DNA from: Rheinheimera pacifica
Lineage (GTDB): Bacteria > Pseudomonadota > Gammaproteobacteria > Enterobacterales > Alteromonadaceae
DNA length: 64,000 nt
Assembly: GCF_900108485.1 (NCBI RefSeq)
Contig: NZ_FNXF01000001.1
Span: 186,001-250,000 of the forward strand
Direction of reading: 5' to 3'
Both the position numbers and the translations under genes were made by a program. The notes under the pieces are model-generated. The model saw only the letters and a list, made by a program, of their open reading frames with translations, was not told the origin of the DNA and made no database searches. Of the stretch, positions 1-64,000 are shown piece after piece. Numbering within the stretch: the first letter of the stretch is position 1; each line of letters begins with the position of its first letter.

Positions 1-259
1 CATTAAATGGGGCCTGATCTACGGCGTGGTGCTGTGTAATGCCCGCGCCATGGGCGAGTTTGGCGCCGTAGCGGTGGTGTCGGGCCGTATTCGTGGTGAA
101 ACCAATACCATGCCATTGCATATTGAAGTGCTGTACAACGAATATATGTTTACCGCCGCCTTTGCGGTGTCGTCCTTGTTAACCGGGCTGGCCCTGGTGA
201 CCATAGTGATCAAAAGCTATGTGGAATACAAAGACGAGCGCAAACATAAAACCGCCTGA
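1..259 (+). CDS. cysW: Sulfate/thiosulfate ABC transporter permease CysW, C-terminal part
   Basis: The gene runs off the left edge; 85 codons of the 3' end are visible, read from base 2. The product is the inner-membrane permease that, with CysU/CysT and the ATPase CysA, imports sulfate and thiosulfate for cysteine synthesis. The visible part contains the family segment [11 protein letters not shown] followed by [12 protein letters not shown], then LYNEY and a last hydrophobic helix ([18 protein letters not shown]) with a charged cytoplasmic tail, all very like E. coli CysW. In E. coli cysA follows cysW directly. Here a convergent porin gene follows instead, so the ATPase must be encoded upstream or elsewhere. 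The match to CysW is strong; only the missing 5' end limits the call. Confidence 0.9.
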
Positions 260-268
260 TGCTGACGT

Positions 269-293
269 TAAAAAAAAGCCCCGCAAGCGGGGC
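269..293 (-). terminator. Rho-independent terminator of the porin gene
   Basis: On the minus strand a GC-rich stem, GCCCCGC and GCGGGGC separated by two bases (278-293), runs straight into a T tract (269-277). It lies about 100 bases past the porin stop codon. On the plus strand no T run follows the stem, so it should act mainly on porin transcription, though it may also slow cysW readthrough. Confidence 0.8.
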
Positions 294-390
294 AACCAAA
301 ACGGTTATTTCAACAGGAGGAGGAAGGTGCATTTGCCAATCCGTGGCGCTGCAATTCATCCATAAAAACGGTGTTACAGCTAATACCTGT

Positions 391-1419
391 TTAGAAGCTG
401 TAAATAATACCCAGTGACAAACCAGTGTTGTTTTCGCCTGCAATGGCAGGGGCTGTTGTACCGCGGCCACCGCCAGAAATACTGTAAAGTGCCGCTTCAT
501 CGTTTGAGGTAATACCGTAAGCGGCATACAGCGTCAGATCTTTACCCAGGTTACGGTCAACGCCTACCACTGCCAACGTGGCGCCAGTATCCGGGGTGTC
601 GTTATCACTTACCTGATACAGCTGGGCACGCAGTACATATTTATTCAGCTTGTAGCTGGCACCCGCACCATAAACATCGCGGTCGCCGCCGGGAATATCA
701 CTGGCATTTTGATACAACGCCGATACCCGTAGCTGAGCGCCAATATCGTAATAGGCACCCAGCCGGATGGCTTTAGGGTCAATACCCTCTATGCCTTCAA
801 AGCTTTCATAAGCGGCTGCCAGATACAGACCTTTTACTTCATAGGTTAAAGAGGTGCTGTAAGACTCGCGTACATTGTCGGTGGTGGAGCCGGTAGTATT
901 ATGCGGTGTGTAATGAAAGGCCCAACTGATATTGTTAAATTGCGGGCTTTCATAGGCTACGCCATTTTTAAATCGCTCATCAAACACGTTACCAATATTA
1001 CTGCTACCGGTATTAAGCCGGGTAAGGTTGCGGATATCACCAATGCGGTCACCAAACTGGTCAACTTTACTGCGAATGGCTTTTAGCGGCGTATCAAACT
1101 GGCCTACTTTTAGCGTACCGAATTCGCCGCGTAGGCCAACATAAGAATCCCGGTCTGCAAACTGACCACTGCCCTCATCAAACCGAATGGTTTGCTCTAA
1201 CTGGACAAAGGCTTCCAGGCCATCTTCCAGCTTGGTACTGGCACGAAAACCTAACCGGCTGGAGTTGCTGGACACATTGGTGCCGCTGTCTACACCGTTA
1301 TCCAGCTGATCCAGTGATAAATGGGCGCGGCCATAAATGCTGACATCGGCAGCTTGTGCCTGGGCACTGAGCGCCAGTATAACGGCAGCAGCAATACCGC
1401 TTGTAATAGCGTATTTCAT
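391..1419 (-). CDS. Outer-membrane porin of the general gram-negative trimeric type
   Basis: This 342-residue protein is predicted to form a 16-strand beta-barrel channel for small hydrophilic solutes. It starts with a clear Sec signal peptide (MKYAITSGIAAAVILALSAQAQA) and mature VSIYGRAHLSLDQL, the usual first strand of Porin_4 proteins. It ends in GIIYSF, a terminal phenylalanine read by the BAM complex. The segment RLGFRASTKLEDGLEAFVQLEQ is the typical second to third strand, and GDRIGDIRNLTR lies in the constriction-loop region. AGGATA precedes the ATG at a normal distance. The gene stands alone, with about 200 AT-rich bases upstream and a terminator downstream. Its specificity cannot be read from sequence, and the neighbouring cysW is probably unrelated. 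Confidence 0.9.
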   Translation of the reverse strand: MKYAITSGIAAAVILALSAQAQAADVSIYGRAHLSLDQLDNGVDSGTNVSSNSSRLGFRASTKLEDGLEAFVQLEQTIRFDEGSGQFADRDSYVGLRGEFGTLKVGQFDTPLKAIRSKVDQFGDRIGDIRNLTRLNTGSSNIGNVFDERFKNGVAYESPQFNNISWAFHYTPHNTTGSTTDNVRESYSTSLTYEVKGLYLAAAYESFEGIEGIDPKAIRLGAYYDIGAQLRVSALYQNASDIPGGDRDVYGAGASYKLNKYVLRAQLYQVSDNDTPDTGATLAVVGVDRNLGKDLTLYAAYGITSNDEAALYSISGGGRGTTAPAIAGENNTGLSLGIIYSF

Positions 1420-1620
1420 AATAGATATCCTGTGTTTGGTTTAATTAATTGTCGTTTTTAACTAGGGGTAAACGGGGGGCAGTGCTGCTGTGGTAAGGTA
1501 AATTTATACGTTAAAATTGAAATAGTAAATTGAGTTTTTATTCTTTAAAGGAATATAAAATAAGTGAATGTATATTGCCTTCCGTGGCTCAGCGGCAGCA
1601 GTTCAGGGAAATTGCCGTAG

Positions 1621-2409
1621 TCAGAATACTGACAGCTTGCTGTTAGCCAAATCAGTTACCAGCATATGACCGGGGCTGTGAGTAATGCAAAAATCTACTT
1701 TAGCATTGGCTATGGCTACCTGGGGGGTAACGCCGCAAGCCCAGAATACCGGCACTTCGCCGGGCTTTATGGTTACCGCATCGCCAAAATCCGGTTTACT
1801 GATATCAGCAATACCAATAGCAGCCGGGTCGCCAAAATGCACCGGCGCGCCATGTACCTGCGGAAAGCGCGAACAAATTTGTATTGCCCGGATAGCATCG
1901 GCCGGTTTCATTGGCCGCATACTTACCACCATACCACCATGAAATACCCCGGCCGGCGTGCAGGCGATATTAGTGCGGTACATCGGCACGTTTACTTTCT
2001 CTGTGATATTACGGATTTCCAGGCCGTCAGCCAATAACGACTCTTCAAACGAGAACGAGCAGCCAATTAAAAAGGTGACTAAATCATCACGCCATACATC
2101 ACGCACATCGGTTACTTCATCTGTTAGCTGGCCGTTGCGGAAAATGCGGTACTTTGGCAGATCAGTGCGGATATCCAGATCTTTGGCCAAAGAGGGCATA
2201 TCAATAACGCCAGGTGTTGCCGCCATGCCTAAAAGCGGGCAGGGCTTGGGGTTAAAGTGGCAAAACTGCAGAAAATCGGCGGCGTACTGCCTGGGCAGTA
2301 TTGCCATATTGGCCTGAACAAAACCCGGCGCAAAACCCGAAGTATTGCCACTAAAGGCACCACTGCGACACTGTTGGCGTAACTGGTAAGGGCTAAGCAT
2401 TGAGGACAT
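1621..2409 (-). CDS. YcsI/DUF1445 (UPF0317) family protein, putative hydro-lyase
   Basis: The protein has 262 residues and belongs to the YcsI/UPF0317 family, annotated as putative hydro-lyase; some relatives are called D-glutamate cyclase-like. Family landmarks are the N-terminal stretch [20 protein letters not shown], then [13 protein letters not shown], a central [12 protein letters not shown], and near the end [12 protein letters not shown] followed by [15 protein letters not shown] chose the ATG at 2409 because GGAGA sits six bases before it. The longer GTG-started frame would put that ribosome site inside the gene. It lies between the porin and a convergent-free upstream gap and shows no obvious operon partner. 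Family assignment is firm; the reaction is not established from this sequence. Confidence 0.85.
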
Positions 2410-2476
2410 AACGGTCTCCACTTTATAAATTATTTACGCTGCTTACTATAGATTAAGCGCAGTACCTGAATTTTAT

Positions 2477-3916
2477 CTATTTATCTTTGCTGGCTTTTTG
2501 TTGTAACCATGCCATCCCGGCGGGGGTTAAGCGATATTTTTGTAAGCGGCTGCGTGGTTTATCGGGTTGTGTCATTTCTATCAGTTTTTGGCTAATGGCG
2601 GTTTGCTGATAATGCTGCCGAAAATGTTTTTCGTCTTTTAACCCCAACGCCGCCATGATTTCTGTCCGGCTCATTTCACCGTTGACTACTGCGAGTAAAC
2701 GCGCAACTTCGGGGGTGACTTCGGGGGTGACTTCGGGGGTAAGGTAAGGCTTAGCAACCCATTCCGCCTCTGGCCGCCAGATCACCGCACTGAATTGATT
2801 GCCCGCTACGTCATCTATCAACTCGATGCGCGGCCACTCCTGCAGTGCGCGGGGAATACCGCTGCCTATGCCGCGATAGGGCAATATCTGCGAGGCATGT
2901 TCTGTGAGCGTTGGATTACGGCGATTGGTTTTGCCCTGGCGAATGGTTTCCACGCTAAGGCTGTCGGGCAGGTGGCCGGGGCTGATAATCTCTAACCGGT
3001 CTGCAAAAACCATTAGCCGGATCGACGCGCTGGTAAAATAGTCGCGGTGAATCAAAGCATTTACCAGCAGTTCCTCCAGTGCGGTTTCAGGAATCTCTAA
3101 CTCGCCCAACGTATTAAAGCCCCGGCCACGTTGTACATGGTGCAAATTGCGTTTGATAAATGCAAAGGCGCCACGAAACTGCTCCAACAGATTGCCGCGA
3201 ATGTCTTCACTGTCCAGATAGCGGGTGTCGTAAAGCGCTGTACCTGGAAATGCCACGGCCTTAATCTCAAAGGCGGGGCGGTAGCGTTGCGGGTTACGGC
3301 CAAACAACATCAGCCCGGCCAGATTGAGCTCGCGGCCATCACTCAGGCTCAGGTTTCGCAGCAGTTGTTCCAGCGGTTGGCTGGCAAATTCGTTGTTCTG
3401 GCCGTAGCGGCGGCTGAAGTAGTTATTAAAAGCTTTATCATCAATATCCGCCGCCGAGCTGCCTGATACCGGCACCACATCGGCATACACTAAACCTGCG
3501 CGCTGAAACATGCGTTGCATTTCCTCGCGGGAAGTAACATGCCGTTTGTCTGCACCTTGTTTAACCCAAATACGGCCCTGATTGTCTATATAAGGCTTGG
3601 CCAATCCATCGGGTACGCGCACCACCATCACAATACCGGCATCTGTTTGTACATTCTCAGTAGTCGGGTGTACCGGCGGGCGCACATTGTGCGATGCGGC
3701 GTTGCTAAGCAATTGGTTTAAGCGTTGAACCGCTGCAGCATCCAACCCTACAACCGAACCATCATCAGCCACACCGAGAAACAAGCAGCCACCGCCGCTA
3801 TTGGCGAATGCCGCCAGCTCGGCACTCAGGCTGTCAGCGTTGGTTGCATCGCGCTTAAACTGGTTGCGGCTATCTTCGCCGCAAGCGAGTAGCTGATTTA
3901 AGTCGGCCAGGTTCAT
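2477..3916 (-). CDS. AlbA_2 (Schlafen-type) domain putative DNA-binding regulator with ATPase-like C-terminal region
   Basis: The 479-residue protein opens with an AlbA_2 domain (about residues 1-130: ESRNQFK-like start EDSRNQFKRD, then ANSGGGCLFLGVADDG and VVRVPDG). A region follows that in this family matches a GHKL-type ATP-binding fold (LEELLVNALIHRDY; GSGIPRALQEW), and a C-terminal winged-helix-like part ends it. Such proteins are often labelled transcriptional regulators or RecG-related, but most have no known target. The ATG at 3916 was chosen because AGGAG lies just before it; the open frame extends 15 codons further without a ribosome site. The linker carries TPEV three times in a row, made by a 12-base tandem repeat (2706-2740). 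It sits 66 bases downstream of recG on the same strand and may be co-transcribed. Confidence 0.8.
   Translation of the reverse strand: MNLADLNQLLACGEDSRNQFKRDATNADSLSAELAAFANSGGGCLFLGVADDGSVVGLDAAAVQRLNQLLSNAASHNVRPPVHPTTENVQTDAGIVMVVRVPDGLAKPYIDNQGRIWVKQGADKRHVTSREEMQRMFQRAGLVYADVVPVSGSSAADIDDKAFNNYFSRRYGQNNEFASQPLEQLLRNLSLSDGRELNLAGLMLFGRNPQRYRPAFEIKAVAFPGTALYDTRYLDSEDIRGNLLEQFRGAFAFIKRNLHHVQRGRGFNTLGELEIPETALEELLVNALIHRDYFTSASIRLMVFADRLEIISPGHLPDSLSVETIRQGKTNRRNPTLTEHASQILPYRGIGSGIPRALQEWPRIELIDDVAGNQFSAVIWRPEAEWVAKPYLTPEVTPEVTPEVARLLAVVNGEMSRTEIMAALGLKDEKHFRQHYQQTAISQKLIEMTQPDKPRSRLQKYRLTPAGMAWLQQKASKDK
2706..2740. repeat. Three tandem 12-base units inside the AlbA_2-domain gene
   Basis: The unit ACTTCGGGGGTG occurs at 2706-2717 and 2718-2729, with 11 matching bases at 2730-2740. 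Each copy encodes TPEV on the minus strand, so loss or gain of a unit keeps the frame and only changes linker length. Confidence 0.9.
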
Positions 3917-3982
3917 AGCACTCCTTTGGCATACCGCTGGCTGCATATTGTATGTAAGCAATAGCTTATAGTGGCAGAGACT

Positions 3983-6067
3983 TCAGGCATTACCATAAAT
4001 TTCTTTATTGGCCAGCCAGCGTTTGATTAGCGCCAGGCTGGCGGGGCGGTTGTGTTGCCATAGCTGTGTGGCCAGTTGTTGTGCCTGCGGCAGTAAGTCG
4101 GCGTCGCGGGCTAGATCGGCAATTTTAAACTGCAAAATACCCGTTTGGCGGGTGCCCAATAGTTCACCAGGGCCGCGTATTTCAAGGTCACGCTGGGCAA
4201 TAACAAAGCCGTCATTAGAATCGCGCAGTACGCCAAGCCGCGATTGCGCGGTGCGGGACAGCGGCGCATGGTACAGCAATACACAGTGTGAGGCGGTGCT
4301 GCCACGGCCAACGCGGCCGCGTAACTGATGCAACTGGGCCAGGCCGAGCCGCTCGGGATTTTCAATAATCATTAAACTGGCATTGGGTACATCTACGCCA
4401 ACTTCAATCACGGTAGTTGCGACCAGTAAATCCAGTTCGCCACTGCTGAATTGCTGCATTACCGTTTGTTTTTCAGCGGCTTTTAACCGGCCGTGGATCA
4501 GGCCAATGCGTAAGTCGGGTAGTGCCTGTTGTAGCAATACCAGCGTATCTTCGGCAGCCTGACTCTGCAGCGTTTCAGACTCTTCAATTAAGGTGCATAC
4601 CCAGTACGCCTGGCGCTGCTCGCTTTGCACGGCGCTACGTACCCGATCGATAATATCATCGCGCCGCGTATCCGGTATTGCCACGGTGGTTACCGGTGTG
4701 CGGCCGGGCGGCAGTTCGTCAATAATAGAGGTATCCAGATCAGCATAAGCCGTCATCGCCAGCGTGCGCGGTATCGGCGTGGCGGTCATCACCAGCTGAT
4801 GCGGATACTTACCTTCGATACCGCCTTTTTCACGCAGCGCTAAGCGCTGATGCACGCCAAAGCGGTGTTGCTCGTCGATAATGATCAGCGTTAAGGCATT
4901 AAATTCTACCTGCTGCTGAAACAAAGCATGGGTACCTACCACCATTTGCGCGCTGCCATCCGCAATGGCTGTAAGGGCTGTCTGGCGCGCTTTGCCTTTG
5001 GTTTTGCCGCCCAGCCAGGCCACGCTGATAGCCAGAGGTTCAAACCAGCGGGCAAAGTTAACCGCGTGTTGCTCGGCCAGCAATTCAGTGGGCGCCATTA
5101 ACGCCACCTGATAACCATTACCTATAGCGGTAAGTGCAGCTAATGCTGCTACCAGCGTTTTACCTGAACCAACATCGCCCTGTACTAAGCGTAACATCGG
5201 CAGCGTTTGGCTTAAGTCGTGGCGTATTTCGTCAGTTACCCGCTGCTGGGCTTTCGTAGGCGAAAACGGCAGTGCGGCTAAAAAACGCTGCTGCAAGCTG
5301 TTGTCAATATGCAGCGCTATAGCCTGTTGTTGCTGGCTTTGGCTGCGCAGTTTGTGCATGCTCAGTTGCTGCGCCACTAACTCTTCAATAATCAGCCGTT
5401 GCTGCGCCGGGTGTTTACCCAGCTCCAGTAATTGCAGGCTGGCGTCAGGTGGCGGCCGGTGAATATAAGTTAATGCTTCAGTAAGCGACCACGGCTGGCG
5501 CAGCATATCAGCAGGCAAATATTCATCCGGCTGGCTGCGCTGTAAATACAGTAGCGCGGCATCGGTAAGGCTGCGCCAGGTGGCCTGGCGTAAGCCTTCT
5601 GTGGTGGGGTAAATGGGGGTTAAGGTTTCACTTACTTCGGTCAGCAGTTCGTCGCTGTGTACACGGTATTCCGGGTGCAGCATTTCCAGCCCGCGCGGGC
5701 CGCGCTTGGCTTCACCAAAGCAGCGTAGCAGCACGCCTGGAGTAACAGCGTTTTTCTGTGCGGCACTAAAATGAAAAAAGCGCAGGGTAAGAAAACCGCT
5801 ACCATCTTTAATTTTTACCAGCCAGCTGCGCCTTTTACCCATTTGTATTTCACTGCTGGTAACCTCGCCCAGCACAGTGCCATGCATCAGTGGCATTAAA
5901 TCAGCGATAGCATAAATGCGGGTGCGGTCTTCATAACGTAGCGGCAGGTGAAATAAAATATCCTGTACGCTTTGTATGCCCAGTTTTTCCAGCCGCTCGG
6001 CCACTTTGGCGCCTACACCTTTAATGGCAGAAACAGGTTGTCTGGCAACAGAATCGGCTAACGTCAT
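3983..6067 (-). CDS. recG: ATP-dependent DNA helicase RecG
   Basis: The 694-residue protein is a full-length RecG, the branch-migrating helicase that regresses stalled replication forks and remodels recombination intermediates. The N-terminal wedge/OB region (IKGVGAKVAERLEKLGI; LPLRYEDRTR) binds the branch point. The helicase core shows Walker A GDVGSGKT, motif II DEQH (IIDEQHRFGVHQR), motif III MTATPIPRTL and motif VI QLRGRVGRG. The TRG-type segment near the end contains GTRQTG. Its ATG overlaps the TGA of the upstream solute-binding protein gene by one base, so translation is probably coupled, placing recG at the far end of the gmk-rpoZ-spoT-ridA transcript. In E. coli recG also lies downstream of spoT, with trmH between. 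Confidence 0.97.
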   Translation of the reverse strand: MTLADSVARQPVSAIKGVGAKVAERLEKLGIQSVQDILFHLPLRYEDRTRIYAIADLMPLMHGTVLGEVTSSEIQMGKRRSWLVKIKDGSGFLTLRFFHFSAAQKNAVTPGVLLRCFGEAKRGPRGLEMLHPEYRVHSDELLTEVSETLTPIYPTTEGLRQATWRSLTDAALLYLQRSQPDEYLPADMLRQPWSLTEALTYIHRPPPDASLQLLELGKHPAQQRLIIEELVAQQLSMHKLRSQSQQQQAIALHIDNSLQQRFLAALPFSPTKAQQRVTDEIRHDLSQTLPMLRLVQGDVGSGKTLVAALAALTAIGNGYQVALMAPTELLAEQHAVNFARWFEPLAISVAWLGGKTKGKARQTALTAIADGSAQMVVGTHALFQQQVEFNALTLIIIDEQHRFGVHQRLALREKGGIEGKYPHQLVMTATPIPRTLAMTAYADLDTSIIDELPPGRTPVTTVAIPDTRRDDIIDRVRSAVQSEQRQAYWVCTLIEESETLQSQAAEDTLVLLQQALPDLRIGLIHGRLKAAEKQTVMQQFSSGELDLLVATTVIEVGVDVPNASLMIIENPERLGLAQLHQLRGRVGRGSTASHCVLLYHAPLSRTAQSRLGVLRDSNDGFVIAQRDLEIRGPGELLGTRQTGILQFKIADLARDADLLPQAQQLATQLWQHNRPASLALIKRWLANKEIYGNA

Positions 6068-6891
6068 CAGGGCTGTGTATTCAACTGGGGGGCAGGCCTG
6101 ATGGGCTCTGCATATAAACGTTCTACCGTGCCGTCGTTTAACATTGTAGCCAGATGTTGGCGCAGTATAGGTTCCATTGCTGCATACGGGCTTAGCCGTG
6201 ACAAACCAACATGAATAAAGCCAGACTGGCCGCGGCTGAAGTCGATACCCGCATTACGGAATTTATTATGGTAACTGCTGACACTGTTAATAGCTTCAGA
6301 TGTACTGACGGTAGGTGCGACTAAACCATCTACCCGGCCCCGTATGACCATTTCCAGCCCGGCTTCAATCGAGTCTACTTCAACAATCTGACGTTGTTTT
6401 TGCTTTAGTAATGCCATTAGCGCCGGTGAATAAACATAGCTGCGGATACTCACCAGTGTTAGTTGTTGCAACTGCGCTTCGGTTTCTACCTGGCGCCTGT
6501 CATCCTGGCGGACAAACAGGCTTTCCGGCACCGTTTTATTGTAGGGCAAAAGGTGCATGATGGCGTCACGCTCGGCACTGAATTTCAGGTTAGACATTAA
6601 ATCTACTTTGCCTTCTGCCATTAACCGAAAGCAACGGGCTACCGGCGTTTGTGGTGTAAAAATCAGCTTAAAGCCTGCGCGGCGGGCTAACTCCTGCATT
6701 AAATCAACCGACGGGCCGTAAGGTGTGCTGACATCTTCATAATGATGAAAGCGGGAAAAATGATCCAGACACCAAAGCAGCTGCGGCTCGCTTTCGCCCG
6801 GCAGCGGCTCTTCTGCCTGCACTGTTGCAGCTGCCAGCCAACTGGCCAGCATAACGGTAACAGTAAGGCAGAGCAGACGGGCTTTGGTCAT
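6067..6891 (-). CDS. Periplasmic solute-binding protein, SBP family 3 type
   Basis: The 274-residue protein begins with a Sec signal peptide (cleavage likely after ATVQA, near residue 26). The rest has the pattern of amino-acid-type periplasmic binding proteins: PYGPSVDLMQELARRAGFKLIFTPQTP, followed by DLMSNLKFSAERD. A paired lobe carries SIRSYVYSP and a hinge return VDGLVAP. No permease or ATPase gene is adjacent, so it may be an orphan binding or sensory protein rather than part of a transporter. It lies seven bases after ridA and its stop overlaps the recG start, which points to one transcript. The ligand is unknown. Related copies in Alteromonadales are usually labelled transporter substrate-binding domain protein. 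Confidence 0.8.
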   Translation of the reverse strand: MTKARLLCLTVTVMLASWLAAATVQAEEPLPGESEPQLLWCLDHFSRFHHYEDVSTPYGPSVDLMQELARRAGFKLIFTPQTPVARCFRLMAEGKVDLMSNLKFSAERDAIMHLLPYNKTVPESLFVRQDDRRQVETEAQLQQLTLVSIRSYVYSPALMALLKQKQRQIVEVDSIEAGLEMVIRGRVDGLVAPTVSTSEAINSVSSYHNKFRNAGIDFSRGQSGFIHVGLSRLSPYAAMEPILRQHLATMLNDGTVERLYAEPIRPAPQLNTQP

Positions 6892-6898
6892 TGTCGGC

Positions 6899-7291
6899 CT
6901 AATGCGTAGAGGGCACTTCCATCACGCCATCTATTTCAATCTGGCTGGCGCGCGGCAGGGCCGATACCTGTACAGCGGCGCGGGCCGGGTAAGGTTCGGC
7001 AAAGTACTGGCTCATAATTTCATTTACCGTGGCAAACTGGCCAAGATCAGTAAGAAATATATTTACCTTTACCATGTCGTTCAGGCTGCCACCGGCGGCG
7101 TCACATACTGCAGCCAGGTTTTTAAATACCTGATGGGTTTGCTCGGCAAAGTTTTCTGATATCAACTGCATAGTAGCTGGCAGCAGTGGGATCTGGCCGG
7201 ACAAATATACTGTGGTACCAATTTTTACCGCCTGGCTGTATGTGCCAATGGCGGCCGGGGCATCGCTGGTACGGATAATCACTTTAGACAT
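6899..7291 (-). CDS. ridA: RidA family enamine/imine deaminase
   Basis: This 130-residue cytosolic protein matches the RidA/YjgF family, which hydrolyses reactive 2-aminoacrylate and related imines released by PLP enzymes such as IlvA, giving 2-ketoacids and ammonia. Signature stretches are [10 protein letters not shown] near residue 14, LSGQIPL near 30, and [13 protein letters not shown], whose arginine is the substrate-carboxylate ligand in RidA proteins. Length and the glutamate near the end (QIEIDGV) fit the active branch. It sits five bases after spoT on the same strand; the spoT-ridA pairing is common in gammaproteobacteria. The initiator is ATG, with GGAAAT-type weak ribosome site before it. 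Confidence 0.92.
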
Positions 7292-7296
7292 GCTGT

Positions 7297-9420
7297 TTAT
7301 TTCCTTCTGTAAACTTTTTGTACGTCTGGCATCACGCGGATTTTGCGCATTACATTGGCCAGATGCACCCTGTCACGCACCGACAGCGTAATTTTAATCA
7401 CGTATTCACCGGTGTCGCGATCGTCAGTGGCTAAGTCCTGAATATTAGACCCTTGCGAGGCAATCAGGGTGGTAAGTTTAGCCAACACGCCCTGCCGGTT
7501 AACAATAAACACGCGGATATCACACAGGAACTGTTTATCGCCGGTTTTGTCCCAGCGTACCGGGAAGAACTTACCCGGCTCTTTATCCCAGCCTTTAATA
7601 TTACGACAATCGGCCCGGTGTACGTTCAGACCTTTGCCCGGCGTAGCGTTGGCAATAATATCATCACCCGGTATTGGCCGGCAGCATTTGCCGAATGTCA
7701 GTAACATACCTTCAGAGCCAATAATAAAGGCTTTGCTTTTCGGCATCGGGCCGTTATTGTCTTTACTGCTGGATTCATCAGAATCAAACTCGCCCAGCAG
7801 GCGCCGTGCTACGGCGATGGCCAGCTGATTACCCAGGCCAATTTCACTGCAAAGCTCGTCTAATGATTTTTGTTTGGTGTTTTGCAGTACCTGTTCTATC
7901 CGCTCCGGGGCGATATCTTCCAGTTTAACTTCACCTAACGCTGAGCTTAACAAGCGCCGGCCCAGGCTAATAGATTCATTTTGTTGCTGTTTTTTCAGGT
8001 AATTACGAATGCCCAAAATAGCCCGGCTGGTAACTACGTAGTTTAGCCAGTTGGCATTGGGTTTACCGCCCGGGCTGGTAACAATTTCTACTGTCTGCCC
8101 GGTTTCCAGTGGTTTGTTCAGCGGGTAGGGGCGCCGGTCTACTTTGGCTCCTACGCAGCGGTTGCCAATGTCGGTATGTACGGCGTAGGCAAAATCTACT
8201 GCGGTGGCGCCAATCGGCAGCTCAACAATTTTACCTTTGGGGGAGAACACATACAGCTCGTCGGGATATAGTTCTGATTTTACATTTTCGACAAACTCAG
8301 CGCTGTTACCGGCATTTTGCTGTAATTCCAGCAGGCTTTGGATCCACCTTCTGGCACGAATTTGCGCGGTAGTGTCCTGGTGCTGGCCGTTAGCTTTATA
8401 CATCCAGTGCGCAGCAATACCCTTGTCGGCCATTTCGTCCATTTCGCGGGTACGCATTTGTATTTCTACCGGTATACCGTGCGGGCCAATTAAAGAGGTA
8501 TGTAGCGACTGATAACCATTTTGTTTAGGGATGGCGATATAGTCTTTAAAGCGGATTTCAATCGGCTTGTACAAGTTATGCACTACACCCAAAGTGCGGT
8601 AGCAGTGATCAACGCTGTCTACCACTACGCGAAAGGCATAAATGTCCATTACGTCGTTGAACATCAGCTCTTTGTTTTTCATTTTACGGTAGATGCTGTA
8701 CAGGTGTTTTTCGCGGCCGCTGACATCGGCATTAATACCGGCTTGCTCTAAGCGGCCTAAAATTTCATGCTGAATTTTTTCCAGCAGCTCACGGCGGTTG
8801 CCGCGTGCCTGCTTTACCGCTGTGGATAACGCACGGTAACGCATAGGGTACAGCGCCTGAAAGCCCCAGTCTTCCAGCTCGTTTTTAATATTGTGAATAC
8901 CAAGGCGGTTAGCAATAGGGGCGTACAGTTCGAGGGTTTCTTTGGCAATGCGGCGGCGCTTTTCTGGCCGCAGGGCACCTAAAGTACGCATATTGTGGGT
9001 GCGATCGGCCAGTTTAATTAAAATAACGCGGATATCCTGCGTCATGGCCATAAACATTTTTTGCAGGTTGGTAACTTCAAATTCCTGATAGTCTTTGAAC
9101 TTTACCTTATCAAGCTTACTTACTCCCTGCACCAGCTCTGCAACGGTATTACCAAACAGCCGGGTTAAGTCTTCTTTGCTTACCGGGGTATCTTCAATGA
9201 CATCATGCAGCAGGGCAGCCATTAAGGTTTCGTGGTCCATATGCATATCGGCCAGAATACTGCTTACGGCAACAGGGTGGGTTATGTAGGGTTCGCCGCT
9301 GGAGCGGGTTTGTGGCGCGTGCGCATCCCTTGCCACTACATAGGCTTGTTGCACTAAGGCAACCTGCTCTGGCGGCAAATAGGCACTAATCTGGTTTTTC
9401 AGACCTTCAAATAAATACAC
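7297..9420 (-). CDS. spoT: Bifunctional (p)ppGpp synthetase/hydrolase SpoT
   Basis: The 707-residue protein makes and mainly degrades the stringent-response alarmone (p)ppGpp. It has an N-terminal HD hydrolase domain ([28 protein letters not shown]), a synthetase domain ([44 protein letters not shown]), a TGS domain ([23 protein letters not shown]) and a C-terminal ACT domain. Retention of HDVIEDT marks it as a hydrolase-competent SpoT, not RelA. The start is taken as GTG at 9420, giving VYLFEGLK (E. coli: MYLFESL), because GGGAG lies five bases upstream; the open frame extends four more codons without a site. It lies in the gmk-rpoZ-spoT cluster, as in E. coli. Confidence 0.96.
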
Positions 9421-9544
9421 CTGTGCTCCCAAACTGCGACAGCAAATAAAACACGCCGTTAAGCGCGGGATTTATTATGAATATACGTCTATTTATCACA
9501 GTTGCCAACGGCTAAACGCCGCTGGCCTGTAGATGGAGGGGTTT

Positions 9545-9820
9545 TTAGTGGTCTGAACCGATAATAGCAGCTACAGCAGCCATTTCTGACGCTTCCTGCT
9601 GGATCTGGTCGCGACGTTCCTGCTCATCCAGTACGGAGTTCGTAATAAAACCTTTTTCAATTTCGCGCAGGGCAACTACGGTAGGCTTGTCGTTTTCAAC
9701 ATCTACCATCGGCTCTTTGCCTTCTACCGCTAACTGACGGGCACGGCGTGCGGCCACCAGAATTAAGTCAAAACGGTTACCAATTTTATCTACTGCATCT
9801 TGAACAGTTACGCGTGCCAT
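9545..9820 (-). CDS. rpoZ: RNA polymerase omega subunit RpoZ
   Basis: The 91-residue omega subunit helps fold and hold the beta-prime subunit of RNA polymerase and contributes to ppGpp binding site 1. It begins [19 protein letters not shown], nearly the same as E. coli, and keeps VAARRARQ and VALREIEKG. Its place between gmk and spoT is the standard gammaproteobacterial arrangement, and links the alarmone enzyme with one of its receptor subunits. About 125 bases separate it from spoT, so a second promoter for spoT is possible, but none stands out. Confidence 0.97.
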
Positions 9821-9865
9821 TTACCACTCCAGTGTTCGGGCCATCACAAGACAGACTAGTTTACG

Positions 9866-10498
9866 CTAATTTGCTGTTTTCGCCAACAGTTGCTTAAGCA
9901 ACAGGTTGTGCTTGCTGGCCTGGCTGCCATAGCCGTTGCGCTGTGCCAGTACAATGCGCTCAAACTCGGCTAAAGCGGTGTCAAAGTTATCGTTAATAAT
10001 CAGGTACTCGTATTCGTCAGCATGGCTCATTTCGTTGTGCGCCTGCGCCATACGTTTAGCAATAACCTCGCTTGAGTCCTGGCCGCGCTGGTTTAACCGT
10101 TGTTCCAGCTCAGCAAGGCTGGGCGGCAGAATAAAAATGCCTTTAGCCGACGGTGCCTGTTGGCGAATTTGCCGGGCGCCCTGCCAGTCGATATCGAGAA
10201 AAACGTCTATACCCTGGCTTAAGCTGGCGCGAATAGTGCTTTTTGACGTGCCATAGTAGTTGCCGAACACTTCAGCCCACTCTAAAAACTCATCCCTGGC
10301 AATCAGCGCTTTAAACTGCTCTACGCTGATAAAATGGTAGTGCACGCCATCTTGCTCACCCGGTCTGGGCGCGCGGGTGGTGTGCGATACGCTAACCTGC
10401 ATATCGCTGTGATTTTTTAACAGTGCCTGGATCAGGCTGGATTTGCCGGCGCCGCTTGGCGCCGAAATAATAAACAGATTACCGGCAAGTTCCTGCAT
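9866..10498 (-). CDS. gmk: Guanylate kinase
   Basis: The enzyme phosphorylates GMP to GDP with ATP, feeding GTP, dGTP and (p)ppGpp synthesis. The P-loop [10 protein letters not shown] lies at residues 10-20, followed by the GMP-binding part [19 protein letters not shown] and the lid region YYGTSK. The ATG at 10498 gives a normal 210-residue enzyme starting [12 protein letters not shown]. The open frame extends 20 codons further with a sequence unlike the family. The ribosome site before the chosen ATG is weak (AGGCG about ten bases away), so the start is likely but not certain. It is first in the cluster with rpoZ and spoT; a hairpin-rich repeat element lies upstream. Confidence 0.95.
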
Positions 10499-10580
10499 GG
10501 GGTTGACGCCTGAAAATGAAAGAATGCGGATTTTAGACGCTGTTGGCTGTTGCTGCAAATAAGATGAGATTGTTTAGCAA

Positions 10581-10679
10581 GGAGTCGGTGTACCCTAAAT
10601 CAACCGTTGCAGGCCAGGATGGCCGAATCGAGCCCCCAGGGATGGGTTTACGGCGTGTTGATGTGGGTATACCGGCTCC
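10581..10679. repeat. 99-base intergenic stem-loop element between gmk and the DUF4442 gene
   Basis: The ends pair in an interrupted outer stem: GGAG, CGGT, TACCC and ATCAAC on the left meet GTTGAT, GGGTA, ACCG and CTCC on the right, in that order. Inside are two hairpins: GGCCA/TGGCC around 10612-10624, and AGCCC/GGGTT around 10631-10648. On the minus strand each inner hairpin has an ATCC(C)TGG loop, like the two copies near dgkA (58257 and 58843). No coding potential was seen. It lies upstream of the gmk start, between two genes transcribed leftward, and could be a mobile repeat or an RNA-level signal. Confidence 0.7.
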
Positions 10680-10701
10680 GGGTGCCCCAGAGCTGGATGG
10701 G

Positions 10702-11187
10702 TTAATTCTTCTGCTTTTTAGCTTTAACCGATAACGTCAGCGTAAAGGTTGCCATCGGCTCGTCGCCATGTAAGGTTGGGCAGGTTATTACTACCGACAC
10801 CGGTTTGTTAATGCGCTCGCCTGTGGCTAACGATTCGTCAATCATGGCGTCAATAATATCGCCGTCGTGGCTGGTAAAATGTACTGTTGCTTCCGGCCGC
10901 TTTAAAAACTGGCCCTGCACATCTTTAAAGGCAAAATTGGCATTTACGCCACGCGCTTTGGCTTTGCTGAACACTAAGAAGGCGCCGGCTAAGTCAGCAC
11001 CTATAGCAAGGGCGCCAAAGTAGATACTGCCTAAATGGTTTTTGGTACGCCAGCTGTGTGGCATGGTGACTTCCAGCGTTTTGCTGTTCATTCGCACAAT
11101 TTTTGGTGAACAAAAGCCAATCAGCGGAATATAGCGCCAGGCGAATAATTTTAAGCCCCAGTTGGCTTTGCGCAGGGAAATAGCCAT
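10702..11187 (-). CDS. DUF4442 hotdog-fold protein, thioesterase-like
   Basis: The 161-residue protein fits the DUF4442 family, which has the hotdog fold of acyl-CoA thioesterases. Family segments include VRMNSKTLEVTMPHSWRTKNHLGSIYFGALAIGADLAGAF, of which NHLGSIYFGAL is the hotdog central helix, and VVITCPTLHGDEPMATFTLTLSVK at the C-terminus. It has no signal peptide. No ligand or acyl substrate can be inferred. It is transcribed leftward and is separated from gmk by the repeat element, so it is probably its own unit. Divergent from it lies the diguanylate cyclase gene. Confidence 0.8.
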   Translation of the reverse strand: MAISLRKANWGLKLFAWRYIPLIGFCSPKIVRMNSKTLEVTMPHSWRTKNHLGSIYFGALAIGADLAGAFLVFSKAKARGVNANFAFKDVQGQFLKRPEATVHFTSHDGDIIDAMIDESLATGERINKPVSVVITCPTLHGDEPMATFTLTLSVKAKKQKN

Positions 11188-11363
11188 CGCATGGCTCCTG
11201 TATCGAAATTTGGCTTGAGCTTACACTGGTATGACCATTGCTGCAACCTGACCGTTGATGCTGCAAAAAATACCACTCGTCAGGTTTATACTGCCCCGGG
11301 TAAAGCAAGCTATAGTAAAGTCGAATTAAAATTAACTTTTTGCAGGTAGCGGATATTAATAAC

Positions 11364-14327
11364 GTGCGTTGGTATCATCTGGTGTTACTTTTTTCCCTCT
11401 TACTAAGCTGTCTGAGTGTGCCAAAGGCAACTGCTTTGGTGCTGACACAGGATGATTACTTATACCGTATCTGGTCGGTAGAGGCCGGGCTGCCACAAAT
11501 TTCAGTTACGGCAATAGCACAGGATGCCGAGGGCTTTATCTGGTTGGGTACGCAAAATGGCCTGGCCCGCTTTGATGGCCTGAACTTTAAGGTATACAAC
11601 ACCGCCAATACTCCGGCGTTACCCTCTAACCTGATCTCAGCACTACACATAGATGCGCAGCAACGGCTATGGGTTGGCACTGTTAATGGCCTGGTACGGT
11701 TGCAGCAACATGAATTCAGCCGTTTGGATCAACAGCAAGATACTCTGGGGGCAGTAAGCAGTTTTGCTGAGCTGGCAGACGGCACTATGCTGATTGGTGC
11801 CACCGGGTTATTCCGTTGGCATGAGCAATTAAAACAATTACAGCCGGTAGCGGAACACGATGGCCAGGTATTTCAGCTGTATCAGCAGCATGACACGGTA
11901 TGGATTGGCGCACTAAACGGCTTTGCCACACTTAATGCCGATGGTTATCAGTGGTATCCGGCACCCGAGCAGGTGTCGGCCCTGCAAATTTCTGAGATAG
12001 CCGTACAGGGTACTGATGTATATCTGGGATCAAACCTGGGGTTGTTTAGCTGGCAAAACAAACAGTGGCAAAAGTTAGCTTTACCGGGGCAGCCAACGGA
12101 TACCCGCATAGAGTTACTCTACCGGGACCCACAGCAACAACTGTGGGTAACCACCTATGACAAGCTTTACAACATACACAAAGGTGTCTTAGTTGAAACT
12201 GATTTTGTCAGCGACAAGCAGGGCAATTTTGTCTGGGTTGAAAGTATGTTGCAGGACAAGCACGGCAATTTGTGGCTGGGCAGCCATTCTCATGGCCTCA
12301 AGCGGTTACGCCGCGCATCCACGCAGCGGTTTAGCCGGGCGCAGGGTATACCCGACCCTTATGTCTGGGCTCTGATGCCCTGGCAGCAACATGTGCTGGT
12401 TGGCACCAGTAATGGTTTAGCTTTGCTGCAATACGGGCAGTTTCAGCCATTAACCGCCAATCAGTACCTGCCAAATAACTTTGTGTATAGCCTGTTGCTG
12501 GACACGCAGCAGCGGCTGTGGGTAGGCACCCGCGCCGGTTTAAGCCAGCTTGATGGCACAACACTGGCCTGGCAGCGTAACTATGCGGCTATAGCCCATT
12601 TGCTGGTAACCACGCTGGCGCAGGAAGATGAGCGCATTTGGGTTGGTACCAACGGTGGTTTGTTTTATTTGCAGCAGGATGAACTGCAGCAGCAAGAAGT
12701 GCCAGAAGCACTGCGTCAGGCCAAAGTGCGGATAGTGTTTCCAGACAGCCGGCAACGGCTATGGGTAGGCACCGAAAATGGCTTGTACTTACGTGATGCC
12801 AACGGCTTTAACCGGGTTGACGATATGCCGTTGTCGGGCAGTTTTGTTAGTACCATTAAAGAATTTGCTGATGGCACTATATTAGTTGGCGGCCTTGATC
12901 AGGGTTTTGTACTGGGGCAGCCGGGGCAGTGGCAATGGTTTAACCAGCAAAATGGCTTACCCGGCAGCGGAGCCCTGCATGCTGAACTGGTCGACAATCA
13001 GTTGTTAATCAGCAATTTTCAGGGATTTTACCGCGTAAATTACCGTAGTTTGCTGGAAGGCCGCGTAGAGCAGTTATATATGTTGGTGGATGACCGCAGG
13101 CCGGAAGCTGCCACCGATTCACATCGTTGCTGCAATGGCGCAGGCAGCAGCAAAGGCGCTGTGCATCAGGGGAGGGTGTGGTATCCGACACTGGACGGCG
13201 TGGTATCTCTGCCGCTGCAGCAGTTAATCCAGCATGGCCCTTTGCCTCTGCCCGTACTGGAAAGTTTATCTGCTGACGATCAACACTACCGCAACAGCGA
13301 AGCCAGATTACCGCCAGAGCAGCGCGACTGGCATTTTCGTTTTACCGCACCTTACTATGTGCAGGCGTCATCAGTGCAGTTTCGTTACCAGTTGCAAGGT
13401 TACGACGCCCAGTGGATTGATGCAGGCAACCGGCGCGAGGCCTTTTATACCAACCTGCCGCCCGGCCATTACAGCTTTAACGTACAGGTACGGGTGGCGG
13501 CCGATTACCGTTGGAGTGACACAGTAACCATGGACATACGCTTAACGCCCTACTGGCATGAAACCACCTGGGCACGCGGTGTATTAACCGTATTGTTTAT
13601 ATTGCTATTGTGGGGCCTATACCGCTGGCGCCTGCTGGCGTTGGCCCGTTCGCAGCGCCAGCTAGCCAAATTGGTGGCCGCTCGTACCCAGGAATTACAC
13701 CAGGCTAATGAAAAACTAAAACTCATGAGTATGCAGGATGCCCTGACAGGCTTGCACAACAGGCATTATCTGGATAGTAATATCCAGCAGATATTAGCGC
13801 GTGCCAACCGCCACGCCGAACCGCTGATCTGGGTTTTGCTCGATCTGGATTACTTTAAACGCATCAATGACAGCCTTGGCCATCAAACCGGCGACAATAT
13901 TTTAATGGTAGTTGCCGATATTCTGCGCCAGAACAGCCGGGGTTCTGATCACGCAATTCGCTGGGGTGGGGAAGAGTTCTTATTGATCCTCGAACACAGT
14001 GAAGATGCCGAGTTAGTGTTACAGCGTATTCAGGATGCTATACGCCAATACCCCTGGCAAAAAAATATGGCCCTGCAACAACCGTTAACCTGCTCAATTG
14101 GTGCGGTGGCGCAGCTAACAGACTGGAACTGGCAGCATAGCCTGCGCCTGGCTGATCAGGCGCTGTACTGGGTAAAAGAGCATGGCCGTGATGGTTATAT
14201 GTTGCTGCAGGCTGTTGCTCCGCTGCCAGCCGACACGCTGGCGGATACCACCTCAATAACCAGTTTACTGGCAGAAGGTAAACTGCACGCCATCAGTAAC
14301 AAAGACTTTACTACACAGCCAGGCTGA
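11364..14327 (+). CDS. Beta-propeller (Reg_prop/Y_Y_Y) sensor diguanylate cyclase
   Basis: This large protein (987 residues from the GTG chosen here, 995 from an earlier TTG at 11340) is predicted to sense a periplasmic ligand and make cyclic di-GMP. After a signal or anchor segment (WYHLVLLFSLLLSCLSV) come about ten visible propeller motifs of the type IWLGTQNGL, LWVGTVNGL and LWVGTENGL, then a Y_Y_Y domain (FRYQLQGYDAQWIDAG; YTNLPPGHYSF). A transmembrane helix (VLTVLFILLLWGLY) and a coiled linker follow, then a GGDEF domain with DALTGLHNR and the active-site motif GGEEF near residue 870. RGSD five residues before it is a product-inhibition I-site. Neither start has a good ribosome site. No EAL domain is present. 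Confidence 0.92.
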   Translation: MRWYHLVLLFSLLLSCLSVPKATALVLTQDDYLYRIWSVEAGLPQISVTAIAQDAEGFIWLGTQNGLARFDGLNFKVYNTANTPALPSNLISALHIDAQQRLWVGTVNGLVRLQQHEFSRLDQQQDTLGAVSSFAELADGTMLIGATGLFRWHEQLKQLQPVAEHDGQVFQLYQQHDTVWIGALNGFATLNADGYQWYPAPEQVSALQISEIAVQGTDVYLGSNLGLFSWQNKQWQKLALPGQPTDTRIELLYRDPQQQLWVTTYDKLYNIHKGVLVETDFVSDKQGNFVWVESMLQDKHGNLWLGSHSHGLKRLRRASTQRFSRAQGIPDPYVWALMPWQQHVLVGTSNGLALLQYGQFQPLTANQYLPNNFVYSLLLDTQQRLWVGTRAGLSQLDGTTLAWQRNYAAIAHLLVTTLAQEDERIWVGTNGGLFYLQQDELQQQEVPEALRQAKVRIVFPDSRQRLWVGTENGLYLRDANGFNRVDDMPLSGSFVSTIKEFADGTILVGGLDQGFVLGQPGQWQWFNQQNGLPGSGALHAELVDNQLLISNFQGFYRVNYRSLLEGRVEQLYMLVDDRRPEAATDSHRCCNGAGSSKGAVHQGRVWYPTLDGVVSLPLQQLIQHGPLPLPVLESLSADDQHYRNSEARLPPEQRDWHFRFTAPYYVQASSVQFRYQLQGYDAQWIDAGNRREAFYTNLPPGHYSFNVQVRVAADYRWSDTVTMDIRLTPYWHETTWARGVLTVLFILLLWGLYRWRLLALARSQRQLAKLVAARTQELHQANEKLKLMSMQDALTGLHNRHYLDSNIQQILARANRHAEPLIWVLLDLDYFKRINDSLGHQTGDNILMVVADILRQNSRGSDHAIRWGGEEFLLILEHSEDAELVLQRIQDAIRQYPWQKNMALQQPLTCSIGAVAQLTDWNWQHSLRLADQALYWVKEHGRDGYMLLQAVAPLPADTLADTTSITSLLAEGKLHAISNKDFTTQPG

Positions 14328-14434
14328 TATTTTCGCGTTAGCGCCGACACTGTGAAGCTAACAGCCCGCTGTGCTAAAATAGCCGCCTTTTCGCCGGTAA
14401 GCTTTTTGCCGCGCCAGTAATACAGGAGCCTGCA

Positions 14435-15895
14435 GTGTCAGCATTATCAAGTTTATATCCGCAGCCATTATGGCAATGGTTCGCGCAAATATGCGCCATC
14501 CCACACCCGTCCAAGCACGAGCACGCGTTAAGCCAGCATATCCAGGCCTGGGCACGCGACAAAGGCTTAAGTGTGCTGGAAGACAAAGTCGGTAACCTGA
14601 TTATTAAAAAGCCAGCAACAACCGGCTTTGAAAACCGCAAAACTGTGGTGATTCAGGCGCACCTGGATATGGTGCCGCAGAAAAACGCTGATAAAGTGCA
14701 TGATTTTACCAAAGACCCGATTGAAGCTTATGTTGACGGCGATTGGGTAAAAGCCAACGGCACTACCTTAGGCGCCGACAATGGTATTGGCATGGCATCA
14801 GCGCTGGCTATTTTAGGCAGTAGCGAAATTAAACACGGCCCGCTGGAAGTGCTGCTGACAATAGATGAAGAAGCCGGTATGACCGGTGCCTTTGGTGTAG
14901 AACCAGGCATGCTGCAAGCCGAAATTCTGATCAATACCGACTCCGAGCAGGAAGGTGAAATTTACATGGGCTGCGCCGGTGGCGTAGACGCTGAATTTAC
15001 CGTACCAGCGCAGTGGCAGGCACCGGCGGGTGGCGTAACGGCGTTTACCTTGAGCCTGACCGGCTTAAAAGGCGGCCATTCCGGCGTGAATATTCACCTG
15101 GGCCGTGGTAATGCCAATAAGCTGTTGGCGCGCTTTTTGGCCGATAAAGCCGCTGTGCTGCAATTAGCCGTAGTGGCGTTTAACGGCGGTTCATTGCGTA
15201 ATGCCATCCCGCGCGAAGCCAGTGTTACCTTAACGGTACCAGCGGCAAAGCTGGCGCTGTTACAACAGGCCGTAGCAGAGTTTGAAGCGCTGTTGCAGTT
15301 TGAACTGGCCGCCGTAGAGCCGGCGTTAAAGCTAAGTCTGGCTGAAGTGGCTACACCGACGCAGGTATTAACGCCAGCAGCACAAAGCACGCTTATCAAC
15401 CTGTTAAATGTGTGCCCTAACGGCGTAATGCGCATGAGCGATGAGGTGGCGGGCGTTACCGAAACCTCGCTGAATATGGGCGTGATCACCACCAAAGACA
15501 ACAGCGTGCAGGTACTGTGTTTAATCCGCTCGTTAATCGATTCCGGCCGTGAACAGGTGCAAAGCATGCTTGGCTCACTGGCACAATTAGCTGGCGCAGA
15601 AGTGAAATTCAGCGGTGCCTACCCTGGCTGGAAACCCAACCCGGATTCACCGGTAATGGCGATAGTAAACCAAACCTACAAAGACATTTACCACAAAGAT
15701 CCGGTCATTATGGTGATTCACGCCGGTTTAGAATGCGGCCTGTTTAAAAAGCCGTATCCGGATATGGATATGGTATCTATCGGCCCCACTATCCGCTTCC
15801 CGCACGGCCCGGATGAAATGGTTAATATCACCACTGTAGGCCAATACTGGGAGTTGTTGTTAGCAGTGCTGGAGCGTATTCCAGCACGGAGTTAA
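14435..15895 (+). CDS. pepD: Cytosolic aminoacyl-histidine dipeptidase (peptidase D)
   Basis: The 486-residue M20C-family zinc peptidase cleaves Xaa-His dipeptides such as carnosine. Metal-site motifs are visible: VIQAHLDMVPQ near residue 80 (His, with DMVPQKN), GADNGIGMA near 120, DEEAGMTGA near 150 with the catalytic glutamates, and NTDSEQEGE near 175. GGHSGVNIHLGRGNANKLLAR lies in the lid domain, and the late histidine segment VIHAGLECG closes the site. Translation starts at GTG 14435, with AGGAG six bases upstream. A strong hairpin follows the stop codon. The gene appears monocistronic, downstream of but separate from the diguanylate cyclase. Confidence 0.95.
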   Translation: MSALSSLYPQPLWQWFAQICAIPHPSKHEHALSQHIQAWARDKGLSVLEDKVGNLIIKKPATTGFENRKTVVIQAHLDMVPQKNADKVHDFTKDPIEAYVDGDWVKANGTTLGADNGIGMASALAILGSSEIKHGPLEVLLTIDEEAGMTGAFGVEPGMLQAEILINTDSEQEGEIYMGCAGGVDAEFTVPAQWQAPAGGVTAFTLSLTGLKGGHSGVNIHLGRGNANKLLARFLADKAAVLQLAVVAFNGGSLRNAIPREASVTLTVPAAKLALLQQAVAEFEALLQFELAAVEPALKLSLAEVATPTQVLTPAAQSTLINLLNVCPNGVMRMSDEVAGVTETSLNMGVITTKDNSVQVLCLIRSLIDSGREQVQSMLGSLAQLAGAEVKFSGAYPGWKPNPDSPVMAIVNQTYKDIYHKDPVIMVIHAGLECGLFKKPYPDMDMVSIGPTIRFPHGPDEMVNITTVGQYWELLLAVLERIPARS

Positions 15896-15923
15896 GTAAG
15901 CTTATTCTCGAAACTAAGTAAAA

Positions 15924-15939
15924 GGGGGCCTAAGCCCCC
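15924..15939 (+). terminator. Terminator hairpin after pepD
   Basis: GGGGGC and GCCCCC form a six-pair stem with the loop CTAA, 28 bases past the pepD stop. The plus-strand tail is AAGTTT and only later a T run. On the minus strand the stem is followed by TTTT, so it may also stop leftward transcription. Confidence 0.6.
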
Positions 15940-16065
15940 AAGTTTACTGCTTTTTATTAAGCAACGATGACAGCCACTGGACAAATAATGTCGCTATAAC
16001 TGTTTCTGCGATGGATTGGAAAAATGACATTGCATTCTACTCCAGATCTGAGGTTAGAAGACACC

Positions 16066-16142
16066 GTGAGATCCGCTCTGTGTTGACAATGTAAGGATCT
16101 TATCCGAAACTGTCAGGGCAAAATTAGTGAGAGCGATCTCAC
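16066..16142 (+). other. Folded intergenic element, possible small RNA
   Basis: GTGAGAT and CGCTCT on the left pair with AGAGCG and ATCTCAC on the right, 13 pairs with one bulged C. Inside, GACA pairs with TGTC around a small hairpin GGAT-CTT-ATCC. A strong terminator starts ten bases downstream, which would suit a short transcript. No convincing promoter was found upstream, so it may instead be an inert repeat like the others in this window. Confidence 0.45.
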
Positions 16143-16151
16143 GAACCATAT

Positions 16152-16182
16152 AAAGGGGCGGCTTCCTAGGGCTGCCCCTTTT
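16152..16182 (+). terminator. Strong rho-independent terminator with no assigned gene
   Basis: AAAGGGGCGGC pairs with GCTGCCCCTTT (one G-T wobble) around an eight-base loop and is followed by TTTTG. The preceding plus-strand gene, pepD, already has its own hairpin 230 bases earlier, so this one implies another short transcript or serves as backup. Confidence 0.75.
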
Positions 16183-16655
16183 GTTTTAGGTACTACCTAA
16201 AAACTGCTCACAAGATAGTGCGAAGCTAAACAACTTGCAAGGCTCGATAACCGTAAAAAAAAGACTTCATTTCTTGATGTTGGCAATCACTAACCACGGT
16301 GACAGCGTTAGAAGAACTGCTCGTGTTATGCAAACTTTTACGGTAAAATTTATTTTTCTATCAATACTTTATTACTACAGAAAAGAGCTCTTTACCTTCA
16401 CTATTCCCAAGTATTAGCCAACTTTACAGTCACATGTTTCTTCCCGTTGTGTTGACAGAGGCAATCTTAGATCAGCTAGTGAGGATTTTGCAAAATTCTG
16501 GAGATGATATATTAAAAGTATGAATAACAATTTTTATAAATCAAATAGATAAGTTATTTTCTAGCAGGGTTTTAGGTACAGTAAAACTTGGTTGAGCTAA
16601 TTGTATTTTATTATTTTTTGGGCACGACATATTAAATACCCGCTATGAGAGGTGC

Positions 16656-16904
16656 TTAAACAGGCGATTGTGGTATAAGGTCTTCTACCGGAAAAATCAT
16701 CGTGTAGTCATCCCAATTCAGGTTGCCGTCTTCCAGCTTATACGCCAGAAAATTATCCTGCTTTTTATACGGCTCATAATCCGGGTGCCCGACAGAGAAT
16801 ATAAAGGGCGCAAAGTCGACAACAGTGTTGTGACCGTCACTAAACGTGATGTCCAGAATATGCCCTGTTATATGCTGAGCATTAACTACCGATAGTGCGG
16901 ACAT
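16656..16904 (-). CDS. DUF2442 domain protein
   Basis: The 82-residue protein matches DUF2442: an N-terminal strand pair ITGHILDITFSDGHNTVVDFAPF and the family ending YKLEDGNLNWDDYTMIFPVEDL. Members are small cytosolic proteins, often encoded near DUF4160 partners or toxin-antitoxin genes, and their function is unresolved. AGAAGGTG precedes the ATG at 16904. It is divergent from yefM-yoeB and shares a 112-base intergenic region with it, so both could respond to the same regulator. No DUF4160 gene is present next to it. Confidence 0.8.
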   Translation of the reverse strand: MSALSVVNAQHITGHILDITFSDGHNTVVDFAPFIFSVGHPDYEPYKKQDNFLAYKLEDGNLNWDDYTMIFPVEDLIPQSPV

Positions 16905-16939
16905 TTTTCACCTTCTGCGTAATACGTTGCCTGCTATTT

Positions 16940-17004
16940 TGTACATGTTCTGTCTTCTGTACAAGTCTTGATGTTAAGCCTATACTTGTGCGGTTAAATG
17001 TACA
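16940..17004 (+). promoter_or_regulatory. YefM-type operator: three TGTACA boxes
   Basis: The hexamer TGTACA occurs at 16940-16945, 16958-16963 and 16999-17004, all within 80 bases of the yefM start. In E. coli the YefM-YoeB complex binds palindromes with exactly this core and represses its own operon. The second box overlaps the predicted -35 region and the third lies between the -10 and the start codon. Confidence 0.75.
16958..16986 (+). promoter_or_regulatory. Predicted sigma-70 promoter of yefM-yoeB
   Basis: The -35 element TGTACA (16958-16963, 4 of 6 to consensus) and -10 element TATACT (16981-16986, 5 of 6) are 17 bases apart. The yefM ATG lies 30 bases after the -10. The -35 coincides with an operator box, which fits autorepression. 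Confidence 0.6.
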
Positions 17005-17016
17005 TGTTGAGGCCCT

Positions 17017-17271
17017 ATGAAAGTTGTATCTTTTACCGAAGCCAGAAATAGCTTAAAAGCCGTGCTGGATGCAGTGGTTAATGACGCTGATGCCACCGTG
17101 ATTACGCGGCGTGACTCTGACGATGCTGTGGTTATGTCTTTAGATTACTACAACAGTCTGATGGAAACGGTGCATTTGCTGCGCTCACCAGCTAACGCTG
17201 CGCACTTGCAACGCTCTATTGCGCAGTTCAAAGCGGGCAAGGTGACAAACAAAGAGTTAGTGGATGAGTAG
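17017..17271 (+). CDS. yefM: YefM/Phd family antitoxin
   Basis: The 84-residue protein is the antitoxin of a type II toxin-antitoxin pair. The N-terminal Phd/YefM fold is recognisable in VVSFTEARNSLKAVLDAV, then DADATVITRRDSDDAVVMSLDYYNSLMET, where the strand-turn-strand DNA-binding and dimer region lies. The charged C-terminal tail wraps and blocks the toxin. It binds its operator better in complex with YoeB, and the TGTACA boxes upstream match that scheme. The coding region overlaps the start of yoeB by eight bases, coupling the two translations, as expected for antitoxin-first operons. Confidence 0.92.
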   Translation: MKVVSFTEARNSLKAVLDAVVNDADATVITRRDSDDAVVMSLDYYNSLMETVHLLRSPANAAHLQRSIAQFKAGKVTNKELVDE

Positions 17272-17527
17272 TAGGCTATTGTCATGGACAGATGAAGCCT
17301 GGCACGATTATCTGTACTGGCAAAGCCAGGATAAAAAGACGCTGAAACGCATTAATAAACTGATTACTGAAACTAAGCGCAGCCCCTTTGACGGCATCGG
17401 TAAACCCGAGCCGTTAAAGGAGAATTTATCCGGTTTCTGGTCGCGGCGCATTGATGACACCAACCGGCTGGTGTATGCGGTGGATGATAGTGAGCTAACC
17501 ATTATTTCCTGCCGTTATCATTACTGA
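17264..17527 (+). CDS. yoeB: YoeB family ribosome-dependent mRNA interferase toxin
   Basis: The 87-residue toxin cuts mRNA in the ribosomal A site when freed from YefM. It keeps the whole family frame: LLSWTDEAWHDYLYWQ at the start, KRINKLI, then PFDGIGKPEPLK, GFWSRRIDDTNRLVY and the end ISCRYHY. The catalytic set of E. coli YoeB (Glu46, Arg65, His83) corresponds to Glu49, Arg68 and His86 here, so the toxin looks active. It overlaps yefM and ends facing the DMT transporter gene, whose stop overlaps it by a few bases. Confidence 0.95.
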   Translation: MSSRLLSWTDEAWHDYLYWQSQDKKTLKRINKLITETKRSPFDGIGKPEPLKENLSGFWSRRIDDTNRLVYAVDDSELTIISCRYHY

Positions 17528-18459
17528 TTTACAGGTATTTGTGCAGTTTTACGCTGGCGTATTAGTTTTAATAGCTGCGGCAGCATCAGGCCCAGCAACA
17601 CAACCGCCATACCGGTAACCTGAATAGATGTGACCTTTTGCCCCATCAGCAATGCTGTTAACGCAGCGCACACCGGAATTAAGTTGAAAAATAATGCCGC
17701 AGGCGCCGAACCCAGCCGCTGCACCGCATTTAAGAAAAATAAATACCCTATTACAGTGCCAAACACGCCGATATAAAACACCGCCAATACTCCCTGCAGC
17801 GGCAGTTGCAACAGTTCCGTAATCGGATGAATATCGCCCTGGATACTGTTAAAGCCCAGAATAAAGGCATCGCCTGCTAACATGCTGATTAACGTAAAAG
17901 GCAGCAGTGGCAACCAGGTAGTCATTTTTTGTGACGCCGTGGTGTAGGCCGACCATAACAGCATAGCGGCGATAATGGTGATGTCGCCGCGGTTAAACTC
18001 AAACTGCAGCAGCGCTTGCCAACTGCCTTTGGTAATAACCAGCAATACGCCGGCTAAGCCTATTACCAGGCTGACACTTTGTGAGCGGCTAAGCCACTTG
18101 CGTGACAGGGCCGCGACCAATAATGAGGTAACTAACGGGCTTAATGCCATCACCAGTGCGCCATTAGTGGCGGCAGTATGCTTCACACCGGTAAACAGTA
18201 ATAAATTAAAGCCGCCGACACCCACCAGGCTGATGGCGATCAACCAGGTATATTGCTGCCAGGCCAGGGTTGGCCAACGTTCACCCTTAAGCAGTATGTA
18301 GCCCAGCAAACACAGAGCAGCGATGCTGAAGCGCCACACTACCAGGGAGTTTTGTGACATCTGATCCAGCACCAGCTTTGACACAGGAAACACGCTGCCC
18401 CAGCAAAAGATACTGATTAACAATAATAAAATGGTAACGAATGGCGATTGGCGGCTCAT
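17521..18459 (-). CDS. EamA/DMT family drug or metabolite exporter
   Basis: The 312-residue inner-membrane protein has about ten hydrophobic helices arranged as two EamA repeats. The first begins at FVTILLLLISIFCWGSVFPVSKLVL and has TAATNGALVMALSPLVTSLL; the second begins near GDITIIAAMLLWSAYTTASQKM and ends with LGSAPAALFFNLIPVCAALTALL. Members export amino acids, metabolites or drugs, and the substrate here is unknown. The ATG at 18459 starts the first helix; the longer frame adds 29 residues that resemble an upstream region and lacks a site. The gene is divergent from a LysR regulator, a common local-control arrangement. Confidence 0.85.
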   Translation of the reverse strand: MSRQSPFVTILLLLISIFCWGSVFPVSKLVLDQMSQNSLVVWRFSIAALCLLGYILLKGERWPTLAWQQYTWLIAISLVGVGGFNLLLFTGVKHTAATNGALVMALSPLVTSLLVAALSRKWLSRSQSVSLVIGLAGVLLVITKGSWQALLQFEFNRGDITIIAAMLLWSAYTTASQKMTTWLPLLPFTLISMLAGDAFILGFNSIQGDIHPITELLQLPLQGVLAVFYIGVFGTVIGYLFFLNAVQRLGSAPAALFFNLIPVCAALTALLMGQKVTSIQVTGMAVVLLGLMLPQLLKLIRQRKTAQIPVNQ

Positions 18460-18539
18460 GGTATTGCTCTGGCAGTTTAACTTGCCGTATAGTTTATTTG
18501 TTTCATAAATAAAATAAATATCAACTAACAGCAGGTTAA

Positions 18540-19448
18540 GTGCCAAAAATGAAACCTAACTATTCTTTGGATGATATGCGGCTGTTTTGGCTGGTGGCAC
18601 AAGCCGGAAGTTTTCGCCAGGCGGCAGAGCAGGTAGGTATTCCGCCGTCTACGCTAAGCCGGCGCATTAATGCGCTGGAACAAGCGCTGGGGTTACGCTT
18701 GCTGCACCGCGATGCGCATCGTATTAACCTGACCGGCACCGGCCAGCAATATTTACAGCGCTGCGGCCCTTTGTTTAGCGAGCTGAATGATATTTCCGGT
18801 GACTTGCAGGCGGAGAAACATGAGCCTGCCGGTTTGCTGCGTATTGCAGTACCGGTAAATACCACTTACCGCTGGCTGGCGGGCGCATTGAATCAGTTTC
18901 AGTTACGTTATCCCAAGATTGATTTAGACATTCGCATGTCAAACTGGGTTATTGATGTTGGTGAACATGCTATTGATTTGGCGATCCGCGTAGGCGAGCC
19001 GGCACTGCAAGGCTGGATCGCCAGGCCACTAACCAATGTGCAATCGTTACTGTGTGCCGGCAATCAGGCTACGCAATGGCATCACATTCAGCACCCGTCT
19101 GAGCTGATAAACTATCCGCTGGTTGTCAGCAGCCCGATTAATGTCTGGCGTTTTGAGCATCAGCAACGCCGCGAGTCCTTTGACTTTCGCCCGCAGGGCA
19201 ATGTCCGGCTGTTTGTTGACGATATGAATATTGCCATGCAGGCGGTTGAAGCCGGCGTAGGTATTGGTTATTTGCCGCGCCGGGTGGTGCAGGAGCATAT
19301 GCAGCAGGGCAGGCTGGTTGCGTTGGCCACAGACTGGCTGGGGCCGTTGCGTAAAACCTATCTGTTATACCGCGACCGCGATAATCAACCCCTGCGCCTG
19401 CGTTTGCTTATTGAATATCTGCTGCAAGCCGCACCGGCAGAGTATTAG
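18540..19448 (+). CDS. LysR family transcriptional regulator
   Basis: The 302-residue protein has an N-terminal winged helix-turn-helix (YSLDDMRLFWLVAQAGSFRQAAEQVGIPPSTLSRRINALEQALGLRLLHRDAHRINLTGTG) and a C-terminal periplasmic-binding-type effector domain (LLRIAVPVNTTYRWLAG; GIGYLPRRVVQEHM). It groups with the AaeR/DmlR-like branch, in which regulators often control a divergent gene. That would be the adjacent DMT exporter, 80 bases away. The start is either GTG at 18540, with AGG four bases before it, or ATG at 18549; the difference is three residues. Its last codons overlap the end of the convergent lyase gene by four bases. Confidence 0.88.
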   Translation: MPKMKPNYSLDDMRLFWLVAQAGSFRQAAEQVGIPPSTLSRRINALEQALGLRLLHRDAHRINLTGTGQQYLQRCGPLFSELNDISGDLQAEKHEPAGLLRIAVPVNTTYRWLAGALNQFQLRYPKIDLDIRMSNWVIDVGEHAIDLAIRVGEPALQGWIARPLTNVQSLLCAGNQATQWHHIQHPSELINYPLVVSSPINVWRFEHQQRRESFDFRPQGNVRLFVDDMNIAMQAVEAGVGIGYLPRRVVQEHMQQGRLVALATDWLGPLRKTYLLYRDRDNQPLRLRLLIEYLLQAAPAEY

Positions 19449-20239
19449 TGCGGCTGGCTGAATAGCTGATTCAAGCCGGCATAAGTTAACGCTTGTTCTT
19501 CCAATTGTTCAATCTGCAAAAAGCTGCGGCAGGCTTGCTGATAGTAGTTGTAGCATTGTAAAAACAAAGCCGGCCCGCTGCTGATGCGTTTTACTCCGGC
19601 TTCATTCAATGTGTTATGCGTTGCGTCTGCCGGCCACCCCATCAGATTAATTGGCAATGTCAGTTGCCGGTGCAGCTGTGTTACTGCGGCTAAATCAGTT
19701 AACCCCGGTATAAAAGCGCCATCGGCTCCGGCTTGCTGATACCGCTTTAACCGGGTTATGCACTCATCGACTGCGGCATCAGCGTTGCACAGTTGGCTCA
19801 GATAAACATCGGTTCTGGCGTTGATAAACAGCGGTATTCCGGCCAGTAACTGACGGCATGCCGTAATTTTTTCAGCTAATTGCTCCGGCTTATCACGGCC
19901 ATCTTCCAGGTTAATGCCGGCGATACCGGCTTGCGCCAATTGTTTCACCAACTGTGCTACCTGCCGAGGATCATCGCTGTAGCCTTGTTCAATATCAATA
20001 CTCAGCGGCACTGTACTCACCCGGAGCAAGCGCTGTACTGCTGCTATCAGTTCAGTAGCCGGTAAAGCGGAACCGTCGGCATAGCCCAGCGACCATGCCA
20101 GCGCTGCACTGGAGGTCGCCACGGCGACTGCACCTTGTTGCTGCGCCAGCATCAGGCTGGCTGCGTCCCAGACATTGACCAGAATAAAGGGTTGTGATTG
20201 TTGATGTAATTGCATAAAACGTTGCACTGCTGCCGACAT
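19445..20239 (-). CDS. Isocitrate lyase/PEP mutase family protein
   Basis: The 264-residue TIM-barrel protein belongs to the PEP mutase/isocitrate lyase superfamily, cutting or rearranging C-C or P-C bonds next to a carboxylate with Mg2+. The segments FILVNVWDAASLMLAQQQGAVAVATSSAALAWSLGY, then SIDIEQGY (metal-binding acids), AGINLEDG and NARTDVYL follow the family order. The loop that carries the catalytic cysteine in true isocitrate lyases (KKCGH) is absent, as in oxaloacetate hydrolase or decarboxylase-like members. The true reaction cannot be told from this alone. The gene is convergent with the LysR gene. A folded repeat element separates it from the next gene upstream. Confidence 0.82.
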   Translation of the reverse strand: MSAAVQRFMQLHQQSQPFILVNVWDAASLMLAQQQGAVAVATSSAALAWSLGYADGSALPATELIAAVQRLLRVSTVPLSIDIEQGYSDDPRQVAQLVKQLAQAGIAGINLEDGRDKPEQLAEKITACRQLLAGIPLFINARTDVYLSQLCNADAAVDECITRLKRYQQAGADGAFIPGLTDLAAVTQLHRQLTLPINLMGWPADATHNTLNEAGVKRISSGPALFLQCYNYYQQACRSFLQIEQLEEQALTYAGLNQLFSQPH

Positions 20240-20426
20240 AATGATTCTCCTGTCTGATGTGTCAGCAGTATGCTAAATAAGAAACCCGGTGATGTCTGGC
20301 CATATCCGGCACTGACCAGTAAATAGTATTTAAGTTATTGCGATGGGTATTTTTTCACAGTAGTAAAACCAAAGGTTGTAACCCTGAAAAGTAGATTTAC
20401 CACCTGACTGGGAACTGCTTTGATCT

Positions 20427-20523
20427 GAAGTAACAGGCTCTGTTAGCGCAGCCATAGAGTGTCTGACCGAAGGCGATAGCCTGAGGGAGTTGCTATGGCG
20501 AGCACATCAGAGTCTGTTGCTTC
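20427..20523. repeat. 97-base folded intergenic element with repeated G-A internal loops
   Basis: The outer arms GAAG, ACAG and CTCTG pair with CAGAG, CTGT and CTTC. A middle stem GCCATAG (20451-20457) pairs with CTATGGC (20493-20499). The tip is AGGC-GATA-GCCT, flanked on both sides by GA against GA, then CC against GG, then again GA against GA. Tandem G-A mismatches are typical of structured RNA. No protein is encoded. It lies just downstream of the M14 peptidase gene, whose stop is at 20532. Confidence 0.65.
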
Positions 20524-20531
20524 GCGTTTAA

Positions 20532-21458
20532 TCAGCTTTTTTGCTGCAGTAAATAATCCAGCGCGCCAATAATAGCGGCTACCTGGGCCTGAATACATTG
20601 CTCCGGCGTGGTGCTTGGGCTGTCCGGGTACACTTCTGTAGTGCTAACCAGCGGTGCATCGGTTACGCTGCCACATAAACCCAGGCTGGCTTTGGCATAG
20701 TTAATTACGCCAAATTGAGCAATTTTCTCGCCAATTAACTCGCCGTTTTCACCAGCTTCGGCGATATGCGTCACCTTAGCTACGCTGTCGATAATAGCTT
20801 TCTGCAACGCCGGGCAGGGGTGTTCGGTGTCATCTACCGTGTAATAGCCATCGGGGATATTCCAGTTTTTGTTCACCGTGCCATCGCGTGCCGCTTTGGC
20901 AGGGCGAAACTCGCTGTTATCCGAGTCTGTAGTTTCGTGGAGGTCAATATGCAGCGCAAACGAGGTATTCAGACCAGCCAGATACTGCCTTACCTGTTGT
21001 GCTTCTGTTGCCTTGCCATCAGAACTAAAACTGCGGTTCGGATCTATCGCCTCGGGGTTCCAGCGGTTGATAGTTTCATAACCCCAGGGGCTGATACAGG
21101 GCAACACCAATACGTTTACTTTGTCGCTGTATGCTTTGGCCATGGTTTGTAAAAACCGCAGTGCACCATGCACTCCACTGGTTTCATAACCATGCACACC
21201 ACCGCTTACTAAAATAGTGGGTTTATCGCTTTGCCAGTTGCGGCTTTTTACCGCATACAGCGGGTAGGTTTTGCCGCAAACCTGCTGATAATTCAGCTCG
21301 CCGTATTGCTCAATATCAAACTCAGTTTGCAGTGCTTCTATAGCCGGTAATACCTCGTCGAAGAAACTGCGTTTTATCTGTTGTTCGCTAAGCCACTGCG
21401 TTTTTTCTGCTTCGCCCCAGGGCTGACCGACAGTGCCAATATGGTAGATAGTGTTCAT
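20532..21458 (-). CDS. M14-type zinc carboxypeptidase family protein
   Basis: The 308-residue protein has the M14 metallocarboxypeptidase plan. GGVHGYETSGVHGALRF supplies the first zinc histidine and glutamate (HGYE). INRWNPEAIDPNRSF carries the N-P-D/N-R motif, and ALHIDLHETT the second zinc histidine. A late glutamate in HIAEAGENGE is a candidate catalytic base. It has no signal peptide, so it probably acts in the cytosol on peptides or amidated small molecules. The family also contains succinylglutamate desuccinylase/aspartoacylase relatives, so deacylase activity is possible. It seems to be a single-gene unit; a folded repeat follows it. Confidence 0.8.
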   Translation of the reverse strand: MNTIYHIGTVGQPWGEAEKTQWLSEQQIKRSFFDEVLPAIEALQTEFDIEQYGELNYQQVCGKTYPLYAVKSRNWQSDKPTILVSGGVHGYETSGVHGALRFLQTMAKAYSDKVNVLVLPCISPWGYETINRWNPEAIDPNRSFSSDGKATEAQQVRQYLAGLNTSFALHIDLHETTDSDNSEFRPAKAARDGTVNKNWNIPDGYYTVDDTEHPCPALQKAIIDSVAKVTHIAEAGENGELIGEKIAQFGVINYAKASLGLCGSVTDAPLVSTTEVYPDSPSTTPEQCIQAQVAAIIGALDYLLQQKS

Positions 21459-21590
21459 GCGTATTCCTGTAATAAAGGCCGCCAGCGGCAGCGTAAAACA
21501 TGGCTCAACTATACCATTGATGCTGCCACAACGGCCATTACCGCTGCATTTAACTTGTTCAGAACGCCGTTTACCGCAGTATTAATATAG

Positions 21591-21637
21591 TTAGCTTGCT
21601 AAGTATATTGTCAGCCATATAATACTTAGCATGCTAA
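21591..21637 (+). promoter_or_regulatory. Paired palindromic operators of the marR gene
   Basis: TTAGC-TT-GCTAA (21591-21602) and TTAGC-AT-GCTAA (21626-21637) are near-identical palindromes whose centres are 35 bases apart. In 18 bases including flanks, one site is the reverse complement of the other but for one base. They bracket the predicted -10 element, as expected for a MarR dimer repressing its own operon. Confidence 0.85.
21596..21623 (+). promoter_or_regulatory. Predicted sigma-70 promoter of the marR-hlyD-DUF2955 operon
   Basis: A perfect -10 element TATAAT lies at 21618-21623, with a weak -35 TTGCTA at 21596-21601 and a 16-base spacer. The -35 lies within the first operator palindrome and the second palindrome lies just after the -10, so bound repressor would block polymerase. 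Confidence 0.7.
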
Positions 21638-21655
21638 CTAATTTATGGGCATGTA

Positions 21656-22147
21656 ATGACTGAAATAACCAACTTAACCGAGATGAAAGCTATGCTCAAA
21701 GTGCCGCTGGGTAACCAGATTGGGCGGGTGCATCGCTTATGGCGCAGTGCTATTACTGCGTCGGTGCAATCGCTGGGTATGACCGAAGCGCGCTGGACAG
21801 CGATGTTGCACCTGAAAATGTTGGGCGAAGGCGCTACCCAACAAGCACTGGCGCAGGAGCTGGGTATCGAAATGCCGTCGCTAAGCCGTACCCTTAGCCA
21901 GCTGGTAGAGCAGGATATGCTGCAGCGCCAGCCACACCCTACCGATAAAAGAGCGCAGTGTTTGTATTTCACCGCAACCGGACAGCAGATGCTGGCGAAG
22001 CTGATTGAGCGCACTATGCAAATCCGCCAGGCGCTGTACCAGGATTTAACCCCGGCTGCGGTACAGCAGTTAATGCAGTCGTTAGACATTATGGAGCGTA
22101 ACGCCCGTACTTTGCTGCTTGCTACCGCTACAGAGAATAAAGCATGA
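21656..22147 (+). CDS. MarR family transcriptional regulator
   Basis: The 163-residue protein has the MarR winged helix: WTAMLHLKMLGEGATQQALAQELGIEMPSLSRTLSQLVEQDMLQR, then the wing HPTDKRAQCLYFTATG. MarR proteins are dimeric repressors released by phenolic or lipophilic ligands. Two matching palindromes in its promoter indicate autorepression of the operon. Its TGA overlaps the ATG of the next gene (ATGA), so regulator, membrane fusion protein and DUF2955 permease are translated from one message. An in-frame second ATG at codon 10 is a possible alternative start. Confidence 0.9.
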   Translation: MTEITNLTEMKAMLKVPLGNQIGRVHRLWRSAITASVQSLGMTEARWTAMLHLKMLGEGATQQALAQELGIEMPSLSRTLSQLVEQDMLQRQPHPTDKRAQCLYFTATGQQMLAKLIERTMQIRQALYQDLTPAAVQQLMQSLDIMERNARTLLLATATENKA

Positions 22148-23208
22148 CACCGGATCAGATTTTTAAACGCTGGGTGCAGGGCGCTTTAGCGGTATTTGTT
22201 ATGGCCTTTGCCTATTTTATTTGTGCAGATATCTGGATGCCGCTAAGCACCCAGGCACGGGTAATGCACCCTGTGGTGGGCATAGCGCCCGACGTGAGCG
22301 GCCAGGTAACGCAAGTGCTGGTGCAAAACAACCAGCCGGTAAAAGCCGGTGATACGTTGTTTACGTTGGATCAGCGCGCTTACGTGCTGGCGGTAGACAA
22401 AGCCGAACTGGCGCTGGAAGCGGCAAAGCAGGAAAACGCCCAACTGGAGGCCGCTATTGCCGCAGCCCGCGCCAGTGTAACGGCGTATCAGGCCAGCGCC
22501 GATGAACTGGCGTTGGAAGTAAAGCGGCTGGGGCAGCTTATTGGCAGCAAAAGCGTATCGCAGCAGTTAGTTGATCAAACCCGGGCCAATTACACCGGTG
22601 CTTTGGCACAGGTAGAGGCCGCTAAAGCCCAGGTAAACGAGCTGATGGTACGCCGCGGGGCCAGCGGTGATGACAACCTGTTGCTGCGCCAGGCCTGCAA
22701 TAATTTAGCCAATGCCAGGCTAAACCTGCAGTACACCGCTGTGCAGGCCAAAGTAGATGGCGTTATAAGCAACCTGCAACTGGTACCCGGCAACTATGCC
22801 ACTGCCGGTAAAGCGCTGGCTGCGCTGGTGGCAGCGAAAGCCGATATTATTGCCGATTTTCGTGAAAAATCGCTGATGAAGGTTAGCGTTGGTACTACGG
22901 CCAGCGTCATGTTTGACAGCTTGCCAGGCCAGGTGTTTGCGGCCACGGTAGCGTCGGTTGATGCCGGGGTTAAAGACGGCCAGTTGCCGGCCGATGGCAG
23001 CCTGGCTAACCCGGAAAGTTCTGATCGCTGGGTGCGCGATGCCCAGTATCTGCGTTTGCATCTGGCATTAAAGGATAATGATCAGGTGCTGGCAGCTTTA
23101 CCCAGCGGCGCACGTGCCACGGTGCAGTTGTATCCTGTAAGCGGCCCGGCCCGCTGGTTGGGGCAGGTGCAGGCGCGGTTTATCAGCCTGCTGCATTATA
23201 TCTATTAA
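22144..23208 (+). CDS. HlyD/EmrA-type membrane fusion protein of an efflux system
   Basis: The 354-residue periplasmic adaptor is anchored by one N-terminal transmembrane helix (WVQGALAVFVMAFAYFICADIWMPL). It has the biotinyl-lipoyl half-motif VVGIAPDVSGQVTQVLVQNNQPVKAGDTLFTLD, a long coiled-coil hairpin rich in alanine and glutamate (about residues 75-175), the second lipoyl half VDGVISNLQLVPGNYA and a beta-barrel domain. With the downstream DUF2955 membrane protein it resembles the AaeA-AaeB type of aromatic-acid exporter. Regulation by the MarR repressor suggests export of aromatic or lipophilic compounds. No outer-membrane channel gene is present, so a shared TolC is likely. Confidence 0.9.
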   Translation: MTPDQIFKRWVQGALAVFVMAFAYFICADIWMPLSTQARVMHPVVGIAPDVSGQVTQVLVQNNQPVKAGDTLFTLDQRAYVLAVDKAELALEAAKQENAQLEAAIAAARASVTAYQASADELALEVKRLGQLIGSKSVSQQLVDQTRANYTGALAQVEAAKAQVNELMVRRGASGDDNLLLRQACNNLANARLNLQYTAVQAKVDGVISNLQLVPGNYATAGKALAALVAAKADIIADFREKSLMKVSVGTTASVMFDSLPGQVFAATVASVDAGVKDGQLPADGSLANPESSDRWVRDAQYLRLHLALKDNDQVLAALPSGARATVQLYPVSGPARWLGQVQARFISLLHYIY

Positions 23209-23217
23209 GGTAGCGCT

Positions 23218-24270
23218 ATGTCTTCGCCCCTGAGCATTACGCCACAAAAATTACAGTTAAGCAGTAACGATCTGCGCCAGTGTTTGCGTATTGCGTTTGC
23301 CGGTACTTTGGGTTTTGTGCTGTGCAAGCTAATGGGCTGGAGTTACGGTACTTTTTTTGTCGTTAACCCCATGTTATTGCTGGGGCTGGTACCGGTGCTT
23401 AATGCCCATATACTGCGCCAGTTTATTGCCAGTACGTTGTTTGTCAGTATCAGCATTTTGATATTGCAGGGCCTGTTTGGTGACAAACCACTGGCGATGA
23501 CACTGCTGGTTATTTTGCAGTTTGGCTTTTTATTTCGCTGCATGACACGTGGCGTCAATTTTCTGTTTGGCGCCATGACCATGGTGGGCTTATCCATGCA
23601 GCTGCACTTTGCCAGTTATCCGGCGCCTGTTACCCAGGTCAGCGATATTGTGATGTCTAACCTGGTGGCCGGTGCTGTTACGCTGTTTATTACCTTTTTA
23701 ATGTATACCCTGTTTCCGGACACCACACCACGGCAAGGGCGGCAGCTGCCGGTTAAACCGCTAAGTAACCAGCGCCATGAGGTGATCCTGGCTACCACTG
23801 TGGCGACCTTATCGTTTTTGGTATTTCAAAGCTTTGATCTGGTTGATTCACTGTCAGCGCAGGTGGCATCGGTGCTGGTATTGTTTCCGCTGAACTGGCA
23901 CGGTGCCGGTAAAGCCGGCTGGAACCGGGCAATCGGCACTTTAGTGGGCTGTAATGTTGGGTTGTTGATCCAACTGCTGCTGTATAACCATGCCGGCGTG
24001 CTGCTGTTTGTCGCGTTGGCAATGTGGCTAAGCATCATGCTGTTTGCCCGGCATCATATGTTTGAAGGCGGCCAGGCCGGTGCCGGTTTTGGCGCTATGA
24101 CCACAATGGGCATTTTATTTGGCCAGTATCTTACGCCAGAAAAAGATCTGGTATACAGCGCGCTGTATCGCTTTAGCTCGGTGGCTATTTCAGTGATCTG
24201 TACCTTAATTGCTGTGTATCTTATGCACCAGTTACTCAACCGCTTTAGCGCTACGCGGCTGCAAACATAG
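23218..24270 (+). CDS. DUF2955 membrane protein, FUSC/AaeB-like exporter component
   Basis: The 350-residue integral membrane protein has two blocks of hydrophobic helices, about residues 25-165 and 190-340, split by a hydrophilic loop (DTTPRQGRQLPVKP). The start LRQCLRIAFAGTLGFVLCKLMGWSYGTFFVVNPMLLLG is typical of DUF2955 and of the related FUSC proteins such as AaeB, with the second block echoing the first (SAQVASVLVLFPLNWHGAGKAGWNRAIGTLVGCNVG). DUF2955 genes are commonly coupled with an HlyD gene, as here, nine bases upstream. It is the presumed pump of the operon. A strong terminator follows the stop codon. Confidence 0.85.
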   Translation: MSSPLSITPQKLQLSSNDLRQCLRIAFAGTLGFVLCKLMGWSYGTFFVVNPMLLLGLVPVLNAHILRQFIASTLFVSISILILQGLFGDKPLAMTLLVILQFGFLFRCMTRGVNFLFGAMTMVGLSMQLHFASYPAPVTQVSDIVMSNLVAGAVTLFITFLMYTLFPDTTPRQGRQLPVKPLSNQRHEVILATTVATLSFLVFQSFDLVDSLSAQVASVLVLFPLNWHGAGKAGWNRAIGTLVGCNVGLLIQLLLYNHAGVLLFVALAMWLSIMLFARHHMFEGGQAGAGFGAMTTMGILFGQYLTPEKDLVYSALYRFSSVAISVICTLIAVYLMHQLLNRFSATRLQT

Positions 24271-24296
24271 CGGTTTATGGGCTGACGCTATAAAGC

Positions 24297-24321
24297 AAAA
24301 AGACCCCGGGCGGGGTCTTTT
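24297..24321. terminator. Bidirectional terminator between the DUF2955 and alpha/beta hydrolase genes
   Basis: AAAAGACCCC and GGGGTCTTTT form a perfect ten-pair stem with loop GGGC, giving a T run on either strand. It serves the rightward efflux operon (stop 24270) and the leftward hydrolase gene (stop 24337). Confidence 0.92.
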
Positions 24322-24336
24322 CTGCGGGCTGTTTAC

Positions 24337-25350
24337 TTATTTCAGATGGTCCTTCAGCTCGCGGCCGGCCTGGTCTAAGGCGTCCTGCACTGCCGGTACG
24401 TCGCTTAACACATTCAGCAAGCCAAAGTCGTGGATCATGCCGTTGTAGCGCACTGTAGTTACGGTTACCCCGGCGGCATTCAGGTGGCGGCCATAAGCTT
24501 CGCCTTCATCACGCAGCACGTCCATTTCAGCCGTTTGGATTAACGCCGGTGGTAAGCCCTTTAACTGCTCAGGGGTAGCACGCAGTGGCGAAGCGTAAAT
24601 GTCGTTGCGCTGCTCCTGGCTGGTGGTGTAGTTATCCCAAAACCACTGCATCATATTACGGGTTAAAAAGTGGCCCTCAGCATAAGTTTGATACGAGGTA
24701 TTGTTAAAGCTGGCATCGGTTACCGGCCACAGCAGCAACTGGAACTTCAGCGCCGGGGTGCCGGCTTCTTTAGCTTTTAACGCCACTACTGCGGCCATGT
24801 TACCACCAACGCTGTTACCGGCTACCGCTAAACGGCTGCCATCAACGCCAATCTCTTTACCATGTTGTGCCACCCATTTGGTTGCTGCATACGCCTGGTT
24901 AATCGCCGTTGGGTATTTGGCTTCCGGTGATGGCGTGTAATCAACATACACTGCTACGGCACCTGAGCGCTGTACTAAGTCACGGATTAAACGCTCGTGA
25001 GTAGGAAAATCCCCCAACACCCAGCCACCACCGTGGAAGAACATAAAGGCCGGTAACGTACCTTTAGCTCCCTGTGGTTTTACAATCACCAGTTTTATGC
25101 TCTGGCCATCTACATTAATGGTTTTTTCGCTGACATTGGCTGCCGACAAAGTAGCGCCTTGTTGCGCCCCCACCAGCACAGCACGGGCATCGGCTACGGA
25201 TAATTGCTCCAGTGGCTTACCGCCGCCCTGGGCTAACGCATTTAAAAAGCCCTGGGTCTGGGTTTCAACACCCGGTGAACCAGCTGCAAACGCATTGCCG
25301 ATACTTAAGGCTAACAGGCTGGCTGTGATAACTGTATTTAATGTTTTCAT
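24337..25350 (-). CDS. Secreted alpha/beta hydrolase, HSL-type esterase
   Basis: The 337-residue protein starts with a signal peptide (MKTLNTVITASLLALSIGNAFA). The hormone-sensitive-lipase motif HGGGWVLGD forms the oxyanion hole. The nucleophile elbow is GNSVGG (serine in AVAGNSVGGNMAA), with the late acid in EMDVLRDEGEAYG and histidine in GMIHDFGLL. These mark a carboxylesterase/lipase for short-chain esters, acting in the periplasm. It is followed, in transcription order, by the shared terminator. A second exported hydrolase gene lies 69 bases upstream on the same strand, so they probably form one unit, divergent from an AraC regulator. Confidence 0.88.
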   Translation of the reverse strand: MKTLNTVITASLLALSIGNAFAAGSPGVETQTQGFLNALAQGGGKPLEQLSVADARAVLVGAQQGATLSAANVSEKTINVDGQSIKLVIVKPQGAKGTLPAFMFFHGGGWVLGDFPTHERLIRDLVQRSGAVAVYVDYTPSPEAKYPTAINQAYAATKWVAQHGKEIGVDGSRLAVAGNSVGGNMAAVVALKAKEAGTPALKFQLLLWPVTDASFNNTSYQTYAEGHFLTRNMMQWFWDNYTTSQEQRNDIYASPLRATPEQLKGLPPALIQTAEMDVLRDEGEAYGRHLNAAGVTVTTVRYNGMIHDFGLLNVLSDVPAVQDALDQAGRELKDHLK

Positions 25351-25419
25351 GGTAGTGTCCTCAATCTATTCAGTTCGTTTAACGTTAATATCGGTTCAGT
25401 GTGCCGTAGTTAGTGGCGG

Positions 25420-26217
25420 TTATTTCGTGGTGGCCGTGGCTGCTTCAATAATCAGCGCGGCGACTTTATCGGGATGAGATGTCATTACCACATGAGACGC
25501 ATCCGGCACTTCAACAATTTTTTTCGCCTTAGCACGCTGTGCCATAAATTTCATTGCAACCGCCGGAATATTCTTGTCGGCAGTGCCATAAATAGCCCAT
25601 GACGGTATTGTGTGCCACGCAGGTTGGCCGGCGGGCTCTGTTAATGCCAATTCAGTAATAGGGCGCTGGGTAGCGGCCATCAGTACGGCGTCGGCCGCCG
25701 GTACATCGGCAGCAAACTGCTTACCGAATTTGTCTTGTTGGATGTATAAGTCTTTATTGCCATCTTTAAGCACTACCGGCGCTGCCAGTGTCGGGCCTAA
25801 CGTGCTGCCCGGGTAACGGCCAGACAATTCCAGTACCGTTTCGCCTTGCTCCGGGGCAAAGGCAGCAACATATACCAGGGCGGTAATATTAGTGTTGTCC
25901 TTTACAGCGTTGCTGATTACCGCACCACCGTACGAGTGGCCAACCAGTACAACCGGGCCGCGGGTTTGTTTTACCAGGTCGGCAACGTAATCTGCATCGC
26001 CACTTAAACTGCGCAGCGGGTTAGCAACAGCAACCACCGGGTAGCCTTGTTGCAGCAGGTTAGCGGCTACGCCGTTCCAGCTGGACGATTCAGCAAAGGC
26101 GCCATGTACCAGCACGACAGTGGGTTTGTCTGCGGCAAAGGCAAAGGCGGCACTGCTTAATGTTAAAGCTGTAGTAGCAACAGCAGCGGCGATGTGGCGA
26201 AATTTGAACTTAGTCAT
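25420..26217 (-). CDS. Exported alpha/beta hydrolase with GHSYGG nucleophile elbow
   Basis: The 265-residue protein has a signal peptide ending near AFAFA. The core begins PTVVLVHGAFAESSSWNGVAANLLQQGYPVVAVANPL, has the nucleophile elbow VGHSYGGAVIS, and ends with an acid-histidine pair around PDASHVVMTSHPDKV. It matches the small alpha/beta hydrolases related to plant salicylate esterase/hydroxynitrile-lyase-like proteins (COG0596). A substrate cannot be named. It shares the orientation of the HSL-type hydrolase downstream and is divergent from the AraC-type gene at 26390, which may regulate both. Confidence 0.85.
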   Translation of the reverse strand: MTKFKFRHIAAAVATTALTLSSAAFAFAADKPTVVLVHGAFAESSSWNGVAANLLQQGYPVVAVANPLRSLSGDADYVADLVKQTRGPVVLVGHSYGGAVISNAVKDNTNITALVYVAAFAPEQGETVLELSGRYPGSTLGPTLAAPVVLKDGNKDLYIQQDKFGKQFAADVPAADAVLMAATQRPITELALTEPAGQPAWHTIPSWAIYGTADKNIPAVAMKFMAQRAKAKKIVEVPDASHVVMTSHPDKVAALIIEAATATTK

Positions 26218-26389
26218 AATGTATTCCTTTTCAGTTAATAGTGTTTTCGTTGGTTAACGTCATGCCTAAAGTGGCGTACTGCTTAGCTTCAATTCAGTTG
26301 CAAGCGTTGGGAGTATATTAGGCGGTTAATCTTGTCTTTTGGCGTCATATTGTCTAAATTATGATGCAGATAGTCTAAATGGAGGTGAT

Positions 26390-27205
26390 ATGGACAGGCT
26401 TTCAACCTTATTGGCGCAATTTGGTATGCACGCCACAACCTTTTATGCCGGCACTTTTAGCGGGGAACTGGCCTATGACGCACAGGAGCGTAGTGGCAAG
26501 TTGCATCTGGTTAATACCGGCAAGGCCCGCTTACATATAGCAAAGCAGGAGATTGTTATCAGCCAGCCGAGTCTGCTGTTTATTCCCCGGCCCTGTAAAC
26601 ACCAGTTAAGTGCATCGGTGACAGACAATACCCAGCTGGTCAGTGCGGCGGTAAGTTTCGATGGTGGCCTGGATAACCCGTTAACCACGGCCTTACCCGA
26701 TTATATGTTGCTGCCTGTCAGTGAGTTACCCATTCTTAGCGACAGCGTATTGTGGTTATTCAGCGAAGCCGCAGAGCAAAACTGCGGTAAAAATGCGGTG
26801 TTAAACCGGCTGTTTGAACTGGTGATGATCCAGTTGCTACGCCATGTTATGGCCAATAGCAGCATGTCATCCGGTATGATGGCTGGCTTAGCTGATTTAC
26901 GTTTAGCCCGCGCGGTTACCCTAATGCACGACCAGCCGGCCAAGCCCTGGTCGGTGGGCGAACTGGCCAGTGCGGCCAGTATGTCGCGCGCCAGCTTTGC
27001 GGCGCAGTTTCATAAAGTGGTAGGTAAAACCCCGGCCGACTACCTGCTAAGCTGGCGCGTTAGCCTGACACAAAAGCGCCTGCGCGAAGGCCGGCCCATT
27101 GCGCTGATTGCCGATGAAGTGGGCTACGAAAGCCCGTCCGCACTGGCACGGGCATTCAGGCGTAAAACCGGCGCCAGCCCCAGAGAGTGGCTGCAACAGC
27201 AATAG
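26390..27205 (+). CDS. AraC family regulator with N-terminal cupin
   Basis: The 271-residue protein has a cupin-type effector domain (residues 1-150; LHLVNTGKARLHIAK; LLFIPRPCKHQL) and a C-terminal AraC DNA-binding domain with two helix-turn-helix units (WSVGELASAASMSRASFAAQFHKVVGKTPADYLLSWRV; IADEVGYESPSALARAFRRKTGASPREW). I chose the ATG at 26390 because an ideal GGAGGTGAT precedes it. The longer frame would extend 17 codons across that site. It is divergent from two exported hydrolases by 170 bases, where its binding sites should lie. Related cupin-AraC proteins often control adjacent oxidoreductases or hydrolases. Confidence 0.9.
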   Translation: MDRLSTLLAQFGMHATTFYAGTFSGELAYDAQERSGKLHLVNTGKARLHIAKQEIVISQPSLLFIPRPCKHQLSASVTDNTQLVSAAVSFDGGLDNPLTTALPDYMLLPVSELPILSDSVLWLFSEAAEQNCGKNAVLNRLFELVMIQLLRHVMANSSMSSGMMAGLADLRLARAVTLMHDQPAKPWSVGELASAASMSRASFAAQFHKVVGKTPADYLLSWRVSLTQKRLREGRPIALIADEVGYESPSALARAFRRKTGASPREWLQQQ

Positions 27206-27218
27206 TGCGGCGTGGCAG

Positions 27219-27677
27219 TTAGTTAAAGTCTTGATCCGGTATTTCCGGCTCAGTTAAAAGCGCCAGCAATTGCAATGACTCCTGCCAGCCGGCATAGCAA
27301 AACTCCAGCGGTATTGCCTCGGGTATACCGCTTTGCTCAATATTCAGTTCAGTGCCGCACAGTACCGGCTTTAACCGGATAGTAACCAGCATCTGGCCGG
27401 GCAGGCTTGGGTCATCAAACTGGTCGTTATAGCGGATCAGCTCGTTTGGTTTTAGCTCAAGATAAGTGCCACCAAAGCTGTGGCTCTGGCCGGTATTAAA
27501 GTTAGTAAAGCTCATTTTGTAACCGCCGCCCACCCGCGCATCCATGCTATGCACCTTGCCGGTAAAACCATGCGGCGGGCACCATTTTGCCAGCGCATCG
27601 GCATCTAAAAAGGCGCGGTACAACCGCTCTGGTGTGGTTTTTATAACCCGGTGCAGTATTACGGTATTGCCTGACAT
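27219..27677 (-). CDS. SRPBCC/AHSA1 family lipid-pocket protein
   Basis: The 152-residue protein fits the AHSA1 branch of the START-like SRPBCC fold: VILHRVIKTTPERLYRAFLDADALAKWCPPHGFTGKVHSMDARVGGGYKMSFTNFNTG. YLELKPNELIRYNDQFDDP follows, and the ending GWQESLQLLALLTEPEI is the long helix that closes the pocket. The family binds small hydrophobic ligands and several members are stress responsive, but no function is known for this type. It stands alone, convergent with the AraC gene. Confidence 0.85.
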   Translation of the reverse strand: MSGNTVILHRVIKTTPERLYRAFLDADALAKWCPPHGFTGKVHSMDARVGGGYKMSFTNFNTGQSHSFGGTYLELKPNELIRYNDQFDDPSLPGQMLVTIRLKPVLCGTELNIEQSGIPEAIPLEFCYAGWQESLQLLALLTEPEIPDQDFN

Positions 27678-27838
27678 AATTAACCCCCTGTGTTAAACGC
27701 ATTAGTTTGACGTATCACAGCTTAGTCGAAGCAGCAGGCATGAATTCGACAGCGTAGTGGATTTTTTCATGTCTCAATATTTTGCATTTCCGCTCAGTAA
27801 AATTATACTTGTACTTATATGTGTGGTTGGAGGTGGCT

Positions 27839-28069
27839 ATGGCGCAAATTACTATTTATCTGGATGACGAGTTAATCCAGCAGGTGAAACAATCTGCCGC
27901 TGAGGCGAAGGTATCGCAAAGCCAATGGATTGCTGATCTCATTCGACAGCATTGCCATACTGACTGGCCCTTATCTGTGCGGGAGATGGCAGGCAGCTGG
28001 CAGGTGTTTCCGCAGCAGGAAGAGACCCGCGCAGAACAAGGCAAAGACATTCCGCGAGAGCCTCTATGA
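27839..28069 (+). CDS. vapB: CopG/ribbon-helix-helix VapB-type antitoxin
   Basis: The 76-residue protein begins MAQITIYLDDELIQQVKQSAAEAKVSQSQWIADLIRQH, a ribbon-helix-helix DNA-binding domain, and ends with a charged tail that would bind the toxin. I use the ATG at 27839 because GGAGGTGG lies four bases before it; the open frame begins 19 codons earlier in promoter-like sequence (TATACT at 27804-27809). It is followed by a PIN-domain gene with a 4-base ATGA overlap. The pairing and domain type make it a type II antitoxin that should repress its own promoter. Confidence 0.88.
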   Translation: MAQITIYLDDELIQQVKQSAAEAKVSQSQWIADLIRQHCHTDWPLSVREMAGSWQVFPQQEETRAEQGKDIPREPL

Positions 28070-28464
28070 AATATGCGCTGGATACCAACACACTGATTTA
28101 CTTTTTTAAAGGAATGGGTAAGGTTGAGCAAAAACTGTTAGCAAAGGCCCCAAGCGATATTTTATTACCCGCGGTGGTATTGTTTGAACTTGAAACAGGT
28201 ATTGCTAAATCGCAGGCTCCGGCTAAAAGACGTGATCAACTTAATGAGCTATTAAAAGTTATTCAAATTATCCCTTTTGATGCTAAAGCAGCCCGTATTG
28301 CAGCGGATGTGCGCGCCGATTTAGAACAGCAGGGCCGAATGATAGGCCCGCTGGATAACCTTATTGCCGCCAGCGCAAAAGCTTCAGGGGCAATACTTGT
28401 TACGCGCAATACCAGTGAATTCTCCCGAGCTTCTGGACTGATTGTAGAGAATTGGTTTGAATAA
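28066..28464 (+). CDS. vapC: VapC-type PIN-domain ribonuclease toxin
   Basis: The 132-residue PIN-domain protein is the toxin of a VapBC pair; VapC enzymes cut specific RNAs, in several cases initiator tRNA or rRNA. Metal-binding acids are at the expected places: Asp6 in YALDTNTLIYFFKG, Glu41 in VLFELETGIAKS, and Asp97 in GPLDNLIAASA, followed by VTRNTSEFSR, where an asparagine stands at the fourth position, common in this branch. The start codon overlaps the antitoxin stop. The toxin is complete and should be active. Confidence 0.93.
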   Translation: MKYALDTNTLIYFFKGMGKVEQKLLAKAPSDILLPAVVLFELETGIAKSQAPAKRRDQLNELLKVIQIIPFDAKAARIAADVRADLEQQGRMIGPLDNLIAASAKASGAILVTRNTSEFSRASGLIVENWFE

Positions 28465-28612
28465 CTCTGATAGGCTAATTTAATTTTTTGGATAATTTTA
28501 TCTGTTTATCGAGAGCTTCTCTAATTTTGGACTCAGATATCAAAATCTCATTTCTTATTAGGATGTCCATCCATATTCCTTGAATAGTGGTGATGTTCTG
28601 AGTTTATTTTTG

Positions 28613-30487
28613 TTAAATGCTCTTAGCTATCAACTCGGCCTTGAGTAATCCGCCTTTGGTTAGCAGCTTGGCTGAGAAGTTGGGGCGGCGTTTGGCTTTG
28701 TAAGCATCATAAATTTGCTTTAAGCCCTCTGCTGTTAGCAGAGAAATATTCACTTCGGTATCCATCTCTGCTGACTCGATAAAATCCTGAGAAAAACTTG
28801 GCGCGATGATCAGCACTTGTGCCACACGCTTGCCCTGATTTTCACAGCGATTTACATACGCTTTGATTTGTCTGGATGTTGTGGAATATTTGGCGAAGTC
28901 GCCATTTTTGCAAGTTTTTGCTTCGCCGATAATAATGTCATCGTCGCTAATAGAAATAATAATGTCGGCTTTATCTTTCGATGTGTTAATTGATTTTCGC
29001 AGCTCTTCATCAACGACCAGATCAAGCTGCTCCAGAATCGTTTTCGTTGCTTCTTCAAATTTCACACCAACGTCAGTTTCATTAATTTCAATGCCAACAG
29101 CTTTAAGCGTAAGCAGGTCGCGCTTAGCCAGCGCGGCATAATTTTCGATCAGTTTATCGTTGGCGTTGGCAAAGGCTTCCAGAATATTGGACCTCGGATT
29201 GCCTTTTTTCGGTAACTTCAGATTGTCTCGTAACTCCTTTACTTCGTCATTAGTCAGCAGGTACAGCACATCGTGTGGTGTGATACTAAGAGCCCTTAGC
29301 CGCTCGACATTGATCTCCTCGTTTTCCTCCAGTTCATACTCTTGCCTGATACGCTGAGTTAGTGTTTCCGGGTTACCGGCGGCATCCAGCCCCTGGAAGT
29401 TCTGCACAAGAGAGTCGAACATCTCTTTATAACCGGTTGCGCTAATGGCATCAAATTCACGGTCGGCAGCGGTATTCAGACTTGCCAGAATCACGTCGAT
29501 ACGTTCATCCAGTGTGAAGCCGATTCTTTCTGCGTCGATATCTAAATCCGCTATTAACTGCTTCAAACGCTCCTTACGTTTATTCTGGTTGTCAGCGTCG
29601 TCATATAGATCACGCGATAGCATATCCCTCACAGCGATGCCGGAATGCAGAATAGTACTGATTTTTTCGCCCCGGCTAACGCCACGGATCCGTTTGCCGT
29701 AGCTTTTTAAAATGTTAGATAGTTCCGCATCAGACAGTACTCGCAAGATCCGCAGCAAGTGTTTATCGGCAAGCTCTTTGCCCTGAATTTGATTTAGCAC
29801 GGCTACCACTTCGTCGGGGATAAGGACTTCCGAGCTTTTGCGATTTATGAATATGACACCCATATCACGTAGTTCCTGTAAGCAGTTGTCCACGGTCTGC
29901 TTGCCAGCTTTGATTGGCTCTGACAGGTGCTCAATAGCAACCAGTTCATCATGGGAGATTTTCAGGTGATGTGCCAAAACATTCAGAATACTGCGCTCAT
30001 CATCCGTGATATTGGCTTGACGATTAATTTTCTCATCGTTTTTATAGGCGATATTCAGGCAATCGCGGAAAATCTTTAATCGATGGGCATGACCGTAGTC
30101 CTCGGCCAGATTACTCTCGATATCCACCTGAATTTGCCGTGCCAGCGTATCTAATGTTTCCCACTCGCGGGCGTAAAGTTGTTCAATCCAAGAAATACGC
30201 GCAATACCATTGCCATCACGGGTAAGGATATTTACCAGTAAGGCCATCGAAGCATCACATAGCGCCAACTTCTCACGAATAGAATATTGGTATTGTGCCG
30301 AAACGGCATTAAATAGCTGCGTAATTTCACTGCCGGACGCATCTTTAATTTGGCGATTTACTTTGTTCAGCGCTTTTGAAATGACTTCATCATTGGTCGC
30401 GGCAGATGAGCATAGTTTATCCAGGCACGTAATAAACTTGGATTTTTCTATTTGGTTTAGTACAGACAGGATATGGTTAAGCTTCAT
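28613..30487 (-). CDS. Uncharacterised 624-residue protein with predicted C-terminal PD-(D/E)XK nuclease domain
   Basis: I do not recognise a named family. From the sequence, residues 1-160 are helical. Residues 160-240 look like a winged helix (ERSILNVLAHHLKISHDELVAIEHL). Residues 245-285 and 395-440 resemble two SAP/Rho-N-like helical units (LSDAELSNILKSYGKRIRG; LTNDEVKELRDNLKLP). Residues 475-600 have the order of a PD-(D/E)XK nuclease: Glu479 in a helix (FEEATKTILEQL), Asp508 (DKADIII), Glu522-Ala-Lys524 (IIIGEAKTC) and Gln540 (SRQIKAYV). Such an arrangement suggests DNA recognition linked to cleavage, as in Mrr-like restriction proteins, but this is inference. AGGAAG lies six bases before the ATG. 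The gene sits between vapBC and a HicA-like pair and has lower GC than the core genes. It has no methylase partner. Confidence 0.75.
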   Translation of the reverse strand: MKLNHILSVLNQIEKSKFITCLDKLCSSAATNDEVISKALNKVNRQIKDASGSEITQLFNAVSAQYQYSIREKLALCDASMALLVNILTRDGNGIARISWIEQLYAREWETLDTLARQIQVDIESNLAEDYGHAHRLKIFRDCLNIAYKNDEKINRQANITDDERSILNVLAHHLKISHDELVAIEHLSEPIKAGKQTVDNCLQELRDMGVIFINRKSSEVLIPDEVVAVLNQIQGKELADKHLLRILRVLSDAELSNILKSYGKRIRGVSRGEKISTILHSGIAVRDMLSRDLYDDADNQNKRKERLKQLIADLDIDAERIGFTLDERIDVILASLNTAADREFDAISATGYKEMFDSLVQNFQGLDAAGNPETLTQRIRQEYELEENEEINVERLRALSITPHDVLYLLTNDEVKELRDNLKLPKKGNPRSNILEAFANANDKLIENYAALAKRDLLTLKAVGIEINETDVGVKFEEATKTILEQLDLVVDEELRKSINTSKDKADIIISISDDDIIIGEAKTCKNGDFAKYSTTSRQIKAYVNRCENQGKRVAQVLIIAPSFSQDFIESAEMDTEVNISLLTAEGLKQIYDAYKAKRRPNFSAKLLTKGGLLKAELIAKSI

Positions 30488-30561
30488 AAGACTTCCTTTT
30501 CTTGTTGTTTTGCCAAATGAAGAGCTTCTTTCAAAAGTAATTGAAGTTCTTGTATTTATTT

Positions 30562-30628
30562 AGTTGTATCGAGTACCCAATCTAGAACATAACCTGTAGA
30601 TGCGCAACTTTGGGTAGTATGAGCAACT
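30562..30628. repeat. 67-base hairpin between the 624-residue gene and the HTH gene
   Basis: AGTTG (30562-30566) and TACCCAA (30574-30580) pair with TTGGGTA (30610-30616) and CAACT (30624-30628), with equal seven-base internal loops between the two stem parts. There is no T run on either strand, so it is not a standard terminator. Confidence 0.5.
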
Positions 30629-30667
30629 GGTAAACAGCATTTATATGCGGGGCTGCAATTTTTGTGT

Positions 30668-31213
30668 TCAACGATATTGCGCAAGCTCTTCCTGAATTTG
30701 CATAAACTCGTGGCGAGTGTTGGGTTGCAGCTCGCTTAGTGATCTGGCGATATTCACCTGCATGGTTACTTGCGCGACTTCTGCAATTTCTGTTGGTACT
30801 GTTTTATTTTGCTGTTTGGCAAACCAGTTAAGCACCTTGGCCAAATGCCAGATACTGCTGCTGCCGCTGTGCAGTGGAGCAGGAAAGCTTTGAGTATGAT
30901 TTAGCATAAGTTTACGCATATTTTGCCGGCTAAAGCCGAGTAGATCGGCGATGTCGCTTAAGCCAACTAAATCAGGTGTGGCTTCAATTATGGCTGCGTT
31001 TGGAATGGCAGTTTTAATGTCTTTAATCGCAGAGGTTATCGCAGCAAAAGCACTGCTTGCTTCGCGGCTAAATTGCAGCGCGATACGGCCTTGCTGGCCG
31101 ATACCAATGAGGGCGTCGTCACAGCCTGCCTGTGCCAACTGCTCGATGTAATTTGCTGGATCCTTATTAGCATCGGGCAATGCAAACTTTAAGGTAAACT
31201 CATATAATGTCAT
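30668..31213 (-). CDS. HTH protein, probable antitoxin of a HicA-like pair
   Basis: The 181-residue protein has an N-terminal alpha-beta part (MTLYEFTLKFALPD; ALIGIGQQGRIALQFSREASSAFAAITSAIKDI) that could be a HicB-like partner domain, and a clear helix-turn-helix at residues 84-103 (GLSDIADLLGFSRQNMRKLM) in AlpA/MerR style. The C-terminal part is helical. The ATG at 31213 is four bases past the stop of the HicA-like gene. An earlier in-frame TTG at 31228 would overlap that gene. Gene order (small basic partner first, DNA-binding protein second) matches hicAB. The antitoxin role is inferred from context; it could be simply a regulator. Confidence 0.7.
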   Translation of the reverse strand: MTLYEFTLKFALPDANKDPANYIEQLAQAGCDDALIGIGQQGRIALQFSREASSAFAAITSAIKDIKTAIPNAAIIEATPDLVGLSDIADLLGFSRQNMRKLMLNHTQSFPAPLHSGSSSIWHLAKVLNWFAKQQNKTVPTEIAEVAQVTMQVNIARSLSELQPNTRHEFMQIQEELAQYR

Positions 31214-31217
31214 CTGC

Positions 31218-31478
31218 TTAATCTTCAAAGTTTTGGGTTCGTTGTGCGGTGCAGTTATCTACCACCCGTTTAACTTGCCTGGCATGGTTAGCTGGATTTT
31301 TGGGTGTACTCCAGATGCTGGCAATACAAAATTCACCACAGCGGCAGTTGGTGTCGTTATAAGGGCAATACATTCGCCCCCAGGCATGGCTGCCCCCTAC
31401 ATCAATAAACCAGCCGTGCTGTTCTGCATATTGCAAAGCGTCTTCAATGTCTTTTTTAGGATGCTTTTTCCGTGGCAC
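31218..31478 (-). CDS. HicA-like small protein with a four-cysteine insert
   Basis: The 86-residue protein resembles HicA mRNA interferases: a helix at the start (KDIEDALQYAEQHGWFI), then GGSHAWGRMYC, where HicA has its catalytic GSH histidine (His31 here), and a final helix KNPANHARQVKRVVDNC. Unlike canonical HicA it has Cys38, Cys45, Cys47 and Cys51 (CPYNDTNCRCGEFC), which could hold zinc. GTG at 31478 is the start, with GAGGA upstream. The following gene encodes an HTH protein, and a 30-base palindrome lies 29 bases upstream. Toxin function is inference from fold similarity and gene pairing. Confidence 0.65.
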   Translation of the reverse strand: MPRKKHPKKDIEDALQYAEQHGWFIDVGGSHAWGRMYCPYNDTNCRCGEFCIASIWSTPKNPANHARQVKRVVDNCTAQRTQNFED

Positions 31479-31507
31479 GTGTAATCCTCGTTGATTCTAG
31501 TTACGTA

Positions 31508-31537
31508 CACTTTGGTTGTCAAGTGACAGCCAAAGTG
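31508..31537 (-). promoter_or_regulatory. 30-base palindrome upstream of the HicA-like pair
   Basis: CACTTTGGTTGTCA (31508-31521) and TGACAGCCAAAGTG (31524-31537) are reverse complements at 13 of 14 positions with a 2-base centre. It sits 29 bases before the GTG of the HicA-like gene, where an autorepressing HTH protein would bind. It has no T run, so a terminator is unlikely. Confidence 0.75.
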
Positions 31538-31738
31538 AGGCGCTGTTGCCGTGTATTTTTGTTAATTTAAATTTATTAAATTGTATTGGTGTTTGCTGTG
31601 TGTAGATTGGCAGCGCTGTGAGCATGTGCAATGAACTACCTGATCAACTGCGCTAAGTTGACTAAAAACCCTGCCTAACCCTATTGCTGGCACTGATACA
31701 ACCAGCCAGAATAGCGCTACTTTGCTGTTGAGGTGGTT

Positions 31739-32362
31739 ATGGTTAATCTGGCGCTGATGGGGGCTTTTATTCCGACATTTTTATTTGTGTCGGTAACACC
31801 GGGTATGTGTATGACACTGGCGATGACCTTGGGTATGAGCCAGGGCGTGCGGCGTACTTTTTGGATGATGTGGGGCGAAATGCTTGGTGTGGCACTGGTA
31901 GCGGTGCTGGCCGTATGCGGTGTGGCGGCGGTAATGCTGCAGTTTCCTGGGGTTTTTCAGTGGTTTAAAGTTATTGGTGCTTGTTACCTTGGCTATATTG
32001 GCCTGCAAATGTGGCGCGCTAAGGGCAAGCTGGCGTTGCCTAAACCGGGCGAGTTGCCGCCACTGATGGCGCGGCGTACATTATTTAGCCAGGGTTTTAT
32101 TACAGCGGTGTCTAACCCCAAAGGTTGGGCATTTCATATGGCGCTGTTGCCGCCGTTTATTGATACTCAACTGGCATTCTGGCCGCAGTTGTTAGTGCTG
32201 GTGGCTATTATTGTGCTGCTGGAGTTTTTATCTATGCTGCTATATGCCAGTGGCGGTAAAGCACTGGCGCTGTTTTTTGGCAAGGCAAACCGGGTGCAGT
32301 ATTTAAACCGCATTGGCGCCAGCCTGATGTTTGGCGTGGCGCTGTGGATGTTGCTGGGTTAG
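31739..32362 (+). CDS. LysE/RhtB family amino-acid exporter
   Basis: The 207-residue inner-membrane protein has about six hydrophobic helices and the family N-terminus VNLALMGAFIPTFLFVSVTPGMCMTLAMTLGMSQGVRRTFWMMWGEMLGV, where RhtB proteins carry the PGP-like turn (TPG). Later FITAVSNPKGWAFHMALLPPFID matches the conserved NPK motif. These exporters release amino acids such as homoserine, threonine or lysine, and the substrate is unknown here. The ATG at 31739 has GAGG just upstream. Its end overlaps the convergent DUF502 gene by four bases. Confidence 0.9.
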   Translation: MVNLALMGAFIPTFLFVSVTPGMCMTLAMTLGMSQGVRRTFWMMWGEMLGVALVAVLAVCGVAAVMLQFPGVFQWFKVIGACYLGYIGLQMWRAKGKLALPKPGELPPLMARRTLFSQGFITAVSNPKGWAFHMALLPPFIDTQLAFWPQLLVLVAIIVLLEFLSMLLYASGGKALALFFGKANRVQYLNRIGASLMFGVALWMLLG

Positions 32363-32970
32363 CGCTTTAATGTGCCTGGCGCTTTAGCGCTGCCCAAACC
32401 GCCACTGAGTACAAGTTGCAGCGCTTCAGCGGGTTTCATGTCAATATTTCGCGTGCAGCTGCGGGGTATGATAATGGTATAGCCGCCGACGTTGTAAGCC
32501 ATTGGAATAAATACCGCCAGTTGATCTTCCTGCATCAGCGACGACATTCGATCATGCGGCTGGCCGCCTTGCTTGGTAACAATACCAATTAACTCAATTT
32601 CGGACGAAGGTAGCTTAACCATCACCACCGAGCCATCGGTAAAGTTTTTGCCGGCCATTACGTCAATAATATCCTGCAGCATGCCATACACCTGCTTGGT
32701 GCCGGGCAGCTTCATTAAAATTTTGCCGGGCACCTGCCATAGCCAGTTAAAGCTTGGCCAGCGTGAACTGTAGCCAATGGCAGTGCATACCAGTAAAAAC
32801 CCCAGTATTGCCATACCCGGCAGGTACCATTCACCCGGCAATACCACTTGCAACACCGGGTTTAATACTGTTTCAACCGTTAACAGCAGCCAGCGCAACA
32901 GCTCGATAGTGATAACCAGTGGCAGAACAATTGCCAGGCCTTTAAATAAACTTTTAACAATGATTTTCAT
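32359..32970 (-). CDS. DUF502 family membrane protein
   Basis: The 203-residue protein has two transmembrane helices in its first 90 residues (LFKGLAIVLPLVITIELLRWLLL; GMAILGFLLVCTAIGY). A soluble domain follows with IPGTKQVYGMLQDIIDVMAG-like LPGTKQVYGMLQDI, then VVMVKLPSSEIELIGIVTKQGG and FIPMAYNVGGYTIIIPRSC, the standard DUF502 pattern with its serine/threonine-rich NPTSG-like loop replaced by YNVGG. The function is unknown; plant relatives (LIKE-COV) affect vascular patterning. The ATG at 32970 was chosen over a longer frame because it starts just before the first helix. Confidence 0.85.
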   Translation of the reverse strand: MKIIVKSLFKGLAIVLPLVITIELLRWLLLTVETVLNPVLQVVLPGEWYLPGMAILGFLLVCTAIGYSSRWPSFNWLWQVPGKILMKLPGTKQVYGMLQDIIDVMAGKNFTDGSVVMVKLPSSEIELIGIVTKQGGQPHDRMSSLMQEDQLAVFIPMAYNVGGYTIIIPRSCTRNIDMKPAEALQLVLSGGLGSAKAPGTLKR

Positions 32971-33055
32971 CAGGTTCTTATCAGGTTTTAGTAGTGCAGC
33001 TAAACAACATGGTTGCAGCATAACAGTTATGCAAAGCGCTGCGCCAGCACGGGTA

Positions 33056-33472
33056 TTATCGGGGTGTATAACCCGTGGCCAGTTTATCCAGTGTTACCTC
33101 GCCAAAGCGTTGCAGCACCAGCGCTTCTGCTTCTTGTAATACATCGTCAATTGCCAGGTTTACCGCTTTTTCTATCGGGCAATTATTGTGCTCGTCGGTT
33201 AAACCAATGGTAAATAACGAGCTTTCACTTAGCGAACGGTGAATATCCAGCAGCGTGATCTCGTGTAGCGGTTTGGCTAACGTCCAGCCGCCGCCATGGC
33301 CTTTTACGGCGCTGACGTAGCCCTGCTCGCGCAGCAAAGACATAGTGCGGCGCACCACTACCGGGTTGGTGTGCAGCATTAGCGCCAGCTGGTCTGACGT
33401 AACGGCTTGTTGCAGCTGATGCAGATGCACCAGTACATGCAGCATGCGCGATAAACGGCTGTCTTTTCTCAT
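33056..33472 (-). CDS. Rrf2 family transcriptional regulator
   Basis: The 138-residue protein has an Rrf2 winged helix: RLSRMLHVLVHLHQLQQAVTSDQLALMLHTNPVVVRRTMSLLREQGYVSAVKGHGGGWTLAKPLHEITLLDIHRSL. It has a single cysteine (NNCPIE), not the three that hold an iron-sulfur cluster in IscR or NsrR, so it belongs to the YwnA-like branch that may use a thiol switch. It is divergent from the flavin oxidoreductase gene, 174 bases away, and likely controls it. TTTTATGT occurs twice in that gap (33528 and 33555), possible operator halves. Confidence 0.9.
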   Translation of the reverse strand: MRKDSRLSRMLHVLVHLHQLQQAVTSDQLALMLHTNPVVVRRTMSLLREQGYVSAVKGHGGGWTLAKPLHEITLLDIHRSLSESSLFTIGLTDEHNNCPIEKAVNLAIDDVLQEAEALVLQRFGEVTLDKLATGYTPR

Positions 33473-33646
33473 TAGTTACTCTTTAAGCGCTGTAGTGGCG
33501 GCTATTCTACCGCAGTTTTAAGACACTTTTTATGTTACAAGAGTTGTTTTTGTATTTTATGTAACTTATGATGTTTCTTAAGGCGGCGGTTGAACGCATT
33601 AGCTGTTTAATACATCCGCTGTTTCATACAAAAGTGAGGTACTCAA

Positions 33647-34546
33647 ATGATATGGGATGCAATAGTGATAGGTGGCAGTTTTGCCGGGCTTTCGGCGGCT
33701 ATGCAACTGGCACGCGGCCAGCGCCAGGTGTTACTGATTGATGCCGGTGAGCCGCGTAACCGCTTTGCGGCGCAGGCGCATGGTTTTTTTGCCGCCGATG
33801 GTGCTGAACCCGGTGAGTTACGCTGCCGGGCCTGGCAACAACTTATGGCCTACCCAACAGTGCAATTCCGGCAAAGCCGGGTTAGCAGTGCGCAAAAGCT
33901 GGCCGACGGCACCTTCTGTATCAGTGATGAAACAGAGCAGCTATATCACAGCAAGGCGCTGATCCTGGCCACCGGGCTTACCGACACTTTGCCGGATATA
34001 CCGGGTTTGGCGCCGCGCTGGGGCAAATCGGTGATCCATTGCCCGTATTGCCACGGTTATGAATTTCGTCAGCAACCTATAGCGGTAATTGCCACCGGCG
34101 AGGCGTCAGTGCATCAGGCGGCGATATTGCCTGACTGGGGCCCGGTAACCTATTTTAGCCAGGGTAAGTTTATGCCGGATGCGGAGCAGCTGACAGTGTT
34201 ACAACGGCGCGGCGTAACACTGGAGCACACTGCCGTAACGGCGGTAGAAGGCGAAGGCTTTGATATCAGCTATATGCTGTTGGCAGATGGCCGCCATGTG
34301 CCGGCAAAAGTGGTGTATGTGGCACCGAAAACGGCCTTTGGCCATACGTTGGCGCAGCAACTGGGCTGTGAGCTGGAGCAAGGGCCGGTGGGCGCTTACA
34401 TTAAAACTGATGCCATGCAGCTAAGTTCGGTAAGCGGTTTGTTTGCCGCCGGTGATATGGCCAGCCCGATGCATAACGGTATGCTGGCCGCAGCGGCCGG
34501 GGTTAAAGCCGGTGCGGCGGCACATCGTTATCTGATGCTGGGCTAA
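33647..34546 (+). CDS. NAD(P)/FAD-dependent oxidoreductase, thioredoxin-reductase-like
   Basis: The 299-residue flavoprotein has the N-terminal FAD motif AIVIGGSFAGLSAAMQLARG, the ATG motif ILATGLTDTLPDIPG, and a C-terminal GLFAAGDMASPMHNGMLAAAAGVKAGAAAH. The redox-active pair is CPYC (IHCPYCHGYE), where thioredoxin reductases have CATC, so electron transfer to a thiol partner is likely. This group is commonly coupled with YwnA-like Rrf2 regulators, as here. It probably takes part in defence against electrophiles or disulfide stress; the partner protein is not encoded nearby. Confidence 0.88.
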   Translation: MIWDAIVIGGSFAGLSAAMQLARGQRQVLLIDAGEPRNRFAAQAHGFFAADGAEPGELRCRAWQQLMAYPTVQFRQSRVSSAQKLADGTFCISDETEQLYHSKALILATGLTDTLPDIPGLAPRWGKSVIHCPYCHGYEFRQQPIAVIATGEASVHQAAILPDWGPVTYFSQGKFMPDAEQLTVLQRRGVTLEHTAVTAVEGEGFDISYMLLADGRHVPAKVVYVAPKTAFGHTLAQQLGCELEQGPVGAYIKTDAMQLSSVSGLFAAGDMASPMHNGMLAAAAGVKAGAAAHRYLMLG

Positions 34547-34572
34547 GTTAGCTGCATTTTAGCGCTGGCGGG

Positions 34573-36954
34573 TTACCTGTTTTCCAGCCGGTTGTAGTCC
34601 AGCCAGCCGCTGTCTACCGGGTGTTGGCGCATAAACTGCTGGTTGACCTTATCACTAAAGGCCCAAAAATCGGCTGCGCTGCGCCGCACGCCGAAGTTAT
34701 CCAGCAGTCTGGCATAATCTTGCTCGCTGCTTATTTGCTGCGCCTGCGCCACCAGTTTGGCTAAATCAGCTTCTTTTACCCGCCAGAATGCATTCGGGTA
34801 ACTGCCCAGCAGGCCGTACACCAGGGTCATATTGTCCTGCGCCGGGTTGCGGTTGTGTTCTTCCGCAAACAAGCTGTTAACGTTGTAATGTGCGCTGTTG
34901 CGGATCAAGGTAAACAGCTCCGGCGTGGCACCATTTTCCGGTTCGAGCATTATCATGGTTAATTCCGGCAAAATGGCTGCGCCGTGGCCGCTGATTTTAC
35001 CCAGCTGTGCCAGCAGTGCTTTGCTGTTAGCAGCCAGCTTGCTGTTATGCAGCTGATAGCGCTGCGGTTGTACGTCTGCCAGATGCTGCTGCAATAACTG
35101 ATAAAGTTCAGCCTTAGGGTTGTCAGTGTTATAACTGATACCGCTTGGCTGGTGAAAGGGGTTGATATCGCCTTCGATAAATTTAGTCAGCTCAGGGCCG
35201 GATTTTTGATACCAGTCGTTAAATTCACGCCGCCGCACATCCGGCGGCAGCAAGGCGAGAAAGTTAGACTCGCCCTCCATGCGCAAAAAGTCCATATACA
35301 GCCGTGTCATTAACTGGTGGCCATAGTTACCGTACACATCAAAACCGGCTACCAGCAGGTAGTGAATGCGCTCCAGCAAGGCGTAATCTATCACCCAGGC
35401 GGTTTTCGGTGGTTGGCCCTGCAGGCCTTTTACCACGGTAGCGTTATCAAAGTGGCGAAATACTGTCAGGCTGGCATTGTGGTTATTACCGTTGCCATTC
35501 CAGATACCGTCGGTGGTAAGGTGCTGGCCATCTTTTAAAGCGTTGTTCATAAAATCGCTGCGGGCACGTAAATAATTACCCTGGCGCTTGGCAAAGGCCA
35601 CCCAGCTCAATGCCCTGGCAGTGCTTTCTTTTTCCGCCGGTAGCCGCAAGTTATCCTGTTGCGACAAATAAAACGCTTCTACTTCAGCCGCGCCTGCCAG
35701 CTCTGGCGCAACAAAATACACCCAAAAGTGGTCGTTAATCACATTTAATGCTACCTGGCCACGGCACACCGGGCCTTTGATATAACCCATAATGGTGTTT
35801 TCGGCGCGCTCCAGCATAAAGCGGTAGCGCGCATTAACCGGCAGTTGCACAAAGGCGGTAAGCGGGTTGGCGGCTACCTCCGGTTGGTAACCCGGCAATT
35901 TGCTCACCTGATAGTCGGCCTCAACAAACCATTGCTGCCATTTGGCCAGCAAATCAGCGTTAATGTCATAGGGTTGATGGGTTTTATTCACGATGGTGGC
36001 GTGTATCGGTTGCAGCCGGTAATACACCCGGCTTACGCCTGGATCATCAAACGGCCGGCGGCTGGCGATAACCTCAACCGGCTGGCCGGGCGGGGTTTTT
36101 GAACGTACCAGATTATAAAACTGCGGGGGTTGATGTTTTGCATGCAGCGCGCTGAAGTACAGCTGCGAGGTAAATAAATGCTCGTAAATATAGCGGGCGC
36201 TAAGCTGCATCTTCAGGTTATCGGCGTTAAGCCATTGCTCCAGCCTGGCTACTTCGGCCAGTTCGGCGTCTGGCAGCGCGCTGGCCTGCGGCATAGCGGC
36301 ACCGCGTTTTAACCAATCAAGCAAGGCATCGTGTTCTGCACTGCTTAACCCGGGCAAACCGTAGGGCATGCCGGCATAAGGCTGGCTTTGGGCATAGTGG
36401 TCAAATTCTTCAATAGTGGGGCAGCTTTGGTTGCGATCGAGGCTGAAATCAAAAGGTTTAGGCAGAATATCGCCTGGTGGCAGCGGGTGCTGTTGCTTTA
36501 ATAACAAAGTGCGTGCCAGTACCGAAGCCTGCGTATTAGCTTGCGGGCTTTGTTGGCGTTCATTTAATACCGGAAAAAAGCCGCGCTCACGCCATGCTGC
36601 GGTGCCAAATGCGTCGGTAAACAGCCGGTTGGGAGTGGCCGCCAGCAGCCGTGCGCCGTCGTACACCTTTTCTTTATGCGCGCCGCGCTCTATGCCATCG
36701 GCGGAGGCCATATTCAGCTGGCAGGGCGAGTCATAGCAGGCATGACATACCACGCAGCGGGCGTCGATAACCGGTTTAATATGCTTGTTGTAATGATCGC
36801 TCAGCAGATCGTCGCTGGCAGTTGCTGCGCGGTTAGTTACTGCGGCCTTGCCGTATTGTGCATCTAATTGCCGGCTGGCCAGCGCAGCGCAGCCAACACA
36901 AACGAGTAATAAAATAATAACCAGGGTTTTGCGTGATGTGGCTGTCAAATGCAT
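34573..36954 (-). CDS. cti: Periplasmic fatty acid cis/trans isomerase
   Basis: The 793-residue protein turns cis unsaturated acyl chains of membrane phospholipids into trans isomers, stiffening the membrane under solvent or heat stress without new synthesis. It has an N-terminal membrane/signal helix (TLVIILLLVCVGCAALA), then the c-type heme site CVVCH within VIDARCVVCHACYDSPC, as in Pseudomonas Cti. Further family stretches are GMPYGLPGLS, NVINDHFWVYFVAPEL and HYNVNSLFAEEHNRNPAQDNMTLVYGLLGSYPNAFW. The ATG at 36954 is preceded by GGAG at five bases; the frame extends 67 codons further into promoter sequence. It is divergent from recC. Confidence 0.92.
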   Translation of the reverse strand: MHLTATSRKTLVIILLLVCVGCAALASRQLDAQYGKAAVTNRAATASDDLLSDHYNKHIKPVIDARCVVCHACYDSPCQLNMASADGIERGAHKEKVYDGARLLAATPNRLFTDAFGTAAWRERGFFPVLNERQQSPQANTQASVLARTLLLKQQHPLPPGDILPKPFDFSLDRNQSCPTIEEFDHYAQSQPYAGMPYGLPGLSSAEHDALLDWLKRGAAMPQASALPDAELAEVARLEQWLNADNLKMQLSARYIYEHLFTSQLYFSALHAKHQPPQFYNLVRSKTPPGQPVEVIASRRPFDDPGVSRVYYRLQPIHATIVNKTHQPYDINADLLAKWQQWFVEADYQVSKLPGYQPEVAANPLTAFVQLPVNARYRFMLERAENTIMGYIKGPVCRGQVALNVINDHFWVYFVAPELAGAAEVEAFYLSQQDNLRLPAEKESTARALSWVAFAKRQGNYLRARSDFMNNALKDGQHLTTDGIWNGNGNNHNASLTVFRHFDNATVVKGLQGQPPKTAWVIDYALLERIHYLLVAGFDVYGNYGHQLMTRLYMDFLRMEGESNFLALLPPDVRRREFNDWYQKSGPELTKFIEGDINPFHQPSGISYNTDNPKAELYQLLQQHLADVQPQRYQLHNSKLAANSKALLAQLGKISGHGAAILPELTMIMLEPENGATPELFTLIRNSAHYNVNSLFAEEHNRNPAQDNMTLVYGLLGSYPNAFWRVKEADLAKLVAQAQQISSEQDYARLLDNFGVRRSAADFWAFSDKVNQQFMRQHPVDSGWLDYNRLENR

Positions 36955-37125
36955 GTTTTCTCCGCGGGGCCACGCTGTTTGGCGGGCATAATCGGCCAAT
37001 ACTAATGCCAGATGCGGGCGGATGCAAAAATTGCAGCTGGTGGGGTGTTGCCGCGATAACCCCGCATTCTCAAACCCCGGCTGCTGTGCTAACCTGCCAG
37101 CATGTTGTTTTACCAGAGAAAGTGC

Positions 37126-40100
37126 ATGCCAGAGCCCGGTTTTGTTGTGATCCACGCCAATCAGCTGGAAACGCTGCGCGAGCTGTTAGTACAGTGGCTT
37201 AGCAAACAGCCGGTGCCGGTGTTGGGCACGGAGCAAATTCTGGTGCAAAGTAACGGTATAGCGCAGTGGCTGAAGATGGCGCTGGCCGAAACCGCTAACG
37301 GCCACCCCGGCATTGCTGCCGGCTTAAAAGTGGAGCTGCCAAACCAGTTTGTCTGGCAACTGTACCGTGCTGTACTGGGCGACAGCATTCCAACCAGCCT
37401 GCCGTACGATAAGATCAATTTAAGCTGGCGTTTGCTGGGCCTGCTGCCGCAACTCACTGATGCGGTGTTTCAGCCATTACAACGCTATTTACAGGACGAC
37501 AGTGACGGCCGTAAAAGCTATCAGCTGGCGCTGCGGCTGGCCGATTTGTTCGATCAGTATCAGGTGTACCGCGCCGACTGGCTGCAAAGCTGGCGCAGTG
37601 GCAGCAACATATTACCCAACAGCAAAAAACAGCAGGTACCAGACGACCAACTGTGGCAGCCGGCACTGTGGCGTTTACTGCAAAGCCAGTTAGCCAGCGT
37701 GGTGGGTGAGCTGGCGTTTTCCAGCCGTGCCGATGTGCATACCATGGCGTTAACCGCGCTGCAGCAGGGTAAGCTGCAACGACCGGATCTACTGCCCGAT
37801 CGCATAGTAGTGTTTGGCGTGTCGTCACTGCCGCAGCAAACGGTAGAGCTGCTGGCCGCACTGGGCGCACAGCGTCAGGTGCTGCTGACGGTACTTAACC
37901 CGTGCCGGCATTTCTGGGGCGATATTACCCACGCCAAAGATGAGATCCGCGCCGCGCAACAACGGCATGGCCGCAAGCCGGGCTTACCGCCGGTGCTGGA
38001 TACCGATGCACTGTATTTACATGCGCCGGTGTTGCTGGCTAGCTTGGGTAAGCAGGGCCGTGATTATATCAGCCTGCTGGATGGTTTTGATCAAAGTAGC
38101 CGGTATCAGCACTGGTTTAACGGCCGTATCGATTTATTCTCCGATCCGGTTGATGATATCAGCCAGCTGCCGTTATTAGCCCAGCTGCAGCAAGATATTC
38201 TCGAGCTTAACCCAACGCCACAGCCGCCGCGGCAAGTGGCCGATGGCGACAGCAGTATCAGCTTTCATATCGCCCACAGCCGCCAGCGTGAAGTGGAAAT
38301 TCTGCAGGATAACCTGATCGCCGCCTTTGCGGCTGACCCGACGCTGAAGCCACGCGATGTGATCATTATGACGCCGGATATCAGCCTGTATCAAAGCCAT
38401 GTGCATGCGGTGTTTGGCCGGCTGGCGCAGGACGATGCGCGCTTTTTGCCTTACACCTTAGCAGACCAGAGCCTGCGCGGCAGCCAGCCACTGATGCTGG
38501 CGCTGGAATACCTGCTGGATTTACCCAGCCAGCGCTTTAGCCTAAGTGAAGTGTGCGATTTACTCGATGTGCCGGCAATACAGCGCCGCTTTGCCATTAA
38601 CAGCGAGGCGTTGCCACAGTTAAGGTTGTGGCTGACCGAAGCCGGAGTGCGCTGGGGGCTGGATGCACAGCAGCGCGCCAGCCTCGATTTAGCTGCGCCC
38701 GGCGATAGCTACAGCTGGATGTTTGCCATTGAACGGATGTTGCTCGGTTTTGCCATCGGCGATGTGCCGCTGTGGCAGGGCCGCGCGCCCTATGCCGAAG
38801 TCGCCGGTCTGGCCGCCGCTGAGCTTGGCCCGCTGCTGCAGTTTATTCAGCAACTGAAACGCTGGCATTTGCTGTTAACCGGACACAGCGCGCGTGAGCT
38901 GGCCGACTGGCAGCAACTGCTGTTAAGTGATAACGGCCTGCTGCACAGCTTATTTGATTTTAGCGACGAGCAGGACCAACTGATTTACGCCCGCTTAAGC
39001 CAGGGCCTGGCGCAGTTGGTCAGCGCAGCGCACAGCGGCGACTTTAACGGCAAGGTACAATTGGCAGTGCTGCGTGATGCCTGGCTGGAGCAAGCCGGCA
39101 GCAGTGGCTTAAGTCAGCGCTTTTTTGCCGGCAGCTTAACCTTTTCTACCTTAATGCCAATGCGCGCCATACCCTTTAAGCGTATTTACCTGCTGGGGCT
39201 GAACGACGGTGACTACCCGCGCTCACGCATGCGCGATGACTTTGACCTAATGGCCGGGGACTATCGGCCGGGCGATCGTTCGCGCCGTGATGATGACCGT
39301 TACCTGTTTTTAGAAGCGCTGCTAAGTGCACGCGAGGTTTTGTATTTAAGCTGGGTTGGCCGCGATATCCGCAATAACAGCGAGCTGCCGCCAAGCGTGC
39401 TGTTAAGCCAGTTGCTGGATCTGCTCGATAGCGGCTGGCAGCATACTGATGGCGATAAACCCTCAGTGGCCTTGTGTCACAGCTACCCGTTGCAGCCGTT
39501 TTCGCGGCAGTATTTTAACGGCAACTACGCCACCTATGCCCATGAATGGCAGGCTGCGCATGAGGCCATGCCGGCAATAGTTGCCAACAGCAGCGTGCAG
39601 CCGGAGCTGCCATTGCTGACCTTACGCCTGTTGGATGATTTTCTCGCCAACCCGTGCCGGCATTACTTACAACAGCGCTTTAAAACCCGTTTTTACCAAA
39701 GCGAACTGGCAAGTGATGATGCTGAACCCTTTGTGTTAAATGCGCTTGAACTGTATCAGTTAAAGCAGCAGTTGCTGGAGCAACTGTTAGCTGAGCCGCA
39801 GTTGGATGTCGATGCGGCTATGGCTCAGTTGGCGCGTGAAGCCAAATTGCCACTGGCATTGTTTGGTAGCTTAACCGGCGCCCAAATTGGCCGCGAAGCT
39901 AACGTAGTGTTTGCCCGTTACCGCGCCGGGGGTATCGACTGGCAGCGCCGCGCTACGCCGCTGCGGTTGGAGCTGAATCCGGCTGGTATAGCGCTGCATG
40001 ACAGCCTGACAAATGTTTACCAAAGCCCGGCCGGCCAGCTGGCACTGTTGCAGCTTAGGCCCACCGCCATCCGCAATAAAGGCGAGCTGCGCTGGCATAC

Positions 40101-40518
40101 GCTGCGCACCGCCTGGCTACAGCAACTGGCAGCCAATGCCGGCGGCGAAGCGGTCAGCACCTATCAGTATGGCCTGGATGATGCGGTGCAGTTATTACCG
40201 CAGCAGCAACGCATCGCAGCTGCACAGCTGGACGCCTTAGTGCAGTACTGGCAGCAGGGCCTTACGCAGCCGCTGCCGCTGCTACCGAAAACAGCGCTGT
40301 GTTTTGTGCAAACGCAGGATGAAGCCAAATGCCGCGAGCTGTTTGAAGGCGGCTATAACTTTGCCGGTGAGGTAGAAAGCGCGCCGGAGCTGCAGCGTTA
40401 TTACCCCGATTTTGCCAGTTTACTGCAGGCCGGTTTTGCCGACTGGGCGCAAAAGCTGTATGGCCCGTTGTTGCAAACCCCGCTGGCAGAACAGGCTAAC
40501 CAGGAGGCCGACGCATGA
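37126..40518 (+). CDS. recC: Exodeoxyribonuclease V subunit gamma (RecC)
   Basis: The 1130-residue RecC subunit holds the RecBCD helicase-nuclease together, splits the duplex and recognises Chi. It starts GFVVIHANQLETLRELLVQWL and has ILVQSNGIAQWLKMAL, the standard N-terminus, then the inactive helicase-like folds (ISFHIAHSRQREVEILQDNL; PFKRIYLLGLNDGDYPR; RYLFLEALLSARE). I chose the ATG at 37126; the earlier ATG at 37102 has no ribosome site and would overlap nothing useful. Length is close to E. coli (1122). It is first in a recC-recB-recD operon. E. coli places ptrA between recC and recB; here the recB ATG overlaps the recC stop. Confidence 0.95.
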   Translation: MPEPGFVVIHANQLETLRELLVQWLSKQPVPVLGTEQILVQSNGIAQWLKMALAETANGHPGIAAGLKVELPNQFVWQLYRAVLGDSIPTSLPYDKINLSWRLLGLLPQLTDAVFQPLQRYLQDDSDGRKSYQLALRLADLFDQYQVYRADWLQSWRSGSNILPNSKKQQVPDDQLWQPALWRLLQSQLASVVGELAFSSRADVHTMALTALQQGKLQRPDLLPDRIVVFGVSSLPQQTVELLAALGAQRQVLLTVLNPCRHFWGDITHAKDEIRAAQQRHGRKPGLPPVLDTDALYLHAPVLLASLGKQGRDYISLLDGFDQSSRYQHWFNGRIDLFSDPVDDISQLPLLAQLQQDILELNPTPQPPRQVADGDSSISFHIAHSRQREVEILQDNLIAAFAADPTLKPRDVIIMTPDISLYQSHVHAVFGRLAQDDARFLPYTLADQSLRGSQPLMLALEYLLDLPSQRFSLSEVCDLLDVPAIQRRFAINSEALPQLRLWLTEAGVRWGLDAQQRASLDLAAPGDSYSWMFAIERMLLGFAIGDVPLWQGRAPYAEVAGLAAAELGPLLQFIQQLKRWHLLLTGHSARELADWQQLLLSDNGLLHSLFDFSDEQDQLIYARLSQGLAQLVSAAHSGDFNGKVQLAVLRDAWLEQAGSSGLSQRFFAGSLTFSTLMPMRAIPFKRIYLLGLNDGDYPRSRMRDDFDLMAGDYRPGDRSRRDDDRYLFLEALLSAREVLYLSWVGRDIRNNSELPPSVLLSQLLDLLDSGWQHTDGDKPSVALCHSYPLQPFSRQYFNGNYATYAHEWQAAHEAMPAIVANSSVQPELPLLTLRLLDDFLANPCRHYLQQRFKTRFYQSELASDDAEPFVLNALELYQLKQQLLEQLLAEPQLDVDAAMAQLAREAKLPLALFGSLTGAQIGREANVVFARYRAGGIDWQRRATPLRLELNPAGIALHDSLTNVYQSPAGQLALLQLRPTAIRNKGELRWHTLRTAWLQQLAANAGGEAVSTYQYGLDDAVQLLPQQQRIAAAQLDALVQYWQQGLTQPLPLLPKTALCFVQTQDEAKCRELFEGGYNFAGEVESAPELQRYYPDFASLLQAGFADWAQKLYGPLLQTPLAEQANQEADA

Positions 40519-43500
40519 GCGACGTACAAGCCTTAGATGCGCTGAGCTTTCCGCTGCATGGCAGCCGCTTAATTGAAGCCAGCGCCGGTACCGGTAAAAC
40601 CTATACCCTGGCGGCATTGTATTTACGTTTGGTGCTGGGCCATGGCAGTGCGGCAGATAGTGATAACGCTAATGCTGAGGCAGGCACAGGCTTTAGCCGG
40701 CTGTTATTACCACCGGAAATCTTAGTGGTGACCTTTACCCGCGCTGCCACGGCCGAGCTGCGCGACCGTATTCGTGCCCGGCTGGTCGAGGCAGCAACAG
40801 CTTTTCGTCTGGCCAGCACAGAGGATGAATTTTTACGCCGCTTACTGGCCGACACCCCGGCAGAGCAATTTGCCGCCTGCGCCGCACAGTTAAGCAGTGC
40901 AGCCGAATGGATGGACGAAGCGGCAATCTTTACCATTCATGGCTGGTGTCAGCGTATGCTGGCCGAGCATGCCTTTGACTCCGGCATGCGCTTTGGCGAG
41001 GCGCTGAGCGATGACAATCAGCAGCTGTTACATATGCTGGCCTGTGATTACTGGCGCCGCTTTTTATACCCGCTGGCTGACGCTAATGTGCTGCAGGCGC
41101 TGGGCGCCATTGCCAAAACCCCGGAAACCCTGCTTAGCGAAGTGCGGCCCTGGCTGCAGGCCGATGCAGTAAACCTGCGCTTTAACGCTGCCGGCCTGCC
41201 GTTGCCAACCGCATTAAGCCCGGCAGAGGCCGCCGCACCCTTACTGCAATGGCAAACTGAGCTTGATAGCCACTGCCGGCAGCTGCAACAGGCGTTAACA
41301 GCCGATGCGCTAATGTTGCTGGACGATGCCTACGCCAACGGCTGGTTAAACGGCACTAAATACCGAGCGGCCAGTTGGAGCGCTGAGCGGCAATGGTGGC
41401 AGGCGATATTAGCCCAGCCGCAGCTGCTGAATAGCCGCGAGACCGATTTTGCTGCCATGGTACAAAAATTCAGTGGCGACAAACTGGCAGCGGCACAAAA
41501 GAAAGGCCAGCCGCTGGTTAGTCATGCGTTATTTGAGTTATTTAACCACAGCACGGCGTTGTTGGCGGCCAAGCCGGAGCTGGCACTGGCGGTGCGCCAC
41601 CATGCTGCGCTGTGGTTAGCCGATGAGTTCGCCAAACAGAAACGCGCGCGCGCTGAGCTGGATTTTAATGATTTATTGCTGCAGCTGCATCAGGCGCTGC
41701 AAGGCGAGGGTGGTGCGGTATTGGCTGCCCGCATTCGTGCCCAGTATCCACTGGCGATGGTCGATGAATTTCAGGATACCGATCCGCTGCAGTTTGCCAT
41801 TTTTCGCGCCATTTACCCCGATGTGCAAAGCCGCGATACCGGGCTGATTATGGTCGGCGATCCCAAGCAAGCGATCTATAGCTTTCGCGGCGCCGACTTA
41901 CATACTTACCTTAGCGCCCGCAGTTTAACCGCCGGCCGCCATTACAGCCTGGGCACTAACTTTCGCTCCACCACGGCGCTGGTCGACGGCGTAAATCAGC
42001 TGTTTGCCCAGGCAGAGCAGCAGCAGGGCGCCTTTGGTTTTGGCAACAGCGAGACTACGCCGCTGCCGTTTTTGCCGGTTAAGGCTAAGGGTAAAGCGCA
42101 GCAGTTAGTGCTGGCCGACAGGGCGCTACCGGCAGTGAATTACTATCTGCCGGACACCGATGCTGCGGAGCTGAAAAAAGGCGCTTATCAGGCACTGATG
42201 GCACAGGCCTGTGCTGATGAGATTGCTAACTTACTGCAGCAAGCCAAAGCCGGTAAGGCAGGTTTTAGCCGCGCCGATAGCTTTGGCAGCGCTGATGGCT
42301 TTAGCAGTGAGCAGAGCTTTAGCGCACTGCAGCCGGCTGATATTGCTATTTTGGTGCGCGACAGAAATGAAGCGGCGCTGGTAAGACGCGAGCTGACTGC
42401 GCGTAATGTGCGCTCGGTATATTTATCAGATAATGAATCGATTTTCCAAACTATCGAGGCCAACGCTGTGCTGTGTTGGCTGCGTGCCTGCCAGCAACCG
42501 GAAGATGAAAACCTGCTGCGCGCGGCACTGGCGCTGCCGTTATCCGGCAACAGCGATGCCCAGTTACAGCTGTGGCTGAATGACGAACAAGCCTGGGAGC
42601 AACTGACCGAACAAGTACGCGAGTTTCGCCAAATCTGGCGCTTTAAAGGCGTATTGGCGATGCTAAGCAGCTGGCTGCATTACTTTGCGCTGCCGGCGAA
42701 ATGGCTGTCGCAAGCGCAGGGCGAGCGGCGCTTAACCAATGTGCTGCATTTAGCTGAACTGCTGCAAAGCGAAAGCCAGCAACGCGACGGTGAAAGCGGT
42801 TTAGTGCGCTGGCTGGCCGAGCAGCTGGAGAGCCCGACCAGCAGCGATGAGCAGCAACTGCGGCTGGAGAGCGATCAGCAGCTGGTGCAGGTGGTCACCA
42901 TCCATAAAAGTAAGGGCCTGCAATATAACCTGGTGTTTCTGCCCTTTATCTGCGGCTTTAAAAATGTCAAAAAAGGCCAGCCACAGCGCTATTTTAACGG
43001 CACACAAATGGTGCTGGATTTAACCCCGGACGATACTGCGCTGGCACAAGCCGAGCGCGAACGGCTGCTGGAAGATATCCGTTTATTGTATGTGGCGCTA
43101 ACGCGGCCGGTGTATGCCTGCTGGCTGGGCTTAGCGCTGTTTAGCGAAGGCGCGGCGAAAAAAAGCAAACTGTCGCAAAGTGCTGTCGGTTATCTGCTTG
43201 GCATCGCCGATGAGCCGACGCCGGCGGACTTACAGCAGGCGCTGGCAGCATTGCCGTGGCAGCACACACCGCTGCCGCAGTTTTGTAAGTTCATGCCAGA
43301 TGCTCAGCTTAGCCAGCTTACGGCGGCGCTTAAGCTTAACGCGCCGTTAAAGCGTGAGCACTGGTGGATAGCAAGCTATTCAGCACTGCGCAGCGGCAAT
43401 AAACCGGCAGCTGAGGCGGCGACAGCGCTGCTGGCAGCCGATACTGCGCTGGATGCACTGTTGCAGGAAGAAGCCATTGAACTGGCCGCCTACAGCGAGC

Positions 43501-44246
43501 AACAGGTATCGATACACGATTTTCCGCGCGGTGCTGTGCCCGGCACCTTTTTACACCAATTACTGGAAGATGCGCAGCAACAGGGCTTTGCCCAATGCGA
43601 TGACGCTTTTATTGCACAGTTGCTGCAACGCAGCTTAAGCCAGCATAACTGGCTAAGCTGGCAACCGGTGTTGCATAGCTGGCTGACACAGCTGCTGCAG
43701 GTGCCATTGTCTGGTGTACAACTGGCGCTGAACCAGTTAGCGCAGGTAAAAGCCGAGTTGGAGTTCTGGCTGCAAAGCTGTGCCGTCAACGTACTGCAGC
43801 TTGATGCGCTGATTACCCGCGCCATACTGCCTGGCTTGCCACGGCCGGCATTGCTGCCCGATACACTAAACGGCATGTTAAAAGGCTTTATCGACTTAAC
43901 CCTGCAAGGTAGCGATGGCCGCTATTGGGTGCTGGATTATAAATCGAACTGGTTGGGCGAACAGAGCAGCAGCTATAGCCCGGACAGCATGCAACAGGTG
44001 CTGTTGGATAAACGCTACGATGTGCAGGCGGCGCTGTATATGTTAGCACTGCACCGGCTGTTAAAGCTGCGCCAGCCCGGCTATCTGCAGGCGCCGCAAA
44101 ACTATATCGGCGGCGCGCTATACTGGTTTATCCGCGCGCCACAGCAGGGCCAATTGCTGCTTAATGCCGATATCAGGCTGCTGCAGCAATTAGATGCCTT
44201 ATTTGCCGGTGAGCCGGTAGCGGCGGAGACTGATTATGCAGTTTGA
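40515..44246 (+). CDS. recB: Exodeoxyribonuclease V subunit beta (RecB)
   Basis: The 1243-residue protein combines a 3'-5' superfamily-1 helicase with the only nuclease of RecBCD and loads RecA after Chi. Walker A is SAGTGKTYT near residue 27. Later motifs are LVVTFTRAATAELRDRI, MVDEFQDTDPLQF, NFRSTTALVDGVNQLF, TIHKSKGLQYNLVFLPF and RLLYVALTRPVYACWLG. The C-terminal nuclease shows GFIDLTLQGSDGRYWVLDYKSNWLG, with the acids and lysine of the PD-(D/E)XK site, and HQLLED-like histidine upstream (FLHQLLEDAQQ). The start overlaps recC by four bases and the end overlaps recD by eleven, so the subunits are translationally coupled. Confidence 0.97.
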   Translation: MSDVQALDALSFPLHGSRLIEASAGTGKTYTLAALYLRLVLGHGSAADSDNANAEAGTGFSRLLLPPEILVVTFTRAATAELRDRIRARLVEAATAFRLASTEDEFLRRLLADTPAEQFAACAAQLSSAAEWMDEAAIFTIHGWCQRMLAEHAFDSGMRFGEALSDDNQQLLHMLACDYWRRFLYPLADANVLQALGAIAKTPETLLSEVRPWLQADAVNLRFNAAGLPLPTALSPAEAAAPLLQWQTELDSHCRQLQQALTADALMLLDDAYANGWLNGTKYRAASWSAERQWWQAILAQPQLLNSRETDFAAMVQKFSGDKLAAAQKKGQPLVSHALFELFNHSTALLAAKPELALAVRHHAALWLADEFAKQKRARAELDFNDLLLQLHQALQGEGGAVLAARIRAQYPLAMVDEFQDTDPLQFAIFRAIYPDVQSRDTGLIMVGDPKQAIYSFRGADLHTYLSARSLTAGRHYSLGTNFRSTTALVDGVNQLFAQAEQQQGAFGFGNSETTPLPFLPVKAKGKAQQLVLADRALPAVNYYLPDTDAAELKKGAYQALMAQACADEIANLLQQAKAGKAGFSRADSFGSADGFSSEQSFSALQPADIAILVRDRNEAALVRRELTARNVRSVYLSDNESIFQTIEANAVLCWLRACQQPEDENLLRAALALPLSGNSDAQLQLWLNDEQAWEQLTEQVREFRQIWRFKGVLAMLSSWLHYFALPAKWLSQAQGERRLTNVLHLAELLQSESQQRDGESGLVRWLAEQLESPTSSDEQQLRLESDQQLVQVVTIHKSKGLQYNLVFLPFICGFKNVKKGQPQRYFNGTQMVLDLTPDDTALAQAERERLLEDIRLLYVALTRPVYACWLGLALFSEGAAKKSKLSQSAVGYLLGIADEPTPADLQQALAALPWQHTPLPQFCKFMPDAQLSQLTAALKLNAPLKREHWWIASYSALRSGNKPAAEAATALLAADTALDALLQEEAIELAAYSEQQVSIHDFPRGAVPGTFLHQLLEDAQQQGFAQCDDAFIAQLLQRSLSQHNWLSWQPVLHSWLTQLLQVPLSGVQLALNQLAQVKAELEFWLQSCAVNVLQLDALITRAILPGLPRPALLPDTLNGMLKGFIDLTLQGSDGRYWVLDYKSNWLGEQSSSYSPDSMQQVLLDKRYDVQAALYMLALHRLLKLRQPGYLQAPQNYIGGALYWFIRAPQQGQLLLNADIRLLQQLDALFAGEPVAAETDYAV

Positions 44247-46188
44247 TTTATTTGCTCAGCAAAACAGCGGGCAACAGCCGACGACATCCAACAACGCCCT
44301 GACAGATTTAAACCAGATGCAGGCGCTGTTGCAGCGCTGGACTGAACGGCGCTGGCTACGTGCTTTAGATGCGCAGTTACCGCAAACCTTGCATCAGCTG
44401 GCTGCCGAGCCCAACCCACTGGTTTGGCTGCTTAGCGCCTTGCTGTGTCATCAGTATGGCCGCGGCCACAGCTGTATTTTATTGCAGGATTTACTCAGCG
44501 ACCCCGACGGCTTGCTTAGCCTGCCGCCACAAAACCAGTTTTTACAACGCTTTAGCGACAGGCCTTCCACCATGTTGCAGGGCTTAACACTGCAGGATTA
44601 TCGCGCGGCACTGGCGCAAAGCGCCTGGCTGCAAGGGGAGGCCGGCGCGCCGCTGGTGTTGGCCGACGAGCGCTTGTATTTAAACCGGCTGTATCAGGCC
44701 GAACAGCAGGTAAAGCAGCAGATAAACCGCCGCGTCAGCACAGTGTTGCCGCTGCCGGCGACTGTTACAGCGCAACTGGAGGCGTTATTTCCGCCAGCCG
44801 CGCTAACCTCAGCAACCGCGCCAACTGAGCCGGACTGGCAAAAGCTGGCCTGCGCTATGGCGCTGCAGCGGCGCTTTGCCATTATTACCGGCGGCCCGGG
44901 CACCGGCAAAACCACCACAGTAGTAAAACTGCTGGCGCTGTTGCAACAGGGGGCGGCGCTTAATCAACAGCGTGAGCTGAATATTAAACTGGCGGCGCCA
45001 ACCGGTAAGGCGGCGGTGCGGCTAACTGAATCGATTAGCGGCGCGTTAAGCAGATTACCGGCAGAGCTGACAGCGGCAATACCTACCGAAGTTACCACCT
45101 TGCACCGCTTGCTCGGCGCGCTGCCAAACCGGCGCAGCTTTAAGCATAACAGCGATAACCCGTTGCAACTGGATGTGCTGGTGGTCGATGAAGCCTCGAT
45201 GGTCGATTTAGAAATGATGGCGGCGCTTTTGGCCGCGCTGCCGGAGCGGGCGCAACTGGTGCTGCTGGGCGATAAAGATCAGTTATCCTCGGTAGAAGCC
45301 GGTTCTGTGCTGGGCGATTTATGTCGTGGTGCGGATCTGGGCGGCTACAGCAGCGATACCCTGGCGCTGCTTACACCCTTTACTGCATTGCCATTGGCTG
45401 ATTGGCAAGGCGAAGGCAGCATGTTAAATCAGGCCACGGTCATGCTGCGCCACAGCCACCGCTTTGATAGCAAATCCGGCATTGGCCAGCTGGCAGCTGC
45501 AGTAAACCGCGGTGATATTCAGGCCCCGGCGCTATTTACACAGTTTGACGATATTACGCTATTAGCCGGTAATACGCCGGAGGCCTTAAAAGCCCCAGTG
45601 GTGGCCGGCTACAGCCAGTATCTGCAGCTGATGCAACAGCCGGCAACAGATCGCGAGCAATGGGCCGGCGCGGTGCTGGGCTGCTACAGCCGCTTTCAGC
45701 TGCTGTGCGCGCTGCGTAGCGGTGACTGGGGCGTGGAAGGGTTAAACCGGCAAATCAGCCAGTGGCTGAGCAGCGCTGGTTTGATTGATGCGCGCCAGCA
45801 TTGGTACGCCGGCCGGCCGGTAATGATGCAGCGCAATAACTACAGCTTAGGTTTAATGAACGGTGATATCGGCATTACGCTTGTGGACCCGCAAAGCGGC
45901 CAGTTACGGGTAGTGTTTCAACTCTCCGATGGCAGCTTAAAGTGGGTATTGCCCAGCCGCCTAAGCGAGGTAGAAACCGCCTTTGCCATTACGGTGCATA
46001 AATCGCAGGGCTCGGAATTTAACCACTGCTGCCTGGTGCTGCCAGCGGATAACAGCCCGCTGCTAAGCCGTGAGCTGCTGTACACCGGCATTACCCGTGC
46101 TAAACAGCAATTTACGCTGCTGTGTGCCAACCCGGCGTTATTACCGCAAGCCATAGCAAGGCGCGTCGCGCGTAGCAGCGGGCTTTAA
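44236..46188 (+). CDS. recD: Exodeoxyribonuclease V subunit alpha (RecD)
   Basis: The 650-residue 5'-3' superfamily-1B helicase is the fast motor of RecBCD. The Walker A motif ITGGPGTGKTTTVVKLL is near residue 215, followed by KLAAPTGKAAVRLTESI, motif II VVDEASMVDLEMM, QLVLLGDKDQLSSVEAGSVLGDLC, and at the end FAITVHKSQGSEFNHCCLVLP with YTGITRAKQQ. It begins inside the last codons of recB and ends in a 4-base overlap with the convergent fructokinase gene. Confidence 0.97.
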   Translation: MQFDLFAQQNSGQQPTTSNNALTDLNQMQALLQRWTERRWLRALDAQLPQTLHQLAAEPNPLVWLLSALLCHQYGRGHSCILLQDLLSDPDGLLSLPPQNQFLQRFSDRPSTMLQGLTLQDYRAALAQSAWLQGEAGAPLVLADERLYLNRLYQAEQQVKQQINRRVSTVLPLPATVTAQLEALFPPAALTSATAPTEPDWQKLACAMALQRRFAIITGGPGTGKTTTVVKLLALLQQGAALNQQRELNIKLAAPTGKAAVRLTESISGALSRLPAELTAAIPTEVTTLHRLLGALPNRRSFKHNSDNPLQLDVLVVDEASMVDLEMMAALLAALPERAQLVLLGDKDQLSSVEAGSVLGDLCRGADLGGYSSDTLALLTPFTALPLADWQGEGSMLNQATVMLRHSHRFDSKSGIGQLAAAVNRGDIQAPALFTQFDDITLLAGNTPEALKAPVVAGYSQYLQLMQQPATDREQWAGAVLGCYSRFQLLCALRSGDWGVEGLNRQISQWLSSAGLIDARQHWYAGRPVMMQRNNYSLGLMNGDIGITLVDPQSGQLRVVFQLSDGSLKWVLPSRLSEVETAFAITVHKSQGSEFNHCCLVLPADNSPLLSRELLYTGITRAKQQFTLLCANPALLPQAIARRVARSSGL

Positions 46189-47132
46189 CCTTTAGCGCTT
46201 TGTAACTGCACTAACGCCGCTGCAAGTTCAGCGCTATTGGGTGGGTTACAACCCTGGCGGGCGATATTTAAACTGGCGGCCAGCATGGCTTGCTGCAGGC
46301 ACTGTGTTAGTTGTGCGGCGCTGATCTGCGCTGCGGTCGGCAAGCCCAGCTGTAACAGTGCGGCCAGTAAATTTGCCCAAAAGGTGTCGCCGGCGCCGAC
46401 GGTATCGACAAAGGGCGCGGCCGGAATTACCGCCAGGCTGATTTGGTGTTGCTGCCAGTACAGGGTAGCGCCTTTATCGCCTTCGGTTAGCGCTATCAGT
46501 GCAGTTGGCGCAGTGGCCCGCAGGGCGGCAAGGGCATCGGTGGTGCTAAGCTGTGGATATAACAGTTGTAAGTCTTCATCACTGGCTTTAATAAACTGGC
46601 TTAGCGCGGTGACTTCAGATAAAAAGCTGTGGTAGGTGCTAACGTCTGATACGGCATTTAACCGCACATTAATATCAACGCTGATTAAGATCTGTTTTGC
46701 TGCAGCTGCCTGCAATACTGCGCGGATACGCGGCGCATCTTCCGGCTCCAGCGCCAACGACCCCAGGTGTAACAGCTTGCAGTCGCTGGCCAGTGCGGCA
46801 ATTTGCTGCTCTGCACTGACAGCGCGGTCGGCAATGCCGCTGCGGTATAAGCTGTACTGTGGTTGCTGCTGAGCATCCACACTAACCATAGCCAGCGACG
46901 ATGGCGCAGGGCTGAAAAACGGCAAGCCGTAGCGGGCGCCGTTGTCGGCCAGATAGCGGGCAAACTGTTGGCCAAAATGGTCTTGCGATAACGGCGATAA
47001 ATAACAGACATCGATACCCCGGCGGGCAGCGCCTATCACCACGTTAAACGGGGAGCCGCCCAAACAGGGCTGGTACAGGCCGTGCCCAGCCGGCATTATA
47101 TCGACTACATTCTCTCCAATTACTGCAAGCAT
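46185..47132 (-). CDS. PfkB family sugar kinase, probable fructokinase
   Basis: The 315-residue ribokinase-fold enzyme phosphorylates a sugar at the expense of ATP. It begins MLAVIGENVVDIMPAG, has the substrate segment CLGGSPFNVVIGAARRGIDVCYLSPLSQDHFG, and the signature DTVGAGDTFWANLLAALL with the catalytic aspartate of GAGD. The product of the sucrose phosphorylase encoded nearby is fructose, so fructokinase is the most economical reading. The gene lies upstream of and divergent from the lacI-type regulator, with the operator palindrome (47220) between them. Relatives act on 2-keto-3-deoxygluconate or ribose, so specificity rests on context. Confidence 0.88.
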   Translation of the reverse strand: MLAVIGENVVDIMPAGHGLYQPCLGGSPFNVVIGAARRGIDVCYLSPLSQDHFGQQFARYLADNGARYGLPFFSPAPSSLAMVSVDAQQQPQYSLYRSGIADRAVSAEQQIAALASDCKLLHLGSLALEPEDAPRIRAVLQAAAAKQILISVDINVRLNAVSDVSTYHSFLSEVTALSQFIKASDEDLQLLYPQLSTTDALAALRATAPTALIALTEGDKGATLYWQQHQISLAVIPAAPFVDTVGAGDTFWANLLAALLQLGLPTAAQISAAQLTQCLQQAMLAASLNIARQGCNPPNSAELAAALVQLQSAKG

Positions 47133-47219
47133 AGGGTAATCCTGTTATGTTAGGTCGCCGCGTGCTGTGTTACACAGCCGCTGTTAAAAAGCGTCGCCAA
47201 TAGCAGCAAAATCATATAA

Positions 47220-47233
47220 CTTAATGCATTAAG
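47220..47233. promoter_or_regulatory. LacI-type operator upstream of lacI and fructokinase genes
   Basis: CTTAA-TGC-ATTAAG is a 14-base palindrome differing only in its three central bases from the two copies at 49800 and 51234. It lies between the divergent fructokinase and regulator genes, so the LacI-type protein probably represses both. Confidence 0.75.
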
Positions 47234-47254
47234 ATGATAGTGAAAAGCACGATA

Positions 47255-48277
47255 ATGACAACGAAATTAACCCTGAAAAGTGTCGCCAAAACCTTAGGTG
47301 TGTCTACGGCGACCATCTCTAATGCTTTTAACCGGCCGGATCAGCTGTCAGTAGCGCTGCGGGAAAAAATTCTCGGCGCCTGCCATGAGCTGGGCTATTT
47401 AGGCCCGAATAAGGCGGCGCAGTCGTTACGCACCGGCAGCTCGGGCATAGTGGCGGTAATTTTGTCTGACTCGCTGGAATATATGGTGAGCGACCCGGTG
47501 GCCAGCCAGTTTTTACAGGGCGTCAGCCGTGAGTTGGAACGGCACCATTTGCACTTGCTGTTGTTTTCCGGCCAGGCGACTAACCCGGATGCGATCAGCG
47601 ATTTTGTCGACGGCTTTATCTGCTATGGTGCACCGCGTAATACCGGCTTAATTGAGCAGCTGCGTTTGTCAAAAAAACGCGTGTTAACGGTCGATTTTGA
47701 CCTGCCGGGCCGCCCTTCGGTGAATATTGATAACGAGCAGGCCGCTTTTGACAGCGCCATAGCCGTGCTGCGGGACAAGGATACCGTTGCCGTGTTGGGC
47801 TTGCGTTTAATTGATGCTGCCCGCAGCCAGCCGGTAGGCGATAAACCGATGTGGGACAATCAAAGCTCTATAGCACACCGCCGTTTAGACGGTTATCTGA
47901 GGGCGATGCAGCAACGCGGCTTAACCCTGGCAGCCGATTATTTATGGCATATTCCCGAGAGCAACCAAAACTATGCCCGTGAGGCCGCCAAAGCGGTGCT
48001 GGCAATGACGCCCAGGCCCACGGTATTGCTGTGTATGAGCGACCTTATCGGCTTAAGTGCGATGCGCGAAGCACTGCAACTGGGTTTGCGTATTCCGCAG
48101 GATATTCGCGTTGTCGGTTTTGATGGTATTGCAGAAACGCTGCGCTACCACCCGACGCTAACGTCGGTGTGGCAATTCAGTGATGCTAAAGGTGAAGCGG
48201 CCGTGCGGGCGTTTTTAAGCGCGGACGACAGCTCACAATTATTACCTTACCAGCTGCGCTTAGGCGAAAGCAGTTAA
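47255..48277 (+). CDS. LacI family regulator of the sucrose locus
   Basis: The 340-residue protein has the LacI helix-turn-helix and hinge (LTLKSVAKTLGVSTATISNAFNRPDQLSVALREKILGACHELGY) and a sugar-binding core (VAVILSDSLEYMVSDPVASQFLQGVSRELE; RVVGFDGIAETLRYHPTLTSVWQ). I use the ATG at 47255; another at 47234 abuts the operator and adds seven residues. It is convergent with sucrose phosphorylase with a 4-base overlap. The three CTTAA...TTAAG palindromes at fructokinase/lacI, phosphorylase/permease and the TonB receptor define its likely regulon, relieved by sucrose or fructose. Which sugar induces is unknown. Confidence 0.9.
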   Translation: MTTKLTLKSVAKTLGVSTATISNAFNRPDQLSVALREKILGACHELGYLGPNKAAQSLRTGSSGIVAVILSDSLEYMVSDPVASQFLQGVSRELERHHLHLLLFSGQATNPDAISDFVDGFICYGAPRNTGLIEQLRLSKKRVLTVDFDLPGRPSVNIDNEQAAFDSAIAVLRDKDTVAVLGLRLIDAARSQPVGDKPMWDNQSSIAHRRLDGYLRAMQQRGLTLAADYLWHIPESNQNYAREAAKAVLAMTPRPTVLLCMSDLIGLSAMREALQLGLRIPQDIRVVGFDGIAETLRYHPTLTSVWQFSDAKGEAAVRAFLSADDSSQLLPYQLRLGESS

Positions 48278-49770
48278 AGCACACTCTGGTACAAGGCATT
48301 CAGGCTCAGGCTTTGTGCCGCTGCATCAGGCGCTTGCCAGTGCATAGTGGCCTCTAAACTGGCAAGCTGAATATGCAAGCCGGCGCTGTGGCCCTGATGG
48401 TGCCATTGCAGCTGATATGCCTGCTCTGTCAGTTGCTGGCTGAATTCACCGTTAAATGCCGGCATGCTGCGGCGCAGTTTAATCAGCTGACACAGTGCCT
48501 GCACCACTGGTTTTTGCAGCGCTTGCTCTACTTTGGCGGCAGTTAAATAGGGCCGGCCAATATCGCGGCCTACGCGGCTTTGCTGCAGCAATTCAATGTC
48601 GTTTTCCATCGCCAGCAAACCGGCGTAATAAATTTGGCTGATGCCCGGGCAAAACAGCTGAATGGCGCGGGCCAGCAGATACTGCTGGTCGTTTTGACCC
48701 AGCGCATCATAAAAGCTGCAATTCACCTGATACAAATCCACGTTGTTAGCGGCATTGCCGGTGGCCAGCTTTGAGCTGCCGTTGCTGTTGGCATGAATGG
48801 TTTCTACCAGGCTGTCCAGTTGTGGATCCGTCAGCAAGCCGGGTTGGCCCTGATAATCGGCTGCATCAACAATGCCAATGCCATCGTGGGTATCCAGTAC
48901 CGTTATACAGTTGCGCGGTGCTATATCCAGCCAGTGCTTCAATGCATCGGCATTGCGGCTGAACAAGGTGTGCAGCACCAGTGGCGGCAGGGCGAAGTCG
49001 TATACCAGATCGCAGCGCCGGGCTATCTCAATCTGGGTTTGGTGGTAGCCGTGTATTTCTACCAGACATACCATGCCGCGCGCTTTGGCTTGTTCAGATA
49101 AGGCCGCAATAAATTCAAAGGTTTCCGGCAGCATAAAGCAGCGGGTGCCGGCTTTTTTAATGGCATAACCGGCGGCATCCAGACGAATATATTTCACGCC
49201 GTTTTCGGTAAAGCGGTCTAAAATGGCCTGCAAGTAGGCTTTGCCGGCAGTTGAGTTAACATCAATATCAATCTGGTTGGCGGTAAAGGTGGTCCAAAAC
49301 GGAATTTTGCGGCCATCTTTTAGCGCGATATCGGTAAAAAACGGTGTCGGCCGTGGCCGGTATACGGCGGCAAGTTGCTCTGCCGCGGCATCTGCAGCAA
49401 ACACTTTGTCGCGGGTTAAAAACAGCGGCCAGTAGGGTGAGGCTTCGCCTTTTTCCAACACATCAACAAATTGCGGCGACTGCGCCGACATATGGTTCAC
49501 AATCATATCAGCCATCAGCGGGTAGTCCTGCGCTAAAGCACGGATATCGCTCCAGTCGCCCAGCCGGCTGTCTACTGCGGTATGGTCGGTTGGGTCAAAG
49601 CCGGCATCTTCGCCGTCTATCGGCGGGTAAAACGGCAGCAAATGTACACCATCAAATAAGCCGGCCAGCGGGCCTTGCAGCATCGTGTGTAAGTCTTTGA
49701 TTTTGCCGCCGCTTAGCCGGTCAATATAGGTGATCAGCTGAATTTGGTTGGCGTTGTTCTGACGATTCAT
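48274..49770 (-). CDS. gtfA: Sucrose phosphorylase (GH13 subfamily 18)
   Basis: The 498-residue enzyme splits sucrose with phosphate into alpha-glucose 1-phosphate and fructose, keeping the bond energy. The order is QLITYIDRLSGGKIKDLHTML, HLLPFYPPIDGEDAGFDPTDH, MADMIVNHMS, and the three acids: nucleophile Asp198 (YIRLDAAGY), acid/base Glu238 (LVEIHGYH) and Asp296 (VLDTHDGIGI), each six places on from Bifidobacterium sucrose phosphorylase Asp192, Glu232 and Asp290. It has no signal peptide, so sucrose must be imported intact, consistent with the MFS gene divergent from it. Relatives that use glucosylglycerol or sucrose 6-phosphate exist; the fructokinase neighbour favours sucrose. Confidence 0.92.
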   Translation of the reverse strand: MNRQNNANQIQLITYIDRLSGGKIKDLHTMLQGPLAGLFDGVHLLPFYPPIDGEDAGFDPTDHTAVDSRLGDWSDIRALAQDYPLMADMIVNHMSAQSPQFVDVLEKGEASPYWPLFLTRDKVFAADAAAEQLAAVYRPRPTPFFTDIALKDGRKIPFWTTFTANQIDIDVNSTAGKAYLQAILDRFTENGVKYIRLDAAGYAIKKAGTRCFMLPETFEFIAALSEQAKARGMVCLVEIHGYHQTQIEIARRCDLVYDFALPPLVLHTLFSRNADALKHWLDIAPRNCITVLDTHDGIGIVDAADYQGQPGLLTDPQLDSLVETIHANSNGSSKLATGNAANNVDLYQVNCSFYDALGQNDQQYLLARAIQLFCPGISQIYYAGLLAMENDIELLQQSRVGRDIGRPYLTAAKVEQALQKPVVQALCQLIKLRRSMPAFNGEFSQQLTEQAYQLQWHHQGHSAGLHIQLASLEATMHWQAPDAAAQSLSLNALYQSVL

Positions 49771-49799
49771 GGCATATATCCTGAAAAAAAAATTTGCTT

Positions 49800-49813
49800 C
49801 TTAAACGATTAAG
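49800..49813. promoter_or_regulatory. LacI-type operator between sucrose phosphorylase and MFS genes
   Basis: CTTAAACGATTAAG lies 30 bases upstream of the phosphorylase start and 147 bases before the MFS start. The same 14 bases recur exactly at 51234, ahead of the TonB receptor gene, with a central CG as in classic LacI-family operators. Confidence 0.85.
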
Positions 49814-49959
49814 ATATAGCTTTAAGCCAACGGACTCCTTTGTCAACCCCCGGCGCATAATAAACCCAAGCCGGCCTGAGAAAGCGGCTCGTACAAATAA
49901 GCCTGCTCAGCCCGGTGCGCTTACACCAGCTGGCAACAGGCCACAAACGGGGAAACACT

Positions 49960-51213
49960 ATGCTTACTACTGATGCGAAGCGTCAGGCTGTCGGGGCAGC
50001 CGAAACGTTAGATCGCGCCGTGGGTTTGCAGCGCCAGGTGCGCTGGATGACCTACCTGATGTTTTTTGTCTTTGCCATGACCACCGATGCGGTGGGCGTG
50101 ATCATTCCTGAAGCCATGGCGGAATATCAGTTAACGATGTTTCAGGCCAGTGCCTTTCATTATGTACCGATGCTGGCGATTGGTTTGGCCGGGTTATTCC
50201 TCGGCCGGCTGGCGGATAAACTCGGCCGCAAAAAGCTGATTATCGTTGGCTTAAGCCTGTACGCCGTATCCTGCTATGCCTTTATGGCCGGCAACAGTGC
50301 GCTGTTTTTTATCTTACTAATGGGCCTGTGCGGCCTGGCCATCGGTATTTTTAAAACCGCCGCGCTGGCGTTAATCGGCGATATCAGCCCTGACAGCCAA
50401 AGCCACACCCGCACCATGAACACGGTAGAGGGCTTCTTTGCTATTGGCGCTATAGTCGGCCCGGCACTGGTGGCGCTGATGATTGCCGCTTCTATTCACT
50501 GGACCTCATTGTATTTGCTGGCCGGCTTGCTGTGTACCTTGCTGGTGGTGATGTCGGCCCGGCTGCCTTACCCGCCGTATCAGGCCGCTGCAGATCAGGT
50601 GTCGCTGCGTCGTTCCATGCTGCTGCTAAAAGATCGCTACGCGCTGGGCTTTTCGCTGGTGATAGCGCTGTATGTTAGCTGTGAAGTGGCGATTTTTGTC
50701 TGGTTGCCCACCTTATTAGCCGATTACGACGGCCGCTGGAGCTTACTGGCCGCGCAGGCTATTACGGTATTTTTTATTTTGCGTGCGCTGGGGCGTTTTC
50801 TCGCCACAGCCATCTTAAACCGCTTTTGCTGGAGTAGCGTGATGGCGGTGTTTACGCTGTGTATTTTTGTCTGTTTTGCCGCCAGTATGCTCGGTGGTAA
50901 AGCAGTTGCAGTATGGCTGATGCCGCTGTCCGGGCTGTTTATGTCGATGATTTACCCGACACTGAATTCCAAAGGTATCAGTTGCTTCCACCGGCAACAG
51001 CATGGCGCTGTGGCAGGCTTGTTACTGGCGTTTACCGCGCTGGCGGCGGCCGTAGCACCGGCATTAATGGCCGTGCTGGGTGATTGGGCCAACGATGTAA
51101 CCGCCGGTTTTTATCTGGCCACGCTGTTTTCGGCGTTATTGGCCATTGCCATGGTTTACAACTGGCTGAAACAGCCAGCCAAAGCTAAGCTGGAGCAAAT
51201 GTCTTCCGGCTAG
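49960..51213 (+). CDS. MFS permease, probable sucrose importer
   Basis: The 417-residue inner-membrane protein has twelve hydrophobic helices in two sets of six around a hydrophilic loop (PPYQAAADQVSLRRS). The MFS signature is GRLADKLGRKKLIIVGLS between helices 2 and 3. The ATG at 49960 follows GGGGAAA; the open frame starts 15 codons earlier without a site. The gene is divergent from sucrose phosphorylase and shares the operator at 49800. The TonB receptor downstream would bring the same sugar across the outer membrane. Substrate is inferred from context. Confidence 0.85.
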   Translation: MLTTDAKRQAVGAAETLDRAVGLQRQVRWMTYLMFFVFAMTTDAVGVIIPEAMAEYQLTMFQASAFHYVPMLAIGLAGLFLGRLADKLGRKKLIIVGLSLYAVSCYAFMAGNSALFFILLMGLCGLAIGIFKTAALALIGDISPDSQSHTRTMNTVEGFFAIGAIVGPALVALMIAASIHWTSLYLLAGLLCTLLVVMSARLPYPPYQAAADQVSLRRSMLLLKDRYALGFSLVIALYVSCEVAIFVWLPTLLADYDGRWSLLAAQAITVFFILRALGRFLATAILNRFCWSSVMAVFTLCIFVCFAASMLGGKAVAVWLMPLSGLFMSMIYPTLNSKGISCFHRQQHGAVAGLLLAFTALAAAVAPALMAVLGDWANDVTAGFYLATLFSALLAIAMVYNWLKQPAKAKLEQMSSG

Positions 51214-51233
51214 CTTTTTTATAGCAGTAAAAA

Positions 51234-51254
51234 CTTAAACGATTAAGTTATAAG
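51234..51254 (+). promoter_or_regulatory. LacI-type operator and -10 element of the TonB receptor gene
   Basis: CTTAAACGATTAAG (51234-51247) is identical to the copy at 49800. TATAAG (51249-51254) directly after it is a good -10 element; the -35 position is weak (AGTAAA). A repressor bound here would cover the space between -35 and -10. Confidence 0.75.
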
Positions 51255-51301
51255 CAGACTATCCAAAGAATAGATCGCGATTTCAACACGGGAGATAGAC
51301 A

Positions 51302-53728
51302 ATGAAACAGTATAATTTGACACCAGGCTCACTTGCTCTTGCTGTCACGCTGGCGCTAAGCAACAGCGCAGCGATGGCACAACAGGCAGAAACTAATACA
51401 AACGAGCCGGCCGCAGCACAATCAGACGGCGCTGGTTTAGGCTTTGAACGCATCGTGGTTACCGGTGCGGTATCGCGTAATCAAACGGTTATGCAGTCCA
51501 GCGTGTCGGTCAGCAGCCTGACACTGGATGATATCGCCGTTGCCACGCCGCGCAGCACGGCCGAGATTTTCCGCATGCTGCCTGGCGTGCGCAGTGAAGC
51601 CAGCGGCGGTGAAGGTAATGCCAATATTGCCGTACGCGGCTTGCCGGTAGCATCCGGCGGCGCCAAGTTTCTTACCTTGCAGGAAGATGGTTTACCGGTC
51701 ATGCAGTTTGGTGATATCGCCTTTGGTAATGCCGATATTTTTCTGCGGGCCGATGCTACTTTAGCGCGGCTGGATGTGATCCGCGGCGGCTCGGCCAGCA
51801 CTACCGCCAGTAATTCGCCGGGCGGTATTATCAATTTTGTCAGTAAAACCGGTGAAGAAAACGGCGGCAGTATCGCCTTTACTACCGGGCTGGATTACGA
51901 CAGCTTCCGCACCGACTTTGATTACGGCGGTGATATTAACAGCGATATGCGTTTTCATCTGGGCGGCTTTGTGCGTCAGGGCGAAGGCGTGCGCGACCCG
52001 GGTTATCAGGGCGAAAAAGGCTTTCAGTTAAAAGGTAACCTGACCAAAGAATTCGATACCGGCTATGTGCGGCTGTACTTTAAACATTTAAACGACAAAG
52101 CCACCAGCTATATGCCGATGCCAATGTTTGCTGATGGCAGCTCAGTGCCGGGTTATGACGCCGGTTCAGATACGCTGCAGTCGGTGTATTTAACCCAAAC
52201 CGTGCGTTTAAACGGCGATAATCAAATCTCCCGCGGTGACCTGCGCGATGGCATGAACCCCAAAGTAAACAGCGTGGGCGTAGAAGCGGTGTTTGATTTA
52301 GCTGAAGGCTGGACGCTGGAAAACCGTTTTCGCGTTAGTGATGTCAGCGGTAACTTTAATACGCTGTTTCCGGCAGAAGTAGGCAATGCGCAAGGCATCG
52401 CCGACAGTATCGCCGGCGCCGGTGCTAATTTAACTTACGCCGTAGGGCCCAATGCCGGTGAGGCTTACAGCGCAGAAAACGCCATGCGTATTCACACCTT
52501 TGATATTGAGATAGACGATTTTGGTTCTATCGTGAACGACTTAAAGCTGTCACGCCGCTTTGGCGAGGTTGATGTTAATGTTGGTTATTACATCGCCGAT
52601 CAAAGTATCAGCATGTCGTGGTTGTGGAACTCGTATTTAATGGCGTTAAAGGGCAACAATGCCGAGTTGTTAAATGTTACTGCTGCAGACGGTACGGCGT
52701 TTTCCGAGCAGGGCCTGACTGCCTACGGCGTGCCGTTTTTCGGCAACTGTTGCCAGCGTAACTACGATACCGACTACAGCATTAAAGCGCCTTATGCTGG
52801 TTTAAGCTGGGCCTATGGTGATTTATCGCTCGATGCCAGTATCCGCCGCGATATCGGCAGTGCTTCAGGCACTTATGCCGGTGCGGTACAAAGCAGCCGT
52901 GATATGAACGGCGATGGTGTAATCAGCCAGGTAGAGCAAAGCGTATCGGGTATCGATTTAGCCAACGCCAGCATCGTTAATTACAGCTGGGGCTACAATT
53001 CCTACTCGGCAGGGGCTAACTATCAGTTTAATAAAGACTGGGCAATGTTTGGCCGTATCAGTAAAGGCGGGCGCGCCAATGCTGACCGTTCATTATTTGG
53101 CAAAGTCAATGCTGATGGCAGCGTAGCTAAAGAAGATGCGGTAGATGAAGTTACCCAGTATGAGCTTGGTAGTAAAAGCCGGCATGGTAATTTAAACCTG
53201 TTTGCTACCTTGTTTTTTGCAGAAACCGAAGAGCAAAACTTTGAAGCCACCAGCCAGCGCTTTTTCGACCGTACTTACAAAGCGCACGGTATTGAGCTGG
53301 AAAGCAGCTACCGCATCGGCGATTTTGATATGCGCGGCTCCGTTACCTGGACCGATGCCGAGATCAGCAAAGATGCGCTGAGCCCGGAAGTGGTGGGTAA
53401 TACACCCAGGCGCCAGGCCGACTTTGTTTATAACCTGTTGGCACGTTACTTCTTTGAGCAAGCTCAGTTTGGTGTCAGCATCATTGGCACCACAGCTGCC
53501 TATGCTCAGGATAACAACGATCTGAAATTCAGCGGCTACACTCAGGTCAATGCGTTTGCCAGCTACAATCTGGCGGAAAACCTGACTGTGTCGCTGAACA
53601 TCAACAACCTGTTTGATGAAATTGGCCTGACAGAAGCCGAAGAAGGCTCAGTGCCGGCTAACGGCATTATTCGCGCCCGCACCATCAATGGCCGCAATGC
53701 CTCTTTGGGCTTAGCGTATCGTTTCTGA
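51302..53728 (+). CDS. TonB-dependent outer-membrane receptor, probable sucrose receptor
   Basis: The 808-residue protein has a signal peptide (cleavage after SAAMA, near residue 26), a plug domain (VVTGAVSRNQTVMQSSVSVSSLTLDDI; RTAEIFRMLPGVRSEASGGEGNANIAVRGLP; IRGGSASTTASNSPGGIINFVSKTG) and a 22-strand barrel ending LGLAYRF. No TonB box can be fixed with certainty; FERIVVTGA is the usual plug start. Gram-negative aquatic bacteria import oligosaccharides through such receptors. Its operator is the same as that of sucrose phosphorylase, linking it to sucrose uptake. A hairpin terminator follows. Confidence 0.9.
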   Translation: MKQYNLTPGSLALAVTLALSNSAAMAQQAETNTNEPAAAQSDGAGLGFERIVVTGAVSRNQTVMQSSVSVSSLTLDDIAVATPRSTAEIFRMLPGVRSEASGGEGNANIAVRGLPVASGGAKFLTLQEDGLPVMQFGDIAFGNADIFLRADATLARLDVIRGGSASTTASNSPGGIINFVSKTGEENGGSIAFTTGLDYDSFRTDFDYGGDINSDMRFHLGGFVRQGEGVRDPGYQGEKGFQLKGNLTKEFDTGYVRLYFKHLNDKATSYMPMPMFADGSSVPGYDAGSDTLQSVYLTQTVRLNGDNQISRGDLRDGMNPKVNSVGVEAVFDLAEGWTLENRFRVSDVSGNFNTLFPAEVGNAQGIADSIAGAGANLTYAVGPNAGEAYSAENAMRIHTFDIEIDDFGSIVNDLKLSRRFGEVDVNVGYYIADQSISMSWLWNSYLMALKGNNAELLNVTAADGTAFSEQGLTAYGVPFFGNCCQRNYDTDYSIKAPYAGLSWAYGDLSLDASIRRDIGSASGTYAGAVQSSRDMNGDGVISQVEQSVSGIDLANASIVNYSWGYNSYSAGANYQFNKDWAMFGRISKGGRANADRSLFGKVNADGSVAKEDAVDEVTQYELGSKSRHGNLNLFATLFFAETEEQNFEATSQRFFDRTYKAHGIELESSYRIGDFDMRGSVTWTDAEISKDALSPEVVGNTPRRQADFVYNLLARYFFEQAQFGVSIIGTTAAYAQDNNDLKFSGYTQVNAFASYNLAENLTVSLNINNLFDEIGLTEAEEGSVPANGIIRARTINGRNASLGLAYRF

Positions 53729-53752
53729 TAAGCCAGCCTGAAACTGGAAACT

Positions 53753-53768
53753 GCGGGCCTTTGCCCGC
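53753..53768 (+). terminator. Hairpin after the TonB receptor gene
   Basis: GCGGGC and GCCCGC form a six-pair stem with a CTTT loop, 25 bases past the stop. The T run after it is poor (CGTTGGTTT), so termination may be partial. Confidence 0.5.
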
Positions 53769-53839
53769 CGTTGGTTTAATTTGCGGTTCACTTCAGTATG
53801 CTAACATTCACTGACATTCTCAGCTTAGCGGAGTGAACT

Positions 53840-55300
53840 ATGCAACAACGTCAGCAACAGATCAGCAAAGAACTGCTTAAACAAGGCTCTTATATCAACG
53901 GCAACTGGTTACAGCACACTGATACCTTTGACGTGATTAACCCGGCTAACCAGCAGTTACTTGCTAAGGTTGCCATCGCCGGCGCCAACGAAGCGCAGCA
54001 AGCGGTACTGGCGGCAGACAACGCCTTTACCGGCTGGGCCGCCAAACCGGCAGCAGAGCGCGCACAGTTATTGCAAAGCTGGTATCAACTGGTGATGCAG
54101 CATCAGGATGATTTAGCCCGCTTACTGACGCTGGAACAAGGTAAACCCCTTAGCGAAGCCAAAGGCGAAATAGCTTATGGCGCCTCATATTTGCAATGGT
54201 TTGCCGAAGAAGCTAAACGCTTATACGGCGATACCATACCGGCACCCTCCAACGATAAACGCATTATTGTGCAGCGCCAGCCGGTCGGCGTGGTGGCCGC
54301 GATAACACCCTGGAACTTCCCTAATGCGATGCTGGCGCGTAAAGCCGCAGCAGCACTGGCAGCCGGCTGTACCTTTGTGGTGAAACCGGCGCAGCAAACG
54401 CCGTTATCGGCGCTGGCGCTGGCCGAATTAGCCCACCAGGCTGGTATTCCGGCCGGGGTGTTTAACGTGGTGGTAGGCACCGATGCCAAAGCCATTGGCG
54501 AAGTATTTACCGGGCACGCTAAAGTCGCCAAGTTCAGCTTTACCGGCTCCACTGCCGTGGGTAAGCAGTTGGCCAAGCAATGCGCCGACAGCGTAAAGCG
54601 CGTAACGCTGGAGCTGGGCGGCAATGCACCCTTTATCGTGTTTGATGATGCCGACCTGGATGCCGCCGTACAGGGCCTGATGGCGGCCAAATTTCGTAAC
54701 GCCGGCCAAACCTGCGTTTGTGCCAACCGCATTCTGGTGCAGCGCGGCGTGTATCAGGCCTTTGCCGATAAGTTAGCCATTGCCGTTACCCAGCTTAACG
54801 TTGCTGATGGCCTGGCTGCAGGCAGTCAGATAGGGCCGTTAATAGATGGTAAAGCGGTAGAGAAAGTAGCAAAACTGCTGCAAAGCGCGCTGGACGATGG
54901 CGCTAAAGTGCTGCTGGGCGGTAAAACCCACAGTGCCGGTAAGCAGTTTTTCCAGCCGACCTTGCTTAGCGATGTCAGCGCGGATATGGCCATAAGCAAT
55001 GAAGAAATTTTCGGCCCGGTGGCGCCGTTAATGGCGTTTGATACTGAAGCCGAAGCAATAGCGCTGGCCAACAGCACCGAATATGGTTTGGCGGCGTATT
55101 TTTACAGCCGTGATATCGGCCGGGTGTTTCGTGTGGCGCAAGCGTTGCAGTTTGGCATGGTGGGTATTAACGAGGGCATAGTATCTAATGCCGCCGCACC
55201 TTTTGGTGGCATCAAACAATCCGGCTATGGCCGCGAAGGCTCTAAATACGGTTTGGACGATTACACCAATTTAAAATACCTGTGTTTGGGCGGGCTGTAG
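53840..55300 (+). CDS. gabD: NAD(P)-dependent succinate-semialdehyde dehydrogenase
   Basis: The 486-residue aldehyde dehydrogenase oxidises succinate semialdehyde to succinate in GABA breakdown. Landmarks are [46 protein letters not shown], the cofactor-site [44 protein letters not shown] with the catalytic glutamate, and [13 protein letters not shown] with the catalytic cysteine; its CVC context is the GabD type. GGAG lies six bases before the ATG. No gabT gene is adjacent, so it may also serve other semialdehydes. It seems to be separate from the sugar operon. Confidence 0.9.
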
Positions 55301-55410
55301 CGGGCGCTGTTACAATCGGGATCGGGTTAAGATATTGCGATTGATGAAGCCATTGCTTTGTATCAGCGCCAGCGCTATAACAGACGCTGGTATGCTAAAG
55401 AGTAAGTACC

Positions 55411-55833
55411 GTGACGAGCCAGGCAATAATTCAAAACGAGATCCAACTGGTTTATATCAGTGATCGTTGCGCCAGCACGGATGATGTAGCTATTAATAAA
55501 ATAAAGCTGCGCGCCGAGCCGAATAACCTGCGGCGTAATATTACCGGCGCTTTATTATTTACCGAGCGCTATTTTTTGCAATATCTGGAAGGCGAAGCTG
55601 CGGTAGTTGACGCACTCTATGCCAGTATCTGCCGCGACAAAAGGCACACCAATGTGCGGCTATTACTGCGTAAACCGATACAACAGCGGGACTTTTCCCG
55701 CTGGAGTCTGGGGGTGAAAAAATTACTCGATAACGAAGAAAACCAGGACTTGATCGCAGTACTGAATATGCTGGGCCAGGCCAGTAACATCAACGAAAGC
55801 CAACTCGACTGGTTTAAGCTGGCATTGAAATAG
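55411..55833 (+). CDS. Single-domain BLUF blue-light photoreceptor
   Basis: The 140-residue protein is a BLUF domain with a short C-terminal helix pair. FAD-binding and switch residues are present: Tyr15 (QLVYIS), Asn43 (RRNITGALLF) and Gln57 (RYFLQYLEGE), with RDFSRWSLG holding the semi-conserved tryptophan. Light changes the hydrogen bonds around flavin, and short BLUF proteins (like PixD or YcgF N-terminus) pass the signal to a separate partner. No EAL, GGDEF or anti-repressor is fused. The start is GTG at 55411, with a weak GAG upstream; an in-frame ATG earlier was not found. Partner unknown. Confidence 0.9.
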   Translation: MTSQAIIQNEIQLVYISDRCASTDDVAINKIKLRAEPNNLRRNITGALLFTERYFLQYLEGEAAVVDALYASICRDKRHTNVRLLLRKPIQQRDFSRWSLGVKKLLDNEENQDLIAVLNMLGQASNINESQLDWFKLALK

Positions 55834-55863
55834 CAGTTATTTGCTACTTGCAATAAGTGAAAA

Positions 55864-56724
55864 TTACTCAATATTCTGGATCTGCTCACGCATCTGCTCA
55901 ATTAACACCTTAAGCTCCACCGCGGCATTGGTAATCTCAGTGCTAATAGCCTTAGATGACAGCGTATTCGCTTCGCGGTTAAATTCCTGCATCATAAAAT
56001 CGAGACGCCGGCCGCAGGCGCCGCCTTTTTTCAGCGTATGGCGGGTTTCTTTAATGTGAGCATCAAGGCGGTCCAGTTCTTCGGCGACGTCGGATTTTGA
56101 CGCTAAAAACGCCATTTCCTGCTCTAAACGGCCTTGTTCTATATCGGCTTTAATCTCGTTTAAGCGGTTTACAATGCGATCGCGCTGCCATTGCATTGCT
56201 TGTGGCAGGTGCGTGCGGACAAAAGCCACTTGCTCGCCAATGGCGGTTAAGCGTTGCTGGATCATTTGCTCAATGGCGTCACCTTCGCGGCCACGGCCGG
56301 CTAAGAAGTCTTGTAAGGCAGCGTCGAAACCGGCCAGCAACTCGCCTTGCAGTGCGTCTAAATCTTCTGTTGGTGTTTCCATTACACCCGGCCAGCGCAG
56401 GATGTCGGCAATGTTGAGTTGCGCTTGCGGTGCTTTTTGCAGTAATTGCTGGGCTTTTTGCAGCAATTGCTCGGCGAATACTTCGTTTAACGTCAGCTCG
56501 CCAGCGGCCTGGTTGGCATGATAGCGTAGGTTAACTTCTATTTTGCCGCGTTGCAGGCTGTTACGTAGTTTGTCGCGCAGCAGGCTTTCTAAGCCGCGAA
56601 ACTGCTCCGGCAGGCGAAAGTAGGACTCCAGGTAACGCTGGTTTACCGAGCGGATCTCCCACTGGGCGGTGCCCCAGCTGGCTTTGGTTTCATGGCGGGC
56701 GAAGGCGGTCATGCTGTGGATCAT
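55864..56724 (-). CDS. yicC: YicC/YloC family endoribonuclease
   Basis: The 286-residue protein matches YicC, a small-RNA/mRNA-cleaving endoribonuclease implicated in RyhB turnover in E. coli. Landmarks: MIHSMTAFARHETK, the middle IEVNLRYHANQAAGELTLNEVFAEQLLQ, DILRWPGVMET, and the end KKGGACGRRLDFMMQEFNREANTLSSKAISTEITNAAVELKVLIEQMREQIQNIE. The ATG at 56724 gives nearly the E. coli length of 287; the longer frame runs 27 codons into the intergenic region. It is divergent from rph, as in E. coli and most relatives. Confidence 0.95.
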   Translation of the reverse strand: MIHSMTAFARHETKASWGTAQWEIRSVNQRYLESYFRLPEQFRGLESLLRDKLRNSLQRGKIEVNLRYHANQAAGELTLNEVFAEQLLQKAQQLLQKAPQAQLNIADILRWPGVMETPTEDLDALQGELLAGFDAALQDFLAGRGREGDAIEQMIQQRLTAIGEQVAFVRTHLPQAMQWQRDRIVNRLNEIKADIEQGRLEQEMAFLASKSDVAEELDRLDAHIKETRHTLKKGGACGRRLDFMMQEFNREANTLSSKAISTEITNAAVELKVLIEQMREQIQNIE

Positions 56725-56849
56725 AAAAGGCTCTCTGGCGACAAATAAACACCGAGTATACCGCAGGATAACGGAATTTGGCGAATTGATAGCCCTTACC
56801 AGCATAACCTCTTATAATAACCGCCATTGTTAATTTCAGGAGTGCAGCT

Positions 56850-57563
56850 ATGCGTCCAAGTGGCAGAACCGCCAGTCAGATCCGTCCCCTTACTTTTACC
56901 CGTCAATTTACCGCTCATGCTGAAGGCTCAGTATTGGTTGAATTTGGTAATACCAAGGTAATTTGTACCGCCAGCGTAATTGAAGGTGTGCCGCGCTTTA
57001 TGAAAGGCCAGGGCAAGGGCTGGATCACTGCCGAATACGGCATGCTGCCACGCGCTACCCATACCCGTAATGACCGCGAAGCGGCACGCGGTAAACAAGG
57101 TGGCCGCACGATGGAAATTCAACGCCTTATTGGCCGTGCGCTGCGTACCGCAGTGGATTTAAAACTGCTGGGTGAAAATACCATTACTATCGACTGTGAT
57201 GTAATTCAGGCCGATGGCGGCACCCGCACTGCCTCTATAACCGGCGCTTGTGTGGCCTTAGTTGATGCATTAAACCATATGCGCGCCAAAGGTATTATTA
57301 AAACCAACCCGTTGAATTTTATGGTAGCTGCGGTATCGGTAGGTATTTATAAAGGCACTGCGGTGGCCGATTTAGATTACGCTGAAGACTCAAACGCGGA
57401 AACTGATATGAATATCGTGATGACCGAAACCGGCAAAGTGATTGAAATTCAGGGTACGGCCGAAGAAGCGCCGTTTAGCTTTGAAGAAATGCAGCAGATG
57501 ATGGATTTAGGCAAGCATGCCATCCGTGAAATTATCGACGAGCAAAAGCGCGTTCTGGCATAA
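56850..57563 (+). CDS. rph: Ribonuclease PH
   Basis: The 237-residue phosphorolytic 3'-5' exoribonuclease trims tRNA 3' ends. It begins [42 protein letters not shown], has [42 protein letters not shown] (phosphate-site arginines) and [20 protein letters not shown]. The catalytic region [15 protein letters not shown]-like [19 protein letters not shown] is complete. The protein is full length, unlike the frameshifted allele of E. coli K-12. pyrE follows 20 bases later, the usual rph-pyrE operon. TATAAT at 56813 is a likely -10 element. Confidence 0.97.
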
Positions 57564-57583
57564 CAAGCAAAGGATACAACAGC

Positions 57584-58234
57584 ATGATCAAGTCGTTTCA
57601 ACGTGAATTTATTGAGTTTGCGCTGTCGCGTCAGGTATTAAAGTTTGGCAGCTTTACGCTGAAATCCGGCCGTACCAGCCCGTACTTTTTTAATGCCGGG
57701 CTGTTTAACACCGGCGGTGACCTGGCCAAGTTAGGCCGCTTTTATGCGGCGGCGTTGCAGGATAGCGGCCTGGCGTTCGATGTACTGTTTGGCCCAGCTT
57801 ATAAAGGTATTCCTATTGCCACCACTACAGCTGTAGCATTGGCGGATCATTATAACCGCGATGTCCCGTACTGCTTTAACCGCAAAGAAGCGAAAACCCA
57901 TGGTGAGGGCGGTAACTTAGTCGGCTCACCGCTAAAGGGCCGCATTATGCTGGTGGATGATGTCATTACCGCCGGTACCGCGATTCGCGAATCGATGCAG
58001 TTAATTCAGGCGCAGGGCGCTGAGCTTACCGGTGTGTTGATTGCACTGGACAGGCAAGAGCGTGGCCAGGGTGAGCTGTCGGCGATTCAGGAAGTGGAGC
58101 GTGATTTTAATACTAAAGTCATCTCGATTATCAGCCTGCCGGATTTAATCAGCTATTTGGCCGATAAGCCGGAACTGGCGCAGCATCTGGATGCGGTGAA
58201 AGCTTATCGCGCACAATATGGTGTTAACACTTAA
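57584..58234 (+). CDS. pyrE: Orotate phosphoribosyltransferase
   Basis: The 216-residue enzyme joins orotate with PRPP to give OMP in pyrimidine synthesis. Visible are the N-terminal [41 protein letters not shown], then [15 protein letters not shown] (the flexible catalytic loop) and the PRPP-binding motif [19 protein letters not shown]. It is second in the rph-pyrE operon. In E. coli an attenuator lies between the two genes; the 20-base gap here is too short for one. A 113-base folded repeat begins 23 bases after the stop and may serve as the end of the transcript. Confidence 0.97.
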
Positions 58235-58256
58235 GAAAAATCGGGCTTTAGAGTAG

Positions 58257-58369
58257 GGTACAGTGTCAGGAAATGCTTTCTGCACCGGCTTCAAGGATCA
58301 CATCCTTGTGCCCTCTCAGCCTGCGCGGCATCCTTGCCGCTGTTCCGAAAGCACACCTGACCCTGTACC
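58257..58369. repeat. 113-base folded element, copy 1 (pyrE-dgkA gap)
   Basis: Outer arms GGTACAG, TCAGG and TGCTTTC pair with GAAAGCA, CCTGA and CTGTACC. The 80-base core (58274-58353) has hairpins CAAGGAT-CAC-ATCCTTG and CGGCA-TCCT-TGCCG. The core matches copy 2 at 74 of 80 positions in direct orientation, but the outer arms have different sequence in the two copies and pair in both. Confidence 0.85.
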
Positions 58370-58419
58370 TGACGCTTCGACCTTAGCCCGATACACAACA
58401 GCAATGAAGGACAGCAAAG

Positions 58420-58791
58420 ATGTTAAAGCCAAACGGCGTTGGTTTAGGACGAATTATCAGGGCAGCAAAATGTTCGATGCAGGGTTTTGCCGCCAGCTGG
58501 AAGTTTGAGTCTGCCTTTCGTCAGGAAACCATCTTAGCCGTTATCTCTATTCCGCTGGCCGCCTGGTTGGCCACGTCAGTCAGCCAGTTTGCGCTGCTGG
58601 TTAGCGTATGGTGTTTAGTGCTGTTGGTGGAGCTACTGAACTCAGCGATTGAATCGTTAACTGATCGCGTAAGTTTAGAGCGGCATGAACTGTCGGGCCG
58701 GGCCAAAGATATGGGCTCGGCGGCGGTGTTTGTCAGCTTAGTGATAGTGGCGCTGGTATGGGGCGCGGCGCTGTACGAGCGCTTTGTTTGA
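58420..58791 (+). CDS. dgkA: Diacylglycerol kinase
   Basis: The 123-residue integral membrane enzyme phosphorylates diacylglycerol left from membrane-derived glycan synthesis. It has three hydrophobic helices and the family signature LVELLNSAIESLTDRV, with GRAKDMGSAAVFVSLV near the end; ESAFRQE near residue 30 is the surface helix that carries part of the active site. AAGGA precedes the ATG. It is flanked on both sides by the 113-base element, so gene and elements could move or be transcribed as one unit. Alone between pyrE and slmA, its position is unusual compared with E. coli. Confidence 0.94.
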   Translation: MLKPNGVGLGRIIRAAKCSMQGFAASWKFESAFRQETILAVISIPLAAWLATSVSQFALLVSVWCLVLLVELLNSAIESLTDRVSLERHELSGRAKDMGSAAVFVSLVIVALVWGAALYERFV

Positions 58792-58842
58792 ACCGGAGTT
58801 GAATTAGGAAGGGATTAGGTGTGCTTTGCTGCCTTGGCGTAA

Positions 58843-58955
58843 AGCAGTGTGGCTGGAGATGCTTTCTTCGCCGGCTTCAAGGATCACATCCCTGTGCCCT
58901 CTCAGCCTGCGCGGCATCCATGCCGCTGCTACGAAAGCACACCAGCCACGCTGCT
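58843..58955. repeat. 113-base folded element, copy 2 (dgkA-slmA gap)
   Basis: AGCAG, TGGCTGG and TGCTTTC pair with GAAAGCA, CCAGCCA and CTGCT. The core (58860-58939) carries hairpins around CACATCCCTGTG and CGGCAT-CC-ATGCCG. It has the same length and direction as copy 1. It lies 14 bases past the slmA stop, and after dgkA, so it may end both transcripts. Confidence 0.85.
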
Positions 58956-58968
58956 CTCACGTTATGAT

Positions 58969-59559
58969 TTAGCTAAACAGAGCAGTTTGTAGTTGTGCCC
59001 ACTGATTAGCCCAGTGCTGGGTTGGTAAGCGGGTAAAACCGGAGCGGACAAACTGGCTTAACTTACCCTCTACCGAGGCCAGTAGCAGGTTAGCCAGCTC
59101 GCCTTCGTCGATACTAAAGCCCTTACCTTCACGCAGCTTACGCTCGCGCAGGCATTGCTTTAACTGGGTTTCCAGTTTTTCAAATAACTGGGCTACCCGT
59201 TCTTGCAGACGTTCCTGCTCGCCTTGCAGGGCATCACCGGTTAAAATACGGCAGATACCGGGGTTACGCTCGGCAAAGACTAATATCAGCTGCAGAATTA
59301 ACTCGGTGCGGCTGGCGGTGTCTTTGTGCTCGTCCAGAATGCCGTTGATGCGTGAGAGCAGCGTATCTTCAATAAACTCAATTAAGCCTTCAAACATCCG
59401 GGCCTTACTGGGGAAATGCCGGTATAGCGCGGCTTCAGACACACCAACTTTTTCTGCCAGTGCGGCTGTGGTAATACGCTGGCCGTTATTGCTTTGCAGC
59501 ATGGCCGCAAGGGCCTGCAAAATGTCTTCTTTACGATTACTGCGACGGGGTGCCGGCAT
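58969..59559 (-). CDS. slmA: Nucleoid occlusion factor SlmA
   Basis: The 196-residue TetR-type protein binds chromosomal SlmA sites and stops FtsZ assembly over the nucleoid. It begins with [68 protein letters not shown], the expected HTH, and ends [23 protein letters not shown] as in E. coli SlmA. dut lies one base upstream, so the two are co-transcribed, as in most gammaproteobacteria (coaBC-dut-slmA). Confidence 0.95.
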
Positions 59560-60018
59560 TTAGGCTTTCCCTGATGAGCCAAAACCGCCTTCGCCGCGCG
59601 CTGTTTGTTCAAAGCTGTCGACAATATTAAATTCAGCCTGCACTACCGGCATAAATACCAGCTGGGCTATGCGATCACCCGGCTCAATGCTGAAGCTGTC
59701 GGTACCGCGGTTCCACATGGATACCATTAATGGCCCCTGATAATCTGAGTCAATTAAACCAACAAGGTTACCCAATACGATACCGTGTTTATGGCCCAGG
59801 CCAGAGCGGGGTAGGATAGTGGCGCATAAATTAGCATCACCAATGAAAATAGATAAACCGGTAGGAATTAACGTAGTTTCACCCGGTGCCAGTGTCAGTG
59901 GGCTGTCCAGACAGGCGCGTAAATCTAACCCGGCAGAGCCCGGTGTGGCATAGGCCGGTAACGGAAATTCTGTACCAATACGCGGGTCAAGGATTTTTAA
60001 ATCAATGGCTTTTTTCAT
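59560..60018 (-). CDS. dut: dUTP diphosphatase
   Basis: The 152-residue trimeric enzyme hydrolyses dUTP to dUMP and pyrophosphate, keeping uracil out of DNA. All five motifs are visible: [36 protein letters not shown] (catalytic aspartate and uracil-site tyrosine in the family), RIAQLVFMP and the flexible C-terminal [13 protein letters not shown] arm that covers the triphosphate. It lies 47 bases after coaBC and adjoins slmA. Confidence 0.97.
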
Positions 60019-60065
60019 TTACGGCTTAACTCTTATTTTAATGACAATTAGTATTCTAATGGTAT

Positions 60066-61277
60066 TTAGTTGGCGGAAAACTGAGCATAGATATGCTGCA
60101 TTATTGCTTTGGCTAAATCAGCTTTGGGCTGAGCCGGTAATGCCTGCTCGCCATGCTGCCATACCAGGGTGACAGCATTATGATCGCTGTTAAAACCCAG
60201 TTCAGTGCCCGATACATCATTGGCGCAAATTAAATCCAGCTTTTTGCGTGTCAGTTTATCTTTGGCGTATTGCACTACGTTTTGTGTTTCTGCGGCAAAA
60301 CCTACGGTAAAAGGGCGCTGTACGGTTAATGCTGCAACGGCGGCAATAATATCCGGGTTTTTTACCAGCTTTAGCTCAATGCTGTCGCTGGCAGTTTTCT
60401 TCATTTTTTCACTGGCAACCTGTGCCACACGATAATCGGCCACCGCTGCGCAGCCAATGAAAATATCGTTTTGTGTGGCTTGGGCCAGTGCAGCTTCGAG
60501 CATTTGCTCTGCGGTAGTAACGTCAATGCGTGTTACCCCCGCAGGTGTAGCTAACTGCACCGGGCCGCTAATCAGCGTGACCTGTGCGCCCATAGCCGCG
60601 GCGGCTTGTGCTAAGGCAAAGCCCATTTTGCCTGAGCTGTGGTTAGAGATATAACGCACCGGATCAATAGCTTCGCGCGTTGGCCCCGCGGTAATTGTGA
60701 TTTTAATGTTATTAAGTTGCTGTTCAGCTGAAAAATGTTTTTCTAATGCGCTGACCAGCTCTAAAGGCTCGAGCATACGGCCTGAGCCGACGTCGCCGCA
60801 GGCTTGCTCACCCACTCCCGGGCCATAAATGTAAAAATTATGTGCTTTTAAAGTGGCTAAATTATGCTGGGTAGCTATGTTTTTATACATCTGCTGGTTC
60901 ATTGCAGGCGCTACAGCAACAGGTGCCGCGGTGGCCAGCACACAGGTAGTCAGCAAATCGTTGGCTAAGCCGTGCGCCATGCGGGCGATAATATCGGCGC
61001 TGGCGGGGGCAATTAACACTATGTCAGCCCATTTTGCCAGCTCGATATGGCCCATGGCGGCTTCTGCAGCAGGGTCTAGCAAGCTGGTGCTTACCGGGTT
61101 ACCTGATACGGCCTGCAGTGTCAGCGGAGTAATAAAGTGCTGGGCGGCGTCGGTTAAAATAACCCGCACATCCGCGCCACGCTCTTTTAAGCGGCGTACT
61201 AAGTCTGCACTTTTATAGGCAGCAATACCGCCGCTGATACCAAGCAAAATGTGTTTTTGGGCAAGGGTTTGCAACAT
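60066..61277 (-). CDS. coaBC: Bifunctional phosphopantothenoylcysteine decarboxylase/synthetase
   Basis: The 403-residue protein makes 4'-phosphopantetheine precursors for coenzyme A. CoaC part: [53 protein letters not shown], and the active-site region APAMNQQMY. CoaB part: [45 protein letters not shown] and [26 protein letters not shown]-like [10 protein letters not shown]. The ATG at 61277 gives [17 protein letters not shown]; the longer frame adds 28 residues that belong to the radC leader. No clear ribosome site was found. It is divergent from radC, the usual arrangement. Confidence 0.95.
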
Positions 61278-61359
61278 GACAGAGACACCAGAACCGGAAA
61301 AAACTGGCGATAAGATAGCATGGAAACACAAATTCAGCATCAATTCAGGGAGGGATAGC

Positions 61360-62034
61360 ATGAGTATTCGTCACTGGCCGGCCACCGAGCGGCCACGGGA
61401 AAAACTGCTCGACAGAGGCGCGACAGCACTGTCAGACGCCGAATTACTGGCTATTTTTCTACGCACCGGTATTGCCGGTACTGACGCCGTAACGCTGGCG
61501 CGGCAGTTGTTAAGTCAGTTTGGTTCGCTAAGGCGCTTATTGGGCGCCAGCCAGGCTGATTTTTGCTCGGCCAAAGGTTTAGGCGAAGCCAAGTTTGTAC
61601 AGCTGCAGGCTGTGCTGGAGCTGAGCAAACGTTATTTACAGCAGCAGATGCAGCGCGATACCGTGTTTAGTGAACCGGCCACCGTGAAGCGTTATTTGCA
61701 ACATGCTATCAGTGGTGAGCAGCGCGAAGTCTTTCTTTTACTGTATTTAGATAGCCAACACCGGCTGATTAAAGCCGAGCCATTATTTGCCGGCACTATA
61801 GATGCGTCCCCGGTGTATCCGCGTATTGTAGTTCAGCAGGCTTTAGCGCATAATGCCGCCGCTGTTATTCTGGCGCACAATCATCCCTCTGGCGTGGCTG
61901 AACCAAGCCGGGCGGACAGAGCGATTACTGAACGATTAATTCAGGCGTTAATGTTGGTAGATATCAAGGTATTGGATCACTTTATTGTGGGCGATGCTGA
62001 TGTAATCTCCTTTGCAGAGCGTGGCTGGCTGTGA
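61360..62034 (+). CDS. radC: RadC family JAB-domain protein
   Basis: The 224-residue protein has an N-terminal helix-hairpin-helix part ([41 protein letters not shown]) and a C-terminal JAB/JAMM domain with the zinc motif [14 protein letters not shown] and upstream glutamate. Despite its name a role in DNA repair is not supported in E. coli. GGAGG seven bases before the ATG at 61360 sets the start; the open frame runs 37 codons further back across the coaBC leader. It comes before rpmB-rpmG in the same direction, with a promoter for rpmB in the gap. Confidence 0.95.
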
Positions 62035-62085
62035 AGATCCGCTGGGATCCTTGCCGGATCTCTGCGCGCGGGCGAAAGATTTCGC

Positions 62086-62114
62086 TTGAATAAGGCGGCT
62101 TATTCGTGTATAAA
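62086..62114 (+). promoter_or_regulatory. Strong sigma-70 promoter of rpmB-rpmG
   Basis: TTGAAT (62086-62091) and TATAAA (62109-62114) are separated by 17 bases, followed by a leader of about 80 bases to the rpmB start. This gives ribosomal protein genes their own expression independent of radC. Confidence 0.75.
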
Positions 62115-62198
62115 TTGCGCCCTCTTGTTTTGGGGCAACCTTCTTGGCCAGAAGGGTGATGACAGCTCGAGCTGATGTAATTTTGGAGAACTATTGAC

Positions 62199-62435
62199 AT
62201 GTCTAGAGTGTGCCAAGTAACTGGCAAAGGTCCGATGGTGGGTAACCGTCGTTCACACGCCAACAATGCTACTAAGCGCCGTTTCCTGCCTAACCTGCAA
62301 ACTCACCGTTTCTGGGTTGAAAGTGAAAACCGTTTTGTTACATTACGTACTTCTACCCGTGGTATGCGCATCATCGATAAGAAAGGTATCGATGCGGTAT
62401 TAGCCGAAGTGCGTGCTAACGGTCACAAGGTGTAA
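62199..62435 (+). CDS. rpmB: Ribosomal protein L28
   Basis: The 78-residue 50S subunit protein begins [39 protein letters not shown] and ends [23 protein letters not shown], almost as in E. coli L28. GGAG precedes the ATG by ten bases. It is first in the rpmB-rpmG operon, driven by the promoter at 62086. Confidence 0.98.
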
Positions 62436-62446
62436 GGAAATAAAAA

Positions 62447-62602
62447 ATGCGCGATAAAATCCGTTTAGTCTCTTCTGCAGGCACTGGTTTCTTCTATACA
62501 ACTACGAAGAACAAGCGCACCATGCCAGAAAAGATGGAAATCAAAAAGTTTGATCCTAAAGTGCGCAAGCATGTGATTTTCAAAGAAGCGAAAATCAAGT
62601 AA
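62447..62602 (+). CDS. rpmG: Ribosomal protein L33
   Basis: The gene encodes 51 residues, [20 protein letters not shown] followed by [17 protein letters not shown] and [14 protein letters not shown], the standard gammaproteobacterial L33 (cysteine-free type, so zinc independent). AAGGAA is seven bases before the ATG. It follows rpmB by 11 bases and is closed by a strong terminator. Confidence 0.98.
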
Positions 62603-62612
62603 TCGAACACAG

Positions 62613-62643
62613 AAACCCGGCCAACGCCGGGTTTTTGCTTTTT
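62613..62643 (+). terminator. Rho-independent terminator after rpmG
   Basis: AAACCCGGC and GCCGGGTTT form a nine-pair stem with loop CAAC, followed by TTTTT and, after GC, another T run. It begins 11 bases past the rpmG stop. Confidence 0.95.
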
Positions 62644-62694
62644 AAAGCCTACCTAAGTTACTATGCCGCAAAGCTTTTGCCGACAGGTATGGTT

Positions 62695-63177
62695 ATGTTA
62701 AAACTCTCCCGCCGTAACTGGAATAACGTACTGATTTTTGCAGTGCTGGTGCTGATGTTTGCGCTGTATGGCATTCCGCAGCGCTTATCGCAGTTTAATG
62801 CGCCTGAGCACCGCTTGATCCCCGCTGATAGTGAATTACTGATGGTAGCTTTTGCTAATACGCGGCTTATTAAAGCCGGCCCACAATGGCAGTTGCAACC
62901 CCAGCGGCAGAAACCGGTAGATGCAGCACAGCTGGCAGTGGCCTGGCAGCATAGTTTACTTACGCCGGTTGAAGTGCCCGCAGATAAAAGCCGTGTGCCG
63001 GTAGCACAAGCCAGTGTGCAGCTGGTTGGGCAAACTGCGCCGCTAATTTGGTTGCTGTATCCGGCTGCTGATACCGATGGCGGGCAATTCTTATTACAGC
63101 AAGCCGGGCAGAGTCAGTTTTACCAGTTAACTGCTGCACAGGCGGCGCAGTTGTTTTTAATCGATATGGCGGAGTAA
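62695..63177 (+). CDS. Hypothetical single-pass membrane protein
   Basis: I do not recognise a family. The 160-residue protein has one N-terminal transmembrane helix ([19 protein letters not shown]) preceded by positive residues (KLSRRN), so the rest is probably periplasmic. That part has [23 protein letters not shown] near residue 50 and [29 protein letters not shown] further on, alternating strand-like segments. The ATG at 62695 is preceded by AGG at seven bases; an ATG six bases earlier is possible. It abuts mutM by two bases, so it is co-translated with it. Its link to DNA repair is unclear and may be just position. Confidence 0.7.
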
Positions 63178-63179
63178 CC

Positions 63180-63989
63180 GTGCCGGAATTACCTGAAGTA
63201 GAAGTGTCGCGCCAGGGCATTAGCCCTTATCTTGAAAACCAGCAGCTCGTTAACGTGGTAGCACGCCAGCGCCAGCTGCGCTGGTGGGTACCTGACGAGG
63301 TGCTGGCTCAGCTGAACCAGCCTGTTTTATCAGTAACACGCCGCGCCAAGTATTTGCTTATTCAGCTGCCGCAGGGCGATATTATTTTGCACCTGGGTAT
63401 GTCAGGCCATTTAAAGGTTATACCCTCAGATACGCCAGCAACTAAGCATGATCATATTGATCTGGTATTAGCCAGCGGTATGGCGCTGCGGCTAAACGAT
63501 ACCCGCCGTTTTGGTGCTGTGCTGTGGCAGCATAAGGGGGAAACCCACCCATTACTGGCCAGCCTGGGGCCGGAGCCGCTGAGCGATAATTTTAACCTGG
63601 CGCATTTAACGGCCGCTTTTGCCAAGCGCAGCAGTGCCGTAAAACTGGTGCTGATGGATAACCACGTGGTGGTAGGAGTGGGTAACATTTACGCCAACGA
63701 AGCCTTGTTTAAAGCCGGTATTTTGCCGTCCAAACCAGCCAAAGCGGTAACAGCTGCGCAATTGGAAAAACTGTTGCCGGTGATCAAAGACACGCTGGCC
63801 GCAGCCATTAAGCAGGGCGGCACAACGTTAAAAGATTTTAGCCAGGCTGATGGTAAGCCTGGCTATTTTGCCCAGCAATTGCAGGTATATGGCCGCGGCG
63901 GTCAGCCTTGTTTAACCTGTGGCACTGTATTAAGTGAAATTCGTCTTGGCCAGCGCAGCACTGTGTTTTGTTCGAAGTGTCAGAATTAA
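63180..63989 (+). CDS. mutM: Formamidopyrimidine-DNA glycosylase (MutM/Fpg)
   Basis: The 269-residue bifunctional glycosylase/AP lyase removes 8-oxoguanine and formamidopyrimidines from DNA. The catalytic N-terminus PELPEVE (after the initiator) is intact, with [12 protein letters not shown] (the catalytic lysine), HLGMSGHL, a helix-two-turn-helix [19 protein letters not shown] and the zinc finger with CLTC and CSKC ([11 protein letters not shown]). Translation starts with GTG at 63180, GGAG five bases upstream. The stop lies 11 bases before the window end. Confidence 0.97.
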
Positions 63990-64000
63990 AACCGCTTTTT

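Follow-up and report, generated by a model that had tools for sequence, protein, structure and literature searches.

A TwoAYGGAY-like repeat family of Rheinheimera with two GGA-loop hairpins, a candidate CsrA-binding RNA

The gaps on either side of dgkA in Rheinheimera pacifica hold two copies of a folded element. Comparative analysis places them in a repeat family of a single bacterial group and indicates that the fold is preserved. Read from the minus strand, each copy has a variable outer stem and an inner stem that carry a pair of hairpins with A-NGGA-U loops. Judged by sequence, the closest known relative of the element is the RNA motif TwoAYGGAY (RF01731). The reading we favour, with a probability of about 0.6, is that the element is a two-site CsrA-binding RNA repeat of 3' and intercistronic regions. 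The two copies lie in a 64,000-nt stretch of the R. pacifica genome, referred to here as the window, and the features concerned are collected in Table 1.

The first-pass annotation had described two 113-base copies (58257-58369 and 58843-58955) in equal orientation, with cores identical at 74 of 80 positions and with outer arms that differ in sequence between the copies, yet pair left with right in both. All of this was borne out. The best-matching 80-base stretch is 58273-58352 in copy 1, and identity over the whole length is 93/113. The model-match boundaries given in Table 1 are slightly wider than the 113-base limits. Copy 2 is sense to slmA and lies 11 nt past the slmA stop codon. In the 64-kb window the covariance model found these two copies only, the next match scoring 10.6 bits, and an Rfam scan of the window gave no match above the gathering cut-off. 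At 62561-62644 (L085:9308-9391) the window also weakly resembles the Pseudomonas rnk leader (33.2 bits against a cut-off of 55), which probably reflects no more than a hairpin rich in GC together with a run of T. The dgkA reading frame was without a match in an NCBIfam search at 1e-20.

Table 1. Features of the window around the two elements (positions in the window)
Feature	Position	Strand	Evidence or remark
Copy 1, type I element (pyrE-dgkA gap)	58254..58371	-	R1 model 131.4 bits; antisense to both neighbouring genes
Copy 1, hairpin 2 tip	58299..58310	-	CACAAGGATGTG, CsrA-type loop ACAAGGAUGU
Copy 1, hairpin 1	58325..58340	-	GCGGCA-AGGA-TGCCGC
Copy 2, type I element (dgkA-slmA gap, genes convergent)	58840..58957	-	R1 model 133.2 bits
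Copy 2, hairpin 2 tip	58885..58896	-	CACAGGGATGTG, CsrA-type loop ACAGGGAUGU
Copy 2, hairpin 1	58911..58926	-	GCGGCA-TGGA-TGCCGC
Remnant of a former inverted partner element, reduced to its 5' arm	58804..58827	+	Orthologous gaps; intact in relatives G013, G002 and G024
pyrE (orotate phosphoribosyltransferase), flanking gene	57584..58234	+	NCBIfam TIGR00336, 219.1 bits
dgkA, flanking gene	58420..58791	+	ORF; name from the first-pass annotation; orthologues at the equivalent place in related genomes
slmA (nucleoid occlusion factor), flanking gene	58969..59559	-	NCBIfam NF007015, 293.9 bits

As RNA, the minus strands of copies 1 and 2 are predicted to fold at -62.4 kcal/mol (z -7.2) and -68.5 kcal/mol (z -7.5), energies equalled by 0 of 200 shuffles for either copy; the plus strands fold well too (z -6.8 and -6.7, respectively). 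RNAalifold and pair counts on an alignment of 56 copies (A2) place the two GGA-loop hairpins on a shared closing stem. Of the cells in this alignment, 95.3% are paired, compared with 36.6-48.9% when the partner columns are slid, and changes on both sides are found at 21 of 35 pairs. The outer stems covary as well, the covariation score is 0.392 against 0.154 in shuffles, and none of five covariation measures was reached by any of 500 shuffles. The earlier proposal that the folded form is maintained is thus upheld, although the two conserved GGA loops of the minus strand, which point to CsrA, had been missed.

Eight gene-pair sites were tested alone, and seven contain two-sided changes: ilvD-ilvA (7 pairs in 18 copies), a TonB-receptor site with the gene named by eye (7 in 9), yidC-mnmE (5 in 5), slmA-dut (5 in 11), dgkA-slmA (5 in 11), queA-tgt (3 in 10) and cysC-cysQ (3 in 7). 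The dgkA-slmA and ilvD-ilvA sites mix two former neighbours, so that some of the two-sided changes counted there distinguish paralogues. No two-sided change occurs in the antisense set at pyrE-dgkA (7 copies). Because two-sided changes are present inside single sites, the covariation is not merely a subfamily difference.

The pairs also carry information on the strand. On the GGA strand, G-U cells number 54 and A-C cells 7, three G-U-rich columns being excluded. Counted as site-distinct events in an alignment fitted to the model, from which 7 of 149 rows were dropped for length or missing context, the G-U:A-C ratio is 28:5 for the sense and 15:1 for the antisense class, 22:8 for copies between convergent genes and 2:0 for the rest. 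As the copies share descent and are not independent, the significance of these class tests, and of the position tests described below, serves as a guide only. A role solely as a DNA cruciform would give roughly equal G-T and A-C, so the observed excess of G-U favours the GGA strand; this strand seems to be the constrained, folded molecule. Strand-specific folding of single-stranded DNA would favour G-T over A-C as well. Further, the excess speaks against template-switching correction of the arms, and transcription-linked mutation bias is an unlikely source of it because antisense copies share the excess.

Among 145 distinct copies, loop 1 retains NGGA in 143, and so does loop 2. The exceptions are two copies reading TCGA in loop 1 and two in which the script did not locate loop 2. 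The 56 copies of alignment A2 were gathered with a loop-containing pattern (at most 6 substitutions), and the later copies come from the covariance model R1, built from those 56 copies and tolerant of loop changes. SELEX with CsrA yielded the consensus RUACARGGAUGU, in which ACA and GGA do not vary and GGA is preferably located in a hairpin loop (PMC4347634). The core of this consensus, ACANGGANGT, is present in 142/145 distinct copies, and 143/145 contain at least two ANGGA, both in predicted loops, in agreement with the pattern of CsrA sites. The longer ACARGGATGT is found in 101/145, with 10 occurrences outside type I elements in 2.24 million nt (both strands). The two GGA of a module are 28 nt apart and hairpin lengths are nearly constant, which fits the bridging of both loops by one CsrA dimer. 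All 31 Rheinheimera genomes carry a csrA gene; the G025 protein matches the solved CsrA 2bti_A at each of its first 48 residues and shares its first 58 residues with the CsrA of the source genome (G000). The structure 1y00 is among the other hits, and the E. coli CsrA is nearly identical. By these tests, the element looks like a CsrA-binding RNA.

TwoAYGGAY was reported in 2010 with no function assigned (PMC2864571), and was predicted in 2014 to bind CsrA, with validation said to be in progress (PMC4333381). In the literature searched, mostly outside subscription journals, no paper was found on the present repeats or on a test of the TwoAYGGAY-CsrA link. Other CsrA-related sRNAs have been described in Alcanivorax (PMC9788540). 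At a loose Rfam threshold, the full RF01731 model (1-168) aligns to the minus strand of both copies, scoring 22.8 bits (E 1.7) for copy 1 and 28.8 bits (E 0.073) for copy 2 against a gathering cut-off of 43. Across the genus, 3 of 31 genomes reach E 0.001, the best match being 37.7 bits and none lying above the cut-off. Like TwoAYGGAY, the element has two GGA-loop hairpins on a common stem, and model R1 recovers an RF01731 member of another genus (L045; 69 bits to RF01731, 27.9 to R1). Tandem G-A mismatches are reported in a hairpin stem of TwoAYGGAY (PMC4333381); in hairpin 2 of the element, GA stands opposite GA in more than 90% of the rows of alignment A2, and these bases may or may not form non-standard pairs.

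Unlike TwoAYGGAY, the element often has AGGGAT or AAGGAT rather than AYGGAY in loop 1, and it recurs in many copies, which have a well-conserved core and partners in inverted orientation. T or C precedes GGA in 64/145 distinct copies in loop 1 and in 9/145 in loop 2. As it falls below the RF01731 cut-off and departs from the strict loop sequence, the element is classed as a TwoAYGGAY-like variant and not as a member. A match of 50.2 bits to RF01731 in another genus of the family (L047:1501-1663) has its core flanked by a perfect inverted repeat of nearly 50 bp.

The sponge RNAs CsrB, CsrC, RsmY and RsmZ share with the element the GGA in hairpin loops and the presumed binding of CsrA. However, the sponges have many sites per RNA, whereas the element has two per module and dispersed copies, and any promoter or terminator of the element is hypothetical. 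RsmZ (RF00166) was not found in the 31 genomes. A CsrB-like match below the Rfam cut-off is present in 31/31, one or two in each, and is likely the unannotated CsrB of Rheinheimera. The match in the source genome, on the plus strand at L230:501-804 (G000 C40:52700-53003), scores 38.8 of 71 bits and contains 15 GGA; that of G007 contains 22. With a CsrB-like match in every genome, a further sponge is not needed, which argues against a sponge role for the element.

The two copies of the window have numerous relatives. Of the two outcomes by which the first-pass annotation would have been refuted, a lack of copies in related genomes and an outer stem devoid of covariation, neither was observed. 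A covariance-model search of the genus gave 213 matches at E ≤0.001 in 31/31 genomes, with 1 to 14 matches per genome. The best 150 of these all score at least 100.8 bits, and the other 63 may include weaker relatives. The source genome has 7 matches, 6 of them with at least 104 bits. A family-wide search found matches in 33 of 118 genomes, namely 4 of the own genus, 3 of the sister genus g66 and 26 others; those of g66 are strong, and those of the other 26 are weak (23.7-34.8 bits among the matches listed). Copy 1 had no match at E 0.001 in plasmid and phage collections, and viral contigs held no exact match to a 42-base core pattern. Transport as plasmid or phage cargo was rejected on these grounds.

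The context of the copies was analysed in a sample of 156 (one truncated, 24.8 bits) on 108 stretches from 30 genomes, derived from the best 150 of the 213 matches. The sample omits G023 and six weak matches (21-25 bits, <110 nt), several of which are of a second element type described below; genes were called with our own script, which missed some. The 156 copies are distributed over 36 gene-pair sites, and 13 of these contain at least 4 copies. Shared sites include ilvD-ilvA, queA-tgt, cysC-cysQ, yidC-mnmE and slmA-dut, and the identified neighbours serve ordinary metabolism or housekeeping, without any obvious connection to Csr. Of the 126 copies of the main clade, 97 have the facing stop codon at most 60 nt away, with a median of 23. 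Codirectional genes flank 62 sense and 22 antisense copies, convergent genes 41 copies and divergent genes a single one. Across all clades, divergent gaps make up 1 of the 119 gaps of 100-800 bp that contain a copy and 74 of the 210 that do not. Main-clade copies are thus mostly found behind stop codons and shun gaps with promoters. In a second clade (G003, G005, G016 and relatives), the 30 copies include 20 antisense ones and 4 in divergent gaps of more than 800 bp; many copies form arrays, and several are on stretches carrying tRNA genes. On L100, L098, L101 and L144 (G003, G016), nearly identical copies are arrayed at a spacing of ~320-390 bp. One copy in G003 (C5) is ~0.8 kb from csrA.

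A position behind stop codons raises two explanations that make no use of CsrA. The element could act as a 3'-end RNA stabiliser or processing barrier through its stems alone, as proposed for REP hairpins, the GGA loops being incidental or binding another protein. Its very stable folds, and the copies located right after stop codons between codirectional genes at ilvD-ilvA, queA-tgt, cysC-cysQ and yidC-mnmE, are what such a function predicts. We nonetheless consider it quite improbable: the outer stems vary freely while NGGA is kept in 143/145 copies in each loop, and a simple clamp could do without the pair of loops. It is hardly credible that the element is an intergenic terminator or attenuator of transcription acting in both directions, a role that would account for strong hairpins past stop codons and for the third or so of main-clade copies between convergent genes. 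A run of at least 4 T within 30 nt follows the element on the GGA-strand side in 23/156 copies and on the other side in 16/156, compared with 20% of 910 control windows. With no U-tract enrichment on either side, the suggestion in the first-pass annotation of a termination signal is not supported as far as intrinsic termination is concerned, and an intrinsic terminator is rejected.

A second element type, type II, likewise built with a pair of GGA-loop hairpins, accompanies type I at some sites; its copies were picked up via a GGA-containing pattern. They are inverted relative to the nearest type I element in 20/20 cases, although 18 of the 20 are at ilvD-ilvA and cysC-cysQ and so represent few independent events. 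Inverted partners are also visible as remnants. In the dgkA-slmA gap of G013, one element is intact and a piece of another is present in opposite orientation; the window shows the reverse, the other element being intact and a piece of the first persisting as the remnant of Table 1 (blastn, 32 nt of which 8 are flank, 100% identity, inverted). Element remnants were seen in 33 of 131 gaps, 30 inverted and 3 in the same orientation. Two rows (L133 4923-5976 and L178 4977-5918) were dropped as each reflects an intact neighbouring copy beyond a missed gene, which leaves 28 of 31 remnant-bearing gaps inverted; short remnants are less secure because the arms are near-palindromic. The inverted remnants imply that the elements often started out as inverted pairs, in the manner of BIMEs; species then came to differ in orientation at one site by losing one or the other partner. 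Inversion in situ through the paired arms was dropped as an explanation since orthologous gaps hold remnants of a second, oppositely oriented element. With inverted pairs, transcripts of either strand would display a GGA module. Outside types I and II, 37 of 153 intergenic perfect tetraloop hairpins (L082-L189) have an NGGA loop, so that further GGA-loop families probably exist; one further GGA-loop hairpin was seen by eye in the dgkA-slmA gap of G007.

This arrangement bears on the earlier description of the element as REP- or MITE-like, of which the intergenic location and the inverted pairs hold good, and the REP tags, size, RAYT linkage and conserved terminal repeats do not. Like REP/BIME repeats, the copies are intergenic palindromes near coding regions, form inverted pairs and show complementary stem changes. 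However, the element is 118 nt long with a branched fold, in contrast to 20-40 bp for REP. REP/BIME repeats are GTAG- and CGTC-tagged (PMC3733652); in the type I alignment A2, the outer 21 positions on either side contain no invariant or nearly invariant column that could be a terminal tetranucleotide. Terminal inverted repeats of the MITE type are absent in that the outer arms differ between sites while pairing, and no target-site duplication was seen by eye in orthologous gaps. Y1 transposase genes are present in 27/31 genomes. No Y1 (RAYT) gene is near any copy among the 150 of 213 matches listed, the smallest copy-Y1 distance on one contig in that set being ~16 kb (G006 C40), and the genomes without a Y1 match (G007, G012, G025 and G029) hold 4, 11, 3 and 5 element matches. 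A REP driven by a RAYT is not supported by these observations.

More broadly, the family could be a mobile, or formerly mobile, REP/BIME-like DNA repeat in which single-stranded DNA hairpins serve as transposase signals, the GGA loops are recognised and any effect on RNA is a by-product. The repetition, the frequent inverted pairing, the arrays in G003 and relatives and the Y1 genes of most genomes would agree with this. We regard it as unlikely in view of the Y1-less carriers, the missing linkage and terminal tag, the clustering of copies at shared sites and loops that fit the CsrA consensus.

In the two-site CsrA reading, the outer and inner stems would hold the two ANGGA-loop hairpins in RNA of the GGA strand, and one CsrA dimer would grip both loops of a module. 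The stem sequence would be free to vary provided that pairing holds. Modules just past stop codons would act as dispersed CsrA sites that make the stability or processing of the host mRNA CsrA-dependent, and those at 3' ends could guard the mRNA end or mark it for decay. Jointly, the modules may draw off some CsrA and lower its free concentration. The antisense copies, which keep the loops and the G-U bias, are the least explained point of this reading. For copy 1, as for the 22 of 84 codirectionally flanked main-clade copies that are antisense, a sense transcript would need its own promoter or read-through; such copies may be independently transcribed, or may be recent survivors of pairs. Also counting against the reading are the antisense majority and the divergent-gap copies of the second clade, the neighbours without a Csr connection and the lack of two-sided change at pyrE-dgkA.

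A wider proposal, which we put forward only tentatively and consider doubtful, is that the repeat family spreads two-site CsrA modules, as inverted pairs, into the 3' regions of housekeeping operons, with their total setting free CsrA alongside CsrB. Binding by CsrA would in addition make the family an example of regulator sites dispersed as repeats. Rheinheimera, with its large set of well-aligned copies, a CsrA that hardly departs from the solved ones and strong covariation, makes the predicted binding of TwoAYGGAY by CsrA directly testable.
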